Shown here piece after piece: positions 1-64,000 of a stretch of DNA of 64,000 nucleotides; within the stretch, counting starts at the first letter, position 1; each line of letters starts with the position of its first letter. Location: NCBI RefSeq assembly GCF_030282845.1, contig NZ_JASTWE010000005.1:1-64000 (forward strand). Reading direction: 5' to 3'. Position numbers and translations under genes: made by a program. The stretch is from Pseudodesulfovibrio pelocollis. GTDB lineage: Bacteria; Desulfobacterota; Desulfovibrionia; Desulfovibrionales; Desulfovibrionaceae. The notes below the pieces were generated by a model. It saw only the letters and a program-made list of their open reading frames with translations, ran no database searches and was not told the origin of the DNA.

Positions 1-411
1 GTCGCCCCCCAGCAGCACGTTGAACACCAGTGCCTGCCGGATCGCCACCCGGATGGAGCGCGGCGGAAACGGCACGCATTCGCTCAGGACAAACTCGGCC
101 AGATCGCGATTGTCGCGCATGGTGCCGCCCCTGGCAAGGCCGCGAATGCCGCCGAAACCCGGGTCATACATCAGGCGCAACGAAGGAAACCGCTCCACGA
201 TGCGGTTGACGCGGTTCTTGTCCGTGCACTCGCACCGGATCATGGTCGGCACATCGATGAGCAGGCCGCTGTAGGGCACCTCGATGACCGCCCCGCCGAT
301 GCCGTCGGGCGAAGACACGCAGTCCACCTCGACATCGAGTTGGCGCAAGGTTTCAAGGTACGCGGCCCGGGCCGGGCCATCCTCGGCAATCAACAGCAGC
401 CTGGTCTTCAA
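1..411 (-). CDS. PilZ/receiver-like regulatory protein, N-terminal part only
   Basis: Partial gene running off the left edge. The frame reads continuously from a TTG at 411 to base 1, giving 137 residues that begin MKTRLLLIAEDGPARAAYLE. No ATG lies upstream in this frame; the TTG is chosen because an AAGGAGA stands 9 bases before it. The first part looks like a receiver-type alpha/beta fold (LLLIAEDGPAR, then GLLIDVPTMI), followed by a basic segment (DKNRVNRIVERFP). I recall this arrangement from Desulfovibrio PilZ (cyclic di-GMP) proteins, but the PilZ part itself would lie outside the window, so the family is inference. It is divergent from the feo genes. Confidence 0.6.
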   Translation of the reverse strand, partial: MKTRLLLIAEDGPARAAYLETLRQLDVEVDCVSSPDGIGGAVIEVPYSGLLIDVPTMIRCECTDKNRVNRIVERFPSLRLMYDPGFGGIRGLARGGTMRDNRDLAEFVLSECVPFPPRSIRVAIRQALVFNVLLGGD

Positions 412-567
412 AAGCGAAGGTCTCCTTGAACATGTGTCCCAAGTAAGAGATGCCGGGTATAAGCCAATTGGCGGCCATTGACAAGGAAAGTGCAACGGAC
501 GCCACGCCACCCACAGGGCGTACCCCGACCGCACTCTGTTTTTTTTGCCCGACCTGCGAGACACCTC

Positions 568-596
568 TTGACACCGATTCTCAATATCACTATTTA
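568..596 (+). promoter_or_regulatory. Promoter with overlapping Fur-box-like dyad (feo operon)
   Basis: A perfect -35 TTGACA (568-573) is followed by a 17-base spacer and a -10 TATTTA (591-596). The spacer contains CGATTCTCAATATCA (575-589), which matches 10 of 14 defined positions of the 7-1-7 Fur dyad TGATAATnATTATCA. A repressor bound there would cover the whole core promoter. Since feoA and feoB follow, iron repression by Fur is the natural reading; binding itself is inference. Confidence 0.6.
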
Positions 597-639
597 TCCC
601 TTGTCTGTCCAAACGGGATTTTTCAAAGCGAGGGAAGCC

Positions 640-819
640 ATGCTCGACACCCTGATCGTCGGTGCCATCGTTGTGGTGGCCGCCGTCTATGTCGGACGCC
701 GAATTTTCATTCAATTCTCGTCCAAGACGCCGTCCTGCGGCTGCTCTGGCTGCTCCGGCGCAGGCTCCTGCCCGAGCGCGGACAAGGGACCGGACGGTTC
801 CGGCTGCGACGGCAAGTGA
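640..819 (+). CDS. FeoB-associated Cys-rich membrane protein
   Basis: A 59-residue protein with one N-terminal membrane segment (about residues 4-17, rich in V, A and I), a short basic stretch (GRR), then a small C-terminal tail holding five cysteines in the pattern CGCSGCSGAGSC plus a final C. Small proteins of this build accompany feoAB in many anaerobes and are annotated as FeoB-associated Cys-rich proteins; the cysteines may bind iron or stabilise the FeoB complex, but the role is not proven. It is the first gene after the Fur-like promoter and 53 bases before feoA, so probably part of the same operon. Confidence 0.75.
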   Translation: MLDTLIVGAIVVVAAVYVGRRIFIQFSSKTPSCGCSGCSGAGSCPSADKGPDGSGCDGK

Positions 820-872
820 CATTGCCGCCTGCTGAAATTGAATTTCATTATAATACACGAGGAACATTCATC

Positions 873-1115
873 ATGAAAACAGGTTTTTGCCTGCGCAATG
901 CCCAGGTCAACCAGATGCTGAAGATCGTGACCGTGTCCGCCGAGGGGGAACTCGGCAGACGCATCCGCGACCTGGGTCTCATCCCCGGCACGGAGTGCAA
1001 GGTCATCGGCAAGGCCCCGCTCAAGGACCCCGTGGCCCTCAGGCTCAAGGATTTCACCCTCACCCTGCGCAACAGCGAGGCGGACCACATCACCGTGGCC
1101 GCCCTTGAGGACTAG
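873..1115 (+). CDS. feoA: Ferrous iron transport protein A
   Basis: An 80-residue FeoA-family protein, a small cytosolic SH3-like domain that supports ferrous iron import by FeoB. The typical FeoA core is visible: a first strand with GELGRRIRDLGLIPGTECKVI and a later RLKDFTLTLR strand that ends in the ITVAAL motif. Length is normal for the family. The ATG at 873 follows a GAGGAACA ribosome-binding site. feoB begins only four bases after the stop codon, so the two are surely cotranscribed. Confidence 0.92.
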   Translation: MKTGFCLRNAQVNQMLKIVTVSAEGELGRRIRDLGLIPGTECKVIGKAPLKDPVALRLKDFTLTLRNSEADHITVAALED

Positions 1116-1119
1116 AATT

Positions 1120-3306
1120 ATGGCCAAGTACACCCTCGGCATCGCGGGCAACCCCAACTGCGGCAAGACGACCATGTTCAACGCCCTGACCGGGGCGCGA
1201 CAGCATGTGGCCAACTGGCCCGGCGTCACGGTCGAGAAAAAGGTCGGAATGATCAAGGCCGGGGAGGACACCATCGAACTGGTGGACCTGCCCGGCACCT
1301 ACTCGCTGACCGCCTACACCCAGGAGGAACTGGTCGCCCGCAACTTCCTGGTGGAGGACCGGCCCCAGGTGGTCATCGACGTGATGAACGCCGACGCGCT
1401 GGAGCGCAACCTCTACCTCGCCGTGCAGATCATGGAGCTTGGCGTGCCGCTGGTGCTGGGCCTGAACATGATGGACGAGGTCCGTCAGAGCGGCAAGCAC
1501 ATCGACAGCGACAAGCTGGCCGTCCTGAGCGGCTGCAAGGTGGTGGAGACTGTGGCCAGGGAGGGCAAGGGCGCGGACGAACTGCTGCGCACCTCCCTCG
1601 AACTGGCCCGGGAGCAGCGCGGCGAGTGGAAACCGCTGACCATCTCCTACGGCCCGGACCTGGACCCGGTGCTGGTCGAAATGCAGGCCCTCATCGAGGC
1701 CGAATCCTTCCTGACGGACAAGGTGCCCTCGCGCTGGACCGGCATCAAGTACCTGGAGCGCGACGAGGATGTCATCGCCAGAGGCCGCGCGGTCAACGCC
1801 GACTTCTCCGCCAGGCTCGAAGCCATGGCCGACGCGGTGGAGATGCATACCAGAAAGACCCTCAACGCCCGGCCCGACGCGCTCATCGCCGACTACCGCT
1901 ACGGATTCATCGCGGGCATGATCAAGGACGTGGTCACCTATCCCGTCCTCGACCAGGACCGCGTCAGCCGCTCGGACGCCATGGACAAGGTGCTCACCCA
2001 CACCCTGCTCGGCCCGCTGATCATGCTCGGCATCGTCTATGTCATCTACGAGATCACCTTCACCGTGGGCGAGGTGCCCATGGGCTGGCTCGAATCCTTC
2101 TTCGGCTGGCTCGGGGACACGGTCACCGAGGCCATGCCCGATGGCCATCTGCGCTCGCTGCTCGTCTCGGGCATCATCGACGGCGTGGGCGGCGTCCTCG
2201 GCTTCGTACCGCTGATCATGTTCATGTTCCTGATGATCTCCGCCCTGGAGGACTCGGGCTACATCGCGCGCATGGCCTACATGCTCGACCGGGTCTTCAA
2301 GATATTCGGCCTGCACGGCACCTCGGTGCTGCCCTTCATCGTCTCGGGCGGCATCGCGGGCGGCTGCGCCGTGCCCGGGGTCATGGCCACCCGCACCCTC
2401 AGAAGCCCCAAGGAGAAGCTGGCCACCATCTTTGTCGCCCCCTACATGACCTGCGGGGCCAAGGTGCCGGTCTTTCTGATGCTTTCCGCCGCCTTCTTCC
2501 CGGAGAACGCGGCCACGGTCATGCTCATGATCACTCTGGGCGCGTGGGCCATGGCCCTGATCGTGGCGCGCGTCCTGCGCTCCACCGTCATCCGGGGCGA
2601 TTCCACGCCTTTTGTCATGGAGCTGCCGCCCTACCGCATGCCCACCCTGCGCGGCGTGCTCATCCACACCTGGGAACGCACCTGGGAATACGCCAAGAAG
2701 GCGGGCACCATCATCCTTGGCATCTCCATCCTCATCTGGGCCATGATGACCTTCCCCCAGATGCCCGAGGAGCGCGCCGAGGTCTTCGAGGCGCAGCGCG
2801 CGCCCATCGTCGCCCAGCTTGAGACCCTGGACGAAAACGAGGACGAGGACGCCATGGCCGCCCTTGAAGAGCAGCTGGCCGACATCGACAACGCCGAGGC
2901 CGAGGCGGCCATCCACCACACCGTGGCCGGACGCATCGGCAAGGCGCTGGAGCCCGTGTCCCTGCTGGCCGGGTTCGACTGGCGGACCAACATCGCCCTG
3001 ACCGGCGGATTCGCAGCCAAGGAAGTCATCGTCTCCACGCTGGGCACCGCCTATTCGCTGGGCGAGGTGGACCCCGAGGACACCGACACCCTGGCCCAGA
3101 AGCTGGTGAACGACCCCATGTTCACCCCGGCCTCGGCCGTGGCCCTGATCCTCTTCACCATGCTCTACGCCCCCTGCTTCGTCACCGTGGTGGCCATGGC
3201 CCGCGAGTCTAGCTGGACCTGGGCCACCTCCAGCGTCATCGGCTCCACCGCCCTGGCCTATGTCATGGCCGTGGCCGGATACAACATCGCTCGGCTCGTG
3301 CTCTGA
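1120..3306 (+). CDS. feoB: Ferrous iron transporter FeoB
   Basis: A 728-residue ferrous iron permease. The N-terminal G domain shows G1 GNPNCGKTT (residues 10-18), switch I WPGVTVE, G3 DLPG, and G4 NMMD. After a helical spacer come the membrane segments with two Gate (nucleoside-recognition-like) repeats, including the conserved GGIAGGCAVPGVMATR and CGAKVPVF motifs, and a FeoB_C region. An acidic loop rich in E and D (around residues 550-600) lies between membrane blocks. The upstream in-frame ATG at 1105 overlaps feoA; the ATG at 1120 gives the normal family N-terminus. No feoC is seen. A clear terminator follows, closing the operon. Confidence 0.96.
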   Translation: MAKYTLGIAGNPNCGKTTMFNALTGARQHVANWPGVTVEKKVGMIKAGEDTIELVDLPGTYSLTAYTQEELVARNFLVEDRPQVVIDVMNADALERNLYLAVQIMELGVPLVLGLNMMDEVRQSGKHIDSDKLAVLSGCKVVETVAREGKGADELLRTSLELAREQRGEWKPLTISYGPDLDPVLVEMQALIEAESFLTDKVPSRWTGIKYLERDEDVIARGRAVNADFSARLEAMADAVEMHTRKTLNARPDALIADYRYGFIAGMIKDVVTYPVLDQDRVSRSDAMDKVLTHTLLGPLIMLGIVYVIYEITFTVGEVPMGWLESFFGWLGDTVTEAMPDGHLRSLLVSGIIDGVGGVLGFVPLIMFMFLMISALEDSGYIARMAYMLDRVFKIFGLHGTSVLPFIVSGGIAGGCAVPGVMATRTLRSPKEKLATIFVAPYMTCGAKVPVFLMLSAAFFPENAATVMLMITLGAWAMALIVARVLRSTVIRGDSTPFVMELPPYRMPTLRGVLIHTWERTWEYAKKAGTIILGISILIWAMMTFPQMPEERAEVFEAQRAPIVAQLETLDENEDEDAMAALEEQLADIDNAEAEAAIHHTVAGRIGKALEPVSLLAGFDWRTNIALTGGFAAKEVIVSTLGTAYSLGEVDPEDTDTLAQKLVNDPMFTPASAVALILFTMLYAPCFVTVVAMARESSWTWATSSVIGSTALAYVMAVAGYNIARLVL

Positions 3307-3325
3307 CCCATCCGGCATCACACAC

Positions 3326-3358
3326 AAAAAAGGGAGTCCTTCGGGGCTCCCCTTTTCA
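3326..3358 (+). terminator. Rho-independent terminator after feoB
   Basis: A-rich lead, then a GC stem (AAAGGGAG pairing with CTCCCCTTTT, loop around TCCTTCGG) followed by a T run. It sits 20 bases after the feoB stop. Confidence 0.85.
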
Positions 3359-3406
3359 TTTGGAAACAAATCCCCTATCGTGCGCCCGCAAACACCAAGG
3401 AGATTC

Positions 3407-4372
3407 ATGCCCGCCCTTATCGCTCACCTGAAATCCCTGCTCAAGGACGCAACCCGCGCCAGTTGGGAGATGTTCAAGGTCATGATCCCGGTGATCATCG
3501 TGGTCAAGATCCTCCAGGAACTGGAACTGATCGGCTATCTGGCGTGGCCTCTCAAGCCGCTCATGGGACTGGTGGGGCTGCCCGCCGAGATGGGGCTGGT
3601 CTGGGCCACGGCCATCGTCAACACGACCTATGCGGGCCTCATCGTCTTCCTCTCCCTGGCGGCGGACCATCCCCTGACCACGGCCCAGGCCACGGTGCTG
3701 GCCGTGCTCATCCTGGTGGCCCACGCCCTGCCCATGGAAAGCGCCATCGCCAGACGCTCCGGGGCGCGCTTCCTCTTCCAGTGCGCGGTGCGGCTGGTAG
3801 GGGCCTTCACCCTGGGCTGGCTGCTCAACACCATTTACACCGCCACAGGCACCCTACAGGAACCGGCCACCGTACTCTTCCGGGTGGACCAGCAGGCCGC
3901 CGATCCCACGCTGGCCACCTGGGCCGTGGACCAGTCCATCAACCTCGCCTCCATCTTCGTGGTCATCCTGGTGTTGCTGGTGATGATGCGCCTGCTCACG
4001 GCGCTGCGCATCGTCGAGATGATGAACAGGCTGCTGCGCCCGCTGCTCAAGCTCATCGGCATCGGCCCCAAGGCCTCGGCCATCACGGTCATCGGCCTGA
4101 CCATGGGCCTGTCCTACGGCGGCGGCCTGATCATCAGCGAGGCGCGCAAGGGCAGCGTGGGCAAGGAGGATGTCTTCTATTCCCTGACCCTGATGGGCTT
4201 GTGCCACTCGCTGATCGAGGATACCCTGCTTCTGGCCCTCATCGGCGGCCACATCTCGGGCATCTTCTGGGGGCGGCTGATCTTCGCCGTGGTGGCCGTG
4301 GCAGGCATCGTCCAGATCGTGCGCCGACTGCCCCCGCACGTTCAAAACAACTACCTCTGGGTCGGCAAATGA
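3407..4372 (+). CDS. Nucleoside-recognition (Gate) domain membrane protein
   Basis: A 321-residue integral membrane protein with about eight hydrophobic segments and two Gate-type repeats. The first half (VVKILQELELIG, LPAEMGLVWATAIVNTTYAG) and second half (GLSYGGGLIISEARKG, GLCHSLIEDT) resemble the spore-maturation SpmA/SpmB and FeoB Gate families. The transported substrate is unknown; sequence alone does not show it. An AAGGAG precedes the ATG. It starts 50 bases after the feo terminator, so it has its own transcription start or depends on read-through. ridA follows within 27 bases. Confidence 0.8.
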   Translation: MPALIAHLKSLLKDATRASWEMFKVMIPVIIVVKILQELELIGYLAWPLKPLMGLVGLPAEMGLVWATAIVNTTYAGLIVFLSLAADHPLTTAQATVLAVLILVAHALPMESAIARRSGARFLFQCAVRLVGAFTLGWLLNTIYTATGTLQEPATVLFRVDQQAADPTLATWAVDQSINLASIFVVILVLLVMMRLLTALRIVEMMNRLLRPLLKLIGIGPKASAITVIGLTMGLSYGGGLIISEARKGSVGKEDVFYSLTLMGLCHSLIEDTLLLALIGGHISGIFWGRLIFAVVAVAGIVQIVRRLPPHVQNNYLWVGK

Positions 4373-4398
4373 CCGCCCGGAGCCAGCCGGGAGACACC

Positions 4399-4779
4399 AT
4401 GACCGACATCGCCACCATTCACACGGACAAGGCTCCGGCCGCCGTGGGCCCCTACTCGCAGGCAACCCGCACCGGGGACATGCTCTTCGTCTCCGGCCAG
4501 CTGGGCATCATCCCGGGCCAGGGGCTGGCCGAGGGATTCGAGGCCCAGACCCGTCAGGCCCTGGACAATCTCAAGGCCATCCTCGAAGCGGGCGGCTCCT
4601 CCCTAAGCCGCGTGCTGGCCGTGGACGTCTTCATCATGGACATGGCCCGCTTCGCGGACCTCAATGCCATCTATGCGCAATACTTCGGCGATCACAAGCC
4701 AGCCCGGGCGGCCATCCAGGTGGCCGGGCTGCCCCTTGACGGGCTGGTGGAGTTCAAGTGCATCGCCCTGGCCAAGTAG
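4399..4779 (+). CDS. ridA: RidA family reactive enamine/imine deaminase
   Basis: A 126-residue RidA (YjgF/YER057c/UK114) protein of normal length. Family hallmarks are visible: AVGPYSQA near the N-terminus, FVSGQLG, and a C-terminal block with the catalytic-type Arg (PARAAIQVAGLPLDGLVEFKCIAL). RidA hydrolyses 2-aminoacrylate and similar imines formed by PLP enzymes, protecting branched-chain amino acid synthesis and other PLP-dependent steps. A GGGAGACACC site precedes the ATG. It is probably cotranscribed with the Gate-domain gene. Confidence 0.93.
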   Translation: MTDIATIHTDKAPAAVGPYSQATRTGDMLFVSGQLGIIPGQGLAEGFEAQTRQALDNLKAILEAGGSSLSRVLAVDVFIMDMARFADLNAIYAQYFGDHKPARAAIQVAGLPLDGLVEFKCIALAK

Positions 4780-4798
4780 CCCGACACCGAAACTCCCC

Positions 4799-4826
4799 TT
4801 GACACCGCCAACCATGGTCCGATAAG
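4799..4826 (+). promoter_or_regulatory. Promoter of the Phe leader and ADH synthase gene
   Basis: A perfect -35 TTGACA (4799-4804), 16-base spacer, and GATAAG (4821-4826; 4 of 6 to TATAAT). Predicted transcription start is near 4833, only about three bases before the leader-peptide ATG at 4836. If right, the leader mRNA would be nearly leaderless and the AAGCAGG before the ATG would not be transcribed. Mapping is by eye. Confidence 0.5.
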
Positions 4827-4835
4827 CAGGAACCC

Positions 4836-4910
4836 ATGACACGCACCACCGCCCGTTTCTTTTTCTTTAGCTTTTTTTACAGGAACGCCTGCGGTCTTGG
4901 TGTGCGCTAA
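4836..4910 (+). CDS. Phenylalanine-rich attenuator leader peptide
   Basis: A 24-residue open frame, ATG 4836 to TAA 4908-4910. It reads MTRTTAR, then FFFFSFFY (six Phe and one Tyr within eight codons, 4857-4880), then RNACGLGVR. Such a run is far outside chance and resembles the leaders PheL and PheM of enterobacteria. The peptide itself has no expected function; its translation senses charged tRNA-Phe (and perhaps tRNA-Tyr). The codon run ends six bases before attenuator segment 2, the arrangement needed for a stalled ribosome to free segment 2. It is too short to be found by ordinary gene callers. Confidence 0.88.
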   Translation: MTRTTARFFFFSFFYRNACGLGVR

Positions 4911-4975
4911 CGTCTGACGAGAAGTATCAGCAACCAAAGAGGCCGCGGGCAAAGTCCGCGGCCTCTTTCTTTTCA
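4842..4975 (+). promoter_or_regulatory. Transcription attenuator responding to phenylalanine
   Basis: Four mutually exclusive RNA segments can be read. Helix 1:2: 4842-4852 pairs with 4891-4895 plus 4899-4904 (three-base bulge). Helix 2:3 (antiterminator): GCCTGCGGTCTT at 4887-4898 pairs with GAGGCCGCGGGC at 4939-4950, 12 continuous pairs including three G-U. Helix 3:4 (terminator): AAAGAGGCCGCGG at 4936-4948 pairs perfectly with 4956-4968, followed by TTTCTTTT. Ribosome stalling on the Phe codons (4857-4880) would block segment 1 and favour 2:3, allowing read-through into the ADH synthase gene at 5014. Plentiful Phe would favour 3:4 and stop transcription. Confidence 0.85.
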
Positions 4976-5013
4976 GGCCGCGCCAGCGACCAAAAACCCC
5001 AAAGGAGAGCGTC

Positions 5014-5805
5014 ATGCACCTGGGAAAAGCCATTCGCATGGAACGGATCATGAACCGCAACAACGGCCGCACCATCGTGGTGCCGCTGGACCACGGCGTG
5101 ACCGTCGGCCCCATCTACGGGCTGGTGGACCTGCGCGAAACCGTCAACCTCGTGGCCGAGGGCGGGGCCAACGCCATGCTCATGCACAAGGGCATTCCCC
5201 GCTGCTCGCACCGGGCTGGCGGCAAGGACATCGGCCTGATCATCCACCTCTCGGCCTCCACATCGCTCTCGCCCTTTCCCAACGCCAAGACCATCGTGGG
5301 CACGGTCACCGACGCCATCAAGCTCGGCGCGGACGCGGTGTCGGTCCACGTCAACCTGGGCGACGAGGCCGAGCCGCAGATGCTGGCCGACCTCGGCAGA
5401 CTCTGCTCCGAGGCCAATGAATGGGGGATGCCGGTGCTGGCCATGATGTACGCGCGCGGCCCCAAGATCACCGACGAGTACGACCCCAGCGTGGTCGCCC
5501 ACTGCGCCCGGGTGGGCGTGGAGCTGGGCGCGGACATCGTCAAGGTCAACTACACCGGCGACATCGAATCCTTCTCCCGAGTGGTGGACGGCTGTTGCGT
5601 CCCGGTGGTCATCGCGGGCGGCCCCAAGCTCGAAAGCGAGCGCGACCTCGTCCAGATGGTCCACGACTCCATCCGCGCGGGCGGGGCCGGCCTCTCGGTG
5701 GGCCGCAACATCTTCCAGCACGAAAACCCGGCCAAGATCGTGGCCGCCCTGCACAAGGTCGTCCACGAGGACTGGGATGTGGACTCGGCCATGGCCCTGT
5801 TGTAG
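5014..5805 (+). CDS. 2-amino-3,7-dideoxy-D-threo-hept-6-ulosonate (ADH) synthase
   Basis: A 263-residue class I aldolase of the archaeal FBA/ADH-synthase family. D26 (in PLDHG), Y146 (MMYARG) and K177 (DIVKVNY, the Schiff-base lysine) have the spacing of the Asp, Tyr and Lys known from the Methanocaldococcus enzyme. ADH synthase joins a 6-deoxy-5-ketofructose phosphate with aspartate semialdehyde to make the precursor that dehydroquinate synthase II converts to 3-dehydroquinate, replacing the DAHP route. A fructose-bisphosphate aldolase role is the alternative, but the Phe attenuator in front strongly favours aromatic amino acid synthesis. An AAAGGAG precedes the ATG. No dehydroquinate synthase II is in the window; the next gene is on the other strand. 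Confidence 0.85.
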
Positions 5806-5813
5806 GAGGAAAA

Positions 5814-6122
5814 TCAGCGGATGTATTCCACACGCACCGTGGCGAGGTAGCGGGCCATGCGCTCGACCTGGGAGATGGACTCGGCGTGGTCTTTGGCCAG
5901 GGCGGCGCTTTCAAGGGCCAGGCCGATGTGGCCCATGCCACGGAAGCCATAGCCGTAGCCCGTGCCCTTGGCCGTGTGGCCAAGGCGGGCCAGGGCGGTG
6001 AAGTCGCCCTCGGCCAGGGCGGCCCGCATGGCTTCCACCTCCCGATGCGAGCCGGCGAAGAACCGCTCCATGAGTTCTTCCAGGTCCGCGTCTATGCGCT
6101 CGATGATGGGCGTCTCGATCAT
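5814..6122 (-). CDS. Hpt (histidine phosphotransfer) domain protein
   Basis: A 102-residue single-domain protein. The phosphoacceptor motif is clear: LGHTAKGTGYGYGF, with His followed by xxKGTG as in Hpt domains, flanked by helices suited to a four-helix bundle. Such proteins carry phosphate between a hybrid kinase and a response regulator. No kinase is adjacent, so its partners are unknown. AGGAAGGC precedes the ATG. It is convergent with the ADH synthase gene, eight bases apart. Confidence 0.85.
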   Translation of the reverse strand: MIETPIIERIDADLEELMERFFAGSHREVEAMRAALAEGDFTALARLGHTAKGTGYGYGFRGMGHIGLALESAALAKDHAESISQVERMARYLATVRVEYIR

Positions 6123-6293
6123 GCCTTCCTGTCCGGTCGTTTTGATGCGGTCGTATTGTTGGAATTGGGCCGAGGCGACACCCTCGTGCCGAAAGTTGCA
6201 CCGACTTGAACTTGCTGGGAAATGTCCCTAAGGTTTCCTTGACATTCACCCCTGGCACGAACCCTGTCAAGCCTTGAGGATATGGCCCACGGC

Positions 6294-7463
6294 ATGAAAC
6301 ACCGCGCTTTGGCCCTGCTCGCCCTGATCACCCTGGTCGCCCTGCTCGGCTCCTGCTCGCGTCACGACGCGGTCAGGGTGGCGCGGGCCGCGGCCACGGG
6401 CAGCCCGGCCGCGGCGGCCGAGTCCCTGGCCAGGAGCAAGGCGCAGGCCTATGCCGTCAATCCGGCGGCTCTGGCCGCCGACCTCAAGCAGATGGCGAAG
6501 ATTGTGGAGGACTTCATCAAGGCCGTGGAGTCCGTGTGGGGCAAAAAGGACACCCGGGTGCCCACCCCCAAGGAATACGTCAAGTACACCCACAACTACC
6601 TCTCGCGGGCCAGCGTGGACTTTGACAAGGGGATCGTCGTGGTCGAGACCCTCGACCAGGAGCGGCCCATGGACAGCCTGCGCACCGCCATCATCACTAC
6701 CCTGCTCACCCCGGCCGATCCGCGCGCCGTGGACCTGTATTCATCCAACCCGGTCAGGCTCGGCGAGACACCCTTTCTCTATGGCGAGGTCAAGGACCAC
6801 GAAGGCCATGACATCCGCTGGGCGTGGCGGGCGGAGCGGTTTGCCGACCATCTCATGGCCTCGGGCGTGACCACCCGGGCCATCAACGGCAAGACCGTGC
6901 GCGCCGTGACCTTCCGCATGATTCCAGACCACCTGGACGTGCGCGCCCGCAAGTATCGCGAGTTGGTGGAAGCTGCGGCAGCCCGCTTCGCCGTAAGCCG
7001 CAGCCTGATCTACGCCATCATGAAGGTGGAGTCGGACTTCAATCCCTTTGCCGTCAGCCACGCCAATGCCCTGGGGCTGATGCAGGTGGTTGCGGCCACG
7101 GCCGGGAGCGATGTCTACCGCCTGCTCAACGGCCGCGACGGCCAGCCTGGCCGCGACGCGCTCTTTGAGCCGCCCACCAACATCACCTACGGCACCGCCT
7201 ACCTGCACATCCTCGACACCCGCTACCTCTCGGACGTGGCCGACCCGGTGTCGCGCGAATACTGCGTCATAGCTGGCTACAACGGCGGCGCGGGCGCGGT
7301 GCTTAGGACCTTCCACAGCGACCGGGCCAAGGCGGCGCAACGCATCAACGGCATGCACCCGGGCGCGGTCTACGACACCCTGCGCACCAGCCTGCCCCAC
7401 GCCGAGACCCGGCGCTACCTGGGCAAGGTCGTGGACGCCAGACGACACTTCGTCAACTTCTAA
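6294..7463 (+). CDS. mltC: MltC-like membrane-bound lytic murein transglycosylase
   Basis: A 389-residue lipoprotein. A signal peptide ends in a lipobox (LLGSC, Cys21), so it should be anchored in the outer membrane. The middle (about 60-210) fits the MltC N-terminal domain; the C-terminal SLT domain has the catalytic Glu in AIMKVESDFNP (E246), then ALGLMQVV, the NITYGTAYL stretch and AGYNGGAG. The end (HPGAVYDTL, AETRRYLGKV) matches MltC closely. It cleaves peptidoglycan glycan strands to 1,6-anhydro ends. The start is uncertain: an ATG at 6282 is in frame but would sit on the GAGGA site; 6294 gives a typical signal peptide. The PilZ gene follows 13 bases later. Confidence 0.9.
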   Translation: MKHRALALLALITLVALLGSCSRHDAVRVARAAATGSPAAAAESLARSKAQAYAVNPAALAADLKQMAKIVEDFIKAVESVWGKKDTRVPTPKEYVKYTHNYLSRASVDFDKGIVVVETLDQERPMDSLRTAIITTLLTPADPRAVDLYSSNPVRLGETPFLYGEVKDHEGHDIRWAWRAERFADHLMASGVTTRAINGKTVRAVTFRMIPDHLDVRARKYRELVEAAAARFAVSRSLIYAIMKVESDFNPFAVSHANALGLMQVVAATAGSDVYRLLNGRDGQPGRDALFEPPTNITYGTAYLHILDTRYLSDVADPVSREYCVIAGYNGGAGAVLRTFHSDRAKAAQRINGMHPGAVYDTLRTSLPHAETRRYLGKVVDARRHFVNF

Positions 7464-7476
7464 CAAGCCATCATCA

Positions 7477-8394
7477 ATGAATATCCACGACACCATCACC
7501 CGCCTTGGGGACTCACTGTCAGGGCTATTGGCCGACCAACTGCCCGGGCTGACGCCCGAAGCGATCCGCCTGGGCGCGGGCGCGCTGCTCGGCCTGACCG
7601 CCCTGGTCCTGCTCCTGGCCGCCCTGCGCATGCTGACAGGGGGTAGGGGCGGCAAGGCCAAACGGGTCAACATCGCCCGCACCCTCCAGCAGCAGGGCGC
7701 GGCCATCGACCTGCTGGGCCGCGACGACTCGGTGGCCGTACGCTTCGTCATCACAGCCGCCGCCTCGGGCAAGCTCACCTGCGAGATCATCGAGCGCCTG
7801 GACACCATCAAGGCCGCCGAGGGTGAGGACGTCACCTGCGTCTTCGCCCCGGTCAAGGCAGAGGGCGGCAGGGTCAACGCCTTCACCGCCCGGCTCGTGG
7901 AGTCGGACAAATCGGGCCGCAGGACGGACCGCATCGTCCTCTCCGCGCCGCGCGGCTATGCCATGGTTGCGCGCCGCAGACACTCGCGCAAGCGCGTGGC
8001 CGACCAACAGTTCATCCGGGTCAAGCTGTGGGTGGAAAGCCCCTATGCCTCGGACACGTCCTTTGAGGACGCGGTGCCCCACATCGAGGTCAACTCCCTC
8101 TCACCCGAGGGGGCGGAGCAGTCGGCCAACGCCGTGCTCAACATCTCAAGCGGCGGCCTGGGCCTGAGCGTGCAGAACCGGGTCATCCCCGAGACCTGCG
8201 CCGTGGGCTCGGCCGTGACCATCAACCTGTTCATGTTCAACTTCCGCGAAAAGACCTTCAAGCCCTACTGGTACAGCGGCACGGTCCGCACCATGGAATC
8301 GGGCCGCCCCGGCTTCACCCGCATGGGCATCGGCTTCGACGGCGCGGCCGAGCCCCTGGCCCGGGGCGGACTCAGATGGAACCGCTTCGATTGA
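7477..8394 (+). CDS. Membrane-anchored PilZ domain protein
   Basis: A 305-residue protein with one strong membrane segment (about residues 33-53) and a cytosolic part. The c-di-GMP-binding PilZ motifs are visible: RRRHSRKR (166-173, RxxxR type) and NISSGG (222-227, the D/NxSxxG motif), followed by strands with MGIGF. Residues 65-160 form a beta-rich domain before the PilZ part, as in flagellar-brake (YcgR) proteins, though I cannot confirm the fold. It is probably cotranscribed with the MltC-like gene, suggesting c-di-GMP-linked envelope or motility control (inference). Confidence 0.75.
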   Translation: MNIHDTITRLGDSLSGLLADQLPGLTPEAIRLGAGALLGLTALVLLLAALRMLTGGRGGKAKRVNIARTLQQQGAAIDLLGRDDSVAVRFVITAAASGKLTCEIIERLDTIKAAEGEDVTCVFAPVKAEGGRVNAFTARLVESDKSGRRTDRIVLSAPRGYAMVARRRHSRKRVADQQFIRVKLWVESPYASDTSFEDAVPHIEVNSLSPEGAEQSANAVLNISSGGLGLSVQNRVIPETCAVGSAVTINLFMFNFREKTFKPYWYSGTVRTMESGRPGFTRMGIGFDGAAEPLARGGLRWNRFD

Positions 8395-8410
8395 TCGCCG
8401 CGCGCGAAAA

Positions 8411-8438
8411 GAGCCCCGACCGCATCCGGCCGGGGCTC
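8411..8438. terminator. GC hairpin between convergent genes
   Basis: GAGCCCCG pairs with CGGGGCTC around an inner CC/GG step. No good T run follows on either strand, so it may be a weak or Rho-assisted bidirectional stop between the PilZ gene and the minus-strand cluster. Confidence 0.4.
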
Positions 8439-8461
8439 CTCGCATCCACATAAGAAGGAAC

Positions 8462-8818
8462 TCAGCTCTTTTTGCTGACAAAGCGGTCGCGGGCGAGCCG
8501 GGACACGTTGCCCGCGCCAAAGCTGTATCCGGCCATCCGGCGGTTCTGCTGCTTCATGTCTGCCAGATCGCTCTTGAGGGACGAGTGCAGCCGTCTGGCC
8601 TCGCCCGTGATCTCGTCCTGGAGGGATTTCATCTCCACCAGCTTGTCGGCAAGCATCTCCAGGTGGTGGCGGTCAAGGTCCTCGATGGCCTGATCGAGAA
8701 TGCGCCCGCGGTCGCGCGAGAGCTTCTCGGCCTCGAACACGTCACCCGCCACCAGAAAGCCCAGCTCGCGGCGGCCGATGGACAGCGCCTCGTCGATCAT
8801 CCGGTGTCTGACGGTCAT
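8462..8818 (-). CDS. FliT/FlgN-like helical protein (possible flagellar chaperone)
   Basis: A 118-residue protein, almost wholly helical and charged. The opening (EALSIGRRELGFLVAGDVFEAEKLSRDRGRIL) resembles FliT/FlgN export chaperones, which have a GD-W/E...R pattern early on. The tail (KQQNRRMAGYSFGAG) also looks like the C-terminus of such chaperones. The start at 8818 lies two bases after the stop of the upstream gene. Flagellar function is inference; no recognised flagellar structural gene is in the window. Confidence 0.5.
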   Translation of the reverse strand: MTVRHRMIDEALSIGRRELGFLVAGDVFEAEKLSRDRGRILDQAIEDLDRHHLEMLADKLVEMKSLQDEITGEARRLHSSLKSDLADMKQQNRRMAGYSFGAGNVSRLARDRFVSKKS

Positions 8819-8820
8819 GT

Positions 8821-9423
8821 CTACCTCCGGGCGGCCCTGATGTCGTCGCGGATCAGCTTGATGACTTTTTTCCATTTCTCCACCGCGGGCAAAAATTCGT
8901 AGTCGAGAAGGTCGGCCAGCAGAATCCAGTCCTCGTTTTCGAGCACGGAACTCATCTCGGTGAACAGTTCGTTGAGTTCCTCGGCCGCCTTGGTGTACTC
9001 GACATTGTCCTTGAGCGAGTATTCGTCGCGCAGGACGCCAATGGTGCGCAGAAAATTCCTGATCACCTCAAGCAGGTCCTGGTAGGTTTCCAGGGCCTCG
9101 GCGTCGTCGGCCTGCCGGAAGAGCTGGGCCACCCGCTTGCCGCCCTCGGACATGAGATTGACCACCTTGTAGAGCTCAAGGGTGACCTCCACGGCCATCT
9201 CGTCGGTGGACATGGTCACGATCTCCACGGACTTGACGTCGGCCATGTCGATGTCCTCGGACTGGTGGGGATATATCTCCGTGAAATGCTCGTCGTTGAT
9301 CATCACGTCGGTGACGATGCGGTCTTCCAGTCGACCATCCTCGACCACCTTGGTGAAGACCTGCTCCAGGTTCTGGAAATTCGTGCTGCCGATGTCGTAA
9401 GGCTTGCCGTCAATGACTATCAT
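8821..9423 (-). CDS. Conserved protein of unknown function, 200 residues
   Basis: A 200-residue acidic protein. The first 40 residues look like beta strands (MIVIDGKPYDIG, VVEDGRLEDRIVTDVMIN); the rest is helical (ELYKVVNLMSEGGKRVAQLFRQADD and a C-terminal ELNELFTEMSSVLE helix). I do not recognise a family. A strong GAGGAACA site fixes the ATG at 9423, making the protein shorter than the longest open frame. It is sandwiched between a GT9 glycosyltransferase and the FliT/FlgN-like gene in one minus-strand unit, so it may belong to flagellin handling or modification. Confidence 0.7.
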   Translation of the reverse strand: MIVIDGKPYDIGSTNFQNLEQVFTKVVEDGRLEDRIVTDVMINDEHFTEIYPHQSEDIDMADVKSVEIVTMSTDEMAVEVTLELYKVVNLMSEGGKRVAQLFRQADDAEALETYQDLLEVIRNFLRTIGVLRDEYSLKDNVEYTKAAEELNELFTEMSSVLENEDWILLADLLDYEFLPAVEKWKKVIKLIRDDIRAARR

Positions 9424-9500
9424 GTCTGTTCCTCCTCGAATGGGATGATACTTTTTTCCGCAGAAGTCGGTTCGGCTGGACCATTCAATATCCATGCCGA

Positions 9501-11090
9501 CTATGCGAACTCTGCGGACAGGGAAGCGAACAGGGCGCGGTAGCGCTCAATGAGCCTCAGCAGGGAGGCAAGGTCCTCGCCGCATTGCTGCGACTCGAAC
9601 ATCCAAAGCAATCCCAGTATGTTGAGATATTTGTCCGCGGCCAGCACGCTTTGCAGCCGTTGCCAGGAGGCGAGAAACTTGGCTTTGGCCTGGGGCCTGG
9701 GGTTGTCGGCCAGGACCATGCCCTGCCTGGAGAGCAGGAAAAGCAGGTCCGCCCCGCTCGTCAAAATTTTGGACAGCTCAGCCGCCATGCCCGGGCCCAG
9801 GGAGCGACCGATTCCGGTGACGCCGGGAAGCGGACCGTCGTCGAGGAAGGGCAGGTAGTTGGCCCGTTGCAGGGCGATCCACAGGGCGCGATCAGACTCC
9901 CCGTGGCCCGAGAGGGAGACGAGATCGAAGAACCCCTGGTCCCCGGTCCGGGTCAGCCAGACGCGCGCGCCGGGAGAGAAGCCGCTGTCCCGGCCGGTCA
10001 TGAGCCGGTCCAGGGCCGCGAACATGGCCTCGGGCGTCACGGCCCGGCGGCAGGCGTTGTCGTGGGGACAGGTGGTGCCGAACCCGCAGGGATGGCACGG
10101 CATGTCCGGCTCAAGGCAGATGGTTCCCGGCCGGTACGGCCCGGTGTCCCAGGGCTGGGCCGTGGCCAGGAACACGGCCACCAGGGGCACGCCGATCCCG
10201 GCGGCCAGATGCATGGTGCCGGTGTCGTTGGTCACCAGGGCGTGGCAGCGCGATAGCACCCCGGCCAGTCCGGTCAGGGAGGTGCGGCCCATGAGATCGA
10301 CGCAACCATGCCCGTAGGCGGCGCGGAACCGCTGGCCAAGGGCGGCCTCGCCCGCGCTGCCGAGGAGCACGGGCACTAGGCCGTGTCGCTCCCGGGCCTG
10401 CCGGGCCAGAGCCACGAAATGCTCAACGGGCCAGCGGCGGCGCTCCTCGCTCGCGCCCGGTTGCAGGGCCAGAAAGCCTCCCCGCCCTCCCCCATCTCCA
10501 GCCCCATGCCCGGCATCCTGTCCAGTACCATAATCCCCGGCCAGAAGGGCGTCGGCACGGTCCAGGGCCGCCCGGTCGGGCTGCGCCAGGACCAGGGTGT
10601 TGCCCTCGCCCCGCAGCCCGGCCACGCGCCGGAAGATGTCGCAGATGTTGAAGGGGCTGGCCCCGCGATTGGCCCCGGCCATCTGGAGGAATGCGGCCCA
10701 GGACGAGGTGTCTGCATTGAAGCCGAACTGGTCGAGGCCGAACCCTGCCACCCGGGCACCGGCCGGGGCCAGGGCGCGGGTGAGCAGCCGCGAGGACACG
10801 GACGGCGTCAGATTGATGACCACATCCGCCGGAAAGGATGCCGGAATGTCGGCGGCAAAGGCGGCCATGTCGCGCACGGCCAGCCGCCAGTCCTGGTCGA
10901 GCCGGGCCAGCAGGCCCGCACCCGGCAGGGGAAATATCCGGTCCACGCCGTCAAGCAGGCTGGCCGCCGAGGCGAAGTTCTCCAGGCAGACCAGCCCCAC
11001 ACGATGCCCCAAGGCCCGATGGCCCGAGATCACGGGCTGGGTCTGGATGAGGTCGCCGAACCGGGTCAGGTTGATGATCAGCACATTCAC
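9501..11090 (-). CDS. Glycosyltransferase family 9 protein with C-terminal extension
   Basis: A 529-residue protein. The first 350 residues are a GT9 (ADP-heptose:LPS heptosyltransferase-like) enzyme: MNVLIINLTRFGDLIQTQPV at the N-terminus, LQPGAS, VTNDTGTMHLAAGIGVPLVAVF, and a CHPCGFGTTC cysteine cluster. A glycine- and aspartate-rich insert (GAGDGGGRGG) precedes the LQPGAS strand. The last 180 residues are a helical extension not found in ordinary heptosyltransferases. Start is GTG at 11090 after AAGGAC. The neighbours hint at flagellin or surface glycosylation rather than LPS core, but this is unproven. Confidence 0.75.
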   Translation of the reverse strand: MNVLIINLTRFGDLIQTQPVISGHRALGHRVGLVCLENFASAASLLDGVDRIFPLPGAGLLARLDQDWRLAVRDMAAFAADIPASFPADVVINLTPSVSSRLLTRALAPAGARVAGFGLDQFGFNADTSSWAAFLQMAGANRGASPFNICDIFRRVAGLRGEGNTLVLAQPDRAALDRADALLAGDYGTGQDAGHGAGDGGGRGGFLALQPGASEERRRWPVEHFVALARQARERHGLVPVLLGSAGEAALGQRFRAAYGHGCVDLMGRTSLTGLAGVLSRCHALVTNDTGTMHLAAGIGVPLVAVFLATAQPWDTGPYRPGTICLEPDMPCHPCGFGTTCPHDNACRRAVTPEAMFAALDRLMTGRDSGFSPGARVWLTRTGDQGFFDLVSLSGHGESDRALWIALQRANYLPFLDDGPLPGVTGIGRSLGPGMAAELSKILTSGADLLFLLSRQGMVLADNPRPQAKAKFLASWQRLQSVLAADKYLNILGLLWMFESQQCGEDLASLLRLIERYRALFASLSAEFA

Positions 11091-11201
11091 TAAAGCGTCC
11101 TTGCGGGTCTTCGGATGGATCAGGCGTCACGAAATCGCCACCGCCCGGGACCGATGCAAATATGACGCCGTCCCCCTTTCACGCCGCTCCCCGCCCCGGC
11201 C

Positions 11202-12278
11202 TCACAGCCCGGCCCCGGCCTGGACGAGGCGCACCAGCTTCTCGGTGGCCTGGATGGCCCCCTTGAGCCGGGCGCGTTCCTCCGAGTCCAGATCGGCGGG
11301 ATTGACGTGGCTGTGCGGCCGGATGTCCTCGGCATCGCAGGCCAGGCCGATCTCGAGACGCTTGCGCTGGAGGTATTCCCAGGCGTCAAGGAGCCGCTCG
11401 CCGTGACCACGGGAGACGTGACCGGCCCCGGCCATGGTTCGGATGCGGTCACAGGTGTTGCTGGGGCCGAGGTTGTACTTGAGGGTCAGGATGCGGGCAC
11501 TGTTGGTCAGGTGGGCCAGGACGCTGTTCTTAATATTGATATGCCCCTGCCACGGCCCGGAGCGCTCGGTGATGAAGGCGCCGAAAAAGGTCAGGGGCAG
11601 CCGGTAGTCCGTCAGTTCGCCGATGAGCAGGGACAGGGCGATGGGCTTGGTGCGCACGTATTCCCACAGCCGCTCGCGCAGCCTGTCCGCGTCCTCGGGA
11701 GAGCCAAAGAGCCCCCGGAAATCGAGGATCAGGCCCGACTGCCAGGCCCCCTTCTCGGCCGGATTGGAGAGCCATCCCGTGAGCCGGGACAGCCAGTCGT
11801 CAAAGGAGCCGCGCCACTGCTCGTTTGAGATCATGACCCCGCCGTCACACAGGGGGATGCCCGCGCCGTCCAGGGCCACCACGATGGACTGGGCCACGTC
11901 CTCAAGCTCGTCCGGGTCGATGCCAGCGGCCAGGATCATCCCGTTGTCCTGATCCGAGCCGATGACCTGCTCGTCGCGCCCGCCCGAGCCGAATTCGAGG
12001 AAGGTGCATTGGCGCAGCCAGGGGGCGTCCAGGGCGTGCGCCTCCAGCACGGCCTGGATCACCGAGCGGTTGTAGGCCGAGAGACGCTTGCAGGTCTGCT
12101 CGGCGGAGAGCCCCGTGTCGAGCCAATCCTGCACCAGGTCGCGCCGCGTGCTGCGCAGCCCGGCCAGCTTGCCGTCGCGGGCCATTCTGAGCAGTTCGCG
12201 ATCAAGCCCGGCGGGCGCGCCGAAAACGGCCTCGGTTTGCGGCCCGGGAAAGCCGGAGTGCCTTGATTCGTCGCTCAA
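11202..12278 (-). CDS. DUF294-type putative nucleotidyltransferase
   Basis: A 358-residue protein of the GlnD-like nucleotidyltransferase group. The catalytic loop GSGGRDEQ (residues 97-104) and SDQDN (108-112) are the hG[GS]-type signature of DUF294 proteins; the C-terminal half has the DUF294_C helices (RGLFG, HINIKNSVLAHLTNSARILTLKYN). Most relatives carry CBS domains before this region; here the N-terminus is short and lacks them. Target molecule unknown. Start is TTG with GGAG six bases upstream. It is divergent from an acetate-type symporter operon, a partnership common in proteobacteria and suggesting a regulatory link. Confidence 0.75.
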   Translation of the reverse strand: MSDESRHSGFPGPQTEAVFGAPAGLDRELLRMARDGKLAGLRSTRRDLVQDWLDTGLSAEQTCKRLSAYNRSVIQAVLEAHALDAPWLRQCTFLEFGSGGRDEQVIGSDQDNGMILAAGIDPDELEDVAQSIVVALDGAGIPLCDGGVMISNEQWRGSFDDWLSRLTGWLSNPAEKGAWQSGLILDFRGLFGSPEDADRLRERLWEYVRTKPIALSLLIGELTDYRLPLTFFGAFITERSGPWQGHINIKNSVLAHLTNSARILTLKYNLGPSNTCDRIRTMAGAGHVSRGHGERLLDAWEYLQRKRLEIGLACDAEDIRPHSHVNPADLDSEERARLKGAIQATEKLVRLVQAGAGL

Positions 12279-12302
12279 ATCGTGCTCCGTGGCCGCCCTG
12301 GC

Positions 12303-12407
12303 GACCGTTTACCGGTCAAATGGACCCGTTAACCGCAGGGGCGGCCGACCCCGAACCCGCGACCGGGCGAGTTTGACCGTTTACCTGAAATGCCATGCAC
12401 CGTGCAT
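12303..12407 (+). promoter_or_regulatory. Repeated GACCGTTTACC sites upstream of the symporter operon
   Basis: GACCGTTTACC occurs at 12303-12313 and again at 12375-12385 (72 bases apart); a related GACCCGTTAACC stands at 12323. The first copy lies in a perfect dyad, GACCG-TTTAC-CGGTC (12303-12317). A separate dyad ATGCA-CCG-TGCAT lies at 12395-12407. The set looks like an operator or activator array in the divergent control region; the protein is unknown. Confidence 0.45.
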
Positions 12408-12464
12408 CATTCCTACTTTAAAAAGGACCCAACGGCAAACCTGCTAACCAAAAGGGGGCACACC

Positions 12465-12731
12465 ATGGATCGAATCGAAAGAATCAGAAAACGGCAACTC
12501 AACTTCGCGCTTGGCATCGGCATTCCGTACTTCGCCTTTGTCATCGGCATCTTCCTGCTCGTCTACCTGGCGAAGGAGACCGTGACCAGCGTGAACATCC
12601 TCGACTTCCCCCTGCACTACTGGCTGGTGGCCGTGGCCGTCTATCCCATCACCTGGGCGCTGTTCATCTGGTACGTGGGCAAGGCAAACGCCATTGAAGA
12701 CGAAATAGAAACCATCGCGCAGGGAGACTGA
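12465..12731 (+). CDS. DUF4212/DUF485-type small symporter subunit
   Basis: An 88-residue protein with a basic N-terminus (RIRKRQLNFALG), two membrane helices (about 18-37 and 50-72) and an acidic C-terminus. Small proteins of this kind are encoded just before sodium:solute symporters of the ActP group and are thought to be their accessory subunits. The ATG follows AAGGGGG. The symporter gene begins two bases after the stop, so the pair is translationally linked. Confidence 0.85.
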   Translation: MDRIERIRKRQLNFALGIGIPYFAFVIGIFLLVYLAKETVTSVNILDFPLHYWLVAVAVYPITWALFIWYVGKANAIEDEIETIAQGD

Positions 12732-12733
12732 TC

Positions 12734-14308
12734 ATGGAAGCCGGATACCAAATACCCGTCACCGCCCTGGTCCTCATAGGGCTGATGCTGGCCTTCACGG
12801 TGGTCACCACCGTGATGTTCCGAAAACAGAAAACCTCGGCCGACTACTATCTGGCCGGGCGCAAGGTCAATTCGTTCATCAACGCCTCGGCCATCTCGTC
12901 CGACTATCTCTCGGCCGCCTCGTTCCTGGGTGTGGCCGGTGTCGCCTTCCTCTTCGGTTTTGACGGCATCATCTACGCCCTCGGGTTCTTCGTGGGCTAC
13001 ATCGCGCTGCTCCTGTTCCTGGCCAGCCCGCTGCGCAAGTTCGGCCGCTACACCGTGCCCGACTTCGTGTCCGAGCGCTTCCATTCCAAAACGGCGCGCA
13101 TACTCGGCGTCATCGGCGTGCTCTTTGTCTCCCTCTTCTACATGGCCCCGCAGATGCTCGGCGCGGGCAAGGTCATGGGGCTGCTGCTGGGCATGGAGTA
13201 CGACACGGCCATCATCGTCATCGCCCTGATCATCACCGTCTACGTCACCGTGGGCGGCATGAAGGGGACCACGGTCAACCAGCTGGTCCAGTTCTGGATT
13301 CTCTTCGGCGCCATGTTCCTGCTCGCCTTCATCCCCTTTGTCCTCAAGGGCTACACCTACACCGACGTGGTGCAGTTCCTCGCCAACTTCAAGGGGCCTG
13401 AGCCCGAGACGGGCAAGATGTTCGACGGCGCGGCCTACACCGCTCCCGCCTTCTGGCTGACCAGCCTCAAGGACACCCTCTCCCTGCTCCTGGCGCTCAT
13501 GTTCGGCACGGCCGGACTGCCTCACATCCTGGTACGCTTCTATACCGCGCCCGACGGCAAGGCCGCCCGCCGCACGGTCATCTACGTGCTGCTGCTCATC
13601 GGCATGTTCTACATCTTGAGCCCCTATGTGGGTCACGTCATCCGCTACATCTACCTGCAGGGCGACGTCCTTGGCGTCAGCCAGCACCAGATGACCTGGC
13701 TGGCCGAAAACGGCCAGAACCTGGCCGTGCCCGTGGCCGGATCATACTTCGGCGGCCAGATCCTGCTGGGTATCGTGGTGGCCGGAGCCTTTGCGGCCAT
13801 CCTCTCCACCGTGGCCGGACTGATCATCGCCTGTGCCGGGGCCATCGGCCACGATCTGGTGGTCAATGTCTTCAACCCCAACATGCCTGAAATCACCCGC
13901 GTCAAGGTGGCCCGCGTGGCCTCGGTCTTCGTCGGCCTGCTGGGCATCCCGCTGGGCTTGTGGGCCGAGAACATGCAGATAGCCATCCTCGTGGGCCTGG
14001 CCTTTGCCATCGCGGCCTCCACCTTCTTCCCGGTGCTGGTCATGGGCGTGTGGTGGCCGAGGATGACCAAGAACGGTGCCTGCGCAGGACTTGTGGTCGG
14101 CATCATCGGCTCATTTGCCATGATCCTGGGCAAGGAGATGCTCCCGAGCTTCCTCCAGTTCACCAACCCGGGCGGATTCGTCATGATCTTGAGCTTCATC
14201 GCCATCTATGTGGCCTCGAAGATGGAAGTGGCCGCCAAGGGCGAAGCCGCCCTGCCCCATGACACCAAGGAGGTCATGGCCATCCTCCACGGCCCCGAAC
14301 AGGCGTAA
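12734..14308 (+). CDS. Sodium:solute symporter, acetate permease (ActP) type
   Basis: A 524-residue member of the SSS family with about 13 membrane helices. Typical motifs include ADYYLAGRKVNSFINASAISSDYLSAASFLG, the GFDGIIYALGFFVGY stretch and FGTAGLPHILVRFYT, which is shared with acetate permeases. Likely transports acetate or another short monocarboxylate with sodium. The paired small subunit upstream and the DUF294 gene across the promoter are the usual company. Acetate is an end product of lactate oxidation in these bacteria, so uptake or export are both thinkable. A terminator follows. Confidence 0.87.
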   Translation: MEAGYQIPVTALVLIGLMLAFTVVTTVMFRKQKTSADYYLAGRKVNSFINASAISSDYLSAASFLGVAGVAFLFGFDGIIYALGFFVGYIALLLFLASPLRKFGRYTVPDFVSERFHSKTARILGVIGVLFVSLFYMAPQMLGAGKVMGLLLGMEYDTAIIVIALIITVYVTVGGMKGTTVNQLVQFWILFGAMFLLAFIPFVLKGYTYTDVVQFLANFKGPEPETGKMFDGAAYTAPAFWLTSLKDTLSLLLALMFGTAGLPHILVRFYTAPDGKAARRTVIYVLLLIGMFYILSPYVGHVIRYIYLQGDVLGVSQHQMTWLAENGQNLAVPVAGSYFGGQILLGIVVAGAFAAILSTVAGLIIACAGAIGHDLVVNVFNPNMPEITRVKVARVASVFVGLLGIPLGLWAENMQIAILVGLAFAIAASTFFPVLVMGVWWPRMTKNGACAGLVVGIIGSFAMILGKEMLPSFLQFTNPGGFVMILSFIAIYVASKMEVAAKGEAALPHDTKEVMAILHGPEQA

Positions 14309-14366
14309 TCCTCCTCACCTCCATACCATAGGCCGCGTCCTTGTCGGGATGGACAAGGACGCGACC

Positions 14367-14410
14367 GGGGCGGGGGCCGTCGCACAAGCGACGCGCCCCC
14401 GCCCGATTTT
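14367..14410 (+). terminator. Terminator after the symporter operon
   Basis: A long GC hairpin (GGGCGGGGG pairing with CCCCCGCCC, inner GTCGC/GCGAC, loop ACAA) is followed by GATTTT. Just before it, GCGTCCTTGTC (14335-14345) and its perfect complement (14352-14362) form a second hairpin without a T run. Confidence 0.75.
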
Positions 14411-14467
14411 CCGGCCCCTGTCACAGGCCTGCCGCAACCTTGTAAACCGGCCCGGGGAACTGGCTCC

Positions 14468-14496
14468 TTGACACTGCGTCCCGCCATACATACTTA
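14468..14496 (+). promoter_or_regulatory. Promoter for the 107-residue unknown gene
   Basis: TTGACA (14468-14473), 17-base spacer, TACTTA (14491-14496). The following AAGGAG lies about 20 bases downstream, an ordinary leadered arrangement. Confidence 0.5.
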
Positions 14497-14530
14497 AGAG
14501 ACCGACCCACAACACCAAGGAGACGCATCC

Positions 14531-14854
14531 ATGAGCTACGACATCAGGCTGGTCAAACTCGTCAGCGGTGACATGGTCATCGGCAAATTCAATACCGAAG
14601 CCAGGACCATAGAGGAGCCCGCGACCATCCAGGCCATGCCCACCCAGCAGGGAACCCAGATGGTGCTCCTGCCCTTCGGCTACCCCTTTGACCAGGAGAT
14701 GCACGGCACGATCTCCATGGATCACGTGCTGTTCGAGTACAAATACTGCCCCGAGGAACTGAAGACCAAATACATCGAGGCCGCCACCAACATCTCCCTG
14801 TCCAGCGGCGGGCTCGACCTCTCGGGCGCGGGCGGCGGACTGAACCTGGGCTGA
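14531..14854 (+). CDS. Small conserved protein of unknown function, LSm-like
   Basis: A 107-residue protein. The N-terminal two thirds are predicted beta strands with an SH3/LSm-like look (IRLVKLVSGDMVIGKFN), ending in a serine- and glycine-rich tail (LSSGGLDLSGAGGGLNLG). I recall similar short proteins in Desulfovibrio genomes without known function. An AAGGAG precedes the ATG. It has its own promoter and is 97 bases upstream of the radical SAM gene. Confidence 0.65.
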   Translation: MSYDIRLVKLVSGDMVIGKFNTEARTIEEPATIQAMPTQQGTQMVLLPFGYPFDQEMHGTISMDHVLFEYKYCPEELKTKYIEAATNISLSSGGLDLSGAGGGLNLG

Positions 14855-14951
14855 TCGCCTTTCTTCCACACCTGAGGGGAACGGGGCCGGTTCTTGAACG
14901 GACAGGCCCCGTTCTTCGTTCATACCCGCCCCAAGGACACGGCGCACACAT

Positions 14952-17471
14952 ATGAAGGAACTGCTGCCCATACTGCCCCGCCCCTCCCGCTACATCGGAA
15001 GCGAATGGGGGACCGTCCGCAAGGACCAGGCCGAGGTGACCGTGCGCTGCGCCCTCGCCTTTCCCGACATGTACGAGGTGGGCATGTCCTACCTGGGGCA
15101 GCGCATCCTCGCCGAGGCGGTCAACGCGCACCCCGGCTTCTGGGCCGAGCGCGTCTACACCCCGTGCGTCGAGACCGCGGCCATCCTGCGCGAACACGGC
15201 GCGCCCCTGGCCACCCTTGAATCCGACACCCCCCTGGCCGAGCTGGACGCCATCGCCTTCAGCCTGACCCACGAACTCTGCTACACCAACGTCCTCTACA
15301 TGCTCGACCTGGGCGACATCCCGCTGCGCTCGGCCGATCGCGACGAGGACCACCCGCTGGTCATCGCGGGCGGCGGCTCCACCTTCAACGCCGAGCCCGT
15401 GGCCCGGTTCTTCGACGCCATGGTCCTGGGCGACGGCGAAGAGGCCCTGCCCGCCATCCTCGGCCGCATCGAAGAAAGCAAGCGCGGCGGAGAATCCCGG
15501 GCACAACTGCTGCGCGGACTCATCGACATCCCCGGAGTCTACATACCCTCCTTTTTTGAGGACCAGGGGCCGGGCCTGCCCCTCAAGCCGCTGGTAGCGG
15601 GCCATGAGACGGTCGAAAAGGCCGTGGTGGACGACCTGGACGCGGCCCCGTTCCCACGCGGCACGGCCGTGCCCTATGGCGCGGTGCACGACAGGCTGAC
15701 CATGGAGATCGCGCGCGGCTGCACCCGGGGCTGCCGCTTCTGCCAGGCGGGCATGATCTATCGCCCCGTGCGCGAACGCTCCCTGGACACCCTGGACGAC
15801 ATCCTCACCCGGGGACTGGCCGAAACCGGCTACGAGGAGACATCGATCCTCTCCCTGTCCACGGGCGATTTCTCGGCGCTCGACACCTTCTTCACCCGCA
15901 GTTTCGACAAGTGTGCGGCCGAGCAGGTCTCCATCTCGCTCCCCTCCCTGCGCGTCGGCTCGCTTTCCGCGCCCATCATGGAGCGCATCTCGTCCATCCG
16001 CCGCACTGGTGCCACCCTGGCCCCGGAGGCTGGCAGCCAGCGGCTGCGCGATGTCATCAACAAGGGCGTGACCGAGGCGGAGCTCATCGAGCACGTCCGG
16101 CTGCTCTTCGACAACGGCTGGCAGGGGGTCAAACTCTACTTCATGATCGGCCTGCCCACCGAGACCGACGCGGACCTGGACGCCATCGTCGATCTCTGCC
16201 TCAGGGTGCGCGACGCGGCGGGTCGGCACATCAAACGCCTCCAGGTCACGGCCGCGGTGTCGCCCTTCGTGCCCAAGCCGCAGACCCCGTTCCAGTGGGA
16301 ACCGCAGATATCTTACGAGGAAATCTACAGACGCATCGGCCACCTGCGCGACAGGTTCCGCCCCCACAAACGGATCAACCTGAAATACCACGAACCAGAA
16401 ATGACCACGCTGGAAGGGCTCTTCTCGCGCGGTGACAGGCGGCTGGCCGATGTGGTGGAGCGGGCGTACCGCGACGGCGCGCTCTTCTCCAGTTGGAAGG
16501 ACCATCTCTCCCTTGCGCCCTACCGCAAGGCGGTCGAGGAACTGGGCCTGAACTGGGACGAATACACCGGACCGCGCGACCCCGAGGCACCCCTGCCCTG
16601 GGATCATCTCTCCTGCGGCCTGACCCGCCGCTTTCTGCTGACCGAGCGCGAGCGCGCCATGGCCGGACGGGTGACCGACGACTGTCGCTACGCCGCCTGC
16701 CGCAACTGCGGCGTGTGCGGCCACGACGACCACGTCTCGACCCTGACCGCCCAGGCCCACAAGGACATCCGGCCCCGGCTCGTCTTTGCCGGGCGCGACC
16801 AGGAGGGCGAACAGCCGCCCTATTCGGTGGAGAAACCCGACCTGACCGTGCGCGCCTCCCACTTCCGCATCTGGTACGAGAAGACCGGCCCGGCCGCCTT
16901 CTTAAGCCAGCTCGAACTCCAGGCCGTGTTCGAACGCGCATTGCGCCGGGCCGGACTGCCGCTGAGCTTCTCGGCCGGGTTCCACCCCATGCCCAAGCTC
17001 TCCTTCGGCATGGCCCTGCCTGTGGGCGTGGCCAGCCGCGAGGAGTGGATCAACATCTTCCTGCGCGAGGAATTCGAGACCGACGAAGTCACGGCTCGGC
17101 TGCGCCGGGTCATGCCCGAGGGGCTGTTCCCCCTGCGCACCGAGCGGCTGGACATGGGCAAGCGCCAGCCCCAGCCCGTGGTGGAAGACTATGCACTGCG
17201 CATCCTGCGCGACACGCCGCCGCGTCTGGCCCAGTGGGCCGCTTTCATGGAGTTGAAGGAGTTTTCTGTCACCAGAAAGACCAAGAAGGGAACCAGGACC
17301 GTGGACATCCGGGCCATGGTCACCAGTGCCGAGACCTCGGACGACACCGTGACCCTGACCTGCGACTGGCGCGTGGGCTACATCAGCCCGCTGGTTCTGG
17401 TGCAGACCGTGCTGGACGGCGCCACGCTCCTCGACTTCAGCCTGACCAAGACAGCCCAGCGCTTCGCGTGA
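14952..17471 (+). CDS. Radical SAM protein with DUF2344 domain (TIGR03960/TIGR03936 fusion)
   Basis: An 839-residue two-part protein. Residues 1-600 are a B12-binding-like/radical SAM region: early FPDMYEVGMSYLG, then the iron-sulfur motif CTRGCRFC (around residue 257-264, CxxxCxxC) in the radical SAM barrel. Residues about 635-839 form the DUF2344 domain (FRIWYEKTGPAAFLSQLELQAVFERALRRAGLP, FHPMPKLSFGMALPVG). This fused form is widespread in anaerobes, often near ribosomal L21/L27 or RNase G genes, and is suspected to act on RNA or ribosomes; substrate unknown. CRNCGVCGH around residue 581 may bind another metal. Confidence 0.88.
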   Translation: MKELLPILPRPSRYIGSEWGTVRKDQAEVTVRCALAFPDMYEVGMSYLGQRILAEAVNAHPGFWAERVYTPCVETAAILREHGAPLATLESDTPLAELDAIAFSLTHELCYTNVLYMLDLGDIPLRSADRDEDHPLVIAGGGSTFNAEPVARFFDAMVLGDGEEALPAILGRIEESKRGGESRAQLLRGLIDIPGVYIPSFFEDQGPGLPLKPLVAGHETVEKAVVDDLDAAPFPRGTAVPYGAVHDRLTMEIARGCTRGCRFCQAGMIYRPVRERSLDTLDDILTRGLAETGYEETSILSLSTGDFSALDTFFTRSFDKCAAEQVSISLPSLRVGSLSAPIMERISSIRRTGATLAPEAGSQRLRDVINKGVTEAELIEHVRLLFDNGWQGVKLYFMIGLPTETDADLDAIVDLCLRVRDAAGRHIKRLQVTAAVSPFVPKPQTPFQWEPQISYEEIYRRIGHLRDRFRPHKRINLKYHEPEMTTLEGLFSRGDRRLADVVERAYRDGALFSSWKDHLSLAPYRKAVEELGLNWDEYTGPRDPEAPLPWDHLSCGLTRRFLLTERERAMAGRVTDDCRYAACRNCGVCGHDDHVSTLTAQAHKDIRPRLVFAGRDQEGEQPPYSVEKPDLTVRASHFRIWYEKTGPAAFLSQLELQAVFERALRRAGLPLSFSAGFHPMPKLSFGMALPVGVASREEWINIFLREEFETDEVTARLRRVMPEGLFPLRTERLDMGKRQPQPVVEDYALRILRDTPPRLAQWAAFMELKEFSVTRKTKKGTRTVDIRAMVTSAETSDDTVTLTCDWRVGYISPLVLVQTVLDGATLLDFSLTKTAQRFA

Positions 17472-17477
17472 TCAGGC

Positions 17478-17885
17478 TCAAAACAACGTCGAGCGCTTGC
17501 CCACTGTGACGCTCACCCGCTTATAGACCTCGGCGTCCCCGCCGCCCTCGGGCTCCATCTTGATGAGCACATCGGTCAGGCCGTTCTCCATGGCCGTGAA
17601 GAGATACCTGGCGTTGCCGCCATCGCGCTCCAGGTAGCGGTCCAGACGGAGCACCGCCGGATCGAAGGACGCGCCCACCAGCGAATGGCCGCTCCTGGCG
17701 GGCATACGCAGATCAAGGGCCAGCACCTCGTTTTTTTCCACGGTCACGGAAAAGTCGAAGCCGTCTCGCAGGTCAAGAATCCTGGTCGGCGCAAGACCGG
17801 TCGCGGGGTCATAAGATGCGCCACAGCCAGCGGCCAGGAGAATAAACATCACAAAACAGCTGTTTGACAGATTTTTCCAGAACAT
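17478..17885 (-). CDS. Small putative lipoprotein
   Basis: A 135-residue protein with a signal peptide and lipobox LAAGC (Cys21). The mature part is predicted beta-rich and ends in a strand pair (TDVLIKMEPEG, YKRVSVTVGK). The pattern of an ARSGHSLVG loop between strands faintly recalls chagasin-type (I42) inhibitors, but the defining motifs are not clear, so I leave it as unknown. It is convergent with the radical SAM gene, six bases apart. Confidence 0.6.
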   Translation of the reverse strand: MFWKNLSNSCFVMFILLAAGCGASYDPATGLAPTRILDLRDGFDFSVTVEKNEVLALDLRMPARSGHSLVGASFDPAVLRLDRYLERDGGNARYLFTAMENGLTDVLIKMEPEGGGDAEVYKRVSVTVGKRSTLF

Positions 17886-18101
17886 TGTTCGCCAAAGGCC
17901 CCCTGCACAAACCTTGCTCGCGCTATTGTTAAAATTCCGTGAAGCGTGTATTCCTGTTCCGTTTTCGTCCGCCCTTATACCGCGTTGTCAGGCCGAGGCC
18001 AACCCGCTTGCCGGGAGGCATGCCGGACGCAGCACAGGGCATGGAAAGGTTTGGTGTACGCCCACCGCCGAGGCGTATCATATCACAATGGAGGAATCCT
18101 T

Positions 18102-19736
18102 ATGAAACTGCTGCCGTTGAAATCCGCCAGCACCTTCTCCCTGTTCATTGTCGCCACCGCCCTGTGCGCCATGCTGCTGGCCGGGTGCGGGAGCGACCAA
18201 CCCAAGGAACAGGCCGAACAGGCTGCGCCTGAAGCCCCTGCCGCCCCGCAGAAAGTAACCCTGAAACTGGCCATCGACGCCGACCCCACTTCCCTCGACC
18301 CGCATGTCCAGCTCTCCGGCGGCATGCTCCAGCTCTCGCACATGGTCTTTGACCCACTTGTCCGCTACGACAGCAAGGACATGCACTTCGTGCCCCGGCT
18401 GGCTGAGCGGTGGGAGCGCATCGACGACCTGACCATGCGCTTTTATCTGCGCAAGGGCGTCAAGTTCCATTCCGGCAACGACTTCACCGCGCAGGACGTG
18501 GCCTTCACCCTTGAGCGCCTCAAAATGAGCGACGACTACAAGGGCCTCTTCGAGCCTTTCGTGGCCGTCAATATCGTGGACGACCACACCGTGGATCTGG
18601 TCACCGCCAAGCCCTACGGCCTGGCCCTGAACATGGCCACCTACATCTTCCCCCTGGACAAGCAGTTCTACACCGGCATCGACGACAAGGGCCTGGAGAA
18701 GGACCGCATCGTCAAGACCGATTACTCGTTTGCCAACGAGAACGAGTCCGGCACCGGTCCCTTTGCCGTCACCTACCGCGAGCACGGCGTACGCACCGTG
18801 TTCACCCGCTTCGCCGACTACTGGGACAAAAACGGCAACGTGGACGAGATCGTCCTCACCCCGATCAAGAACGACGCCACCCGCGTGGCCGCCCTGCTTT
18901 CCGGTGGCGTGGACTTCATCATGCCCGTGCCGCCCCAGGACCTGGACCGCATCGGCAACACGCAGGGCCTCAAGCTGATCACCATGTCCGGCACCCGCAT
19001 CATCACCATGCAGCTCAACGGCGAACGCAACCCGGCCCTGAAGGACCCCAAGGTCCGTCTGGCCATGGCCTACGCCTACGACAACCACGGCGTGGTCGAG
19101 AAGATCATGAACAACTTCGCCACCGCCGCAGGCCAGATGAGCCCCGACGGATACGTGGGCTACAACCCCGAGCTGACCCCGCGCTTCGACATGGAGAAGG
19201 CCCAGGCCCTGATGGCCGAGTCGACCTTCCCTGACGGCTTCGAGGCGACCATGATCGCCCCCAACAACCGCTATGTGAACGATGCCCAGATCGCCGAGGC
19301 CTTTGTCTCCATGATGTCCCGGCTGAACATCAAGATCAGCCTGAAGACCATGCCCAAGGCCCAGTACTGGGATGAGTTCGACGCCCAGGTAGCCGACATC
19401 CAGATGATCGGCTGGCACGCGGACACCGAGGACTCCGGCAACTTCTACGAGTTCCTGTCCATGTGCCGCAACGCCGAGACCGGCTACGGCCAGTACAACT
19501 CCGGCAGCTACTGCAACCCGCGCGTGGACGAGCTGACCCTGGCCGCCCAGACCGAGACCGATCTGGACAAGCGCGCCGCCATGCTCCAGGAAGTGGAGAA
19601 GATCCAGTACGACGAGGCCGGGTTCATCCCCCTGCACTGGCAGAACCTCTCCTGGGCCTCCAAGGACAGCATGAACACCGAGGAAATCGTGAACGTCATG
19701 GACTTCCCGTACTTCGGAGACCTGATCGTCGAGTAG
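18102..19736 (+). CDS. Peptide/oligopeptide ABC transporter substrate-binding lipoprotein
   Basis: A 544-residue SBP family 5 protein. Signal peptide with lipobox LLAGC (Cys29), then a short acidic linker rich in E, Q, A and P, then the family core (DADPTSLDPHVQLSGG, GVKFHSGNDFTAQDVAFTLER). GGAGG precedes the ATG; longer in-frame starts upstream lack a signal peptide. It heads a five-gene transporter cluster (binding protein, two permeases, two ATPases). Substrate could be di- or oligopeptides, or nickel; no specific sign is seen. Being separated from the permeases by a hairpin, it is probably made in excess. Confidence 0.92.
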   Translation: MKLLPLKSASTFSLFIVATALCAMLLAGCGSDQPKEQAEQAAPEAPAAPQKVTLKLAIDADPTSLDPHVQLSGGMLQLSHMVFDPLVRYDSKDMHFVPRLAERWERIDDLTMRFYLRKGVKFHSGNDFTAQDVAFTLERLKMSDDYKGLFEPFVAVNIVDDHTVDLVTAKPYGLALNMATYIFPLDKQFYTGIDDKGLEKDRIVKTDYSFANENESGTGPFAVTYREHGVRTVFTRFADYWDKNGNVDEIVLTPIKNDATRVAALLSGGVDFIMPVPPQDLDRIGNTQGLKLITMSGTRIITMQLNGERNPALKDPKVRLAMAYAYDNHGVVEKIMNNFATAAGQMSPDGYVGYNPELTPRFDMEKAQALMAESTFPDGFEATMIAPNNRYVNDAQIAEAFVSMMSRLNIKISLKTMPKAQYWDEFDAQVADIQMIGWHADTEDSGNFYEFLSMCRNAETGYGQYNSGSYCNPRVDELTLAAQTETDLDKRAAMLQEVEKIQYDEAGFIPLHWQNLSWASKDSMNTEEIVNVMDFPYFGDLIVE

Positions 19737-19774
19737 GCTTCCGGCCGTACTTGCCAACGACGCAAAAGACACAT

Positions 19775-19808
19775 AAGGGGAACCCTGGCCTGGCCGGGGT
19801 TCCCCTTT
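19775..19808 (+). terminator. Intra-operon hairpin after the binding protein gene
   Basis: AAGGGGAACCC pairs perfectly with GGGTTCCCCTT across a TGGCCTGGCCG loop region; only TTT follows. Likely a partial terminator or mRNA 3-prime stabiliser, giving more binding protein than permease. Confidence 0.65.
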
Positions 19809-19877
19809 GACGCCGCCCCGGGCGCGGCAAAAACGGCATCCCCCGGTCCCTGAAACGCCATCACCAAACGAGTAGCC

Positions 19878-20855
19878 ATGTTCGCATTCGCCATGAAACG
19901 AATCCTCCAGGCGGTGATCGTCATGCTGATCATCAGCCTCATCGGATTCGCCATCAAACACAACTTCGGCGACCCGGTCCGCGACCTCGTGGGCCAGCGG
20001 GTCACCCCGGCCGAGCGGGCGGAAATCCGCGAAAAGCTGGGCCTCAACGATCCCTTCATGGTCCAGTATGTCCGCTTCCTGGGCGCAGCGGTCCAGGGCG
20101 ACCTGGGGCAGAGCTATTTCTTCAAGCGCCCCGCCTCGGAGGTGATCATCAGAAAGGCCCCGGCCACACTGGAACTGGTCTTCTGCGCCTCGCTGATCAT
20201 CGTGCTGCTCTCGGTGCCTCTTGGCATCTACTCGGCCATCAGGCCAAAGACGCTGTTCAGCCGGTTCATCATGGGCGGGTCCATCGTCGGCGTGTCCATT
20301 CCGGTCTTTCTCACGGCCATCCTGCTCATCTACATTTTCTCGGTGGAGCTGAACTGGCTCCCGTCATTCGGCCGAGGCAAGACCGTGATGCTTTTCGGCT
20401 GGTGGGACACAGGCCTGCTCACCGTGGACGGCCTGCTGCACCTGATCATGCCCTCCATCGCCCTCTCGTCCATCATGCTGCCGCTCTTCATCCGCCTCAT
20501 CCGCTCGGAGATGATGGAGGTGCTTGAGAGCGAATACGTCAAATACGCCTGGGCCAAGGGGCTCAAGCCCCGGCGCGTCTGGTGGGTCCACGCCTTCAAG
20601 AATACGCTTTTGCCGGTCATCACCGTGGGCGGCGTGCAGCTTGGCATCATGGTCGCCTTCACCATCCTGACCGAGACGGTCTTCCAGTGGCAGGGCATGG
20701 GCTCCATGTTCATCGAATCCGTGGAGCGCTCCGACACCTCGCTCATGGTCGCCTACCTCGTGTTTGTCGGCTTCGTCTTCGTGCTGGTCAACACGATGGT
20801 GGACATCATCTACGGGCTCGTCAATCCCACGGTGCGCGTGGCGGGGAGGAAGTGA
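19878..20855 (+). CDS. Peptide ABC transporter permease (DppB/OppB type)
   Basis: A 325-residue inner-membrane permease. It starts with the typical first helix (RILQAVIVMLIISLIGFAI), a periplasmic loop (LGLNDPFMVQYVRFLGAAVQGDLGQSYFF), and has the EAA-type coupling loop (EVLESEYVKYAWAKGLKPRRVWWVHAFKNTLLPV). Six membrane helices are expected. The stop codon overlaps the start of the next permease by one base (TGATG), so the two are translationally coupled. Confidence 0.92.
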   Translation: MFAFAMKRILQAVIVMLIISLIGFAIKHNFGDPVRDLVGQRVTPAERAEIREKLGLNDPFMVQYVRFLGAAVQGDLGQSYFFKRPASEVIIRKAPATLELVFCASLIIVLLSVPLGIYSAIRPKTLFSRFIMGGSIVGVSIPVFLTAILLIYIFSVELNWLPSFGRGKTVMLFGWWDTGLLTVDGLLHLIMPSIALSSIMLPLFIRLIRSEMMEVLESEYVKYAWAKGLKPRRVWWVHAFKNTLLPVITVGGVQLGIMVAFTILTETVFQWQGMGSMFIESVERSDTSLMVAYLVFVGFVFVLVNTMVDIIYGLVNPTVRVAGRK

Positions 20856-21772
20856 TGCAGACCAGATGGACCCGCTTCAAGGAATCCTACATGCTCCACA
20901 GCTTCCTGCGCGACCCTGTGGCGCTGTGCAGCTTCATCATCCTGGCAACGCTGGTATTTTCCGCCTTTGCCGCGCCCGTCATCGCCCCGCACAATCCCTA
21001 CGACTCGCGCACCATCAACGTCATGGACGCCCGGACCCCGCCCTCCTGGTCAGAGGGCGGCAGTACCAAGTTCCTGATGGGCACCGATGCCCAGGGGCGC
21101 GACATCCTCTCCACCATGCTCTACGGCATGCGCGTCTCGCTGATCATCGGCGTGGGCGCGGTCTGTCTGCAAGCCTTCATCGGCATCATCGTGGGCCTTG
21201 TTTCCGGCTACATCCGCCGGCTCGACACCATCCTCATGCGCATAGCCGACGTGCAGCTCTCGTTCTCCACCTACATGGTGGCCATCTTCATCGGGGCCAT
21301 CGTCCAGACTGCCTTCGGCGTGGCCGGGTACAACAAGGTGGCCGTGCCGCTGCTCATCGTCATCATCGGCCTTGCCGAGTGGCCGCAGTACGCGCGCACG
21401 GTGCGCGCCTCGGTCCTGGCCGAGCGCAAGAAGGAGTATGTGGAGGCGGCCCGGGTCATCGGCCTGCCCAGGATACGCATCATGTGGCGGCACATCCTGC
21501 CAAACACCCTCTCGCCGGTACTGGTCATCTCCACCGTGCAGGTGGCCAACGCCATCATGAGCGAGGCGGCCCTCTCCTTCCTCGGCCTTGGCATGCCAGT
21601 GACGCAGCCCTCGCTTGGCTCCCTGATCACTGCGGGATTCCAATACATCTTCTCGGGTTCGTGGTGGATCACCATCTTCCCCGGAGTCCTGCTCGTCACC
21701 CTGATCCTGGTCATCAACCTCCTTGGCGACTGGCTCCGGGACTTCCTCAACCCCAAACTGTACAAGGGGTAG
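20855..21772 (+). CDS. Peptide ABC transporter permease (DppC/OppC type)
   Basis: A 305-residue second permease. N-terminal helix (PVALCSFIILATLVFSAFAAP), then the conserved GTDAQGRDILSTMLYGMRVSL motif of DppC/OppC proteins, and the EAA loop (EYVEAARVIGLPRIRIMWRHILPN). Forms the membrane channel with the preceding permease. The start overlaps the previous stop; a GGGGAGGAAG ribosome site lies within the end of the previous gene. Confidence 0.92.
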   Translation: MQTRWTRFKESYMLHSFLRDPVALCSFIILATLVFSAFAAPVIAPHNPYDSRTINVMDARTPPSWSEGGSTKFLMGTDAQGRDILSTMLYGMRVSLIIGVGAVCLQAFIGIIVGLVSGYIRRLDTILMRIADVQLSFSTYMVAIFIGAIVQTAFGVAGYNKVAVPLLIVIIGLAEWPQYARTVRASVLAERKKEYVEAARVIGLPRIRIMWRHILPNTLSPVLVISTVQVANAIMSEAALSFLGLGMPVTQPSLGSLITAGFQYIFSGSWWITIFPGVLLVTLILVINLLGDWLRDFLNPKLYKG

Positions 21773-21775
21773 ACC

Positions 21776-22747
21776 GTGGAACCACTCATCCAGATCAAGA
21801 ACCTGCGGGTCGATTTCGCCCTGCGCTCGGGCACGGTCCGGGCCTTGCGCGACGTCACCCTGACCATAAACAAGGGCGAGCGCCTTGGCATCGTGGGCGA
21901 ATCGGGCGCGGGCAAGTCCGTGCTCGGCTTCTCCATCATCAACCTCATCTCCAAGCCGGGCCGGATCACCGGCGGCCAGATCATCTTCAAGGGCGAGGAC
22001 ATCGCGAAATACTCCCTGGAAAAAATGCGCACCATCCGCGGCGACCGCATCTCCATGATCTTTCAGGACCCGATGATGACCCTCAACCCGGTCCTGACCA
22101 TCGGCACCCAGATGAAGGAGACCATCCACGCCCATCGCAACGTCTCGAACAGGGAGGCGGAAGCCATCTGTCTCGAAAAGCTGCGCAAGGTCTACATCCC
22201 CTCGCCAGAAAGACGGCTGACCCAGTATCCCCACGAGTTTTCCGGCGGCATGCGCCAGCGCATCGTCATCGCCATCTCGCTTCTGACCAGCCCGAGCCTG
22301 ATCATCGCCGACGAGCCGACCACGGCGCTTGACGTGACCATCCAGGCCGAGATCATGGACCTGCTCCTGGAGCTGTGCGAGACCGAGAACATGGGACTCA
22401 TCCTCATCACCCACGACCTGGCCGTGGTCTCGGAAGTGACCCAGCGCATCGCGGTGCTCTATGCGGGCAAGGTGGTGGAGATCGGCCCCACCCGGCAGAT
22501 CATCGACACCCCGCAGCACCCCTACACCCAGGGGCTGATCAAGGCCCTGCCGCAGATGGCGGGCGGCAAGCGGCGGCTCAACCAGATTCCGGGCATGATG
22601 CCCTCGCTGCGCGACATGCCCTCGGGCTGCCCCTTCCAGCCGCGCTGCACCGAGCGCATCGACAAATGTATCCACGAAATCCCCCTCCTCACTCCGGTGG
22701 AGGGCGGCGGGCAGGTCGCCTGCTTCGTGCGCCAGGGAGGGATGTGA
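21776..22747 (+). CDS. Peptide ABC transporter ATP-binding protein (OppD type)
   Basis: A 323-residue ATPase with a GTG start three bases after the previous stop. Walker A is GESGAGKS, the signature is SGGMRQR, Walker B is LIIADEP, and the H-loop is ITHDLAV. The C-terminal oligopeptide extension (CPFQPRCTERIDKC) holds cysteines that in DppD relatives bind a [4Fe-4S] cluster. It pairs with the next gene product to power import. Confidence 0.92.
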   Translation: MEPLIQIKNLRVDFALRSGTVRALRDVTLTINKGERLGIVGESGAGKSVLGFSIINLISKPGRITGGQIIFKGEDIAKYSLEKMRTIRGDRISMIFQDPMMTLNPVLTIGTQMKETIHAHRNVSNREAEAICLEKLRKVYIPSPERRLTQYPHEFSGGMRQRIVIAISLLTSPSLIIADEPTTALDVTIQAEIMDLLLELCETENMGLILITHDLAVVSEVTQRIAVLYAGKVVEIGPTRQIIDTPQHPYTQGLIKALPQMAGGKRRLNQIPGMMPSLRDMPSGCPFQPRCTERIDKCIHEIPLLTPVEGGGQVACFVRQGGM

Positions 22748-22749
22748 CC

Positions 22750-23757
22750 ATGCAGCCAATCCTCGAAATCAGAGACATCGACAAACACTTCGACATCTCA
22801 GGCTCCCTGCTCGACCAGCTCAGGTTCCAAGGCGGCAAGCTCACGCGGCAGCGCACCGTGGTCAAGGCGGTCAACGGCGTTTCTCTGGACGTGCTGCCCG
22901 GCGAGACCTTGAGCGTGGTGGGCGAGTCCGGCTGCGGCAAGTCCACCCTGGCGCGCACGGTCATGGGTCTGTACCAGCCCAACCGGGGCGAGATTCTCTA
23001 TCGCGGCAAGCGCATCGACCACCTCGGCTCCACGGCCATGCTCCCCTATCGCACCCGGATGCAGATGGTCTTTCAGGACCCCTACGCCTCGCTGAATCCG
23101 CGCATGACCGTGCGCCAGATCCTGGAGGAGCCGGTCCGCTTCCACAATCCGTCCCTCAATCGGGACGAGGTCTCGGACCGGGTGGCCGAGGTCATGCGCC
23201 AGGTGGGCGTAGACCCGGTCTGGGCCACCAACTTCCCCCACGAGTTCTCTGGCGGGCAGCGCCAGCGCATCTCCATCGCCCGCGCCCTGGTGGTGGGGCC
23301 TGAGTTCATCGCCGCGGACGAGCCCATCGCCGCCCTTGATGTCTCCATCCAGGCCCAGATCCTCAACCTGCTCATGGACGCCCAGGAAAAGCTCGGCCTG
23401 ACCTATCTCTTCATCAGCCACGACTTAAGCGTGGTCCAGCACATCTCCACCCGGGTGGCGGTCATGTACCTGGGCTGCGTGTGCGAGCTGGCCACGGCCA
23501 GGGAGCTGTTTACCAGCCCGCGCCACCCCTATACCCAAGCCCTGCTCTCGGCCATCCCCCGCCTCGGCGGCCGGGCGGGCGGCCACGTCAAGCTCTCGGG
23601 CGACGTGCCCACCCCCATCAACCTGCCCCCAGGCTGCGTCTTCCACGGCCGCTGCCCCCACGCCAACGAACGGTGCAAACGCGACATCCCGGCCCGCCTG
23701 ACCCTGCCAAGCGGCTCGGTGGTGGCATGCCACGCCGTGGAGGAAGGGCGCATCTGA
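22750..23757 (+). CDS. Peptide ABC transporter ATP-binding protein (OppF type)
   Basis: A 335-residue ATPase. Walker A GESGCGKST, Q-loop MVFQDPYASLNPRM, signature SGGQRQR, Walker B FIAADEP, H-loop ISHDLSV. The C-terminal part carries the family CVFHGRCPHANERC cysteine motif. It starts two bases after the OppD-type stop and ends the operon; a strong terminator follows. Confidence 0.92.
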   Translation: MQPILEIRDIDKHFDISGSLLDQLRFQGGKLTRQRTVVKAVNGVSLDVLPGETLSVVGESGCGKSTLARTVMGLYQPNRGEILYRGKRIDHLGSTAMLPYRTRMQMVFQDPYASLNPRMTVRQILEEPVRFHNPSLNRDEVSDRVAEVMRQVGVDPVWATNFPHEFSGGQRQRISIARALVVGPEFIAADEPIAALDVSIQAQILNLLMDAQEKLGLTYLFISHDLSVVQHISTRVAVMYLGCVCELATARELFTSPRHPYTQALLSAIPRLGGRAGGHVKLSGDVPTPINLPPGCVFHGRCPHANERCKRDIPARLTLPSGSVVACHAVEEGRI

Positions 23758-23794
23758 TCCGCGCTTGGCCCGCACATGGCATCCCAAAAAGCAC

Positions 23795-23827
23795 AAAGGG
23801 GACGACCGCATTGGTCGTCCCCTTTTC
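23795..23827 (+). terminator. Terminator of the peptide transporter operon
   Basis: AAAGGGGACGACC pairs with GGTCGTCCCCTTTT around a GCATT loop. A tracts and T tracts on both sides allow it to serve both strands; the response regulator gene is convergent. Confidence 0.88.
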
Positions 23828-23851
23828 ATTGGTCGAAACTGGATCAGGAAA

Positions 23852-24247
23852 TCAGAGCACCAGATTCTGGCGCAGCTCGTCGAGCACGCTCTCCTTGTCA
23901 AAGGGCTTGACCAGATAGCAGGTGGCGTGGGCCTTGAAGAAGGCCCGGGTGACGTTGGCGTCGTCCACCAGGGAGGTGATCATGACCAGCTTGAAGGCGT
24001 CGCGCGAGGCGATGCCCATGTCGGCCTCAAGGGCGCGCATGGTTTCGGCCGCTTCGTGGCCGTCCATGCCCGGCATCAGGATGTCCATCATGACCACGTC
24101 ATAGGGCCTGCCATGATCGTGGGCCTGCCTGAACAGGAGCAGCCCGTCCTCGCCACTGGACGCGCCATCGCACCGGGCAAAGGGCGCCAGCACGGTTTGC
24201 AGGTAGAGTCCGATGCTCTCGTCGTCGTCCACTATGAGAATGCGCAT
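23852..24247 (-). CDS. Single-domain response regulator (CheY-like)
   Basis: A 131-residue receiver domain with no output domain. The acidic pocket VDDDE is at residues 6-10, the phosphoacceptor is D55 in VVMMDILMPGMDG, the switch Ser/Thr is in MITS, and the Lys is in CYLVKPF. It may be a phosphate-relay or protein-interaction regulator; one can imagine the orphan Hpt protein at 5814 as a partner but there is no proof. It lies 12 bases after the oxidoreductase stop, without a clear ribosome-binding site. Confidence 0.9.
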   Translation of the reverse strand: MRILIVDDDESIGLYLQTVLAPFARCDGASSGEDGLLLFRQAHDHGRPYDVVMMDILMPGMDGHEAAETMRALEADMGIASRDAFKLVMITSLVDDANVTRAFFKAHATCYLVKPFDKESVLDELRQNLVL

Positions 24248-24259
24248 GATGTGAGCAGG

Positions 24260-25969
24260 TTAAAGCTCGATCCCGTACTTCTTGATGGCGGCCATACCGC
24301 CCTGGATGTTGACGACGTTTTCCATCCCCTGCTCATCGAGGATGACCTGCGCCTCGTAGGAACGCGCGCCGGTGTTGCACACCAGGACCACTGTCTTGTC
24401 GCGCGGCACCTCATTGAGACGCTGGCGCAGCTCGCCCTGGGGGATGTTGTGCCACTGCCCTGGATTGCGCTGCACAAAGCTCTCGGCGTCGGACGCTTCG
24501 CGGCAGTCGATGAAATGGCAGGTTCCGTCGCCATTTTGGTTCCACAGCTCGGCAAATCCGTCAGGCCCGACCCCGCGATTGATGCCGCCAAGGACGTTGT
24601 CCGCCACATTGGCCAGGGAGTTGAGCACGTCCATGGCCGAGGCAAACGGCGGCGCGTAGGCCATCTCAAGGTTGGAGATATCCTCCACCACCGGGCCATG
24701 GGGCAGGATGGCGGCCACGGCGTTGATGCGGCCGACCATGGCGTCGCCCGAGCTGCCGAAGCCCTGCACGCCGAGCACGCGGCGGGTTGCCTTGTCCACC
24801 ACCATCTCAAGGGTCATCAACTCCTTGGTGGGATAGAAATGCGCCCTGTCCAGCTGGACCAGGAGCACGCTTATGGCGTCGAACCCGGCGGCCAGGGCCG
24901 CTTCGAGGCTCAGACCGGTCCCGGCCAGGGAGGTCTCGAAGAGCTTGACCACAAAGGAGCCGACCACGCCCGGGAACCGGGCCTCGCCGCCAGCCAGATT
25001 GCTGCCGATGACCCGGCCCTGGCGGTTGGCCATTGAGCCCAGCGGCAGAAAAGCGGGCTGGCCGGTGATCAGGTGCTTGACGATGGCGCAGTCGCCGCCC
25101 GAGTAGATGTCCGGGTCGCTGGTGCGCAGGAACTCGTCCACCAAGACCCCACCGCGGTCATGCACGGCAAGCCCGGCGTCGCGCGCCAGGTCCGAGACCG
25201 GCACCACGCCCGCGGCGATGATCACCGCATCCGCCTCCAGGGTCCGCTTGTTTGTGACCACGCGAGTGACGCGGCCGTCCTCGCCCTCGATAGACTTGAC
25301 CGACTCGCCGAAGAAAAACTCGACCCCGTTCTCTTCCATGTGCTTCTGGGCCATGGCGGCCAGGGCCGGGCTGACCAGCCTGGGCATGAGCTGGTCCGTG
25401 ATCTCCACCACGCTGGTCTCGATGCCCCACATGTCGGCAAAGGCCTCGGCCATCTCAAGGCCGATGAAGCCCGCGCCGATGATGACCGCCTTGCTCACCT
25501 CGCCCTTGGAGATGCCGTCGCGGATGCGCGTGGCATCGTCCGGGTTGCAGACGTAGCTGACCCCGGCCAGGTCCTCGCCCGGCAGGCCCAGCCTGCGCGG
25601 GGTGGCGCCCGTGGCGATGACGAGCTTGTCATAGTCGAGCACCGCAGTTTCGCCGGTGGTCACGCTCTCCACGTGCACCTGCTTGTTCTCCCGATCGATG
25701 CGCGTGGCCCGGGTCAGGGTGCGTACATCCACGCCCTTGACATCCTTGAAGAACGTCACATCGCGCACCATGTGAAAACTGGTGGTGGACAGCTCCCTGG
25801 CCTCGGACACGTCGCCCGAGACGAAATAGGGAATGCCGCACCCGCCGTAGGAGATGAGACCGCTTTGGTCGATCATGGTCACGGTGGAGCCGGGTTCGAG
25901 CCGCTTGAAGCGGCAGGCGGCCTTGGGCCCCAGGGCAACGCCGCCGATCACTACGATGTGCTGAGCCAT
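24260..25969 (-). CDS. CoA-disulfide reductase-like flavoprotein fused to rhodanese
   Basis: A 569-residue fusion. The first 450 residues are a pyridine nucleotide-disulfide oxidoreductase of the CoA-disulfide reductase/Npsr group: FAD motif GGVALGPKAA, the redox Cys in SYGGCGIPY (C44), ATGATPR, NAD motif GAGFIGLEMAE, and GGDCA. The last 110 residues are a rhodanese domain with active loop CNTGARS. Fusions of this type (CoADR-Rhd) reduce CoA persulfide, polysulfide or CoA disulfide, fitting a sulfur-metabolising anaerobe. The ATG at 25969 is preferred over a TTG at 25975 because AAGGA lies six bases before it. Confidence 0.87.
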   Translation of the reverse strand: MAQHIVVIGGVALGPKAACRFKRLEPGSTVTMIDQSGLISYGGCGIPYFVSGDVSEARELSTTSFHMVRDVTFFKDVKGVDVRTLTRATRIDRENKQVHVESVTTGETAVLDYDKLVIATGATPRRLGLPGEDLAGVSYVCNPDDATRIRDGISKGEVSKAVIIGAGFIGLEMAEAFADMWGIETSVVEITDQLMPRLVSPALAAMAQKHMEENGVEFFFGESVKSIEGEDGRVTRVVTNKRTLEADAVIIAAGVVPVSDLARDAGLAVHDRGGVLVDEFLRTSDPDIYSGGDCAIVKHLITGQPAFLPLGSMANRQGRVIGSNLAGGEARFPGVVGSFVVKLFETSLAGTGLSLEAALAAGFDAISVLLVQLDRAHFYPTKELMTLEMVVDKATRRVLGVQGFGSSGDAMVGRINAVAAILPHGPVVEDISNLEMAYAPPFASAMDVLNSLANVADNVLGGINRGVGPDGFAELWNQNGDGTCHFIDCREASDAESFVQRNPGQWHNIPQGELRQRLNEVPRDKTVVLVCNTGARSYEAQVILDEQGMENVVNIQGGMAAIKKYGIEL

Positions 25970-26021
25970 GTTCAATCCTTGTATGCTTCTCGACCCACCC
26001 GTCCCTCGGCGGCCGGACCGG

Positions 26022-27200
26022 TTACTTCAAAATGGCGTCGATGCTCCTGCCCAGCCGCCGGATGCCCTCCTCGATGCGGAAGGGGTCGGAGTTGGAAAAG
26101 TTGAGGCGCAGGGTGTTCTCGCCCGTACCGTCAACATAGAACGGCCTGCCCGGCACAAAGGCCACCTTGTCCTTGATGGCCGCGTCGAACAGGTCCATGG
26201 ACGAAGTCCCCTCGGGCATGGTCGCCCACAGAAACATGCCGCCCTCGGGCTCGATGATGGACACCTCGGGCGGAAAATACCGCCGGATCATCTCGACCAT
26301 GACCTCGCGCTGGGCGCCGTAGCGCTCGCGGATGAGGGCCACGTGGCTCTCGATGTCGTTGGTTTCGAGATAGCGGCGCATGATGGCCTGGGTCACGGTG
26401 CTGGTGTGCAGGTCGGCCGCCTGCTTGGCGATGACCAGCTTGTCGCGAAAGGCCGGATCAGCCACAAGCCAGCCCAGCCGAAAGCCCGGGGCCGCGATCT
26501 TGGAGAACGAGCCGCACAGGATGCCCGGCTTGCGGCACAGGGAATGGATGCTCGGCAGATCCTCGCCCATGAAGCGCAGCTCGACATAGGGGTCGTCCTC
26601 CACGAAGAGGACGTCGTATTCGTCCAGCAGGGCGGCCACGGCCTTGCGCTTTTCAAGGGAGCAGGTCACGCCCGACGGGTTCTGAAAATTGGGCACGGAA
26701 TAGAAGCACTTGGCCCCGGCCTGGAACGCGGCCTCAAGCTCGGCCAGATCCGGCCCGTCCGGCTCCAGGGACACGGTGACGAACTCCGGCTCGAACAGGG
26801 AAAACGCCTGGATGGCCCCGAGGTAGCCGGGCCGCTCGATGGCCACCTTGTCGCCCTGGTCGATGAAGACCTTGCCCACCATGTCCAGAATCTGCTGCGA
26901 GCCGGTGGTGATGAGGATGGAGTCCGGGTCCACGTCGAGCCCCCGGTTCTCCCTGTAGCGGCGCGCGATGATGGCCCGCAGCCCGGCGTCGCCCTCGGTG
27001 GTGGAGTATTGCAGGGCCGACGCGCCGATGGTCGCGAAGACCTCGTGGGCCGCCTTGTCCATGGCCGCCACGGGAAACAGCTCCGGATTGGGCAGCCCGC
27101 CCGCAAAGGAGATGATTTCGGGATCAGCCGTGACTTTGAGAATCTCGCGGATGAACGAACGGTGAACGGTGCCCATGCGCCGGGCGAACTTTTCGGCCAT
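26022..27200 (-). CDS. PLP-dependent aminotransferase, class I fold (2-aminoadipate/aromatic type)
   Basis: A 392-residue aminotransferase. Cofactor motifs: PNFQNPSG (residues 170-177), EDDPY (201-205), and the Schiff-base K234 in SFSKIAAPGFRLGW. The start MAEKFARRMG and SFAGGLPNPELFP match the LysN/Aro8-like group (2-aminoadipate or aromatic or branched-chain substrates); exact specificity cannot be read. Length is normal. GGAGGAAACAG precedes the ATG. The oxidoreductase gene follows 52 bases downstream on the same strand. Confidence 0.9.
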   Translation of the reverse strand: MAEKFARRMGTVHRSFIREILKVTADPEIISFAGGLPNPELFPVAAMDKAAHEVFATIGASALQYSTTEGDAGLRAIIARRYRENRGLDVDPDSILITTGSQQILDMVGKVFIDQGDKVAIERPGYLGAIQAFSLFEPEFVTVSLEPDGPDLAELEAAFQAGAKCFYSVPNFQNPSGVTCSLEKRKAVAALLDEYDVLFVEDDPYVELRFMGEDLPSIHSLCRKPGILCGSFSKIAAPGFRLGWLVADPAFRDKLVIAKQAADLHTSTVTQAIMRRYLETNDIESHVALIRERYGAQREVMVEMIRRYFPPEVSIIEPEGGMFLWATMPEGTSSMDLFDAAIKDKVAFVPGRPFYVDGTGENTLRLNFSNSDPFRIEEGIRRLGRSIDAILK

Positions 27201-27394
27201 TGTCTGTTTCCTCCAAATGAGGAGGGATACTCCGAAACGCCACCCCTGGCAAGCACCCGGAACAGGCGCGCACGATCAGCGGCGCAGGCCGCAACCCACG
27301 GATTCGATGGACGAAATGCAGCGGAATTCGGGACAAACCAGGCACGAGCACCACCGAAGCCGGAGGCAGCGGGGACCCGCCGGAGAAGGAAATG

Positions 27395-27416
27395 AAAAAG
27401 GGGCACTGGGCCCCTT
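27395..27416 (-). terminator. Terminator of the small acidic gene
   Basis: On the minus strand AAGGGGC-CCAGT-GCCCCTT is followed by TTT. It starts six bases after the stop of the 56-residue gene. Confidence 0.8.
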
Positions 27417-27421
27417 GCATG

Positions 27422-27592
27422 CTATTCCTTGTCAGGAGACCAGCTAGGGTCACGATACTTGTCGGGATTGTAGAGCCGCCAATCGGAGCCGTCGTCATAC
27501 TTCTCGTCCGCGCCGGGGAACGGCGTGTAGATCTTCTCTTCCTGATGGTCCTGGTCCTGACAGTCGATCTGTCCAACGTACGCCTTTTCCAT
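27422..27592 (-). CDS. Small acidic conserved protein, unknown function
   Basis: A 56-residue protein (MEKAYVGQIDCQDQD start) rich in D, E, Y and P with one cysteine. No membrane segment or known domain. The C-terminus (DWRLYNPDKYRDPSWSPDKE) has an unusual aromatic and proline pattern. An AGAGG lies ten bases before the ATG. It has terminators on both sides, so it appears to be a single-gene unit, which together with the clean frame supports it being real. Confidence 0.55.
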   Translation of the reverse strand: MEKAYVGQIDCQDQDHQEEKIYTPFPGADEKYDDGSDWRLYNPDKYRDPSWSPDKE

Positions 27593-27638
27593 GACTGAAA
27601 AACCTCTGCGATCTCGGAATTGTGCCCGTATACCGGGC

Positions 27639-27673
27639 AAAAAGGGCCGGGCGACAGCGCCGCCCAGCCCCTT
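27639..27673 (-). terminator. Terminator of the frd-fum gene cluster
   Basis: On the minus strand GGGCTGGGCG pairs with CGCCCGGCCC (one mismatch) and is followed by TTTTT. It lies 10 bases after the fumarase beta stop. Confidence 0.8.
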
Positions 27674-27683
27674 GGTGAATCAA

Positions 27684-28235
27684 TTACCCGGCTGTGTCAA
27701 GCCTCGGTTTGACGTATAATTCGCCCCCATGGCAGTCGTTGATCACAAGCAGCGGGAAGTCCTTGACCTTCATGGCCCGGATCGCTTCCGGGCCCAGTTC
27801 CTCGAAGGCGATGACCGTGGACTCGACGATGGAATTGGAGAGCAGCGCGCCCGCGCCGCCCGTGGCTCCGAAGTAGACGCCCGTGTGCTCGCGCATGGCC
27901 GCCTTGACCTCGTCGCTGCGCTTGCCCTTGCCGATGGTCGCCTTCAGGCCCAGGCTGTGCAGCCTGGGCGCGTAGGTGTCCATGCGGTAGCTGGTGGTCG
28001 GTCCGGCCGCGCCGATGGGCCGCCCCGGAGGGGCCGGGCTGGGGCCGACGTAGTAGATGGCCGCGCCCTTGAGGTCAAAGGGCAGCTCCTTGCCCGCGTC
28101 CAGCAGCTCCATGAGCTTCTTGTGGGCCGCGTCGCGCGCGGAATAGATGGTCCCGTTCAGAAAGACCACGTCCCCTGCCTTGAGCTTCTCGACATCCGCA
28201 TCGGTCAGCGGCGTGTTCAGGGTATATTCGGCCAT
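27684..28235 (-). CDS. fumB: Class I fumarate hydratase, beta subunit (C-terminal type)
   Basis: A 183-residue Fe-S hydro-lyase beta subunit (tartrate dehydratase beta/fumarase C-terminal domain). Motifs: GDVVFLNGTIYSARDAAHKK, YVGPSPAPPGRPIGAAGPTTSYRMD, GKG, and the closing INDCHGGELYV. With the alpha subunit it interconverts fumarate and malate using a [4Fe-4S] cluster. Its ATG overlaps the alpha stop codon by one base (start at 28235). In bacteria with frdCAB it links malate to fumarate reduction. The gene symbol is descriptive; E. coli fumB is a different, fused protein. Confidence 0.9.
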   Translation of the reverse strand: MAEYTLNTPLTDADVEKLKAGDVVFLNGTIYSARDAAHKKLMELLDAGKELPFDLKGAAIYYVGPSPAPPGRPIGAAGPTTSYRMDTYAPRLHSLGLKATIGKGKRSDEVKAAMREHTGVYFGATGGAGALLSNSIVESTVIAFEELGPEAIRAMKVKDFPLLVINDCHGGELYVKPRLDTAG

Positions 28236-29074
28236 CAGAGCACCACCTCCTCGTGACGCTGGGAATGACACTGGACATTGACGGCCAGCGGCAGGCTCGC
28301 CAGATGACAGGGTTCCATCGTGATCTTGACGCCCAGCACCGTGGTCTTGCCGCCAAGGCCCATGGGGCCGATGCCCAGGTCGTTGAGGGCGTCCTCAAGC
28401 TCCTTCTCCCTGGCCGCAATGTCCGGGTCGGGGTGGGTGTCGTCAAGGCGGCGCATGAGCGACTGCTTGGCGATCTTGGCCGAATGGTCAAAGGTGCCGC
28501 CGATGCCGATGCCGATGACCGTGGGCGGGCAGGGATTGGGCCCGGCCTCGGCCACGCGCTCGACCACGAACTTCTTGATGCCCTCCCAGCCCTGGGCCGG
28601 GGAAAGCATGGTCACGCGGCTCATGTTCTCGCTGCCGCCGCCCTTGGCCATGTAGACCAGCTTCAACTTGTCGCCCGGGACCATGTCGAAGTGAATGATG
28701 GCCGGGGTACCGTCGCCGGTGTTGGCCCGGGTCAGCGGATGACAGGAGGACTTGCGCAAGAAGCCATCGGCGTAGCCCTTGCGCACGCCCTCGTTGATGG
28801 CCTCGCGCAGGTTGCCGCCCACCACACGCACATCGTCGCCCACCTCGACAAAGAACACCGCCAGCCCGCAGTCCTGACACAGCGGCAGCTTGGTGTCCCT
28901 GGCCAGATCGGCGTTCTCCAGCAACTGGCGCAGCACCTCCCTGGCCGAGGCGCTCGTCTCCTCGGCCATGGCCTGCTCGAACTTGGCGCGAACGTCGTCG
29001 GGCAGTTCGGTGTTGGCCTTGATGCACATGGCCGCCACCGCGTCGATGACGTCCTGGACCGGAATCTCTCTCAT
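28235..29074 (-). CDS. fumA: Class I fumarate hydratase, alpha subunit (N-terminal type)
   Basis: A 279-residue Fe-S hydro-lyase alpha subunit. Cluster ligands fit Cys in PLCQDCG, a Cys in NPCPPTVIGIGIGGTFD and the Cys in TMEPCHLASLPLAVNVQCHSQRH. AAGGGAGGCTTACA precedes the ATG at 29074; a longer frame upstream runs into the palindromic repeat and is rejected. It is separated from frdB by about 300 bases of repeats, but remains on the same strand and is usually cotranscribed with frd in Desulfovibrio relatives. Confidence 0.9.
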   Translation of the reverse strand: MREIPVQDVIDAVAAMCIKANTELPDDVRAKFEQAMAEETSASAREVLRQLLENADLARDTKLPLCQDCGLAVFFVEVGDDVRVVGGNLREAINEGVRKGYADGFLRKSSCHPLTRANTGDGTPAIIHFDMVPGDKLKLVYMAKGGGSENMSRVTMLSPAQGWEGIKKFVVERVAEAGPNPCPPTVIGIGIGGTFDHSAKIAKQSLMRRLDDTHPDPDIAAREKELEDALNDLGIGPMGLGGKTTVLGVKITMEPCHLASLPLAVNVQCHSQRHEEVVL

Positions 29075-29105
29075 TGTAAGCCTCCCTTTGGCGAGATGTG
29101 CCGGA

Positions 29106-29174
29106 GGGGATGCCTCCGGCGGCTCAAGAAACCTTTTGAAAAAGGTTTCTTGAGAATCTTCCAAAACTTTTTGG
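29106..29174 (-). repeat. Palindromic repeat copy A (REP-like)
   Basis: Read on the minus strand: a short hairpin CCAAAAAGTTTTGG, the link GAAG, then a long perfect stem CAAGAAACCTTTT/AAAAGGTTTCTTG (29125-29137 with 29140-29152), then CCGCCGGAGGCATCCCC. The same order occurs in copy B at 29302-29377, in the opposite orientation. The stems differ in sequence but keep pairing. Confidence 0.75.
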
Positions 29175-29301
29175 CGAAAACGGCGAGGACGCCGTTTTGG
29201 GGTTGTTTCTGTCATGCGGAGGGCGACGACAATTCATCACGCGCCCCTCCACGCCGCCGTCCGGCTCGCCCGCCTCCCCTGCCCTTCCTGGCGGCGTGGC
29301 A

Positions 29302-29377
29302 CCAGAAAGTTCTGGAAGGGGGTCCAGGGGGAAACCTCTTTCAAGAGGTTTCCCCCTGGCCGCCGGAGGCATTCCCC
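29302..29377 (+). repeat. Palindromic repeat copy B (REP-like)
   Basis: Short hairpin CCAGAAAGTTCTGG (29302-29315), link GAAGGGGGT, then a 17-bp perfect stem CCAGGGGGAAACCTCTT/AAGAGGTTTCCCCCTGG (29324-29340 with 29343-29359), then CCGCCGGAGGCATTCCCC. Mirrors copy A. It lies four bases from the frdB stop, so transcripts leaving frdB enter it at once; it may attenuate or stabilise the mRNA. The gap 29075-29380 holds nothing else that I can see. Confidence 0.75.
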
Positions 29378-29380
29378 ACT

Positions 29381-30118
29381 TTACTTCCTGAAGATGCGTT
29401 TGAGGGACGTGATGCCCATCTTGCGGCGCAGGAAGCCGAGCTGGTTTTGCAGCGGCAGGTGCTTGGGGCACACGTCTTCGCAGGCCAGGAGGCCCATGCA
29501 GCCGAAGATGCCCATGTCGTTGCCGATGATCTCGTAGTAGTCGGAGTCGGTCCGCTGGTCGCGCGGGTCGATGAGGAACCGGGCCACGCGGTTGAGGGCG
29601 GCCGCGCCGAGGAAGTCCTCGCGCAGCCGGGCCGTGCCGCAGGCGGAGATGCAGCAGCCGCACTCCACGCACCGCTCAAGCTCGTAGATGCCCACCGCGA
29701 CCTTGTTGTCCATCCGCTCCTCAAGGGCGTCCGCGTCGAACTCCTTGTCGGTGTGAATCCACGATTCGGTCTTGGTGTACATCTCGCGGAACCAACTGCC
29801 CGTATCCACGGACAAATCGCCCACCAGCTTGAAGACCGGCAGGGGCAGCAGCGTGATCTCGCCGGGCAGGTCCTTGGTCTTGGTATGGCAGGCCAGCCCG
29901 GGGCGGCCGTTGATGACCATGCCGCAGGAGCCGCAGATGCCAGCGCGGCAACAGAAATCGAACTGTAGCGACGGGTCCTGTTCCTCGCGGATGCGATTGA
30001 GCGCGATGAACAGGGTCATGGCGTCGGTCTCTTCGAGAACGAACTCCTCCATGTGCGGCGAGGACAGCGTATCCTCGGGATTGTAGCGGAATATATTGAA
30101 TTTGAGCAGTCTGGACAT
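29381..30118 (-). CDS. frdB: Fumarate reductase/succinate dehydrogenase iron-sulfur subunit
   Basis: A 245-residue Fe-S subunit. The [2Fe-2S] site is CCRAGICGSC with a distal Cys in GLACHT; the [4Fe-4S] and [3Fe-4S] ligands are in CVECGCCISAC, GCMGLLACEDVCPKHLP. It passes electrons between FrdA and the haem subunit FrdC. The gene starts three bases after the frdA stop. Length is normal for epsilon-type (Wolinella-like) FrdB. Confidence 0.93.
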   Translation of the reverse strand: MSRLLKFNIFRYNPEDTLSSPHMEEFVLEETDAMTLFIALNRIREEQDPSLQFDFCCRAGICGSCGMVINGRPGLACHTKTKDLPGEITLLPLPVFKLVGDLSVDTGSWFREMYTKTESWIHTDKEFDADALEERMDNKVAVGIYELERCVECGCCISACGTARLREDFLGAAALNRVARFLIDPRDQRTDSDYYEIIGNDMGIFGCMGLLACEDVCPKHLPLQNQLGFLRRKMGITSLKRIFRK

Positions 30119-30121
30119 GGT

Positions 30122-31957
30122 CTATTCCTTCTTGTCGTCGGCGCTGATGATTTCGGACTTGCCGTAGCCTCGGTCGCCCGGGGGAATCTCCACCACGGCG
30201 GTGGCCGGTTCGTATTCCAGGGTGGGCAGGGTGTCGTCCGCACTCTTCCAGTAGGCCAGGGTGCGGGTCAGCCAGTCGCGGTCGTTGCGGGCCGGGAAGT
30301 CCTCGCGGTTGTGCGAGCCGCGCGATTCAGTGCGCGTGAGCGCCCCATAGGCGACCATCAGCGCCAGCTTGACCTGACCCTCCAGCTTGAGGGCGGCGGC
30401 CAACTCGGGGTTGACCCCCTTGCCGTCGGACCGAAGGCCCACGTTTCTGGCCCGGACCAGGGTATCCTGGAGCGAGGCCACGCACTTTTCAAGTCCTTCC
30501 TGGGTACGGAAGATGTTGGCCCACTTGTTCAGCGCGTCCTGCATGGCGGCGCGGACCTTGTAGACGTTCTCCGAGCCGTTGGTGCACTTGACCAGGGCGT
30601 CGATACGCGCCTGCTGATGCTTGACGGCGTCGCTGATCAGCGCGGTCTGGAAGATGGTCTCGCACCCCTCGAGGTACTCGGCGATCTTGCGGCCCACGAT
30701 GCCGCCCGCGACCACGGTCTCGGCCAGGGAGTTGCCGCCCAGCCGGTTGAAGCCGTGCATGTCCCAGCAGGCGGCCTCGCCAGCCGAGAAGAGCCCCTTG
30801 AGGCCGTACGCCGCGCCGTCCTTGTTGGTGCGCACGCCGCCCATGGAATAGTGCTGGGTGGGCCGCACCGGAATGAGCTGATGCACGGGATTCACACCGA
30901 GGAAGGACGTGCAGATCTCGTAGACCTCGCGCAGCTTGCCCGTGATGTGCTCCTCGCCCAGGTGGCGGATGTCGAGCCACAGGTGCTCGCCGTAGGGGCT
31001 CTTGACCCCGTGGCCCTCGCGCATGTGGTGGGTCATCCAGCGGGAGACCACGTCACGCGAGGCCAGCTCGGCCTTGTCCGGCTCGTAGATGTCCATGAAC
31101 CGTTTCTCGTTGACGTCGAGCAATGTGCCGCCGTCGCCCCGGCACCCCTCGGTGACCAGGATGTCGGTGGGCACGATGCCCGTGGGATGGAACTGGACCG
31201 CCTCCATGTTGCCCATGGGCACCAGGCCGGTCTCCACGCACATGGCGTGGGCGCCGCCGTCGCAGATGACGGCGTTGGTGGTGTTGGGATAGATGCGGCC
31301 GAACCCGCCCGAGGCGATCATCACCGCCTTGGCCAGATAGACGCGCAGTTCGCCGTTGCGCAGGCAGCGGGCGACCACGCCCGAGCAGGTCTCGCCGTCG
31401 TGGATCAGGGCGATGGCCTCGGTCTTGTCGTGGACCTCGACGCCCATCTGGGCGCAGCGGTTGTCCATGGTGCACATGACCGCGTGGCCGGTGCCGTCCG
31501 AGGTGTAGCAGGTGCGCCACTTGGCCGTGCCGCCGAAGGACCGGGCCATGATCAGCCCCTCCTTCTCCTCCTTCTCGATCTTCTCGAACTGCTTGCCGCC
31601 CTTGAAGTAGATGGACTTGCCGGGCACCACGCGGTTCCAGGGCACGCCCCAGTGGGCCAGACGGCGCATCTCGATGGGCGCGGCATCGGCGAAGAGGCGG
31701 GCCACCTCCTGGTCGCAGCCCCAGTCCGAGCCTTTGACCGTGTCGGCGAAATGGACGTCGGGACAGTCGCCCTCGCCCATGACGCTGTTGCCAAGGGATG
31801 CCTGCATGCCGCCCTGGGCGGCCGAGGAGTGGGAGCGCCTAGCGGGCACCAGGCTCAGACAGATGGCGGAGAAACCGGCGTCGGCGGCCTCCACGGCCGC
31901 GCGTTCGCCCGCAAGACCCGCGCCGACAACAAGCAAATCGGTGTAGATAGTCTGCAT
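30122..31957 (-). CDS. frdA: Fumarate reductase/succinate dehydrogenase flavoprotein subunit
   Basis: A 611-residue FAD subunit. FAD motif VVGAGLAGERAAVEA; the covalent FAD His is H43 in RRSHSSAAQGG, the same number as in Wolinella FrdA as I recall. The dicarboxylate-site motifs FHPTGIVPTDILVTEGCRGDGG and HYSMGGVRTN are intact. GGAGAAATCGTC precedes the ATG; a longer frame from 31981 is less likely. It catalyses fumarate reduction or succinate oxidation with FrdB on the membrane. Confidence 0.95.
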   Translation of the reverse strand: MQTIYTDLLVVGAGLAGERAAVEAADAGFSAICLSLVPARRSHSSAAQGGMQASLGNSVMGEGDCPDVHFADTVKGSDWGCDQEVARLFADAAPIEMRRLAHWGVPWNRVVPGKSIYFKGGKQFEKIEKEEKEGLIMARSFGGTAKWRTCYTSDGTGHAVMCTMDNRCAQMGVEVHDKTEAIALIHDGETCSGVVARCLRNGELRVYLAKAVMIASGGFGRIYPNTTNAVICDGGAHAMCVETGLVPMGNMEAVQFHPTGIVPTDILVTEGCRGDGGTLLDVNEKRFMDIYEPDKAELASRDVVSRWMTHHMREGHGVKSPYGEHLWLDIRHLGEEHITGKLREVYEICTSFLGVNPVHQLIPVRPTQHYSMGGVRTNKDGAAYGLKGLFSAGEAACWDMHGFNRLGGNSLAETVVAGGIVGRKIAEYLEGCETIFQTALISDAVKHQQARIDALVKCTNGSENVYKVRAAMQDALNKWANIFRTQEGLEKCVASLQDTLVRARNVGLRSDGKGVNPELAAALKLEGQVKLALMVAYGALTRTESRGSHNREDFPARNDRDWLTRTLAYWKSADDTLPTLEYEPATAVVEIPPGDRGYGKSEIISADDKKE

Positions 31958-31970
31958 GACGATTTCTCCG

Positions 31971-32621
31971 TTAGTTGACACTGAGGAACAGGAACCGGAT
32001 CAGGGTGATCAGGCCGATGCCGATGAAGACGAGGGTAAGGATGTTCTCGCCGCGCTTGAAACGGGCGCGTTCCTTGTCCTTGATGAATCCCCACTTCACG
32101 GCGATGCGATAGAGGCCGATGCCCACATGCACCTCCACCAGGGGCAGCAGGATCAGGTAGAACACGGCCCAGAAGCCGGACTGGATGCGCTCGGCCGACT
32201 TGATGGCGGTGATGGGCAGATCGGTCAGGACCACCCACATGTGGATGGAGCCCATGATCAATATGATCATGGCCGACACGGCCTGGACGACCCACAGCCA
32301 GGTGTCGCCGTGGCGCAGCATCCTGGCGTGCTGCCAGATGGTCTTCTGGCCGTCGAAGCCGAAGGGTATCTTCCGGGCCGCGAGCACGAAATGGGTCAGG
32401 AAAAGCAGAAAGACGAGGGGGCCGCCGACCTGGGCCATGCCGGTGGCCTCGAAAAATTCCGCGATGGCGTCCATGACGGCCGGGCTGATGACAACGCTGG
32501 ATACCAGAATCATGTGACACCACATGAACAGGATCAGACCGGCTCCGGACAGCATCTGGACCCAGTCCATGGCGCCGTCCCATTTACCGGTTCTGCCAGC
32601 AGGTGCGTAACTGATGGACAT
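31971..32621 (-). CDS. frdC: Fumarate reductase cytochrome b (di-haem) subunit
   Basis: A 216-residue membrane subunit with five helices, the single-polypeptide di-haem type (B-type) of Wolinella quinol:fumarate reductase. Haem-ligand candidates are H36 (MWCHM), H77 (LTHF), H127 (GSIHMW) and H165 (EVHVG); the 50- and 38-residue spacing fits the Wolinella protein. E163, two residues before the last His, corresponds to the Glu that carries protons in the E-pathway there. It oxidises menaquinol. GGAGGAAGTG precedes the ATG. The operon order is frdC-frdA-frdB-fumA-fumB. Confidence 0.9.
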   Translation of the reverse strand: MSISYAPAGRTGKWDGAMDWVQMLSGAGLILFMWCHMILVSSVVISPAVMDAIAEFFEATGMAQVGGPLVFLLFLTHFVLAARKIPFGFDGQKTIWQHARMLRHGDTWLWVVQAVSAMIILIMGSIHMWVVLTDLPITAIKSAERIQSGFWAVFYLILLPLVEVHVGIGLYRIAVKWGFIKDKERARFKRGENILTLVFIGIGLITLIRFLFLSVN

Positions 32622-32674
32622 TCACTTCCTCCGTTTTGTTGAACACACAAAGTCCCTTGACAAGCAATCCGAAT

Positions 32675-32704
32675 TTTCTATGCCGCGGCAAGGATTCTTG
32701 TCAA
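32675..32704 (-). promoter_or_regulatory. Promoter of the frdCAB-fum operon
   Basis: On the minus strand TTGACA (32704-32699) and TAGAAA (32680-32675) are 18 bases apart. Transcription would start about 45 bases before the frdC ATG. Confidence 0.5.
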
Positions 32705-32838
32705 TATTCCCACCAGAAGCGCGGGGAGGAAAGTCCAGCAATTCCGAGCCGGAATCGGCCGTAACCCCCTTTGATTGCTCGGTCAAGCACCCTGGTTTTC
32801 GCAGGCGATTTTTTTGGCCGCATTCCTCTGTGGGACAT

Positions 32839-32852
32839 CAAACGAACGTTTG
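32839..32852. promoter_or_regulatory. Perfect dyad, possible operator
   Basis: CAAACGAACGTTTG, a six-base inverted repeat with a two-base centre, between the frd and M16 promoters. Regulator unknown. Confidence 0.35.
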
Positions 32853-33044
32853 GTGGTGTCTAAATTTCGCCCCGGGGCAGGATTGTGGTATTCATCGCGC
32901 CCGGCCTCGGTTAGTGTCGGACCCTGCCGACCAGAACAACCGCAACACCGCTTGCCTCAAACCCATCCCGGTATTATTTCAAATGAATCGACCAATGGAA
33001 ATCAATCCGACGCCCCTAGGGGGCGCAGCCCTCGGAGAAACAAC

Positions 33045-35729
33045 ATGTTCCGTAAAATCATGCTTTTGGGAGTACTCCTCATGGTCCTGACCGGGTGCCA
33101 GACGCACACGAACAAGAAAACCCCGACCGGTGTCGGGGTACCGCCCCTGCCCTCGCTGGCCGAGCGCGACGCCAGCGACACGCACATAGTCCGGCTTGAA
33201 AACGGCCTGACCGTGCTGATCAAACAGGACGACCGCTTCCCGCTGGTCAACGCCCGCCTCTACGTCCATGCGGGCAGCGCCTACGAGACCCCGGAAATCG
33301 CGGGCATCAGCCACCTGCTGGAACACATGGTCTTCAAGGGGACCAAAAAGCGCGGCCCGGGCCAGAGCGCCCGCGACATCGAAACCGTGGGCGGCAGCAT
33401 GAACGCGGGCACCAGCTTCGATTACACGGTCTATTACGTGGAAGTGCCCGACGACAAATGGAAGATCGGGCTTGACGTGATCACCGACATGGCCTTCAAC
33501 GCCACCATCGACCCCGACGAGTTGGCCAGCGAGCGGCTGGTGGTACTCGAAGAGCTTGAGCGCGGGGAAGACACCCCGGGCAGTCGGCTCTTCAAGACCC
33601 TGCAAGGCATGGTCTGGCAGGGCAGCACCTATGAGTGGCCCATCATCGGCTATCGCGAAACCGTGTCCGCCATCACGGACAAGGACATCCACGCATACGT
33701 GGCAACGCACTATCAGCCCCAGTCCATGCTCCTGTCCGTGGTCGGCAAGGTGGACCCGGACGCGGTGCTGACCGAGGCCCGGCGGCTACTGGGCGGGCTG
33801 AAGAACACACGGACCTTCTCGCCGCCGGAGCCCATCGCCCTGCCCGCCGAGGGCGACGGCCCCCGGGTGGTCGCGCTGCCCGGCAAGTGGAACAAGGTCT
33901 ACCTCGGGGCCACCTTCCCCATCCCCCACGCGGCCTCGGCCAAGATTCCCGCCCTTGAACTGCTCTGCCAGCTGCTGGGCGGCGACGATTCCTCGCGCCT
34001 GTACCGGACCTTCAAGTATGACAAGCAACTGGTGGACGACATTTCCCTCTCGACCCTGTCCATCGAGCGCGGCGGCATGCTCTACCTGAGCGCCACCCTG
34101 GACGCGGACAAGCTCGAACCCTTCTGGACCGAACTCATGGCCGAGCTGGCCTCCTTCGACCCCCAGAGCTTCACCGACCGCGAGATCGAGCGCGCCCGGC
34201 TCAACCTGGAGGACTCCCTGTTCCTGACCAAGGAGACCCTCTCGGGGTTGGCCAGCAAGCTCGGCTATTTCCAGTTCTTCGAGAACGGCGAGCAGGCGGA
34301 GCAGAACTATCTCTTCGCCCTGACCCAGACCGGCCGCGACGAACTAAGTGCGCTCTACGGGGAGTATGTGCGGCCCGACCGGCTGGCCGCCTGTGTCCTG
34401 ACCCCCGAGGACAGCGATGTCACGGGCGAAGGCCTGACCGCCATCGCCCAGGCGGGCTGGCCCGCCAGACCGCTCACGGCCGCGCAGCAGGCGGCGAGCC
34501 TGCCCGATCAGGCGCGCGAGATCGCCCTGCCCGGCGGCAACACCCTGGTCGTGCTGCCCGACGACACCCTGCCCTACACGGCCATGAGCATCTACTGGAC
34601 CGGCGGAGACGGCGAACTGACCCCGGACCAGCAGGGGCTGGCAGCCCTGACGGCCAAGGCCCTCACCCGCGGCACCATGGTCATGTCGGCCACCGAGATC
34701 CAGGATTTCCTGGCCGATCACGCGGCCAGCGTGGGCGCAAGCTCCGGCCGCAACGTCTTTGCCCTTGAGTCCAAGTTCCCCACCCGGTTCACGGGCGAGG
34801 TGCTGCCGTTGCTGCGCGACATCCTCACTGCCCCGGCCTTTGACGCGGCCGAGATCGAGCGCGCCCGGCAGGACCAGATCGCGGCCATCAAGCGGCGCGA
34901 GGACCAGCCCCTTGGCCTCGCCTTCCGCCACCTCTTCCCGTTCCTCTACAAGACCGGGCCGTATGCCATGCTCCACCAGGGCACCATCGAGGGCGTGGAG
35001 GCCATGACCCAGGAGGACATCATGCGCTTCTGGGGCAGGCAGTCCATGCAGCCCTTTGTCCTGGCCGTGTGCGGCCAGTTCGACAGCCAGGAGATCGAAG
35101 CCTTTGCCGCCGAGCTTTCCCGGACCATGACCGCGCCGGGCAGCGCCTACCAGTACACCACCCCGCAGTGGAACGAGGCTCGCGAAACAACGCTGCACCT
35201 GCCCGATCGCAATCAATCGCATCTGATCATGGTCTTCCCCGCCCCGGGCCGCACAGACCGCGAGGCCTCGGTCGAACTGGAACTGCTCAAGGCGGCCCTG
35301 TCCGGCCAATCGGGCCTGCTCTTCCGCGACCTGCGCGACAAGCAGGGGCTGGCCTACTCGGTCACCTCCATGCTCTGGCAGAGCCGCGAAACCGGCTTCA
35401 TCGCCCTGTACATCGGCACCAGCCCGGACAAGGTGGACCAGTCCCTGGACGGCTTCCGCCGCATCCTGGCCGATCTTGCGGCCAAACCCCTGCCCGAGGC
35501 CGAGCTTGAGCGCGCCCGAAACATCCTCACCGGCGACTACTACCAGGACCACCAGTCCCTCATCTCACGCAGCCGCGAGGCGGCCACCCTGCTCATCCAG
35601 GGCTTTGACCGGGGCTACGACCAGGACATCATCGAGCGCGCCCGCACGGTCACGCCCGAGCGGATTCGCCAGCTTGTCCGCGAGTACCTGGACCCGGACA
35701 AGGCGTACCTGATGCAGGTCACGCCCTGA
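33045..35729 (+). CDS. M16 family zinc metalloprotease lipoprotein (two-domain)
   Basis: An 894-residue protein with a lipobox LTGC (Cys18). The N-terminal M16 half has the inverted zinc motif HLLEH (H90, E93, H94) and a downstream Glu region (ERLVVLEELERGEDTPGSRLF). The C-terminal half repeats the M16 fold without the zinc motif (inactive lobe; LFRDLRDKQGLAYSVTSM is the typical R/Y substrate-binding block). Likely a periplasmic/outer-membrane peptidase that clears peptides, like pitrilysin relatives. The ATG is set by GGAG ten bases upstream and by the signal peptide; frames beginning earlier are not supported. A terminator follows. Confidence 0.9.
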   Translation: MFRKIMLLGVLLMVLTGCQTHTNKKTPTGVGVPPLPSLAERDASDTHIVRLENGLTVLIKQDDRFPLVNARLYVHAGSAYETPEIAGISHLLEHMVFKGTKKRGPGQSARDIETVGGSMNAGTSFDYTVYYVEVPDDKWKIGLDVITDMAFNATIDPDELASERLVVLEELERGEDTPGSRLFKTLQGMVWQGSTYEWPIIGYRETVSAITDKDIHAYVATHYQPQSMLLSVVGKVDPDAVLTEARRLLGGLKNTRTFSPPEPIALPAEGDGPRVVALPGKWNKVYLGATFPIPHAASAKIPALELLCQLLGGDDSSRLYRTFKYDKQLVDDISLSTLSIERGGMLYLSATLDADKLEPFWTELMAELASFDPQSFTDREIERARLNLEDSLFLTKETLSGLASKLGYFQFFENGEQAEQNYLFALTQTGRDELSALYGEYVRPDRLAACVLTPEDSDVTGEGLTAIAQAGWPARPLTAAQQAASLPDQAREIALPGGNTLVVLPDDTLPYTAMSIYWTGGDGELTPDQQGLAALTAKALTRGTMVMSATEIQDFLADHAASVGASSGRNVFALESKFPTRFTGEVLPLLRDILTAPAFDAAEIERARQDQIAAIKRREDQPLGLAFRHLFPFLYKTGPYAMLHQGTIEGVEAMTQEDIMRFWGRQSMQPFVLAVCGQFDSQEIEAFAAELSRTMTAPGSAYQYTTPQWNEARETTLHLPDRNQSHLIMVFPAPGRTDREASVELELLKAALSGQSGLLFRDLRDKQGLAYSVTSMLWQSRETGFIALYIGTSPDKVDQSLDGFRRILADLAAKPLPEAELERARNILTGDYYQDHQSLISRSREAATLLIQGFDRGYDQDIIERARTVTPERIRQLVREYLDPDKAYLMQVTP

Positions 35730-35753
35730 CGAGCCAAGCCACCCATGAACCAC

Positions 35754-35791
35754 GGGGCCGGACCGCGCAACAGCGATCCGGCCCCTTTTTT
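35754..35791 (+). terminator. Terminator after the M16 protease gene
   Basis: GGGGCCGGA pairs perfectly with TCCGGCCCC, followed by six T. Confidence 0.9.
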
Positions 35792-35894
35792 CCGACTGCC
35801 CGGGCCAAACAGCTTCAAATGCTTGCCCATGTACGCCCGGTGGGCTACAACTCGTCAGCACCGCTTCAAACACCAGCATCGGGGGGACTGACGC

Positions 35895-36233
35895 ATGGCG
35901 CTCATTTTCGGCTCGCCCAAGAAGCAGGGCACCTTCAGGGAAGACGTCAAGACCGACCACCGTCTGACCCTGGCCAAGGACATGTACATGGCCGGGAAGA
36001 TCAAGATCGTGACCACCGAGACCATACCGGGCCGGGAAATCCAGTCCGCCTTCGGCCTCATCGTCTGCCGGAGCTACGTCTTTGACAACGCCTTTCACGG
36101 GCTCATGGCCCAGGCCGTGGACGTCAATGCGGACGCCATCATCGGCTACCGCGAGAGCGTGGCCTTCCACCCCGAGGGCGACAAATACTACTCCTGCTAC
36201 GGCACGGCCGTGCGGATGAAGAAGACCAAGTAG
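35895..36233 (+). CDS. YbjQ-like (DUF74, heavy-metal-binding fold) protein
   Basis: A 112-residue protein related to the YbjQ/UPF0145 family: VTTETIPGREIQSAFGLIVCRS, then NADAIIGYRESVAF in place of the usual NAhhGVxhd. Relatives form ring-like assemblies of unknown function. A GGGGGG stretch precedes the ATG. It is a single-gene unit closed by a bidirectional terminator. Confidence 0.75.
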   Translation: MALIFGSPKKQGTFREDVKTDHRLTLAKDMYMAGKIKIVTTETIPGREIQSAFGLIVCRSYVFDNAFHGLMAQAVDVNADAIIGYRESVAFHPEGDKYYSCYGTAVRMKKTK

Positions 36234-36255
36234 TTTCAGCCTGTTTCGACGCGAC

Positions 36256-36291
36256 AAAGCCCGTCCCCGGCATCTGCCGGAGACGGGCTTT
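36256..36291. terminator. Bidirectional terminator
   Basis: AAAGCCCGTC pairs with GACGGGCTTT around CCCGGCATCTGCCGGA (itself pairing). Serves the YbjQ-like gene on plus and aroC on minus. Confidence 0.85.
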
Positions 36292-36315
36292 CTGTCGCCG
36301 ATTTGGCGGCCCGGG

Positions 36316-37380
36316 TTATTCGCGCATTCCCAGCCGCCTGTCCATGAGCAGGAGGTCGGCCAGGGTCAGGGCGGCCATGGCCTTGAGCACCGGATTGATG
36401 CGCGGGATGGCCGCGATGTCGTGGCGGCCGCCCACGGTGATTGTGGCGGCCTCGCCGGTGCGGGTCACGGTGCGCTGCTCGCGGGCGATGGACGGGATGG
36501 GCTTGATGAAGGCCCGGACCACTATGTCCTGGCCCGAGGCGATGCCGCCCAGCACGCCGCCCGCGTTGTTGGACGCAAAGCCGTCCGGGGTCATGGGATC
36601 GTTGTTCTCGCTCCCCAGCATGCGCGCTGCCCGGCACCCGGCCCCGATCTCCACCGCCTTGACCGCGCCCACGGACATGAGGGCACCGGCCAGCCGGGCG
36701 TCGAGCTTGTCAAAGACCGGCTCCCCGAGCCCTGCGGGCACGCCCACGGCGCGGATCTCCACCACCCCGCCCAGGGTGTCGCCCGAGGCCTTGACGCTTC
36801 TGACCCGCTCGTCCCAGGCGGCCGGGGCATCTGGGTCCGGGCTGAAATACGGTCGATCCTGCGCCCCCTCCCAGTCCACCAGCCGGGCCGGGATGCCGCC
36901 CAACTCCACGGTATAGGCGTACACCGCGATGCCCTCGGTCCGCAGCAGGGCCTGGGCCACGGCCCCGCCTGCCACGCGGCTGACGGTCTCGCGTCCGGAC
37001 GAGCGGCCCCCGCCGCGATAGTCGCGCAGGCCGAATTTGGCCTCAAAGGAAAAATCCGCATGGCCCGGACGATAGATGTCCTTGACGGCCGAATAGTCGG
37101 CCGAGCGGTGGTCGGTGTTGTCCACATGAAAGCCGATGGGTGTGCCCGTGGTCACGCCCTCGAACACGCCGGAGAGGATGCGCACCCGGTCCGCCTCCTT
37201 GCGCGCCGTGGCTGCCAATCCGCCCTGGCCCGGCTTGCGGCGATCCAACTCGCGCTGAAGCATGCCCTCGTCCAGGGGGATTCCCGCCGGGCAGCCGTCG
37301 ATGACGCCCCCCAGCCCAGGGCCGTGGGATTCGCCGTAGGTGGCCAGCCGAAACAGTGTGCCAAAGACATTGCCGCTCAT
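36316..37380 (-). CDS. aroC: Chorismate synthase
   Basis: A 354-residue enzyme making chorismate from EPSP, needing reduced FMN. Signatures: GNVFGTLFRLATYGESHGPGLGGVIDGCPAG, RRKPGQGGLAATARKEADRVRILSGVFEG, RGGGRSSGRETVSRVAGGAVA and NNAGGVLGGIASGQDI. Length is typical. GGGGATGGAGC precedes the ATG. It is the last gene of a minus-strand run aroK-ktrB-ktrA-aroC, ten bases after ktrA. Confidence 0.96.
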   Translation of the reverse strand: MSGNVFGTLFRLATYGESHGPGLGGVIDGCPAGIPLDEGMLQRELDRRKPGQGGLAATARKEADRVRILSGVFEGVTTGTPIGFHVDNTDHRSADYSAVKDIYRPGHADFSFEAKFGLRDYRGGGRSSGRETVSRVAGGAVAQALLRTEGIAVYAYTVELGGIPARLVDWEGAQDRPYFSPDPDAPAAWDERVRSVKASGDTLGGVVEIRAVGVPAGLGEPVFDKLDARLAGALMSVGAVKAVEIGAGCRAARMLGSENNDPMTPDGFASNNAGGVLGGIASGQDIVVRAFIKPIPSIAREQRTVTRTGEAATITVGGRHDIAAIPRINPVLKAMAALTLADLLLMDRRLGMRE

Positions 37381-37390
37381 GCTCCATCCC

Positions 37391-38050
37391 CTAATGGTTG
37401 GAAATTTTCATCACATTCTTGGTGTTGCCGAGCAGGACAAGCACATCGCCCTCCTCCAGCGCCTTGTCCGCCTGGGGCACGAAGCTGAAATCCGAATCAC
37501 CGGCGTGACGAAAGGCGATGACCTGAACCGAGTACTTGTTGGTCAGATTGAGTTCGCGCAGGGTTTTGCCGGTCCACTGGCTGACGAGGATCTCGCGGGT
37601 GACCACGTCCTTGCCCAGGCCGAGGTAGTCGTGCAAGCCGGGAGCGGCCAGCCGGTGGGCAAGCTGAAAGGCCACGAAGGCCTCGGGAAAAACCACGAAG
37701 GGAACACCCAGCTTGTAGAGCACCCGCTCATGCTCCTCGCTCATGGCCTTGACCCATATCTGGTCCACGCCCAGCGCCTGAAGGTTGAGTACCACAAGGA
37801 TGCTCGCCTCCATGGACGATCCGGTGGAGACCACCACGGTCTCAAGCTCCTTGAAGCCGATCTGCTCCAGGGCCTTCTCGTCGGTGGCGTCGGCCTGGTA
37901 GACCTGCGTAAGCATACCCTGCGCCCGGCGGATGTTGGCCTCGCTGCGGTCCACACCGACCACCTCGTGCCCAAGCTCGATCATGGCCGAGGCCAGGGCG
38001 AAGCCGAACTTGCCGAGCCCCACGACGCCGATTTCCATCTTCCTGCTCAT
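37391..38050 (-). CDS. ktrA: Potassium uptake regulatory subunit (KtrA/TrkA type)
   Basis: A 219-residue cytosolic RCK protein. RCK_N Rossmann motif GLGKFGFALASAMIELGHEVVGVD, then DATDEKALEQIGF and SILVVLNLQALG; RCK_C at about 135-219 (TLRELNLTNKYSVQVIAFRH, LEEGDVLVLLG). It gates the KtrB channel in response to nucleotides (ATP/ADP, NAD). CAAGGAGCGAAA precedes the ATG; ktrB ends 13 bases upstream. Confidence 0.9.
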   Translation of the reverse strand: MSRKMEIGVVGLGKFGFALASAMIELGHEVVGVDRSEANIRRAQGMLTQVYQADATDEKALEQIGFKELETVVVSTGSSMEASILVVLNLQALGVDQIWVKAMSEEHERVLYKLGVPFVVFPEAFVAFQLAHRLAAPGLHDYLGLGKDVVTREILVSQWTGKTLRELNLTNKYSVQVIAFRHAGDSDFSFVPQADKALEEGDVLVLLGNTKNVMKISNH

Positions 38051-38063
38051 TTTCGCTCCTTGG

Positions 38064-39485
38064 CTAGCCCAGCGGCAGGTTTTCGGTGGGCACACGGTAA
38101 TGGCACTCCGTCTGCCAGCTGTGCAGGGCGGACAGCAGCCACATCGGCCCGAGCCTGCCCACGAACATCAAGACCACGATCATTCCCTTTTCCGCCCCGT
38201 TGAGGCTTGCCGTCAAGCCTGTGGACAGCCCCACCGTGCAAAAGGCCGAAATGACCTCGAACATGTTGACCATGAACTTGTCACGGCCCATGAGATAGGA
38301 GTGCCCAACCGTCTCCAGTGAGGTCAGCGCAATGGTCCCCACAGCCACCAGGATGGTGGCGATGATGAAGAGGGAAAACACGGTGTTCAGCGCGCTCTGG
38401 CTCAAGGCGTACCGCCCCACGCGGACTTGGTCGCGCCCCCTGAACTGGGCGAGCACAAACCCCCACAGGGCGCGAAACGAAGTGGTCTTGATGCCCCCCG
38501 CGCACGAGCCGGGCGAGCCGCCGATGAACATGAGCGCCATCATGAAGACCAGCGACACGTTCGACATCATTCCTATGTCAACGGTGTTGAATCCGGCCGT
38601 TCGGCAGGTGACCGACTGGAAGAGCGAGGTCAGCAACCGGGTGGACGGGTCGGCTGGGCCGGTCCCGGCCACCCCCTCGGCCACGAATATGACTGCGGCT
38701 CCAGCGACCACCAGAAACAGTGACGTGCGCAACACGATGGTGGAATGCCAGCTGAGAAGATAGCTTCCCCTGCGCGCCGGGCGCCGCCCGAGCAGCACCG
38801 ATTTTACCAGCCCTGCGCACTCGTTGAGCACGAAGAACCCAAGCCCCCCGGCGGTGATCAGGAGCATGAAGACCATGTTGATGCCCACGTGGCCCTGCCA
38901 TTGGGTCAGGCTGTCCGGATACAGGGAAAACCCTGCATTGCAGAAGGCGGAAACCGAATGAAACACAGCGGAATAGGGCGAAAACCCCACCGGGTCCATC
39001 AACCACAGGCAGAGCGCGCCCACGGCCTCAAGGGCCAGCACCCAGCCCACCACCCGACCCAGGAAACGGGGCAGACTGAATGAGGGATCATGCAACAGGC
39101 TCTGGCTCACCGCGATGCGGTCGCCAAGGGAGACGTGCTTGCCCATGAGGTGCAGAATCAGCGTGGTGAAGGTCATCATACCCAGGCCGCCGAGTTGGAA
39201 GAGCACCAGGATGACGTGCTGCCCAAAAAGGGAGAAGTAGCTCCCGGTGTCAACCACGACCAACCCGGTGACACAGACGGCAGAGGTGGCGGTGAAGACA
39301 GCATCCAACAGCGAGATCGGCCCGCCCGGATGGCTGGTGTCCAGGCGAAGCAGGGTCGCCCCCACGGCTATGGCCCCGGCGAAGAGCCACACTGGCATCC
39401 AATACGGGGACAGGAGTCTTGATCGCATCATTCGGTCCGGACGGCGTGGTTTGATCGTTTTCTGACGTGGCTGCTTGTCGGTCAT
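38064..39485 (-). CDS. ktrB: Potassium uptake membrane subunit (KtrB/TrkH type)
   Basis: A 473-residue membrane protein of four M1-P-M2 repeats. Filter-like pore segments: TATSAVCVTGLVV, SAFCNAGFS, VTCRTAGFNTVDIG and SAFCTVGLSTGL, each with the conserved Gly. The region SPGSCAGGIKTT is the intramembrane gate loop. It imports potassium (sodium-coupled in many relatives) with KtrA. No ribosome-binding site precedes the ATG at 39485, and a -10 box TATACT stands exactly six bases before it, suggesting a leaderless mRNA; a later ATG at 39428 also lacks one. Confidence 0.9.
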   Translation of the reverse strand: MTDKQPRQKTIKPRRPDRMMRSRLLSPYWMPVWLFAGAIAVGATLLRLDTSHPGGPISLLDAVFTATSAVCVTGLVVVDTGSYFSLFGQHVILVLFQLGGLGMMTFTTLILHLMGKHVSLGDRIAVSQSLLHDPSFSLPRFLGRVVGWVLALEAVGALCLWLMDPVGFSPYSAVFHSVSAFCNAGFSLYPDSLTQWQGHVGINMVFMLLITAGGLGFFVLNECAGLVKSVLLGRRPARRGSYLLSWHSTIVLRTSLFLVVAGAAVIFVAEGVAGTGPADPSTRLLTSLFQSVTCRTAGFNTVDIGMMSNVSLVFMMALMFIGGSPGSCAGGIKTTSFRALWGFVLAQFRGRDQVRVGRYALSQSALNTVFSLFIIATILVAVGTIALTSLETVGHSYLMGRDKFMVNMFEVISAFCTVGLSTGLTASLNGAEKGMIVVLMFVGRLGPMWLLSALHSWQTECHYRVPTENLPLG

Positions 39486-39491
39486 CAGACT

Positions 39492-39518
39492 AGTATACCC
39501 GGCCGACGTTGCTGTCAA
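39492..39518 (-). promoter_or_regulatory. ktrB promoter, predicted leaderless
   Basis: Minus strand TTGACA (39518-39513), 15-base spacer, TATACT (39497-39492), then six bases and the ATG at 39485. Transcription would begin at or next to the A of ATG. The spacer is short; a -35 placed at TTTTGA gives 17 bases. Confidence 0.5.
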
Positions 39519-39524
39519 AATGGG

Positions 39525-40043
39525 TCAGGCGAGCCGCTCCAGTTCCCCGAGGGCCCTGTCCACCACCGCGTCGAGCGGCCCCTCGGGCAGCACGATATCG
39601 GCGCAGGCCTCGTAGAGCGGGGCGCGCGCGGCCAGCACCTCGCGCACCTCGTCGGCCAGGGACTTGCCGGTCAGGGAGGGCCGCTGGGCCTCGTTGGGGT
39701 TCCGTGTCAGCCGCGCCGTCAGGGTCTCGACCGAGGTTTGGAGATAGAGAACCACCCCGGTCCTGAGAATTGCCCGATTGCCCTCGCGCAGGACGATGCC
39801 GCCCCCGCAGCCGACCACTCCGGGCAATGCCGCCGCCCGCTTGAGGGCCTCGGTCTCGCGGTCGCGGAAGGCGTCCCAGCCGTGCTCGGCCACATAGTCG
39901 GCGATCTCGCAGCCCACGGCTTCGACCACCAGATGGTCCGTATCCACGAACCCGCAGTCCAGGCAACGGGCCAGGGCGCGGCCCACGCTCGTCTTGCCGC
40001 AGCCACGCGGGCCGATGAGAAATATGGTCTTTTTTGCATCCAT
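39525..40043 (-). CDS. aroK: Shikimate kinase
   Basis: A 172-residue AroK/AroL family kinase. P-loop GPRGCGKTS (residues 11-19), the DTDHLVVE shikimate-binding Asp, the RDRETEAL Arg, and the GCGGGIVLR Walker B-like motif, with the LID Arg in RNPNEAQRPSL. It phosphorylates shikimate for aroA. Start MDAKK at 40043 is the natural N-terminus; no ribosome-binding site precedes it, but a promoter with its -10 six bases before the ATG does. Confidence 0.94.
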   Translation of the reverse strand: MDAKKTIFLIGPRGCGKTSVGRALARCLDCGFVDTDHLVVEAVGCEIADYVAEHGWDAFRDRETEALKRAAALPGVVGCGGGIVLREGNRAILRTGVVLYLQTSVETLTARLTRNPNEAQRPSLTGKSLADEVREVLAARAPLYEACADIVLPEGPLDAVVDRALGELERLA

Positions 40044-40049
40044 GGCCGG

Positions 40050-40078
40050 ACAGTAGAGCAAAACCCCGGCCTGTTCAA
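40050..40078 (-). promoter_or_regulatory. aroK promoter, predicted leaderless
   Basis: Minus strand TTGAAC (40078-40073), 17-base spacer, TACTGT (40055-40050), then CCGGCC and ATG at 40043. The -10 is a weak match (3 of 6). Confidence 0.4.
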
Positions 40079-40164
40079 TGGTGGGGTGGTGATCCGTCTT
40101 TGCAATCGCCGGGAATGCTGATAGGTTCACCCGGCCAACGCAACATCGAGCACGGGAGTCGTCC

Positions 40165-41178
40165 ATGAAGACCGCAATTTTCGGATTTTCCGGTTCCGGC
40201 AAGACCGATCTTTTCGCCGCCCTGGCTGGCCCCTCGGCCGCGGCCGCTGGCAACCGGGCCATGGTCAAGGTGCCCGACAGCCGCCTGGACCCCCTCATCG
40301 AGCTTTTTGATCCCAAAAAGGTAACCTACAGCGAGATCGAATACCTCGACATCCCGGGCGGCGGGGGCAAGGGAACCGGGCTGGGCGAGCGCGTGCTCAA
40401 CGAAGTCCGCCCCTACGACTGCTTCATCGGCGTGCTCGACGCCTTCTCCGGCATGAACGATCCCAAGGTCCAGTGGCAAGCCATCGAGGCGGACATGATG
40501 GTCACGGACATGGCCGTCATTGAAAAACGCCTTGAAAAGCTCGCGGTGGACAAGAAAAAGAACAAGGCCCTGGTGGACCTCAAGGAAGAGGACGCCCTGG
40601 CCCGGGCCATGGCCATGCTCGAAGCGGAGCGCCCACTGCGCACCGATCCGGCCGTGGCCGGTCTGCCGGAACTCAAGGGCTACAAGTTCCTCTCGGCCCG
40701 GCCCATTCTCTATGTCTGGAACTGCCCCGAGGGCGATGAGGCGTCCGTGGCCCTGCCCGAGGAAACGATGGGCATGGCCCACATGGCGGCCTCGGCCAAG
40801 CTTGAACGCGAACTGGCCGAAGTGGACGACCCCGAAGAAAAGCGCATGTTCCTCGATGATCTGGGCATCGCCTGCTCCGCCCTGGAGACGGTCATCGCCA
40901 AGACCTACCACCTGCTCGGACTCATCTCATTCCTCACCGCAGGCGAGGACGAATGCCGCACCTGGCCCCTGCGCAGGGGCTCCACAGCGCCTCAGGCGGC
41001 CGGGGTCATTCATTCCGACTTTGAAAAGGGATTCATCCGGGCCGAGGTCATCGGCTACGAGGACTTCCTGCGGGCGGGTACCTTCAAGAAGGCCAAGGAG
41101 CTGGGTCTGGCCCGGCTCGAAGGCAAGGAATACGTGGTCCGCGACGGCGACATCATCGAGTTCCGCTTCAACGTCTGA
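40165..41178 (+). CDS. YchF/Obg-like ATPase or GTPase, divergent short form
   Basis: A 337-residue protein. P-loop GFSGSGKT (7-14; YchF usually has GLPNVGKS), a DIPGGGGKGTGLGE switch II, a coiled-coil insert (AVIEKRLEKLAVDKKKNKALVD), and WNCPE near the usual NxxE base-recognition site. The C-terminal TGS-like DUF933 domain is well kept (CRTWPLRRGSTAPQAAGVIHSDFEKGF, EYVVRDGDIIEF). True YchF is about 363 residues and binds ATP. The changed P-loop marks this as a side branch, probably a paralogue to a standard ychF elsewhere. GGGAG precedes the ATG. Confidence 0.8.
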   Translation: MKTAIFGFSGSGKTDLFAALAGPSAAAAGNRAMVKVPDSRLDPLIELFDPKKVTYSEIEYLDIPGGGGKGTGLGERVLNEVRPYDCFIGVLDAFSGMNDPKVQWQAIEADMMVTDMAVIEKRLEKLAVDKKKNKALVDLKEEDALARAMAMLEAERPLRTDPAVAGLPELKGYKFLSARPILYVWNCPEGDEASVALPEETMGMAHMAASAKLERELAEVDDPEEKRMFLDDLGIACSALETVIAKTYHLLGLISFLTAGEDECRTWPLRRGSTAPQAAGVIHSDFEKGFIRAEVIGYEDFLRAGTFKKAKELGLARLEGKEYVVRDGDIIEFRFNV

Positions 41179-41203
41179 GCCCGGGCGAACGGCTCCACCA
41201 GGT

Positions 41204-42097
41204 TCACACCCCGCCGGGTTCCTGGGGATCGGACCGCCCTTCCCGTGCTTCGTCTCGCAGTTCGCACGCGCGCTCGAACACAGCCGCCCGCTCCAGCATG
41301 GCTTCCATGGGCATGACCACCCTTGCGGCCAGGGCATAGGCCTCCAAGAACTCCCGCCGCTCGTCGTCGGTCCGGCAATACGCGCCCACCTGAACCGTCG
41401 CGGCCCCGGACATGAACAGGCCCACATCCACCCAGCGGGTAGACACGCCCCCGTTCTCCCAGTCCACAAGCCAGGCCCGTTCCCTGTCCTCGTCCACGAT
41501 GAAGTCCGACGGCTGGGCCGAGCCGTGGGTCACCACCCGATCTTCTCCCGTCAACAGCCTCGCGGCCCGCTGCGCCAGCCGATTCAACTCCGCGCCATGC
41601 GCTTGCGTGTCCATGGCCTCGTTCCCGCCGCACATGCCGTACACGTCCATGACCGGCTCCTCGCGCACCACGAACCTTCCGTCGGCGGGCAGGGAATGAA
41701 TCAGGCCCAGGGTCTGGGCAGCCAACCGCCAGTGGGTGTCGCAGGCAAGGGGTCGCCCTGTCAAAAACTCCATGAGCAGCGCACCCGTGGGTTGACCGTC
41801 CACCTCGGCCGCCTCGTCGCAGAAGAAGGGCCGGGGCGTGACCCCGGACCGGCGGACGGCCTGCAACACCGCGAACTCGTAAGCGATGCGCGCCATGAGT
41901 CCGAATCCGCCGCCGCGTGTCAGCCGCAGGAGATACCGGCTCTCCCCATACAACTCATCCACGGTGATCACGAAGTTGTCATTGTTCCAGCGCGACCCCA
42001 GGGACACGATCTGGTTTTCCGGGTCTTCGGAAAGCAGCCACCCTTTTCCCCGCAGGAATGCGGCGACAGCCTGAACCGACCTCTTGGTTTCCATCAT
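41204..42097 (-). CDS. Aminoglycoside phosphotransferase-like (APH) protein with altered catalytic loop
   Basis: A 297-residue kinase-fold protein. The N-lobe has a loop and strands (DNFVITVDELYGESRYLLRLTRGG), then TGALLMEFLTGRPL (hinge) and a Brenner-type loop HGSAQPSDF followed by LVDWENGG. In active APH/choline-kinase proteins the loop is HGDxxxxN; here the catalytic Asp is Ser and the Asn is Asp, although the following metal Asp (VDWE) is kept. It may be inactive or use another chemistry. Start chosen at 42097 after GAGGAG. Neighbours give no substrate hint. Confidence 0.7.
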   Translation of the reverse strand: MMETKRSVQAVAAFLRGKGWLLSEDPENQIVSLGSRWNNDNFVITVDELYGESRYLLRLTRGGGFGLMARIAYEFAVLQAVRRSGVTPRPFFCDEAAEVDGQPTGALLMEFLTGRPLACDTHWRLAAQTLGLIHSLPADGRFVVREEPVMDVYGMCGGNEAMDTQAHGAELNRLAQRAARLLTGEDRVVTHGSAQPSDFIVDEDRERAWLVDWENGGVSTRWVDVGLFMSGAATVQVGAYCRTDDERREFLEAYALAARVVMPMEAMLERAAVFERACELRDEAREGRSDPQEPGGV

Positions 42098-42135
42098 CCG
42101 CACCGCACTCCTCGCGAACTTTCGCACCAAAACAC

Positions 42136-42164
42136 TTGCCTTAAATAAGAACAGGAACTATTAT
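42136..42164 (+). promoter_or_regulatory. Ferredoxin promoter, predicted leaderless
   Basis: TTGCCT (42136-42141), 17-base spacer, TATTAT (42159-42164, 5 of 6 to consensus), then CTAATT and the ATG at 42171. The best of the leaderless-type promoters here. Confidence 0.65.
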
Positions 42165-42170
42165 CTAATT

Positions 42171-42389
42171 ATGAGCACAAACAACGCCGACACCACCCTG
42201 CGCGAGGTCGCCATCGAGTTGGGCGATTGCCGCTCCTGCCGGGGCTGCATCGACCTCAATCCCGATGTCTTCGAATGGGACGAGGTTCTGGACATGCCCT
42301 TTGTCAACCGGTCCGAGGTGAGTGAGGACGAGGTCCAGGACATCATGAACTGCTGCCCCGAGGGCTGCATCGTCTTCGTGGATGATTAG
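42171..42389 (+). CDS. Single-cluster ferredoxin
   Basis: A 72-residue acidic ferredoxin. Ligands: C20, C23, C26 (CRSCRGC) and a C-terminal Cys of CCPEGC (C61, C62 or C66), enough for one [4Fe-4S] or [3Fe-4S] cluster, as in the small ferredoxins of Desulfovibrio. N-terminal MSTNNADTTLREVAIELGD is longer than in minimal ferredoxins. The nearest AGGA is 15 bases from the ATG, too far to serve; see the promoter entry. A possible electron donor for complex I or other enzymes. Confidence 0.85.
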   Translation: MSTNNADTTLREVAIELGDCRSCRGCIDLNPDVFEWDEVLDMPFVNRSEVSEDEVQDIMNCCPEGCIVFVDD

Positions 42390-42404
42390 CGACAGCGGCC
42401 CGGC

Positions 42405-42980
42405 TCACTTGCCCTCCCCGCTTTTGGGCGGCAGGGAGCACGACTCGCTACAGCAAGTGCCGAAGAGAAAACCGCAATAGGTATGAAAAACGCGGGTCTG
42501 CCGCTCGCGCTGCTCGTCGGTGAGCGGTGTGACCGCCGCCCGGGCCACCATGTCCTGCAAGGTGTCCCAGTCGGGCAGCGCGGCCATGCCCGTGGCCACC
42601 ACCTCGCCGGTGGAAACGTCCATGAGCGAGGCGGTCATGGTGTCCGTGACCAGCGCATAGGGCACTGGGCCGTCCTTGATGAGTCGCCCGGCACACACGG
42701 TCTCCCGCTCGAAGCTCCCCACATTGCCCGCACAGAAAAGAATGATGAAGATAGGCCTGCCCTGGTCGTCATAAACCACGTAGTCCAGCGGCCGCTCGAA
42801 CGCCTCGCCCTCGACGCGATAGGTCAGCCCCACCTTGGCCTTGATTCGCTCGCGCGGATACCCCTTCTCCTCCACCAGCAGCCGCGCCAATGCCTGCCGA
42901 AACTCCTCGAAGGTGGTCTCGTCGATCTCCTCGCCGCTCAAATAATCGCGCAAGGTGCCGCCCAGGCTGGTTTCGTGCAT
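42405..42980 (-). CDS. Stand-alone HsdR_N (type I restriction N-terminal) domain protein
   Basis: A 191-residue protein whose core (VEEKGYPRERIKAKVGLTYRVEGEAFERPLDYVVYDDQGRPIFIILFCAG) matches the HSDR_N_2 domain, a PD-(D/E)xK-type nuclease fold. The usual ExK after the strand is replaced by an ILFCAG stretch, so nuclease activity is doubtful. There is no helicase, methylase or specificity subunit nearby. The tail carries a CCSESC cluster. GGAGGGAGCGCC fixes the ATG at 42980. It is convergent with the ferredoxin gene. Confidence 0.75.
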   Translation of the reverse strand: MHETSLGGTLRDYLSGEEIDETTFEEFRQALARLLVEEKGYPRERIKAKVGLTYRVEGEAFERPLDYVVYDDQGRPIFIILFCAGNVGSFERETVCAGRLIKDGPVPYALVTDTMTASLMDVSTGEVVATGMAALPDWDTLQDMVARAAVTPLTDEQRERQTRVFHTYCGFLFGTCCSESCSLPPKSGEGK

Positions 42981-43086
42981 GGCGCTCCCTCCGTTTTCGC
43001 TCATTGTCCCATTAATTTTCCCACAGTCTACGGCACGCACCTCGTCACGTCCACCTCCCAGACAGGCAACTCGGCCCCGCCCACGC

Positions 43087-43122
43087 AAAGGGGGAGCCTT
43101 TGTTGGAAGGCTCCCCCTGGTT
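43087..43122 (-). terminator. Terminator of the complex I operon
   Basis: GGGGGAGCCTT (43090-43100) pairs perfectly with AAGGCTCCCCC (43107-43117); on the minus strand TTT follows. It lies about 25 bases after the nuoN stop. Confidence 0.8.
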
Positions 43123-43142
43123 TGCATGAGACAAGGACCAGA

Positions 43143-44570
43143 CTACGGCATCAGGCTCCTGCCCGCCTCAACCGCCAGGTTGAAGAGCGGGGCCGGGACC
43201 ATGCCCGCCAGCAGCACCGCGCCAGCCAGCAGCCCGGCTCCGGCCGAGGCGAACCAACTGTTGTCCGGGGCCGGAGTCAGATCCGGGGTCTTGTCTTCGG
43301 TGAAGGCATGACGGAACAGGCTCAGGTAGTAGTAGATGGCGATGGCCGAGTTGAGCACCAGGGTGATGACCAGCCAGTTGTAGCCATGATCCCAGGCCGA
43401 GGTGATCAGGAAGAACTTGCCCATGAAGCCCATGGTGGGCGGCAGGCCGACCAGGGCAAAGGCTCCGGCGGCCAGCGAAAAGGCCAGCACCGGAGCTTTC
43501 TTGTACAAGCCATTGAGATCATTCAGCTTGAGGTTGCGTCCATCCACGGCCACCCGGCAGACCACCCAGAACACGAGCAGGTTCATGACCAGATACGCCA
43601 AGGCGTAGAAGGCGGCTGCGGCCAGCCCCTCGGAGGTGCCGCTGACTAGACCGACCATGATGTAGCCCGCGTGGGCCACGGACGAGAACCCGAGCAGCCG
43701 CTTGATGTCCGTCTGGGCCAGGGCTGCGAGGTTTCCATAGGTCATTGAGAGGGCGCCGAGCACAGCCAGCAGCGTGGTGATCTCCAGGCCCGGCTTCAGG
43801 AACACGGCCAGCCGCGCCAGGATGACGATGGCGCCCATCTTGGGCAGCGTGGCCACAAAGGCGGCGGTTTCGTTGCTGGCCCCCTGGTACACGTCCGGGC
43901 ACCAGAAGTGGAACGGGAACAGGGCCAGCTTGAAGAACATGCCGCCCAGGAAGAGGCACAGGCCGACCACGGCCATGGGCTGGTCCGCAAAGGTCCACGA
44001 CTTGTGCATCAGTTCGGCGATGTACGTGGTGTGCTGGCTGGCCATGATGTACGACAGACCATACAGGGCCAGGGCCGTGGCCACCGCGCCAAACAGGATG
44101 TACTTGACGCCCGCCTCGGCCGCGCCCTTGTTCTTGGCGCGCAGGGGGATGACCGCATAGAGGCTGTAGGAGGCCAACTCCAAAGCGAGGTAGATGGTGA
44201 TCAGCTCCACCGCCGAGGAGAGCATCATCAGCCCCAGGGCGGAGAAGCCGAGCATCATGTAGTAGTCGCTGCGCTTGCCCTCGGCCAGCGTGGGTTGGCG
44301 CGCGGCGTTGATGACCGTGACAAAGAAACCGAACGCGATGGCGATCTTGAAGAACTGGGACATCATGTCTACCCTGTAGACATCCCAGAGCATCAGGCCT
44401 TCGTGGCCGTAGTTGACGATGGCCACGAAGAAGCCGAGGCCGGCGCCAAAGGGCAGCCATTTCTCCACCACGGGTTTCCATTCCCTGTCGCCGAGGCTTT
44501 GAATCATCAAAACCAGGACCAGACACAGGAAGTACAGTTCCGGAACAACCAGAGTGATATCAAAGTTCAC
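43143..44570 (-). CDS. nuoN: NADH-quinone oxidoreductase-like subunit N
   Basis: A 475-residue antiporter-like membrane subunit, about 14 helices. The proton-channel signatures are clear: the discontinuous helix around FPFHFWCPDVYQGASNETAAFVATLPKMG, and GLALEL-type Glu in ELITIYLALELASYSLY. A GTG at 44570 is chosen over 44579 because AGGGAG lies nine bases ahead and family proteins begin with MNFD. Last gene of the operon. Confidence 0.92.
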   Translation of the reverse strand: MNFDITLVVPELYFLCLVLVLMIQSLGDREWKPVVEKWLPFGAGLGFFVAIVNYGHEGLMLWDVYRVDMMSQFFKIAIAFGFFVTVINAARQPTLAEGKRSDYYMMLGFSALGLMMLSSAVELITIYLALELASYSLYAVIPLRAKNKGAAEAGVKYILFGAVATALALYGLSYIMASQHTTYIAELMHKSWTFADQPMAVVGLCLFLGGMFFKLALFPFHFWCPDVYQGASNETAAFVATLPKMGAIVILARLAVFLKPGLEITTLLAVLGALSMTYGNLAALAQTDIKRLLGFSSVAHAGYIMVGLVSGTSEGLAAAAFYALAYLVMNLLVFWVVCRVAVDGRNLKLNDLNGLYKKAPVLAFSLAAGAFALVGLPPTMGFMGKFFLITSAWDHGYNWLVITLVLNSAIAIYYYLSLFRHAFTEDKTPDLTPAPDNSWFASAGAGLLAGAVLLAGMVPAPLFNLAVEAGRSLMP

Positions 44571-44582
44571 GTCTGCCACTCC

Positions 44583-46115
44583 CTATTGCTTGTCCGCAAC
44601 GACACCGAAGATGGCGGTTGCGGCGGTTTGCATGGGCTGCTCGGTCTCCAGGTGGGCGACCTTGCGCCTGTCGAAGTTCTCCAGCAGCTTTTCGACTGAC
44701 GGGTCGATGACCTTGAAGAACAGGGCCGGGTTGAGCCCGATCCAGAGCACGAACACCGCCGGAATGGTCAGGTAGACCCACTCCCTGGCGTTGAGATCCT
44801 TCCAGTTCCTGGCCGTGGCGGGCTTGCCCCAGGCCATCTTGAGCGACACGCGGAACATGTAGGCCGCGGCCAGCAGCGCGCCGGGCACGCAGAGCATGCC
44901 GATCCAGATGGACTTCTGGAAGGCGCCCACAAAGACCAGTATCTCGCCCACGAACCCGTTGGTGCCCGGGAAGCCGAAGGAGGCCAGGGCCATGAGTCCC
45001 CAGAAGAACATGAAGGCGGGCATGTACTTGCCAAGCCCCATGTTCTTCTCGATGTCGCGGCTGTGGCTGCGTTCGTAGACCGCGCCGATCATCATGAAGA
45101 GCGCGCCGGTGACGATGCCGTGGTTGAGCATCTGGAAGAGCGCGCCTTCCACGCCGCGCACGTTGAACAGGAATATGCCCAGGGTGACGAAGCCCATGTG
45201 GCCCACCGAAGAGTAGGCGACCAGCTTCTTGATGTCCGTCTGGCCCAGGGCGATGGCTCCGCCGTAGATGATGGAGACAATGGATATGGCGATCATCATC
45301 GGGGCGAAGTATTCACTGGCCGCCGGGGTCAGCGGCAGGCAGAAGCGCAGGAACCCGTAGGTGCCCATCTTCAGCAGCACGGCCGCCAGGATGACGGAAC
45401 CGGCCGAGGGCGCCTGCACGTGCGCCGCCGGAAGCCAGGTGTGGAACGGGAACATGGGCACCTTGATGGCAAAGGCCAGCGCCATGGCCAGGAATGCCCA
45501 GAACTGGAAGCGGAAGGTGAAGACGTGTTCCATCAACTCCGGGATGGCGAAGGTGCCGCCCGTGATCCTGAAGGCCACGATGGCCGCCAGGAGCAGGGTC
45601 GAACCGGCCAGGGTGTACAGGAAGAACTTGAGGGATGCGTACTTCCTGTCGTCTCCGCCCCAAACCGCGATGAGCAGGTACATGGGGATGAGCATGGCCT
45701 CCCAGAAGACGTAGAACAGGACGAAGTCAAGGGCGCAGAACACGCCCAGCACCGCCGAGGTCATGAACAGCAGGCAGAAGTGGAACTCCTTGACCCGCTT
45801 GCCGATGTAGGTCCAGGAACACATGACGCAAAGCGGCAGCACCGCCAGCGTCAGCCAGACCATGAGTATGCTGATTCCATCCACGCCGAGGTAGTATTCC
45901 AGGCCCCATTGATGGACCCAGTGATGACGCTCGACGAACTGGAAGTCCGCGTTTGGTGTATAGCCGAGCAGGGGCACGGCCAGAAGAAGCTCGATGACGG
46001 ACACCACGAAGGTGTACATCCGCACGACCTGCGGAGCCCGCAGGAAGAAGAGTCCGCAGGCCGCGACGAGCGGGAAAAGGATCAACAGTGTGAGTACCGG
46101 ATATCCGAAGTCCAA
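44583..46115 (-). CDS. nuoM: NADH-quinone oxidoreductase-like subunit M
   Basis: A 510-residue antiporter-like subunit, about 14 helices. Hallmarks are EAMLIPMYLLI (channel Glu), FAIKVPMFPFHTWLPAAHVQAPSAGSVILAAVLLKMG (Lys and discontinuous helix), and KKLVAYSSVGHMG. TTG start at 46115 with AAGGAGAG upstream; the stop overlaps the ribosome site of nuoN. Confidence 0.94.
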   Translation of the reverse strand: MDFGYPVLTLLILFPLVAACGLFFLRAPQVVRMYTFVVSVIELLLAVPLLGYTPNADFQFVERHHWVHQWGLEYYLGVDGISILMVWLTLAVLPLCVMCSWTYIGKRVKEFHFCLLFMTSAVLGVFCALDFVLFYVFWEAMLIPMYLLIAVWGGDDRKYASLKFFLYTLAGSTLLLAAIVAFRITGGTFAIPELMEHVFTFRFQFWAFLAMALAFAIKVPMFPFHTWLPAAHVQAPSAGSVILAAVLLKMGTYGFLRFCLPLTPAASEYFAPMMIAISIVSIIYGGAIALGQTDIKKLVAYSSVGHMGFVTLGIFLFNVRGVEGALFQMLNHGIVTGALFMMIGAVYERSHSRDIEKNMGLGKYMPAFMFFWGLMALASFGFPGTNGFVGEILVFVGAFQKSIWIGMLCVPGALLAAAYMFRVSLKMAWGKPATARNWKDLNAREWVYLTIPAVFVLWIGLNPALFFKVIDPSVEKLLENFDRRKVAHLETEQPMQTAATAIFGVVADKQ

Positions 46116-46141
46116 AGCTAGCTCTCCTTAGATTGTCCGGC

Positions 46142-47935
46142 TTAGCCGAAGTACCAAACAAGGGCGAAGATGCCCAGGCCAAGAACGGCGGCATACGCCA
46201 GGTAGTCTTGCAGGCTCGCGTTCTGGACCTTGGCCCCCGCCCTGCCGATGTTCCTGACGGTGTAGGCGCTTCCGTCCACCACGGTGTCGATACCCTTCTT
46301 GTCGAACCAGGAGGTGCCGTCGCCCATGCCGATCAGCGAGCGCAGACCGGCCGTGCGGTAGACCTCGGTCCAGAAGTCGTCAACCTTCGAGACTGGCCAG
46401 CACAGGGTCCGCATGACCACGCGGCCGATGAGCCGGTAGAACCAGTCGAAGTCGAGGTTCAGCTTGGCATGCGGCGTGATGATGGCGCGGGTCAGGTAGA
46501 AGGCCAGCCCCGAGAATCCGAGCAGCAGGCCGGAGTTGATGACCTTGTCGATGGTCCAGGGATTGAAGGAGTAATCCGAGGCGAACGGCAGGTAGCGGTA
46601 GAGCATGTCGGGGTAGACGCCTTGGGCGATGCACAGCAGGCCGGTCAGGGCCATGCCCACGTACATGTTGACCGGGATGGGCTTGATCTCGCCCACGTAG
46701 TCCCGCTTGCCGCCCCAGAAGGCGAAGTACGGCAGCTTGATGCCCACCGAGATGAACGTGCCCACCGCCGCGATCTCCATGCCCAGGGCCAGCAGCGTAT
46801 GATGCGCCTCGGCCGCCCCGGCGATGGTCATGGTCTTGGAGATGAATCCGTTGAACAGCGGCATGCCCGAGATGGACAGGGCCGCCACCATGTACCAGAC
46901 CATGACCCACGGCAGCCGGTAGGCCAGCCCGCCCAGCTTGTCGAGCTTGGCCGTGCCCACCGCGTAGAGCAGGCAGCCGGTGCCCATGAAGAGCAGACCT
47001 TTATAGAGGATATGGGCATAGGCGTGGGCGATGGCGCCGTTGAGCGTCATGGCCGTGCCGATGCCGATGCCCGCCACCATGTACCCCACCTGGGAGACGA
47101 TGTGGTACGAGAGGATGCGCCGGGCGTTGTTCTCGATGCACGCGTACAGGACGCCGAAGACCGCCATGCAGGTACCGGCTATGGCCAGAACCTCCCAGCC
47201 CGCGAAGCCCCGGCAGAGCACGTAGACCGCAGTCTTGGTGGTGAAGGCGCACATGTACACCGCGCCGCCGATGGAGGCGCGGGGGTAGGCGTCGGGCAGC
47301 CAGGCGTGCAGGGGCACCACCGCGGCGTTGACGCAGAAGCCGATGAGGATCAGCCAGTCGTAGAGCTGGGCCGCGCCGGGCTCGACGCCGATGAAGGCGA
47401 AGGAGCCGGTGGCCTTGAACTTGAGCAGCAGGCCGGCCAGCAGGAACAGGCCGCCCACCGTATGATACATGAAGTAGCGGAAGCCCGCGCCCACCGATTC
47501 CTTGGTCCGGGCCTGCCAGATGAGGAACGTGGAGCCGATGCTCATCAGTTCCCAGAACAGGAAGACCGTGAGCAGGTCGCCCGCGAAGACGCAGCCGAAC
47601 CCGCCAGCCACATAGAGGGAGCCGCAGACATAGTGCCCCCGGTCCTCCACATGCATGCCGTAGATGGCACCGGCCACCGCGATGACCGCGAAGACCTGGC
47701 CGAAGACGATGGACAGCTTGTCCACCCGGCCAAGGACCAAGGCCTGGTCGAGATAGCCGATGGCACCGTACATGCCCGGCTCGATGGTCATGATGCTGGC
47801 CAGGGCGATGAAGGGCGGCAGCAGCGCCAGCGCGCCGCGAAAGGCCTTGTTCATCCACTGTTCTTTGGGGATAAACGGCACCAGGAGCGCCAGGGCCAGG
47901 AACGCCACGGAGGGATGGTAGAAGCTAATCTCCAT
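46142..47935 (-). CDS. NuoL/MrpD-like antiporter subunit with C-terminal extension
   Basis: A 597-residue antiporter-like subunit. Core motifs: FLFWELMSIGSTFLIW, LHAWLPDAYPRASIGGAVYMCAFTTKTAVY, RILSYHIVSQVGYM. After the 14-helix core it carries a roughly 100-residue tail (KVDDFWTEVYRTAGLRSLIG, SLQDYLAYAAVLGLGIFALVWYFG) like the amphipathic arm plus final helix of NuoL. MrpD-type family members are the closest by motif. AAGGAGGA precedes the ATG, and it overlaps the 86-residue gene upstream by 11 bases. It probably takes the place of NuoL. Confidence 0.85.
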   Translation of the reverse strand: MEISFYHPSVAFLALALLVPFIPKEQWMNKAFRGALALLPPFIALASIMTIEPGMYGAIGYLDQALVLGRVDKLSIVFGQVFAVIAVAGAIYGMHVEDRGHYVCGSLYVAGGFGCVFAGDLLTVFLFWELMSIGSTFLIWQARTKESVGAGFRYFMYHTVGGLFLLAGLLLKFKATGSFAFIGVEPGAAQLYDWLILIGFCVNAAVVPLHAWLPDAYPRASIGGAVYMCAFTTKTAVYVLCRGFAGWEVLAIAGTCMAVFGVLYACIENNARRILSYHIVSQVGYMVAGIGIGTAMTLNGAIAHAYAHILYKGLLFMGTGCLLYAVGTAKLDKLGGLAYRLPWVMVWYMVAALSISGMPLFNGFISKTMTIAGAAEAHHTLLALGMEIAAVGTFISVGIKLPYFAFWGGKRDYVGEIKPIPVNMYVGMALTGLLCIAQGVYPDMLYRYLPFASDYSFNPWTIDKVINSGLLLGFSGLAFYLTRAIITPHAKLNLDFDWFYRLIGRVVMRTLCWPVSKVDDFWTEVYRTAGLRSLIGMGDGTSWFDKKGIDTVVDGSAYTVRNIGRAGAKVQNASLQDYLAYAAVLGLGIFALVWYFG

Positions 47936-48185
47936 AGTAGTCCTCCTTTCTGGCGATGAAGGGTTGAATGATCTTTTTCATGATGATGACCATCCCAAGG
48001 CCGACCACAAGGCCGAATCCGGCGAAGAACCCGGGGTACTTGTCGAGGCCGAAGTGCGGGTGATGCGTGACAAAGGGGACGTTGAGCACCAGCAGCACGG
48101 CCAGCACCACGAAGAAGATGATCTTCCACGTCTTCCTGTTGTCTCTCCATTTGGCGAGCAGCTCGCCCAGTCCGTTCTGACTCAT
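47925..48185 (-). CDS. Small two-helix membrane protein in the complex I operon
   Basis: An 86-residue protein with a charged N-terminus (ELLAKWRDNRKTWK), one membrane helix (about 22-38), a short HHPHFGLDKYPG loop, a second helix (52-70) and a charged tail. It matches no standard Nuo subunit. It overlaps the next gene (11 bases) and lies nine bases after the preceding one, so it is clearly part of the operon. Perhaps a structural link between the two antiporter-like subunits flanking it. Confidence 0.8.
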   Translation of the reverse strand: MSQNGLGELLAKWRDNRKTWKIIFFVVLAVLLVLNVPFVTHHPHFGLDKYPGFFAGFGLVVGLGMVIIMKKIIQPFIARKEDYYGD

Positions 48186-48194
48186 TATATCCCC

Positions 48195-49745
48195 CTAGAA
48201 CTTGCCGAAGACGTTGACGAAGTTCAGGAACGTCTGCGGGTACAGACCCAGCAACACGGAGATGATCGCGGTGATGAACAGCGGCACGACCATGGTTTTC
48301 GACGCCTCGCTGTACTGCGCGATGTTCGCCTCGGGCGCGGCCGTCTTGAAGAAGGCGCGGTAGAGGATGGGCACGAAGTAGCCCGCGTTGAGCGCGGTAC
48401 TGGCCAGAAGCGCCAGCAGAAGCGGCATCTGCTCGGCCTGGAGCGAGCCGTTGACCAGATACCACTTGGAGGCGAACCCGCACACCGGCGGCATGCCGAT
48501 CATCGAAAGCGAGGCCAGGCCAAAGGCGGCAAAGGTCCACGGCATCCTGCGGCCAAGCCCATCCATGAGGCTGATCTTCTTCAGGTGCGTGGCCACGTAG
48601 ATCGCCCCGGCCGCCATGAACAGCGTGATCTTGGAGAAGGCGTGGTGGGCGATGTGCATCACCCCGCCCTGCACTGCCGAATCCGTGAGCATGGTCACGC
48701 CAATGACGATGTAGGAGAGCTGGGACACGGTGGAATAGGCCAGCCGCGCCTTGATGTCGTCCTTGGTCAGGGCGATGAGGGAGGCCACCACGATGGTGAA
48801 GGCCGCGATGTATGCGGTGCCGATGCCCAGCGTGGTGTCGCCGAGCATGGTGCCCGGTGCTCCCACGAAGACGTCGCTCAAGGTCAGCGTGCCCGCCGTC
48901 TTGGTGCCGAAGCCCGAGAGGACGATGCGGCTGACGCAGAACACGCCCGCCTTGACAACCGCCACCGCGTGCAGCAGGGCCGAGACCGGGGTGGGCGCGA
49001 CCATGGCCGAGGGCAGCCAGTTGTGGAAGGGCATGAGCGCTGCCTTGCCAATGCCGAAGATGTACAGCCAGTAGGTCAGCGCCACCAGCCTGGGATGCTC
49101 TGCCACCACCTCGGCGGAGAACATGCCGTTGACGATGTCGGTCAGGTGGAAGTCCAGGTTGCCGACCAGCACGTAGGTGAGGACCATGGCGGGCAGCAGG
49201 AAGAGCTTGGACGTTCCCATCAGGTAGACAATGTACTTGCGCGCGCCCGACTTGGCCTCGTCGTCCTCGTGGTGGTAGACCAGAGGATAGGTGAACACCG
49301 TGATGACCTCGTAGAAGAGGTAGAGGGTGAACACGTTGGCCGCGAAGGCCACGCCCACGGCGCCGAAGATGGCCACCGCGAAGCAGATGTAGTAGCGGGT
49401 CTGGGCGTGTTCCTTGAGCCCGCGCATGTAGCCGATGTTGTAACTGGTGGCAAAAAACCACAGGAACGACGCGATGAGAGCGAAGATCATGCCCAGGCCG
49501 TCGGCGGCAAAGGCAATGGTGATGCCCGGCATTATCGTCGTCACATGGAAGAACCACACCTCGCCGCTCAGCACGGCGGGAGCCATGGACAACACACACA
49601 CGAACGTGGCGGCGGCGGCGACAAAGCTGACCGCCTCCCGTTTGTTTTCATCTTTGCGGTTCAGCCAGATAAAGAGCGGCGCGATCAGCGTGATCACCAC
49701 CGGCAGGAGTATCCGGGAACTCTCTATGGTAACCCCGTCCATCAT
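48195..49745 (-). CDS. MrpD/NuoL-like antiporter subunit (additional)
   Basis: A 516-residue antiporter-like subunit with about 14 helices. Motifs: FYEVITVFTYPLVYHHED (channel Glu), LMPFHNWLPSAMVAPTPVSALLHAVAVVKAG (the closest match to MrpA/MrpD and NuoL), and KARLAYSTVSQLSYI. It has no long C-terminal arm, unlike NuoL. With nuoM, nuoN and the 597-residue subunit it makes four antiporter-like proteins in one operon, where standard complex I has three. AAGGAATAGCT precedes the ATG. Confidence 0.85.
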   Translation of the reverse strand: MMDGVTIESSRILLPVVITLIAPLFIWLNRKDENKREAVSFVAAAATFVCVLSMAPAVLSGEVWFFHVTTIMPGITIAFAADGLGMIFALIASFLWFFATSYNIGYMRGLKEHAQTRYYICFAVAIFGAVGVAFAANVFTLYLFYEVITVFTYPLVYHHEDDEAKSGARKYIVYLMGTSKLFLLPAMVLTYVLVGNLDFHLTDIVNGMFSAEVVAEHPRLVALTYWLYIFGIGKAALMPFHNWLPSAMVAPTPVSALLHAVAVVKAGVFCVSRIVLSGFGTKTAGTLTLSDVFVGAPGTMLGDTTLGIGTAYIAAFTIVVASLIALTKDDIKARLAYSTVSQLSYIVIGVTMLTDSAVQGGVMHIAHHAFSKITLFMAAGAIYVATHLKKISLMDGLGRRMPWTFAAFGLASLSMIGMPPVCGFASKWYLVNGSLQAEQMPLLLALLASTALNAGYFVPILYRAFFKTAAPEANIAQYSEASKTMVVPLFITAIISVLLGLYPQTFLNFVNVFGKF

Positions 49746-49747
49746 AG

Positions 49748-50056
49748 CTATTCCTTCAAGGTAGTGATGTCACTGGTTTGGGCGGAACCGAACCGCCGGG
49801 CAACGACCACGACTATGGCCAGCACGAGGGTGGCCTCGGCCGCCGCGAGTCCCATGACGAACAGGGTGCCGAGTTGGCCGAGGGTCGCGCTGAAATCCGT
49901 GAGCTGGGCAGCCGCCACGATGGACAGGCCAGCGCCGTTGAGCATCAGCTCCACGCAGATCAGCATGCCGACAAGGCTTCTCCGCTGGGTCAGGCCGAAG
50001 AGGCCCGCGCACAGCAGGATCAGCGCAACGATTTGGTAAAGGGTCAGGGCGCTCAT
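49748..50056 (-). CDS. nuoK: NADH-quinone oxidoreductase-like subunit K
   Basis: A 102-residue three-helix membrane subunit. The conserved helix-2 Glu lies in GMLICVELMLNGAGLSIVAAA and a second Glu in GLAAAEATLVLAIVV, both needed for proton transfer from the quinone module. Starts one base before the nuoJ stop region ends (contiguous with nuoJ). Confidence 0.95.
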   Translation of the reverse strand: MSALTLYQIVALILLCAGLFGLTQRRSLVGMLICVELMLNGAGLSIVAAAQLTDFSATLGQLGTLFVMGLAAAEATLVLAIVVVVARRFGSAQTSDITTLKE

Positions 50057-50566
50057 CTATTTTCCCTCCCTTTTTTCCCAGGTCAGGAGCACGGCCCCGG
50101 CCATGGCCACCATGAGGATCACCGAGATCAGCTCAAAGGGCAGGAAGTAGGAGCTGAGCAATCCCTCGCCCAGCTGCTTGATGCTCACCTCCGTGGGCAC
50201 CGCGATGGACTCCACCGGCCGAGTCATGACCAGCCAGCCCAGCACCGCCGCGGGCGCGATGGTGGCGGCCAGCCCGAGGACGCTGGTCTTCATGGGCACA
50301 CGGCCGGACTCGTCGCCGCCGCTTTCCGCCCGGGTGAGCATCACCGCGAAGAAGATCAGCACGCTGACCGCGCCGACATAGATGAGCAACTGCATGAAGG
50401 CCATGAAGGGGGACGCCAGCAGCAGATACATGCCCGCCACGCCGATCAGGGTGATGATCAGCCCGACCAGGGCGCGCACCAGGCTGGAACTCGACACGGC
50501 GAGAATGGACCCGCCGAGGATGACAGCCGTGTAGACACAGAATGCCACTTTAGCCATTATTTCCAT
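50057..50566 (-). CDS. nuoJ: NADH-quinone oxidoreductase-like subunit J
   Basis: A 169-residue five-helix membrane subunit. MQLLIYVGAVSVLIFFAVMLTR is the conserved helix-3 region with its pi-bulge Tyr. The C-terminal helix ends with VLLTWEKREGK. GGAGGCATAAT precedes the first ATG. Confidence 0.94.
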   Translation of the reverse strand: MEIMAKVAFCVYTAVILGGSILAVSSSSLVRALVGLIITLIGVAGMYLLLASPFMAFMQLLIYVGAVSVLIFFAVMLTRAESGGDESGRVPMKTSVLGLAATIAPAAVLGWLVMTRPVESIAVPTEVSIKQLGEGLLSSYFLPFELISVILMVAMAGAVLLTWEKREGK

Positions 50567-50567
50567 A

Positions 50568-51155
50568 TTATGCCTCCTTCTGCGCCGCGGCCGGCCTGGC
50601 TTCGGGCTTGGGAGCGGAGGCGGACACCTCGGCCGCCTGCTCGCGCAGCCGGGCGAGAAGATCGATGTGCATCTCCTTGCGGGAGGTGGCCACCCAATAG
50701 ATGTTGCTGGAGAAGCGCAGCGTGTTGACAGGGCAGTTGTCGATGCAGGTGCCGCACAGGCTGCACAGCGTGTAGTCGTACATGAACTTGGTCGGCTGCT
50801 TGGGGGCCTTGGGCCTGACGACCTTCTCCCCCCGCTCCTCGGCCTCCTTCCAGGCCTGCTCCTGCTCCGGCGTGGTCGCCGGCGGCTTGCTCTTGACGAC
50901 CTTGAGGCAGTTGGACGGACAATTGGTCACGCACATCATGCAGGAGATGCACTTTGGCATGGCCGGGTCCTTGGGCATGCCGACCAGTTCCACGTGCCCG
51001 CCGTAGGTGGACAGGTTCTCGCTGTCGATGACCTGGCGCGGGTAGTGGACGGTGATCAGCGGCTTGCAGAAGTACTTGCCCGTGATCTTGAGCCCCACCA
51101 GCAGGCTCCAGCAGTCGAGTATCGGCTGTATGACGTGTTTTCTCAAAGCGTTCAT
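50568..51155 (-). CDS. nuoI: NADH-quinone oxidoreductase-like subunit I (2x[4Fe-4S])
   Basis: A 195-residue Fe-S subunit. Two CxxCxxCxxxC motifs, CISCMMCVTNCP and CSLCGTCIDNCP, bind clusters N6a and N6b. An insert of about 25 residues (KPPATTPEQEQAWKEAEERGEKV) separates them, and a long Ala-, Pro- and Lys-rich tail follows. The N-terminal amphipathic helix (HVIQPILDCWSLLVGLKITGKYF) anchors it to NuoH. Confidence 0.94.
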   Translation of the reverse strand: MNALRKHVIQPILDCWSLLVGLKITGKYFCKPLITVHYPRQVIDSENLSTYGGHVELVGMPKDPAMPKCISCMMCVTNCPSNCLKVVKSKPPATTPEQEQAWKEAEERGEKVVRPKAPKQPTKFMYDYTLCSLCGTCIDNCPVNTLRFSSNIYWVATSRKEMHIDLLARLREQAAEVSASAPKPEARPAAAQKEA

Positions 51156-51165
51156 TATGACACCC

Positions 51166-52140
51166 CTACAGCTTCATGATCAGTGCCGTGGCCAGCAGAT
51201 TGAACGTCGCCAGCGGCAGCAGCCATTTCCAGTTGATGTTCAGAAGCTGGTCGAACCGCACACGGGGGAAGGTCCAGCGGGCCCATATCATGAGGAACAG
51301 CAGGGCGTAGGTCTTGATGAGCATCCACCACCACCCTTCTATGCCCGGGATGGGGCCGTGGAAGCCGCCCAGGAAGAGCACCGAGCAGATGGAGCAGATG
51401 ACGACCATGTACCCGTACTCGGCCATGAAGAAGAGGCCGAAGCCCATGGACGAATACTCGGTGTGGAATCCTGCGGTCAGCTCCGATTCGGCCTCGGCGA
51501 GGTCGAAGGGAGCGCGGTTGGTCTCGCCGAACATGGCGACGATGAAGATGATGAAGGCCAGCGGCTGCTTCCAGATGAACCAGTTGCCGATGTGTCCGGC
51601 CTGCTGGGCCGTGATCTCGGTCAGGTTGAGGGTGCCGGTCATGAAGGCGATGGCCAGCACGGTGAGCAGCAGCGGGATTTCGTAGGCCACGGTCTGGGCC
51701 ACGGCGCGGGCCGCACCCAGGATGCCCCACTTGTTGTTGGAGCCCCAACCGGCCAGGATCAGGGCCAGGCCGTTGAAGCTGGAGAAGGCCAAGATCAGCA
51801 GCAGGCCGAGATCGACCTCCATGCCGGTGAGCACCGGGCCGTAGGGAATGGGCATGAAGAGCAGCAAAACCGGGATCATGGACAGGATCGGGGCCAGCCA
51901 ATAGAGGAAACGGTCCGCGTTGTCCGGGGTCAGGAGCTGCTTGCCCATGAGTTTGAGGCCGTCGATGAGGGTCTGCAACACGCCGTGGGGACCGACTTCA
52001 AAGGGGCCGGGCCGGCGCTGGATGTGGCCCGCGAACTTGCGCTCGCAGTAGACCAGCACCAGGGCGTTGACGGCCAGCCAGGCCATGGAGCCGACCACGG
52101 CTACGACCAGCGGTATCAGGTTCTGTATGAATTCGTTCAT
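51166..52140 (-). CDS. nuoH: NADH-quinone oxidoreductase-like subunit H
   Basis: A 324-residue, eight-helix quinone-chamber subunit. Conserved: YCERKFAGHIQRRPGPFEVGPHGVLQTLIDGLKLMGK, VAYEIPLLL, ETNRAPFDLAEAESELTAGFHTEYSSMGF, and RWTFPRVRFDQLLNINWKWLLP. Ten bases after nuoD. Confidence 0.95.
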   Translation of the reverse strand: MNEFIQNLIPLVVAVVGSMAWLAVNALVLVYCERKFAGHIQRRPGPFEVGPHGVLQTLIDGLKLMGKQLLTPDNADRFLYWLAPILSMIPVLLLFMPIPYGPVLTGMEVDLGLLLILAFSSFNGLALILAGWGSNNKWGILGAARAVAQTVAYEIPLLLTVLAIAFMTGTLNLTEITAQQAGHIGNWFIWKQPLAFIIFIVAMFGETNRAPFDLAEAESELTAGFHTEYSSMGFGLFFMAEYGYMVVICSICSVLFLGGFHGPIPGIEGWWWMLIKTYALLFLMIWARWTFPRVRFDQLLNINWKWLLPLATFNLLATALIMKL

Positions 52141-52149
52141 TGATCCATC

Positions 52150-53322
52150 CTACCTGTCGAGTTCGGGGATAATCAGGTCGAGGCTTCCGAGAATGGCCAC
52201 TGCGTCGGCCAGGATGGTGCCCGTGGCCGCCTCGGCAAAGGCGTTCATGTTGGAGAAGCCCGGAGCGCGCAGCTTGACGCGGTACGGCGTCTTGGTCCCG
52301 TCCGAGGCGACATAGATGCCGATCTTGCCGCGCGCGCCCTCCACCGCGAAGTAGGCCTCGCCCACCGGGGGTTTCATGGCGGGCTTGGGGGCCTTGTCCA
52401 CGATGTGCGAGCCCTCGGCCCCGGGCAGCTGCTCCAGGGCCTGCTCGATGATGCGCAGGCTCTGCTCCATCTCGGCGATGCGGACATGGTAGCGCCCGGC
52501 CGAGCAAGCCGAATCCTGGGTCGGGATCTCGAAGTCGAACCGGTCGTAGACCGAGTACGGCTCGCTGCGGCGCACGTCGTAGGCCACGCCCGCTCCGCGC
52601 AGAACCGGTCCGGTGCAGCCGTAGCGGCGGCACATGTCCTGGTCGATGATGCCGATGTCCTCGATGCGGCGGCGGAGAATGATGTTCTCCGTGACCAGAT
52701 CGTGATACATGGGCAGGCGGTCGCGAAAGTGCGGGATGAATGCCTTGATCAGCTCGATGCATTTGTCGTCCATGTCCATCTGCACGCCGCCGACGCGGAA
52801 GTTGCTGTAGGTCAGCCTGGAGGCCGAGGGGCGCTGCAGGATGTCCAGGAGCATTTCGCGATCGTCAAAGGCGTACATGATGGGCGTGAAGGCACCCAGG
52901 TCGAGGATGTAGGCCCCCCACCAAAGCAGGTGGGAGGTGAGGCGGTTGAGCTCGGTCATGATGACCCGCAGATACTGCGCGCGCTCGGGCACCTCGATGC
53001 CCATGAGTTTTTCCACGGCGCCCACGTAGGCCCAGTTCCAGGCCATGGCGTGGCCGTAGTCCACGCGGCCCATGTTGGGGATGAAGCCTCCCCAGGTTTG
53101 AACTTCGCCCATTTTTTCGTGCATGCGGTGCAGGTAGCCCAATACGGGCTCGGCGCGGACGATGTATTCGCCGTCCACCTCGATCACGATCCGGAGCACT
53201 CCATGGGTGGAGGGATGCTGCGGACCCATGTTGATGATCAGGGTTCCGTCCTGCTTTGCGGCCTCAAACTTCTGGGTGTAGAAATCACCCGTCATCTGGT
53301 CCATGTTTTGGTAAGCCGACAT
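52150..53322 (-). CDS. nuoD: NADH-quinone oxidoreductase-like subunit D
   Basis: A 390-residue quinone-binding subunit. NMGPQHPSTHGVLR is the family signature; the quinone-head His is in this motif and Tyr in the YLHRMHEKM neighbourhood. NiFe-hydrogenase CxxC ligands are absent, so this is a true Nuo protein rather than a hydrogenase. It ends with the usual LDLIIPELDR. NuoC and NuoD are separate genes. Confidence 0.95.
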   Translation of the reverse strand: MSAYQNMDQMTGDFYTQKFEAAKQDGTLIINMGPQHPSTHGVLRIVIEVDGEYIVRAEPVLGYLHRMHEKMGEVQTWGGFIPNMGRVDYGHAMAWNWAYVGAVEKLMGIEVPERAQYLRVIMTELNRLTSHLLWWGAYILDLGAFTPIMYAFDDREMLLDILQRPSASRLTYSNFRVGGVQMDMDDKCIELIKAFIPHFRDRLPMYHDLVTENIILRRRIEDIGIIDQDMCRRYGCTGPVLRGAGVAYDVRRSEPYSVYDRFDFEIPTQDSACSAGRYHVRIAEMEQSLRIIEQALEQLPGAEGSHIVDKAPKPAMKPPVGEAYFAVEGARGKIGIYVASDGTKTPYRVKLRAPGFSNMNAFAEAATGTILADAVAILGSLDLIIPELDR

Positions 53323-53363
53323 AAACTCTCAGTCCGGTTTATATACCGACCGGTTGCCCCGGC

Positions 53364-53891
53364 CTACGCGTCGGAGGCCTCCCCGGCCTCCGCTTCCGCA
53401 AACAACGCATCTATTTCCCCGGTGGAGGAAACGATCTCGCCAAGGCTCAAGACCTCCTTGATGGAAAGCCGGGCCTTGGCGGACTTGACCAGCGGATGCA
53501 CATCAACGTCCTCGGCCGGCATAAGCAGCGGCACGAGGTTCGGATTGCCCTCGAAGATGACACCGTGGAAGTCGCGGGTTTCCCGCTCGTGCCACTCGGC
53601 CCCGTGAAAGACCGAGGCGATGGACGGCACCACCGGATTGTCCCTGGAAACGAGGACGCGCAGCGTCACCCGCTCGTCGATGGTCCAGCGGTTGAAGTGA
53701 TAGAGCACCAGAAATCCCTCGTTGAAATCCAGGGCAAGGATGTCTTCGAGGGAGTATTCGGCCTCCATGAGTTTGCGGGCCGTCTTGAGAATCTGCTTGG
53801 GGGCCAGGAACACGGACCAGACGTTGCCTGTCGTGCCCTTGTCCTGCCGGGCCACCAACTGGGTGGGTATGCCTGCGAGTGCCTGGAGCAT
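53364..53891 (-). CDS. nuoC: NADH-quinone oxidoreductase-like subunit C
   Basis: A 175-residue peripheral subunit. WHERETRDFHGVIFEGNPNLVPLLMPAED is the NuoC motif (usually WxERExxDxxGIxFxGHPDLRRIL). GGAGGGCTGATC precedes the ATG; a frame start 33 bases earlier overlaps nuoB and is not used. The C-terminus has about 40 extra acidic residues. Confidence 0.93.
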   Translation of the reverse strand: MLQALAGIPTQLVARQDKGTTGNVWSVFLAPKQILKTARKLMEAEYSLEDILALDFNEGFLVLYHFNRWTIDERVTLRVLVSRDNPVVPSIASVFHGAEWHERETRDFHGVIFEGNPNLVPLLMPAEDVDVHPLVKSAKARLSIKEVLSLGEIVSSTGEIDALFAEAEAGEASDA

Positions 53892-53893
53892 GA

Positions 53894-54439
53894 TCAGCCC
53901 TCCACCTTGGCGGCCACCGGCCACCAGCGTTTGCCCGTGATCTGGCGCTGAAGCTGGAAGAAGCCCTCAAGCAGTCCCTCAGGCCTGGGCGGACAGCCCG
54001 GCACGTAGACATCCACGGGGATGAGCGTGTCCACGCCCTCGACGACGTTGTAGTTGTCCTTGATCTTGAACGGGCCGCCGGAGATGGCACAGTTGCCCAT
54101 GGCGATGACCCACTTGGGACCGGGCATCTGCTCGTAGAGCCTGACCACGGCCGGGGCCATCTTCTTGGTCACTGTTCCGGCCACGATCATGACGTCTGCC
54201 TGACGCGGCGAGGGCCGGAAGACCTCGGCCCCGAACCGGGCCATGTCGAACCGGGCCATGCCGGTGGCCATCATCTCGATGGCGCAGCAGGCCAGGCCGA
54301 AGGTCATGGGCCACAGCGACATGGAGCGGCAGACATCCAGAATGTCCTGCGCCAGCTTCACGTTGACGATGGGCGGGTCCATGTGGTGACCGCCCGCCGT
54401 CAGGAACTCCTTGTGCCCTACCGAATCCTGCGCGGCCAT
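53894..54439 (-). CDS. nuoB: NADH-quinone oxidoreductase-like subunit B
   Basis: A 181-residue Fe-S subunit holding cluster N2. [78 protein letters not shown]... the ligand cysteines are the CC pair, the Cys in GNCA and one in VPGCPPRPE. The ATG at 54439 overlaps nuoA by 22 bases; AAAGGGGTG precedes it. Confidence 0.94.
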
Positions 54440-54795
54440 GTGAACACCCCTTTCGCCCAGAAGTAGACGATGGAAAGAATGAGGAAAAATAGGAAGATGA
54501 ATACCTTCACGAAGGAGACCCAGCCCTCGGCGTCCGCATACGCCGTGGCCACCGGGAAGAGGTAAAGGACATCCACGTCGAAGGCGAGGAAGATGAGGGC
54601 GTAGACATAATACGACACCCCCCACCTCGACCACGAACTCCCGTAGGGGACCATGCCGCACTCGTACGGCATGCCGGTGTCCCCGCCTTTTGCCCTCGGG
54701 GCGAGCAGGCCCGCAAGTATCAGCGGACCGCATGCGAACAACAACCCCGCAAGCAAGAACAACATGATGGAAAAATGCAGCCAGTCGAAAACCAT
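54418..54795 (-). CDS. nuoA: NADH-quinone oxidoreductase-like subunit A
   Basis: A 125-residue three-helix subunit, first gene of the operon. The helix-loop signature [40 protein letters not shown] matches NuoA, including the YECG and FDVD motifs. The ATG at 54795 has AAAGGA six bases upstream and is preferred to 54810. Confidence 0.94.
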
Positions 54796-55151
54796 ACTCA
54801 GTCCTTTCACGGTAAATAGTGCATGGAACCTCGGACCAATGCTTATCCGCCGAGGATACGGTTTCCCATGCCTAGAAAAAAGAGTTTCGTCAAGTAGCTC
54901 GCTCTTTTTTTCGCGAAGGTCCGATCTTGTAAGTGGCTCATTTTTAACACTGTGAAAGGAGTCTCAAAAAAGTCATGAGCACGCGATGGGCCGGACGGAG
55001 ACGGTATTCAAACATGATCAGTCGTCGAAATGAAAAAAATCTCCGGCGTGGCCACGGTCATTTCACTGCACGGGTGACCAGCGACCGCGGCGATCCAGCG
55101 GGCGCGGCGCTGCGAAAGAACACCCCATTCCCTTCTACCGGGGAATCGGCT
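54796..55151. other. Leader region of the complex I operon
   Basis: 356 bases with no convincing gene. On the minus strand an A/T-rich hairpin, AAAAAAGAG with CTCTTTTTT (54875-54911), ends in a T run and may terminate the upstream gene or act as an attenuator of nuo. A TGTGA-N6-TCTCA dyad (54951-54966) is one base off the CRP-type TGTGA-N6-TCACA. TTGAGA and TAAAAA around it could be a promoter with a short 15-base spacer. None of these is strong. Confidence 0.4.
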
Positions 55152-55964
55152 TCAGGGCTGGTCCAGCCGGAGCTGGTCGAGGTAGGTGTTCAGGATGCGG
55201 TCGATGGTTCCGTCCAGGCGCATTGCAAGGATGGTCTTGTTGAACCGGGGTAGGATATCGGCGTGGGGCGAGTTCCGGCCGATGAGCAGATGGAAGGGCA
55301 TGGACTCCAGGACCACCCCGGTCTGGACGATCTCCTGTGCCAGCCCCTGAGCCGTTATGTCCGGCCACGCGCCGCCGGGCCACTCGATGACGATATCGGC
55401 CCGGCCCTGGGCCAGCATGAGCCAGACGTTGGCCAGGTAGGGCACCTCGTAGGTCTTGATGCCCCGGCTGCGAATGTTCTCCTCGTTCCAGCCGTTGCCC
55501 ACATAGGTGACCACCGAAAATCCGGCGGCCTGGATGTCGTCGATGGAGGCAAGGGACTCCACCTCGGCCCGCCTCGGATGATCGGTCCGGGTGAAGACCA
55601 CCAACTCCTTGAGATGAAAGGGGTCGGCGTGGGTCCCGGAGTATTCCAGACGCACGGCGGTGGGCACGGTGATCATGGCGTCCGCCTCGCCGGAGCGCAC
55701 GTTCTCCTGGCAGCGCCCCCAGGGAAAGGCGTGCCATGTGGCCCGCATGCCCATGCGCGCCAGCGCCTCGGTGACGATGTCGTGGAAGAAGCCGGTCATC
55801 TCCCCCGCCTCGTCGCGGGTGAAGAAGGGCCAGAAGTCGGGATAGTCGATGCGCAACGGAGCCTGCGCCGCAGACGGTGCGGGAAGCAATACGGCCAGGC
55901 ACAGCACGGTGGCGAGCCGCACAAACATGAACCGAAGGAAGTTCGGCGACCAAAAAAGCACCAT
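55152..55964 (-). CDS. Periplasmic amino-acid-type substrate-binding protein (SBP family 3)
   Basis: A 270-residue secreted protein. A signal peptide ends near PAPSAAQA, then PLRIDYPDFWPFFTRDEAGEMTGFFHDIVTEALARMG is the first lobe of an SBP family 3 protein; DADAMITV-like strand VRSGEADAMITVPTAVRLEYS follows. No permease or ATPase is adjacent, so it may be a sensor-type or orphan binding protein; many such in Desulfovibrio are orphans. Start uncertain (55964 or 55928). It is upstream of nuo on the same strand. Confidence 0.75.
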   Translation of the reverse strand: MVLFWSPNFLRFMFVRLATVLCLAVLLPAPSAAQAPLRIDYPDFWPFFTRDEAGEMTGFFHDIVTEALARMGMRATWHAFPWGRCQENVRSGEADAMITVPTAVRLEYSGTHADPFHLKELVVFTRTDHPRRAEVESLASIDDIQAAGFSVVTYVGNGWNEENIRSRGIKTYEVPYLANVWLMLAQGRADIVIEWPGGAWPDITAQGLAQEIVQTGVVLESMPFHLLIGRNSPHADILPRFNKTILAMRLDGTIDRILNTYLDQLRLDQP

Positions 55965-56031
55965 ACCTTGTCATAGCACAAGGCGGACTTCGGTCAACCC
56001 GTTTTCACCGTGTTCGATGATTCGGAAGGGG

Positions 56032-57360
56032 CTACCTGGGGACCCCGCACTCGCGGAAGGTGCCGTACTTCGGCCCCATGCGCCGCTTGGCCCCGTACAT
56101 GGCCGAATCGGCCCGGCTGATGAGCGAAACCCCGTCCTTGCCATCCTCGGGGAAGAAACTGATGCCCACCGTGGCCCCCACCCGGATGGACTCGCCCGTG
56201 ACCACATAGGGGGTGTTCATCACCTCAAGCAGACTGCGGGCCACGGTCAGCGCCCCCTCCTGGTCGTCGAGGCATTCCAGGAGCACGCCGAACTCGTCGC
56301 CGCCGAGGCGGGCCAGGGTGTCGGCCTCGCGGATGCGGTTTTTGAGCCGCCCGGCCACCATGCGCAGCAGTTCGTCGCCCGCCTGATGACCATAGGTGTC
56401 GTTGACCCGCTTGAAATCGTCAAGATCGATGAACAGGACCGCCACCAGCGACTCGGCCCGCTTGGCCGTCACCAGCGCGTGTTCGATCCGGTCGAAGAAC
56501 AGGTGGCGGTTGTAGACGCCTGTCAGACTGTCCACCGAGGCCAGATGCTTCAGCTCCAGTTCGGTCTGCTTGCGGCCAGTGATGTCTTCAAGCACGCCCT
56601 CCACCATCTCGCTGCCGTCGTCGAGCACCACCAGCCGGGCGCTCTCCGAGCACCAGAAGGGGTCGCCATCCAGGCGGCGGCCGCGAAACTCGAAATTCGA
56701 GACATACCCGTCACGCCGCAGCAGGCCCATGTAGCGCGCCAAATCGCCCGACTCGGCCATGAGCCGCTGGCGCAGCCCGGCGACCCCGATCATCCCGGCC
56801 GGGCTCTCGTAGCCGAAAATCCTGGCCATGGCCGGATTGACCTCACAGAACTCCCCGTTCGGCGAGCACTGGAATATCCCCTCCACGGCGCGCTCGAAGA
56901 TGGCGCGGTACTTGGCCTCGGCCTGACGCAGCGCGGCCTCGGCCCTGAGCCGGGTTTCGATCTCGCGCTCCAGCCTGAGCTTTTGGCGGTTCATTTCGAG
57001 GAATACCTGCACCTTGCTGGTCAGGGTCTGCACGTTGACCGGGCGGAATAGGTAGTCCACGGCCCCGGTCTCGTAGCCCAGGCGGACGTTGTCCTCGTCC
57101 TGATAGATGGCGGTGATGAAGATGATGGGCACATGGCGCCCCCGGGGCAGCTCCTTGATGCGCATGGCCGCCTCGTAGCCGTTCATGCCCGGCATCTGGA
57201 TGTCGAGCAGGATCAGGGCGAAATCGTCGTCCGCCACCAGGGCCACGGCCTCGATGCCGGTGGTCGCCTGGATCACCACGCAGCCTGTGGGCCGCAGGAC
57301 ATGATCGAGCAGGACCAGGTTGGTCGGCGAATCGTCTACGATGAGAACCTTCTGTTGCAT
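56032..57360 (-). CDS. REC-PAS-GGDEF diguanylate cyclase
   Basis: A 442-residue soluble protein. Receiver domain (1-120) has VDDSPTN and the phosphoacceptor Asp in LILLDIQMPGMNG; a coiled coil (RLEREIETRLRAEAALRQAEAKY) leads to a PAS domain (about 145-260) and a GGDEF domain (275-440) with an intact active site LGGDEF and the inhibitory RxxD site READ five residues before it. It should synthesise c-di-GMP under phosphorylation control, a natural partner of the PilZ proteins in this window. ATG at 57360 chosen over an in-frame GTG at 57369 (no ribosome site). It overlaps nothing and follows comB by five bases. Confidence 0.92.
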   Translation of the reverse strand: MQQKVLIVDDSPTNLVLLDHVLRPTGCVVIQATTGIEAVALVADDDFALILLDIQMPGMNGYEAAMRIKELPRGRHVPIIFITAIYQDEDNVRLGYETGAVDYLFRPVNVQTLTSKVQVFLEMNRQKLRLEREIETRLRAEAALRQAEAKYRAIFERAVEGIFQCSPNGEFCEVNPAMARIFGYESPAGMIGVAGLRQRLMAESGDLARYMGLLRRDGYVSNFEFRGRRLDGDPFWCSESARLVVLDDGSEMVEGVLEDITGRKQTELELKHLASVDSLTGVYNRHLFFDRIEHALVTAKRAESLVAVLFIDLDDFKRVNDTYGHQAGDELLRMVAGRLKNRIREADTLARLGGDEFGVLLECLDDQEGALTVARSLLEVMNTPYVVTGESIRVGATVGISFFPEDGKDGVSLISRADSAMYGAKRRMGPKYGTFRECGVPR

Positions 57361-57365
57361 GGCGT

Positions 57366-58085
57366 TCACCCCTGCGGGGCCTGTCCTGCCGCAGGCTCCA
57401 CCACCACCCGTTCGAGTTTGACCACCCCGTCCGGGCCGGGCGCGGCCCTGAGCACGAAATCGAACCGGTCAAGAGCCATGCACAGCTCGAAATCACGCTC
57501 CGGGGCGTAGGTCTTCCCCGGATCGAAGAACTTCTGCGCGCTGTCCACCTGGGCCAGGAAGGTCTTGAGGGTCTCGAAGCTGTTGGGATAGTCCTCCAGG
57601 GCGTTCTTGAGATACATGGCGCACATCATGTCCTCCTGGGCGCGCATGACACCCCCGGTGCCCATGGCCACCAGGGTCACCAGTTCGGGATCTCTGGCAC
57701 GCAGGTACTCCACCACGGCCCCCGCATTGACAAAGGCCCCGGTGATCACCTCGTCGGCCCCGGCGCAGGCCAGCAGCCCCTGGGTGCCCGCGCTGGTGGT
57801 GTGGACCAGCGTCCTTCCGGCAAAATCCACCCCCTCGATCTCGGTGGGCGAGTTGCCGTAGTCGAACCCCTCGATCATGATGCAGTTGCGCTCGCCCATG
57901 AGGATGCCGCCGCGCTCTGCGGCCAGCTTTCGGGCCACCTCCACATCGGCCGTGGCGTAGTATTCCCCGGCCCCGTTCTCCACAGCATGGCAGGCCACCG
58001 AGAAGGCGCGAAAGACGTCGATGACCACGGCCACGCCTGCGGCCCGCCGCGCTCCTTCGATGCATTCAACAATGTTTACAATCAT
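57366..58085 (-). CDS. ComB-like 2-phosphosulfolactate phosphatase family protein
   Basis: A 239-residue ComB-family protein: VVIDVFRAFSVACHAVENGA, MGERNCIMIEGFDYGNSPTEIEG, and LVHTTSAGTQGLLAC. ComB removes phosphate from 2-phosphosulfolactate in coenzyme M synthesis, and homologues exist in bacteria that make sulfolactate. No comA or comC is nearby, so the substrate here is open. It is followed at five bases by the REC-PAS-GGDEF gene. The upstream gap 58086-58283 shows a tandem CGCCCGAAAC repeat and no gene. Confidence 0.82.
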   Translation of the reverse strand: MIVNIVECIEGARRAAGVAVVIDVFRAFSVACHAVENGAGEYYATADVEVARKLAAERGGILMGERNCIMIEGFDYGNSPTEIEGVDFAGRTLVHTTSAGTQGLLACAGADEVITGAFVNAGAVVEYLRARDPELVTLVAMGTGGVMRAQEDMMCAMYLKNALEDYPNSFETLKTFLAQVDSAQKFFDPGKTYAPERDFELCMALDRFDFVLRAAPGPDGVVKLERVVVEPAAGQAPQG

Positions 58086-58283
58086 TTACACACTTCCAAA
58101 ACATAGAGTTTTACGTATTTGAATGTCATGCCACCCCGGGCACGTCAACCTTTTACACAGTTTTCTTTTCAACATCGGCGGCAAGAATATGTAAAATCGC
58201 CCGAAACCGCCCGAAACGGCTCATATCAACCATATTCCGCCCGCCGTATTGACAAAGCCGGACTATTTTGAAAGATGATCGCG

Positions 58284-59234
58284 ATGAAGAAAAAACGTGT
58301 TCTTGTCACCGGCGGCTCGGGTTTCCTCGGATCACACCTCTGCGAACGGCTGCTGGAGGAGGGGCACGAAGTGCTCTGCGTGGACAATTTCTATACCGGG
58401 CGCAAAGAAAGCATCCTGCACCTGATGGACAACCCCTTCTTCGAGGTCATCCGGCACGACGTGACCTTTCCCCTCTATGTCGAGGCGGACGAAATATACA
58501 ATCTGGCCTGCCCGGCCTCGCCCATCCACTACCAGTTCGACCCGGTGCAGACCACCAAGACCTCGGTGCACGGGGCCATCAACATGCTCGGCCTGGCCAA
58601 GCGCATCAAGGCCAAGATTTTCCAGGCGTCCACCAGCGAGGTCTACGGCGACCCGGCCGTGCATCCCCAGACCGAGGACTACTGGGGCAACGTCAACCCC
58701 ATCGGCATCCGCGCCTGCTACGACGAGGGCAAGCGGTGCGCCGAAACCTTGTTCTTCGACTACAACCGCCAGCACGGCCTGCGCATCAAGGTGGGCCGCA
58801 TCTTCAACACCTACGGCCCGCGCATGGCCATGGACGACGGCCGCGTGGTCTCAAACTTCGTGGTCCAGGCGCTACGCGGCGACGACATCACCGTCTACGG
58901 CGAGGGCCAGCAGACCCGCAGCTTCTGCTATGTGGACGATCTGGTGGAGGGCATCTTCCGCCTGATGGAGCGAACCCCGGACGATTTCACCGGTCCGGTG
59001 AACCTGGGCAACCCCGTGGAGTTCACCATCCTGGAGCTGGCCCGGGAGGTCATCGACCTGACCGGCTCGGCCTCGCGCATCGTGTTCAAGCCCCTGCCCT
59101 CTGACGACCCCATGCAGCGCAAGCCGGACATCGCCCTGGCCAAAAAGGCCATGGGCTGGGAACCCCGCACCCCCCTGCGCGAGGGGCTGGTCAAAACCGT
59201 GGAATACTTCAGCCGCGTTCTGGAAACAGCATAA
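58284..59234 (+). CDS. UDP-glucuronate decarboxylase (UDP-xylose synthase)-like SDR enzyme
   Basis: A 316-residue extended SDR protein. NAD motif GGSGFLGSH, active Tyr/Lys YDEGK preceded by [12 protein letters not shown] with the catalytic Ser/Thr, and [23 protein letters not shown] which is diagnostic for UXS/ArnA-like decarboxylases. It makes UDP-xylose from UDP-glucuronate for surface polysaccharide. The start is unclear: ATG 58275 or 58284; similar proteins start [11 protein letters not shown]. No good ribosome site precedes either; a TTGACA lies upstream (58249-58254). Confidence 0.88.
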
Positions 59235-59240
59235 ACAAAG

Positions 59241-59430
59241 AAAGCCGGGGCGACCCGGCTCAGAGTATTTACAAAGTCCGCTCTGGCAGGCTGTTGAGAA
59301 AGGTTCGAGTGCTAGGCGCGAAAAAAAGGCAAGGCCGACGAGTATTTGCAATACGCGAGGGTTTGCCTTTTTTGAAGCAACGACGCAATCGGGCCTTTAT
59401 CAACAGCCTGAGCCGGGTCGCCCCGGCTTT
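59241..59430. mobile_element. MITE-like palindromic element between inverted terminator copies
   Basis: A 124-bp element (59287-59410) has perfect 11-bp terminal inverted repeats, CAGGCTGTTGA and TCAACAGCCTG. Inside are paired arms around AAAAAAAGGCAA and TTTGCCTTTTTT and a hairpin GTATT-TGC-AATAC. No coding region. It is flanked by a perfect 22-bp inverted repeat, 59241-59262 and 59409-59430, each half being itself a hairpin. The right half (59411-59433) ends in T runs on plus, the left half on minus. The element looks like a non-autonomous mobile repeat; the transposase source is unknown. Confidence 0.75.
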
Positions 59431-59433
59431 TTT
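59411..59433 (+). terminator. Terminator after the decarboxylase gene
   Basis: AGCCGGG pairs with CCCGGCT (loop TCGC), then six T. The mirrored hairpin at 59243-59260 has a TTTCTTT tract on the minus strand, so it can end the glycosyltransferase transcript. Confidence 0.8.
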
Positions 59434-59458
59434 CATCAGCGTATTCCGAACCACCGGC

Positions 59459-60466
59459 CTAGCGCAGACTCTCCAGCGCATCCCAGAGCTGGGCCGAGAC
59501 CGTGTCCAGGCCGAACTTGCCCACCACCTTGTGCCGGGCCGCCTCGGCCATGCCGCGCCGCAGGTCCGCGTCCTCGGCCAGCCGGATGACATGACGGGTC
59601 CAGTCGGCGGCGTCGCGGGCCAGGAAGCCGTCGATGCCGTGGTCAACCACCTCGGCAGCCCCGCCCTTGTCAGAGGCGACCACCACCGCACCGCAGGCCA
59701 TGTAGCGCAGCGTGTCCAGCCCGCTCCCGGCCCGCGAATACTCGTCGTCGGGATACGGGGCCAGGCCGATGTCCATGTCCTGAAGGGCCGCCACCTCGCG
59801 CCCGGGCTCGGGCCGCGACCAGAAGACGAAGTCCTTTCCCGGCCCGTCGTAGGGTTCGTCCGAGACGATGAAAAACTGGATTGCCCCGCCCTGCCCGGTC
59901 AGGCCGCCCACAATGTCAGCCAGGCATTGCCTGTCGCCGCCGGTGACCATCCAGCCCACGCGGACCGGGCCACAGCCGGGATTTCCGCCATTCGCCGCCG
60001 TGCCAGGGACATAGATACCGGTATCAAGAGGGGTCGGAAGGATGCGCACCCGCTCCTGGAACGGGGCCACCGCCTTGGCCTGGACCATGTTCTCCACCAA
60101 ACACAGGTCCGTCCCGGTACACATGCGCTCGAAACAGCGGGCCGCCCGCAAGGCGCGGCGCCGCCCCAGCATGCCCTCCATCCGCCGCTGCGGCAGGGTC
60201 CAGGCCGCGTCCGCCACATCGTAGACGATTTTCGGCGCGAGCCGACGCAGAGTGCGCAGCTCATACTCGCTGAGCAGCTCGCCATGGATCACCATCACGT
60301 CCGCCTTGCCCAGCCGACTGAAAAAGGCGTAGCGCGCCAGGGGCGAGGCGGGCACGGTCAGCGCCGAAACATCCCGGCCAGAGGCCCGGCCCGCCGCCAC
60401 ATGGGCATCGACCCGAAAGGCGGCATAGGTCCGCGCCCCGCTCGGGACGAGAAAGACTGTCTTCAT
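59459..60466 (-). CDS. Glycosyltransferase, GT4/GT1-like
   Basis: A 335-residue enzyme with the C-terminal GT-B motif: DIGLAPYPDDEYSRAGSGLDTLRYMACGAVVVASDKGGAAEVVDHGIDGFLA, containing the donor-binding E-x7-E-like region. N-terminal MKTVFLVPSGARTYAAFRVDAH. The natural start is 60466; an in-frame TTG at 60481 overlaps the preceding gene. It follows another glycosyltransferase by four bases. Acceptor and sugar unknown. Confidence 0.8.
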   Translation of the reverse strand: MKTVFLVPSGARTYAAFRVDAHVAAGRASGRDVSALTVPASPLARYAFFSRLGKADVMVIHGELLSEYELRTLRRLAPKIVYDVADAAWTLPQRRMEGMLGRRRALRAARCFERMCTGTDLCLVENMVQAKAVAPFQERVRILPTPLDTGIYVPGTAANGGNPGCGPVRVGWMVTGGDRQCLADIVGGLTGQGGAIQFFIVSDEPYDGPGKDFVFWSRPEPGREVAALQDMDIGLAPYPDDEYSRAGSGLDTLRYMACGAVVVASDKGGAAEVVDHGIDGFLARDAADWTRHVIRLAEDADLRRGMAEAARHKVVGKFGLDTVSAQLWDALESLR

Positions 60467-60470
60467 ATAC

Positions 60471-61601
60471 TCATCGCGCAATGGCCTGTTCGATCATTTC
60501 AACATAGGGTTCCAGCCCGCACGGAACTTCCGGCGGCCAGACAAAGGGGTCCGGACGCTCCTCGGCTGACACCCGCAGGAGCACGGCGGCCAGCTCCGGC
60601 ACATCGGCCGGGTCCGGGAACACCCAGTGCGCAGGCAGGAACCGGGCACTGCCGTTCCGGGCGCTCGATACCGCCCGGCAGCCGCAGGCCAGGGCCTCCA
60701 GCACCGCATTGGAGCAGGCGTCGTAGAAGGTGGCCAGCACAAAAACATCCAGGCTCCGGTAGAAGGACGCCATGTCCTCCACCCGGCCCAGAAAACGGAC
60801 ACGGTCCGCCACGCCCAGCTCTCGGGCAAGGCGCAGATATTTGCCCGGGCCGCGTCCACCAGCCACATGCAACACGTAATTGTGCGGCAGCCGAGCCAGG
60901 GCCTGGAGCAGGGAGCGCACGCCCTTGAGGGCGAAATTGGTGGCCGCTGTGCCGATGACCACCTGCCCCGGCCTGATGCCCGCCCCGGTGCGCAGGGCCA
61001 GGCGCTCCTCCTCGCTCGCTGGCGAGAATCGCGCAAGGTCCGGCTTGTTGTAGATCACCTCGATGGCCGCAGGGTCCAGATGCGGAAACGCGGCCACGGT
61101 CCAGTCGCGTACCAGATGCGACACCGCCACCAGTCGCGGCGTGCGCCGGAAACGGACGACGTCGATGCGGTGGATGGCCCAGCTCGACGGAGAAAGCCGC
61201 CGCCGCGCCATCTTGAACCAGCGGGGAAATCCGGCGGGCCAGGCATGACGGGAGAGCTTCCAGAAGGTGGCGATGGGGCCGCCGCCGATGCGCAGGATGT
61301 CCTGATTGACGGTCTTGCCCATGCCAAAGACCAGATCATAACCGCCCCGGCGGCACGCCCGCTCGGCCATCAGCGCAAACCAGAGGATCTTGATCGCCCG
61401 CAGCCCGCCAAAGCGCCCCACCACCACCGGCCTGACCCCCTCGGGCGGTTCGGTCTCGCAGCGGGCGCAGATGAAGTCCACCGCATGCCCGCGCCGGGCC
61501 AAGGCCTCGGCCAGTCTCCAGGCAAAGGACTCGGCCCCGCCGTACCGACTCAGGCGCGGCATGACCAGGGCGATTCGGCCTTTTGTCTCGGGGTTCGACA
61601 T
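60471..61601 (-). CDS. Glycosyltransferase family 4 (LPS core-like)
   Basis: A 376-residue GT-B enzyme. MPRLSRYGGAESFAWRLAEALARRGHAVDFI is the acceptor-lobe start of WaaG-like LPS glucosyltransferases; FLGRVEDMASFYRSLDVFVLATFYDACSNAVLEALACGCRAVSS is the donor E-x7-E block. AAGGGTTCCCT precedes the ATG at 61601. Probably adds a sugar to LPS core or a lipid-linked glycan. The downstream transferase and the PAP2 gene fit envelope polysaccharide synthesis. Confidence 0.85.
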   Translation of the reverse strand: MSNPETKGRIALVMPRLSRYGGAESFAWRLAEALARRGHAVDFICARCETEPPEGVRPVVVGRFGGLRAIKILWFALMAERACRRGGYDLVFGMGKTVNQDILRIGGGPIATFWKLSRHAWPAGFPRWFKMARRRLSPSSWAIHRIDVVRFRRTPRLVAVSHLVRDWTVAAFPHLDPAAIEVIYNKPDLARFSPASEEERLALRTGAGIRPGQVVIGTAATNFALKGVRSLLQALARLPHNYVLHVAGGRGPGKYLRLARELGVADRVRFLGRVEDMASFYRSLDVFVLATFYDACSNAVLEALACGCRAVSSARNGSARFLPAHWVFPDPADVPELAAVLLRVSAEERPDPFVWPPEVPCGLEPYVEMIEQAIAR

Positions 61602-61707
61602 AGGGAACCCTTGTGAACGATATTTCCGGCTTTGACAAGACGGAGATTGTTGCCGGACGCGGCAAATGACGGTATTGGACCGGGACATTCACACCCCGAG
61701 GAGTTCC

Positions 61708-62298
61708 ATGTTCTTTCTGACGCCCGGCCTTGACCTCAAGCTCTTCCTGCTCGTCAACCAGCAGTGGCGAAACGCGCTGTTCGACCTGATCATGCCCGTG
61801 CTCTCGTCCATGACCATGCTCTTCGTCTGCCTGGGGCTGGCCATGATCTTTGCCGCATACCGCTTCGGGCGGCGGCAGATCATCCTGTTCCTCATCCTTT
61901 TCATGGCCATGGGCATCGCCAACTCGGCCACGGACGTGGTCAAGGGCGAAGTCGGCCGGGTGCGCCCGCTCAATGCCGTGGCCGGCACCTTCCATCAGGC
62001 CCACGGCCATTGGGACCAGCGGCCCCAGGATTTCGAGCAGACCAAGGAGCGCGGCACCTCCTACCCCTCGGCCCACGCGGCCAACACCATGTGCCTGGCC
62101 GTGCTGATCTGCCTGCTCTGGCCCGCCTTGGGCAAATGGCCCCTCCTCCTGCCGCTGCTGGTGGGTTATTCGCGCCTCTACGTAGGCAAGCACTATCCCA
62201 CGGACGTGCTGGCCGGATGGCTGCTCGGGCTGGCGGTGGCGATGACGGTCTGGCTGGTCTGGCGTTACGGCCTGCGCCGGTATTCCAGTCGATTCTGA
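61708..62298 (+). CDS. PAP2 family lipid phosphatase
   Basis: A 196-residue membrane protein with about five helices. The three PAP2 motifs are visible: KGEVGRVRP, SYPSAHAAN, and SRLYVGKHYPTDVLAGW. It dephosphorylates a lipid (undecaprenyl pyrophosphate or phosphatidic/ LPS lipid A). GAGGAG precedes the ATG at 61708; an earlier in-frame ATG at 61666 lacks a site. Divergent from the glycosyltransferases. Confidence 0.9.
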   Translation: MFFLTPGLDLKLFLLVNQQWRNALFDLIMPVLSSMTMLFVCLGLAMIFAAYRFGRRQIILFLILFMAMGIANSATDVVKGEVGRVRPLNAVAGTFHQAHGHWDQRPQDFEQTKERGTSYPSAHAANTMCLAVLICLLWPALGKWPLLLPLLVGYSRLYVGKHYPTDVLAGWLLGLAVAMTVWLVWRYGLRRYSSRF

Positions 62299-62321
62299 AG
62301 GATTCCGGTCCGACGGTCGGG

Positions 62322-63032
62322 CTACTCGTCCCCGTTGGCCAAAAGCTCGGCCCGGTAGCTGCGGTACACGGCCGTGCCCATCCAGATGGAGCCCGCGAAC
62401 AGGACCACGCCCATGCCGATGGACAGGGCCATGCCCGTGGTCGAGTCCTTGTTCATGCCCGCGCCGAACAGGGCGAAGATGAAATTCTGCGGAATATAGC
62501 CGAGGGTCGAGCCGAGGATGAACGGCCCGAGGGGAATGGCGCTGACCCCGGCGGCAAGGTTGGTCAACCCGTTGCTGCCAAAGGGGAATATCCTGATGGC
62601 CAGGGCCGTGCGAAAGGGCCGGTGGCGCAGGAATCCGTCCACCCGGCGGATGCGCTCCCCCAGCTTGCGGGCCACGAACTCGCGACCGCCCCAGCGGGCG
62701 TATCCGGCGGCCAGCCCGCACCCCAGGCCAGCCCCCAGCGTGGAGAGCAGCGTGCCGCCCAGGGCGCCAAAGGCGAACCCGCCGAGGAAGCTGATCACCT
62801 GACGCGGCAGCCCCACGGCCGTGAACATCGCGCCCACGACCAGAAAAATGAACACCGACATGGGGCCGGTACCCAGCACCTGGTCATTGAACCACCGGGT
62901 GTTGCGGAGCATGTCGTCCAGGCCCAGGCTGCGGCCCAGGTACACGGCCAGGGCCAGCCCGGCCAGCATAACCAGTCCCTTGATCACGGCCCCGAGGCCC
63001 CTTCTCTTCTCGCACTGTTGCCTGTCGCTCAT
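62322..63032 (-). CDS. TVP38/TMEM64 (DedA-like) membrane protein
   Basis: A 236-residue membrane protein. PRQVISFLGGFAFGALGGTLLSTLGAGLGCGLAAGYARWGGREFV and LRHRPFRTALAIRIFPFGSNGLTNLAAGVSAIPLGPFILGSTLGYIPQNFI are the TVP38 core, with the GG/FPF re-entrant loops. Possibly a polyprenyl-phosphate or phospholipid scramblase. It overlaps the preceding LAB_N gene by four bases (ATGA). Confidence 0.85.
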   Translation of the reverse strand: MSDRQQCEKRRGLGAVIKGLVMLAGLALAVYLGRSLGLDDMLRNTRWFNDQVLGTGPMSVFIFLVVGAMFTAVGLPRQVISFLGGFAFGALGGTLLSTLGAGLGCGLAAGYARWGGREFVARKLGERIRRVDGFLRHRPFRTALAIRIFPFGSNGLTNLAAGVSAIPLGPFILGSTLGYIPQNFIFALFGAGMNKDSTTGMALSIGMGVVLFAGSIWMGTAVYRSYRAELLANGDE

Positions 63033-63322
63033 TCCCTATCTTCCGCCCGTTGCGATCCGGTCTTTCTGTCCCGGTCCCCGGGATTCCGCATCCTGAAAAA
63101 AACAACCAGCAGGCATCCCTGGCCGATGATGAACAACGGGTCGCGCTGGACCACGCCATAGACCGTCCCGGCCGCCACCGACGCATACAGCGCCAAAGCC
63201 GCCCGCCCCGACAGGGGTTGTAACGCCTTGCCACCAAGTCGCACAACGACAAATCGCGCGAAAAAAGCCCCCTGGATGACCACAGGAAGGGCCAGGAGCC
63301 ACCAGTAGGCGGGCAAGGCCAT
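63029..63322 (-). CDS. Lipid-A-biosynthesis N-terminal (LAB_N) domain protein
   Basis: A 97-residue protein with three membrane segments. WWLLALPVVIQGAFFARFVV and YGVVQRDPLFIIGQGCLLVVFFRMRN match the LAB_N domain (YxIxRrDPVFIxGQ), which occurs alone next to sugar-transfer enzymes of lipid A or lipid carriers. It lies four bases after the next glycosyltransferase gene and overlaps TVP38. Confidence 0.85.
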   Translation of the reverse strand: MALPAYWWLLALPVVIQGAFFARFVVVRLGGKALQPLSGRAALALYASVAAGTVYGVVQRDPLFIIGQGCLLVVFFRMRNPGDRDRKTGSQRAEDRE

Positions 63323-63326
63323 GGAA

Positions 63327-64000
63327 TTATTTCTTTTCCTTCACCGCGTAGTCGATGTGGCGCTTGATGAGCCACTGCACGCCGATGAGGTCGTATATCC
63401 CGGCCAGGGCGCGGTCCAGGGTTCCATACTTGGACACGCCGCTGAACCGCTCGCGGTGGTTGACCTTGACCTCGCGGATGCGCGCGCCCTGCATCTTCAT
63501 GAGGATGGGGAAGTAGCGGTGCATGTTCTTGAAGCGCGGCAGCCGCCGGAGCATGTCGGCGCGCATGACCTTGAGGGAGCAGCCGGTGTCGTGGACGCCG
63601 TCGTCCGTGAACCAGTCGCGGATGGCGTTGGCTATCCTCGATGAGAGCCGCTTGACCAGGGTGTCCTTGCGCTTGGCCCGCCAGCCCACCACCATCTCGC
63701 ACTCGTCGCCAAAGGCCGCGAGCATCTTGGGAATGTCGGCCGGATCGTTTTGCAGGTCCGAATCCATGGTCACGATGACCTGCGAGTCGGCGGCGTCGAA
63801 CCCGGCACAAAAGGCGGCCGACTGCCCCCGGTTCTGGGCAAAGGCCACATAGCGCACCTCGGGGTGCCGCTCGGCCAGCCCTCGGATGATCTCCAGGCTG
63901 CGGTCCGTGCTGCAATCGTCCACAAACACGGCCTCCCAGGGCCGCCCCGTGGAATCCGCCGCCCGCCTGATCTCGGCGAACAGGGTCTCAAGGTTGTCCT
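63327..64000 (-). CDS. Glycosyltransferase family 2 (ArnC/Dpm1-like), C-terminal part
   Basis: Partial gene; the start lies beyond base 64000. Visible: EDNLETLFAEIRRAADSTGRPWEAVFVDDCSTDRS (GT2 nucleotide site DDxS), VTMDSDLQNDP (metal DxD), and RFSGVSKYG. Such GT2 enzymes move a sugar to polyprenyl phosphate, and the family here often works with a LAB_N or GtrA partner. The LAB_N gene starts four bases after its stop. Confidence 0.88.
   Translation of the reverse strand, partial: DNLETLFAEIRRAADSTGRPWEAVFVDDCSTDRSLEIIRGLAERHPEVRYVAFAQNRGQSAAFCAGFDAADSQVIVTMDSDLQNDPADIPKMLAAFGDECEMVVGWRAKRKDTLVKRLSSRIANAIRDWFTDDGVHDTGCSLKVMRADMLRRLPRFKNMHRYFPILMKMQGARIREVKVNHRERFSGVSKYGTLDRALAGIYDLIGVQWLIKRHIDYAVKEKK

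Follow-up and report, generated by a model that had tools for sequence, protein, structure and literature searches.

We find that a stand-alone ADH synthase gene of Pseudodesulfovibrio pelocollis is preceded by the sequence parts of a phenylalanine (Phe) attenuator: a short leader frame with a run of Phe codons, an intrinsic terminator and a competing antiterminator. These parts are conserved within the genus, the terminator and antiterminator covary, and across the taxonomic family the codon content of such leaders matches the context of the genes behind them. Judging from sequence comparison, we put the probability that ribosome-mediated transcription attenuation by Phe controls this gene at roughly 0.88.

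A probable Phe attenuator upstream of an ADH synthase gene

The window, the whole 64,000-nucleotide stretch of DNA analyzed, contains the following features (window positions).

4799–4804, + strand: TTGACA, -35-like box, position conserved in relatives
4821–4826, + strand: GATAAG, -10-like box, predicted transcription start at about 4832–4836
4836–4910, + strand: leader peptide ORF MTRTTARFFFFSFFYRNACGLGVR, ATG at 4836, stop codon at 4908–4910, 24 codons, read from the sequence
4842–4852, + strand: 5' arm of the protector helix, partner 4891–4905, covariation weak
4857–4880, + strand: control codons F F F F S F F Y, a Phe-rich run being likewise present in each of the 33 orthologous leaders
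4887–4898, + strand: 5' arm of the antiterminator, inside the codons for ACGL
4891–4905, + strand: 3' arm of the protector helix, overlapping the antiterminator 5' arm
4936–4968, + strand: intrinsic terminator hairpin, arms 4936–4948 and 4956–4968, 13 Watson-Crick pairs
4939–4950, + strand: 3' arm of the antiterminator, common to the terminator 5' arm
4966–4973, + strand: T-rich tail TTTCTTTT, read from the sequence
5003–5007, + strand: AGGAG, Shine-Dalgarno (SD) sequence of the ADH synthase gene, read from the sequence
5014–5805, + strand: ADH synthase (2-amino-3,7-dideoxy-D-threo-hept-6-ulosonate synthase), stand-alone, TIGR01949
5814–6122, - strand: Hpt-domain ORF, the next gene

The pathway formed by ADH synthase and dehydroquinate synthase II is best known from archaea, and the archaeal-type identity that a preliminary description had assigned to the gene from the letters alone is borne out by its score of 406.2 bits against TIGR01949 (curated cutoff 299.45). 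Against the class I FBP aldolase model NF040816 it reaches 216.5 bits, below the cutoff of 430. Dehydroquinate synthase II, the partner enzyme of the route, is encoded in a same-genus relative (L038). The upstream neighbor is a Rid-family gene on the same strand that ends at 4779, 156 nt before the hairpin. ADH synthase genes occur in every one of the 36 same-genus genomes searched, and 33 of these carry an orthologue of the window gene (82–100% identity); the three without one (G024, G027 and G029) are genomes of 81–87% completeness.

The Phe-rich leader is conserved

Direct reading confirmed the 24-codon leader with FFFFSFFY that had been claimed at the outset. On both strands of the 64-kb window it is the sole ATG-started ORF of such aromatic density (8–45 codons, at least six F/Y/W within nine codons, ATG start), and it is followed by a terminator-like hairpin. 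In 60 random 64-kb sequences built from the dinucleotide steps of the window, there was one such ORF in total and none with a terminator. The Phe-rich short frame also held up in close relatives, the comparison on which the preliminary description had staked its claim: a Phe-rich leader precedes the window-gene orthologue in 33 of 33 cases from the 36 genomes, including L035, whose FFCAFIF was missed by the script's FFF rule and recognized by eye.

The closing Tyr of FFFFSFFY would suit a main signal of Tyr or general aromatic shortage in place of Phe. However, Tyr is missing from several orthologous leaders (e.g. L011, L014 and L034) whereas Phe codons are present in all, and we hold this option to be highly improbable. 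The peptide end RNACGLGV is well conserved among the orthologous leaders (the C-terminal half of L032 is divergent), a point in favor of the Phe-rich ORF encoding a functional small peptide, membrane-bound or trans-acting, with the hairpin under some other signal; trans-acting leader peptides do exist. But the conserved end coincides with the antiterminator 5' arm, and this overlap explains its conservation at the RNA level. The N-terminus and the length of the leader vary among orthologues and the codon make-up shifts with gene context, so that a small functional peptide is, in our estimate, very unlikely, and we continue with attenuation by Phe.

Terminator and antiterminator covary

The perfect 13-bp terminator with its T tract proved correct at 4936–4948 and 4956–4968, and one G-U and one C-G pair extend the stem to 15 pairs. 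The 12-bp antiterminator described earlier, 4887–4898 with 4939–4950, likewise stands, with 12 possible pairs of which three are G-U. Folded as a whole, the 151-nt RNA reaches -58.5 kcal/mol, whereas 200 shuffles average -40.4 (z -4.8); it is thus 4.8 standard deviations more stable.

In the alignment of the 33 leaders, 90.1% of terminator cells (15 pairs) and 90.3% of antiterminator cells are paired. Five terminator pairs and 17 terminator cells are changed on both sides, values matched by 2 and 0 of 500 shuffles, respectively; the count of further pair types was not above shuffles in these leaders (484 of 500 as high). For the antiterminator, six pairs and nine cells are changed on both sides, matched by 0 and 0 of 500 shuffles, and one pair, at columns 80–118, is broken in 18 of the 33 leaders. 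Cell counts of this kind overstate the number of independent events, since the sequences share descent. The preliminary description had looked to relatives for covarying helices, and these are found for the terminator and antiterminator. Its protector helix, 4842–4852 with about 4891–4905, fared less well: the pairing is possible (88.9% of cells in the 33 leaders), but with two pairs changed on both sides its covariation is weak and not clearly above shuffles (119 of 500 as high). RNAalifold, applied to alignment A1, chose a small local stem and not the protector, and a simple terminator scan of the window did not list the hairpin at 4936–4968.

We also folded the RNA at intermediate lengths. 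In nascent RNA reaching to 4951, the probability of the antiterminator is about 1 when the free stretch begins at 4885 or further upstream, 0.5 when it begins at 4891 and 0 from 4897 on; with no ribosome present, the antiterminator is preferred over the protector. The isolated antiterminator and terminator regions are equally stable (-30.8 and -28.0 kcal/mol). In the finished RNA at equilibrium the terminator wins at all five ribosome positions folded, and the switch must therefore be kinetic and decided during transcription. Classical attenuators choose their fold in the same way.

From these parts we infer the following sequence of events. Transcription would start at 4836, or a few bases upstream, and a ribosome would begin the leader ORF, probably without a Shine-Dalgarno sequence. 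With Phe-tRNA charged, the ribosome would pass FFFFSFFY to the stop codon and cover 4887–4905, so that no antiterminator could form, the 4936–4968 hairpin would fold and RNA polymerase would halt near 4973. Under Phe shortage, the ribosome would stall on the Phe codons, break the protector and leave 4887–4898 free to pair with the emerging 4939–4950, which would pre-empt the terminator and allow ADH synthase to be made. If the ribosome is assumed to cover about 13 nt past the A site, a stall at the first or middle Phe codons would permit the antiterminator, a stall at the last Phe codons would permit it in part, and a ribosome at the stop codon would exclude it.

A putative promoter at nearly fixed distance and a probable leaderless start

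Comparison of relatives, and not the sigma-70 promoter scan, which found no site between 4650 and 5950, is the basis of our promoter reading. Among the 33 orthologous leaders, 28 have TTGAC at -36/-37 relative to the leader ATG (one with an extra copy at -42), as do 25 of the 27 operon-type leaders of the genus; the remaining seven leaders of these two kinds have it between -39 and -45. In a wider set, it falls between -35 and -38 in 51 of 69 leaders. With a usual spacer, this position would place the transcript start within a few bases of the leader ATG. SD-like 4-mers precede the leader in only 2 of the 33 orthologous and 0 of the 27 operon-type cases, as compared with an SD 4-mer before the ADH synthase gene in 33 of 33 orthologues, and in the wider set they precede 18 of 69 leaders and 61 of 69 genes. 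The window leader is one of the two exceptions, and its AGGA (4828–4831) lies upstream of the predicted start. The leader is thus probably translated from a leaderless or nearly leaderless transcript without a transcribed ribosome-binding site. The literature searched held nothing useful on transcription starts in Desulfovibrio.

The location of the Rid-family gene, on the same strand and a short way upstream, invites the reading that the hairpin merely terminates that gene and that the Phe-rich ORF is incidental. Against this stand the Phe-rich leader found before every orthologue, the nearly fixed distance of the TTGAC box, the covariation of the antiterminator, and similar leaders before ADH synthases of other genera and before a symporter gene elsewhere in the P. 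pelocollis genome. We judge a plain Rid-gene terminator to be extremely improbable and retain Phe attenuation as the explanation of the hairpin.

Three ADH synthases, two of them with different leaders

The P. pelocollis genome encodes three ADH synthases (100, 71 and 65% identity): the window copy with its Phe leader, a type B copy at the head of an operon with an F/Y/W leader, and a type C copy without a leader. Codons for Phe, Tyr and Trp are all present in the P. pelocollis type B leader, MNSTTPLANSFTVFYFGYWYSRARGLGRGVL; about 1 kb past the gene, the contig runs out. In L038, from the same genus, the genes behind type B are those for dehydroquinate synthase II and prephenate dehydratase (pheA), aroA, a tyrA-like gene and trpE, G, D, C and F; for tyrA, trpE, trpC and trpF, the score with the best model falls short of its curated cutoff. 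An F/Y/W-type leader was present in all 27 type B copies examined (35 listed), and likewise in a 28th, L310. In the part of the report available to us, ten genes of D. hydrothermalis, from aldolase to trpF, are jointly down at high pressure (PMC4162548); this fits a single transcript and is no test of attenuation.

No convincing leader was found in the 12 type C copies examined of 33 listed, and type C is perhaps an unregulated or protein-regulated ADH synthase. One of the 12, L068, does carry a short ORF containing FYLFF, together with a weak hairpin. The upstream regions of L005, L066, L067 and L069–L075 share a conserved GA(G/C)TGTATTATG motif, perhaps a promoter, and have no attenuator.

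Codon content follows gene context across the family

We extended the comparison to the taxonomic family. Of the 149 genomes and 44 genera sampled there, 140 and 41, respectively, have ADH synthase. Eighty regions were taken among the best matches listed, so that genera with weak matches only are under-represented, and these regions, one Desulfothermus locus and 16 genus representatives are the sources of a table of 102 genes; L225 (contig end) and L083, L084, L086 and L087 (duplicate records) were dropped. A gene was classed as operon-leading if a dehydroquinate synthase match lay behind it in the fetched stretch, a rule by which short contigs such as L163 could be misfiled.

Among the matches listed, an aromatic-rich leader precedes all 53 operon-leading copies, and in 52 of them its core combines F, Y and W (the exception is L085). 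Stand-alone copies have such a leader in 30 of 43 cases: 19 are Phe-type, eight Tyr-type and two mixed F/Y, and W occurs in the core of one of the 30 (L209, doubtful), while five Tyr-type leaders have Trp outside the core. The association of W with context has a Fisher p of 5e-20 among these matches, a value inflated by related rows. By the rule used, 13 listed stand-alone copies lack a leader; five of these are type C; a terminator is present in L186, and in L204 together with a weaker FFF leader. A hairpin and T-rich tail follow the stop codon in 73 of 73 leader rows scripted from the matches listed, of which four are repeats and L212 is weak. None of the six second genes of tandem pairs among these matches has a leader of its own; in L167, L168, L172, L179, L180 and L196, tandem ADH synthases lie behind a single F/Y/W leader. 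Tyr-run leaders (YYYYY and similar) with terminators precede the stand-alone ADH synthases of L176, L198, L207, L226, L228, L229 and L230, apparently the Tyr counterparts of the window attenuator. The window attenuator would then be one of several similar devices, itself tuned to Phe, while its sisters respond to Tyr or to Phe, Tyr and Trp together.

In the ADH synthase tree, a 14-row clade that includes the window gene is entirely Phe-type (support 99/97). Further Phe-type copies fall in a second group of L182, L202, L212 and L232 with L204 (92/91), and L234 stands singly. Monophyly of all 19 Phe-type rows, which include the long branch L199, was rejected (AU p 0.0003). As the Phe-type genes do not form one clade, codons were retuned, or leaders or genes exchanged, more than once.

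Beyond the family, a short upstream ORF with at least six aromatics in nine codons was found at 20 of 79 ADH synthase loci (L148 was left out of 80). Twelve of these are L077–L088, mostly with Desulfovibrionales titles and including Desulfonema magnum (L088, GTG start); others are L090 (GTG start), L099 (Syntrophaceae) and L156 (doubtful). Five loci have leaders like MIRFFSAFYYFYYWYH: L100, L102 and L108 from Desulfoluna, and L101 and L112 from Desulfobacterales or Desulfobacteraceae MAGs. The leader before ADH synthase at these same five loci also resembles MIRFFSAFYYFYYWYHIGVPRH. A covariance model of the 33 orthologous leaders (R1) scored L088, L090 and L099 at 34.7, 18.3 and 30.6 bits, respectively, and gave no match in L100 and L102, the two loci of the MIRFFSAFYYFYYWYH type tried. 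Run family-wide with stricter filters, R1 matched 32 of 119 genomes; direct reading shows leaders to be commoner, so R1 is poorly suited to picking up those of the Tyr and mixed types.

Relation to known attenuators

The nearest published parallel that we found is the aroR-aroF attenuator of Corynebacterium glutamicum, a bacterium of a different phylum, reportedly described by Neshat et al. in 2014. According to the portions of two sources available to us (PMC11802643, PMC4046766), its leader carries Phe and Tyr codons and responds to limitation of Phe and not of Tyr. As far as these portions go, what it shares with our system is that Phe and Tyr codons lie in a leader peptide placed ahead of a gene for the first committed aromatic step; but aroF encodes a DAHP synthase of the ordinary shikimate route whereas the gene here is an ADH synthase, and one leader (FYF) is described there, in contrast to the sister leaders with different codons seen here.

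The enterobacterial pheA and pheST attenuators form mutually exclusive hairpins. They resemble the window leader in having Phe codons and in relying on Phe-tRNA charging (pheL and pheST, in the part of PMC11802643 consulted). They control prephenate dehydratase or Phe-tRNA synthetase, whereas the candidate here controls the first step, and the corresponding Rfam model, RF01859 (Phe_leader), rejects the window RNA (21.5 bits with the full model, E 0.49, against a gathering threshold of 55 bits). No Rfam family reached its threshold in the window RNA or in eight other loci with such leaders. E. coli AroG, AroF and AroH are parallel first-step isozymes, each answering to a different aromatic amino acid and also subject to feedback. 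Our isozymes appear to be split in a similar manner, through RNA leaders with different control codons, whereas E. coli uses repressor proteins; the consulted part of PMC11802643 places aroF and aroH under TyrR/TrpR control.

The preliminary description knew of no such mechanism for the ADH-synthase route, and this stands for the open literature (apart from subscription papers, supplements and regulon databases): we found no report there of attenuation acting on ADH synthase, or on the aromatic genes of Desulfovibrio relatives. The sections consulted of Rodionov 2004 (PMC545781), Naville 2010 (PMC2965389), Seliverstov 2005 (PMC1262725) and Price 2018 (PMC5764234) hold nothing on such leaders. 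The working principle is classical; new, as far as the literature searched goes, are the pathway and the occurrence of several like leaders among which the amino acid specificities are divided. The division of labor among isozymes appears to be written in the leader codons, so that the specificity of each could be read from sequence, and the leaders would supply a regulatory logic for the ADH synthase and dehydroquinate synthase II pathway. They also form a natural series in which one RNA device has seemingly been retuned between amino acids.

A probable second Phe attenuator and a candidate Phe symporter

At E < 1e-3, R1 found three places in the P. pelocollis genome: the window, the type B leader (31.9 bits, E 6e-4) and C1:53541–53380, a second Phe attenuator. 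Neither this attenuator, nor the sister leaders with other codon sets, nor the published C. glutamicum leader figured in the preliminary description.

C1:53380–53541 (L247 4881–5042), - strand: second Phe attenuator, R1 83.3 bits, E 8e-16

Its parts are TTGACA at -36, the leader MNSHHNRFGFFFFFGFRFFRSASGLGVCE and a terminator. Behind it come genes for a 'symporter small accessory protein' (NF045580) and then for a 535-aa sodium:solute symporter (PF00474) that falls below every specific NCBIfam cutoff. R1 matches of this kind occur in 30 other same-genus genomes, of which 20 were fetched. Counting P. pelocollis, the symporter lies behind the leader in 20 of 21 loci; a script detected the leader in 17 of the 21, and those of L287, L290, L292 and L295 were recognized by eye. 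A Phe leader is paired with the same symporter (66–69% identity) at six loci in two further genera. From the codons of the leader, we predict that the symporter probably imports Phe.

We think it rather likely that a set of related leaderless attenuators governs both supply through the ADH synthase route and Phe uptake in the family. Duplicated ADH synthases would have divided labor by control codons (Phe only, Tyr-rich, or Phe, Tyr and Trp), tuning to Phe would have arisen more than once, and the same device would name the substrate of an uncharacterized symporter.

Weak R1 matches in C39 (twice), C35, C34, C13 and C51 (E 0.01–0.7) were dropped; the four that were read (one in C39 and those in C35, C13 and C51) resemble ordinary terminators. 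A weak match on the reverse strand of the window terminator was dropped as well.

The 21st locus (L299/L309, 81–1547, in the single genome G035) has a Phe-type leader and terminator before a phenylacetate-CoA ligase-like gene, which scores 641.5 bits against a cutoff of 646.3. The small protein encoded beside it has no NCBIfam match and looks ACT-like. The locus might serve Phe synthesis from phenylacetate and not phenylacetate degradation.
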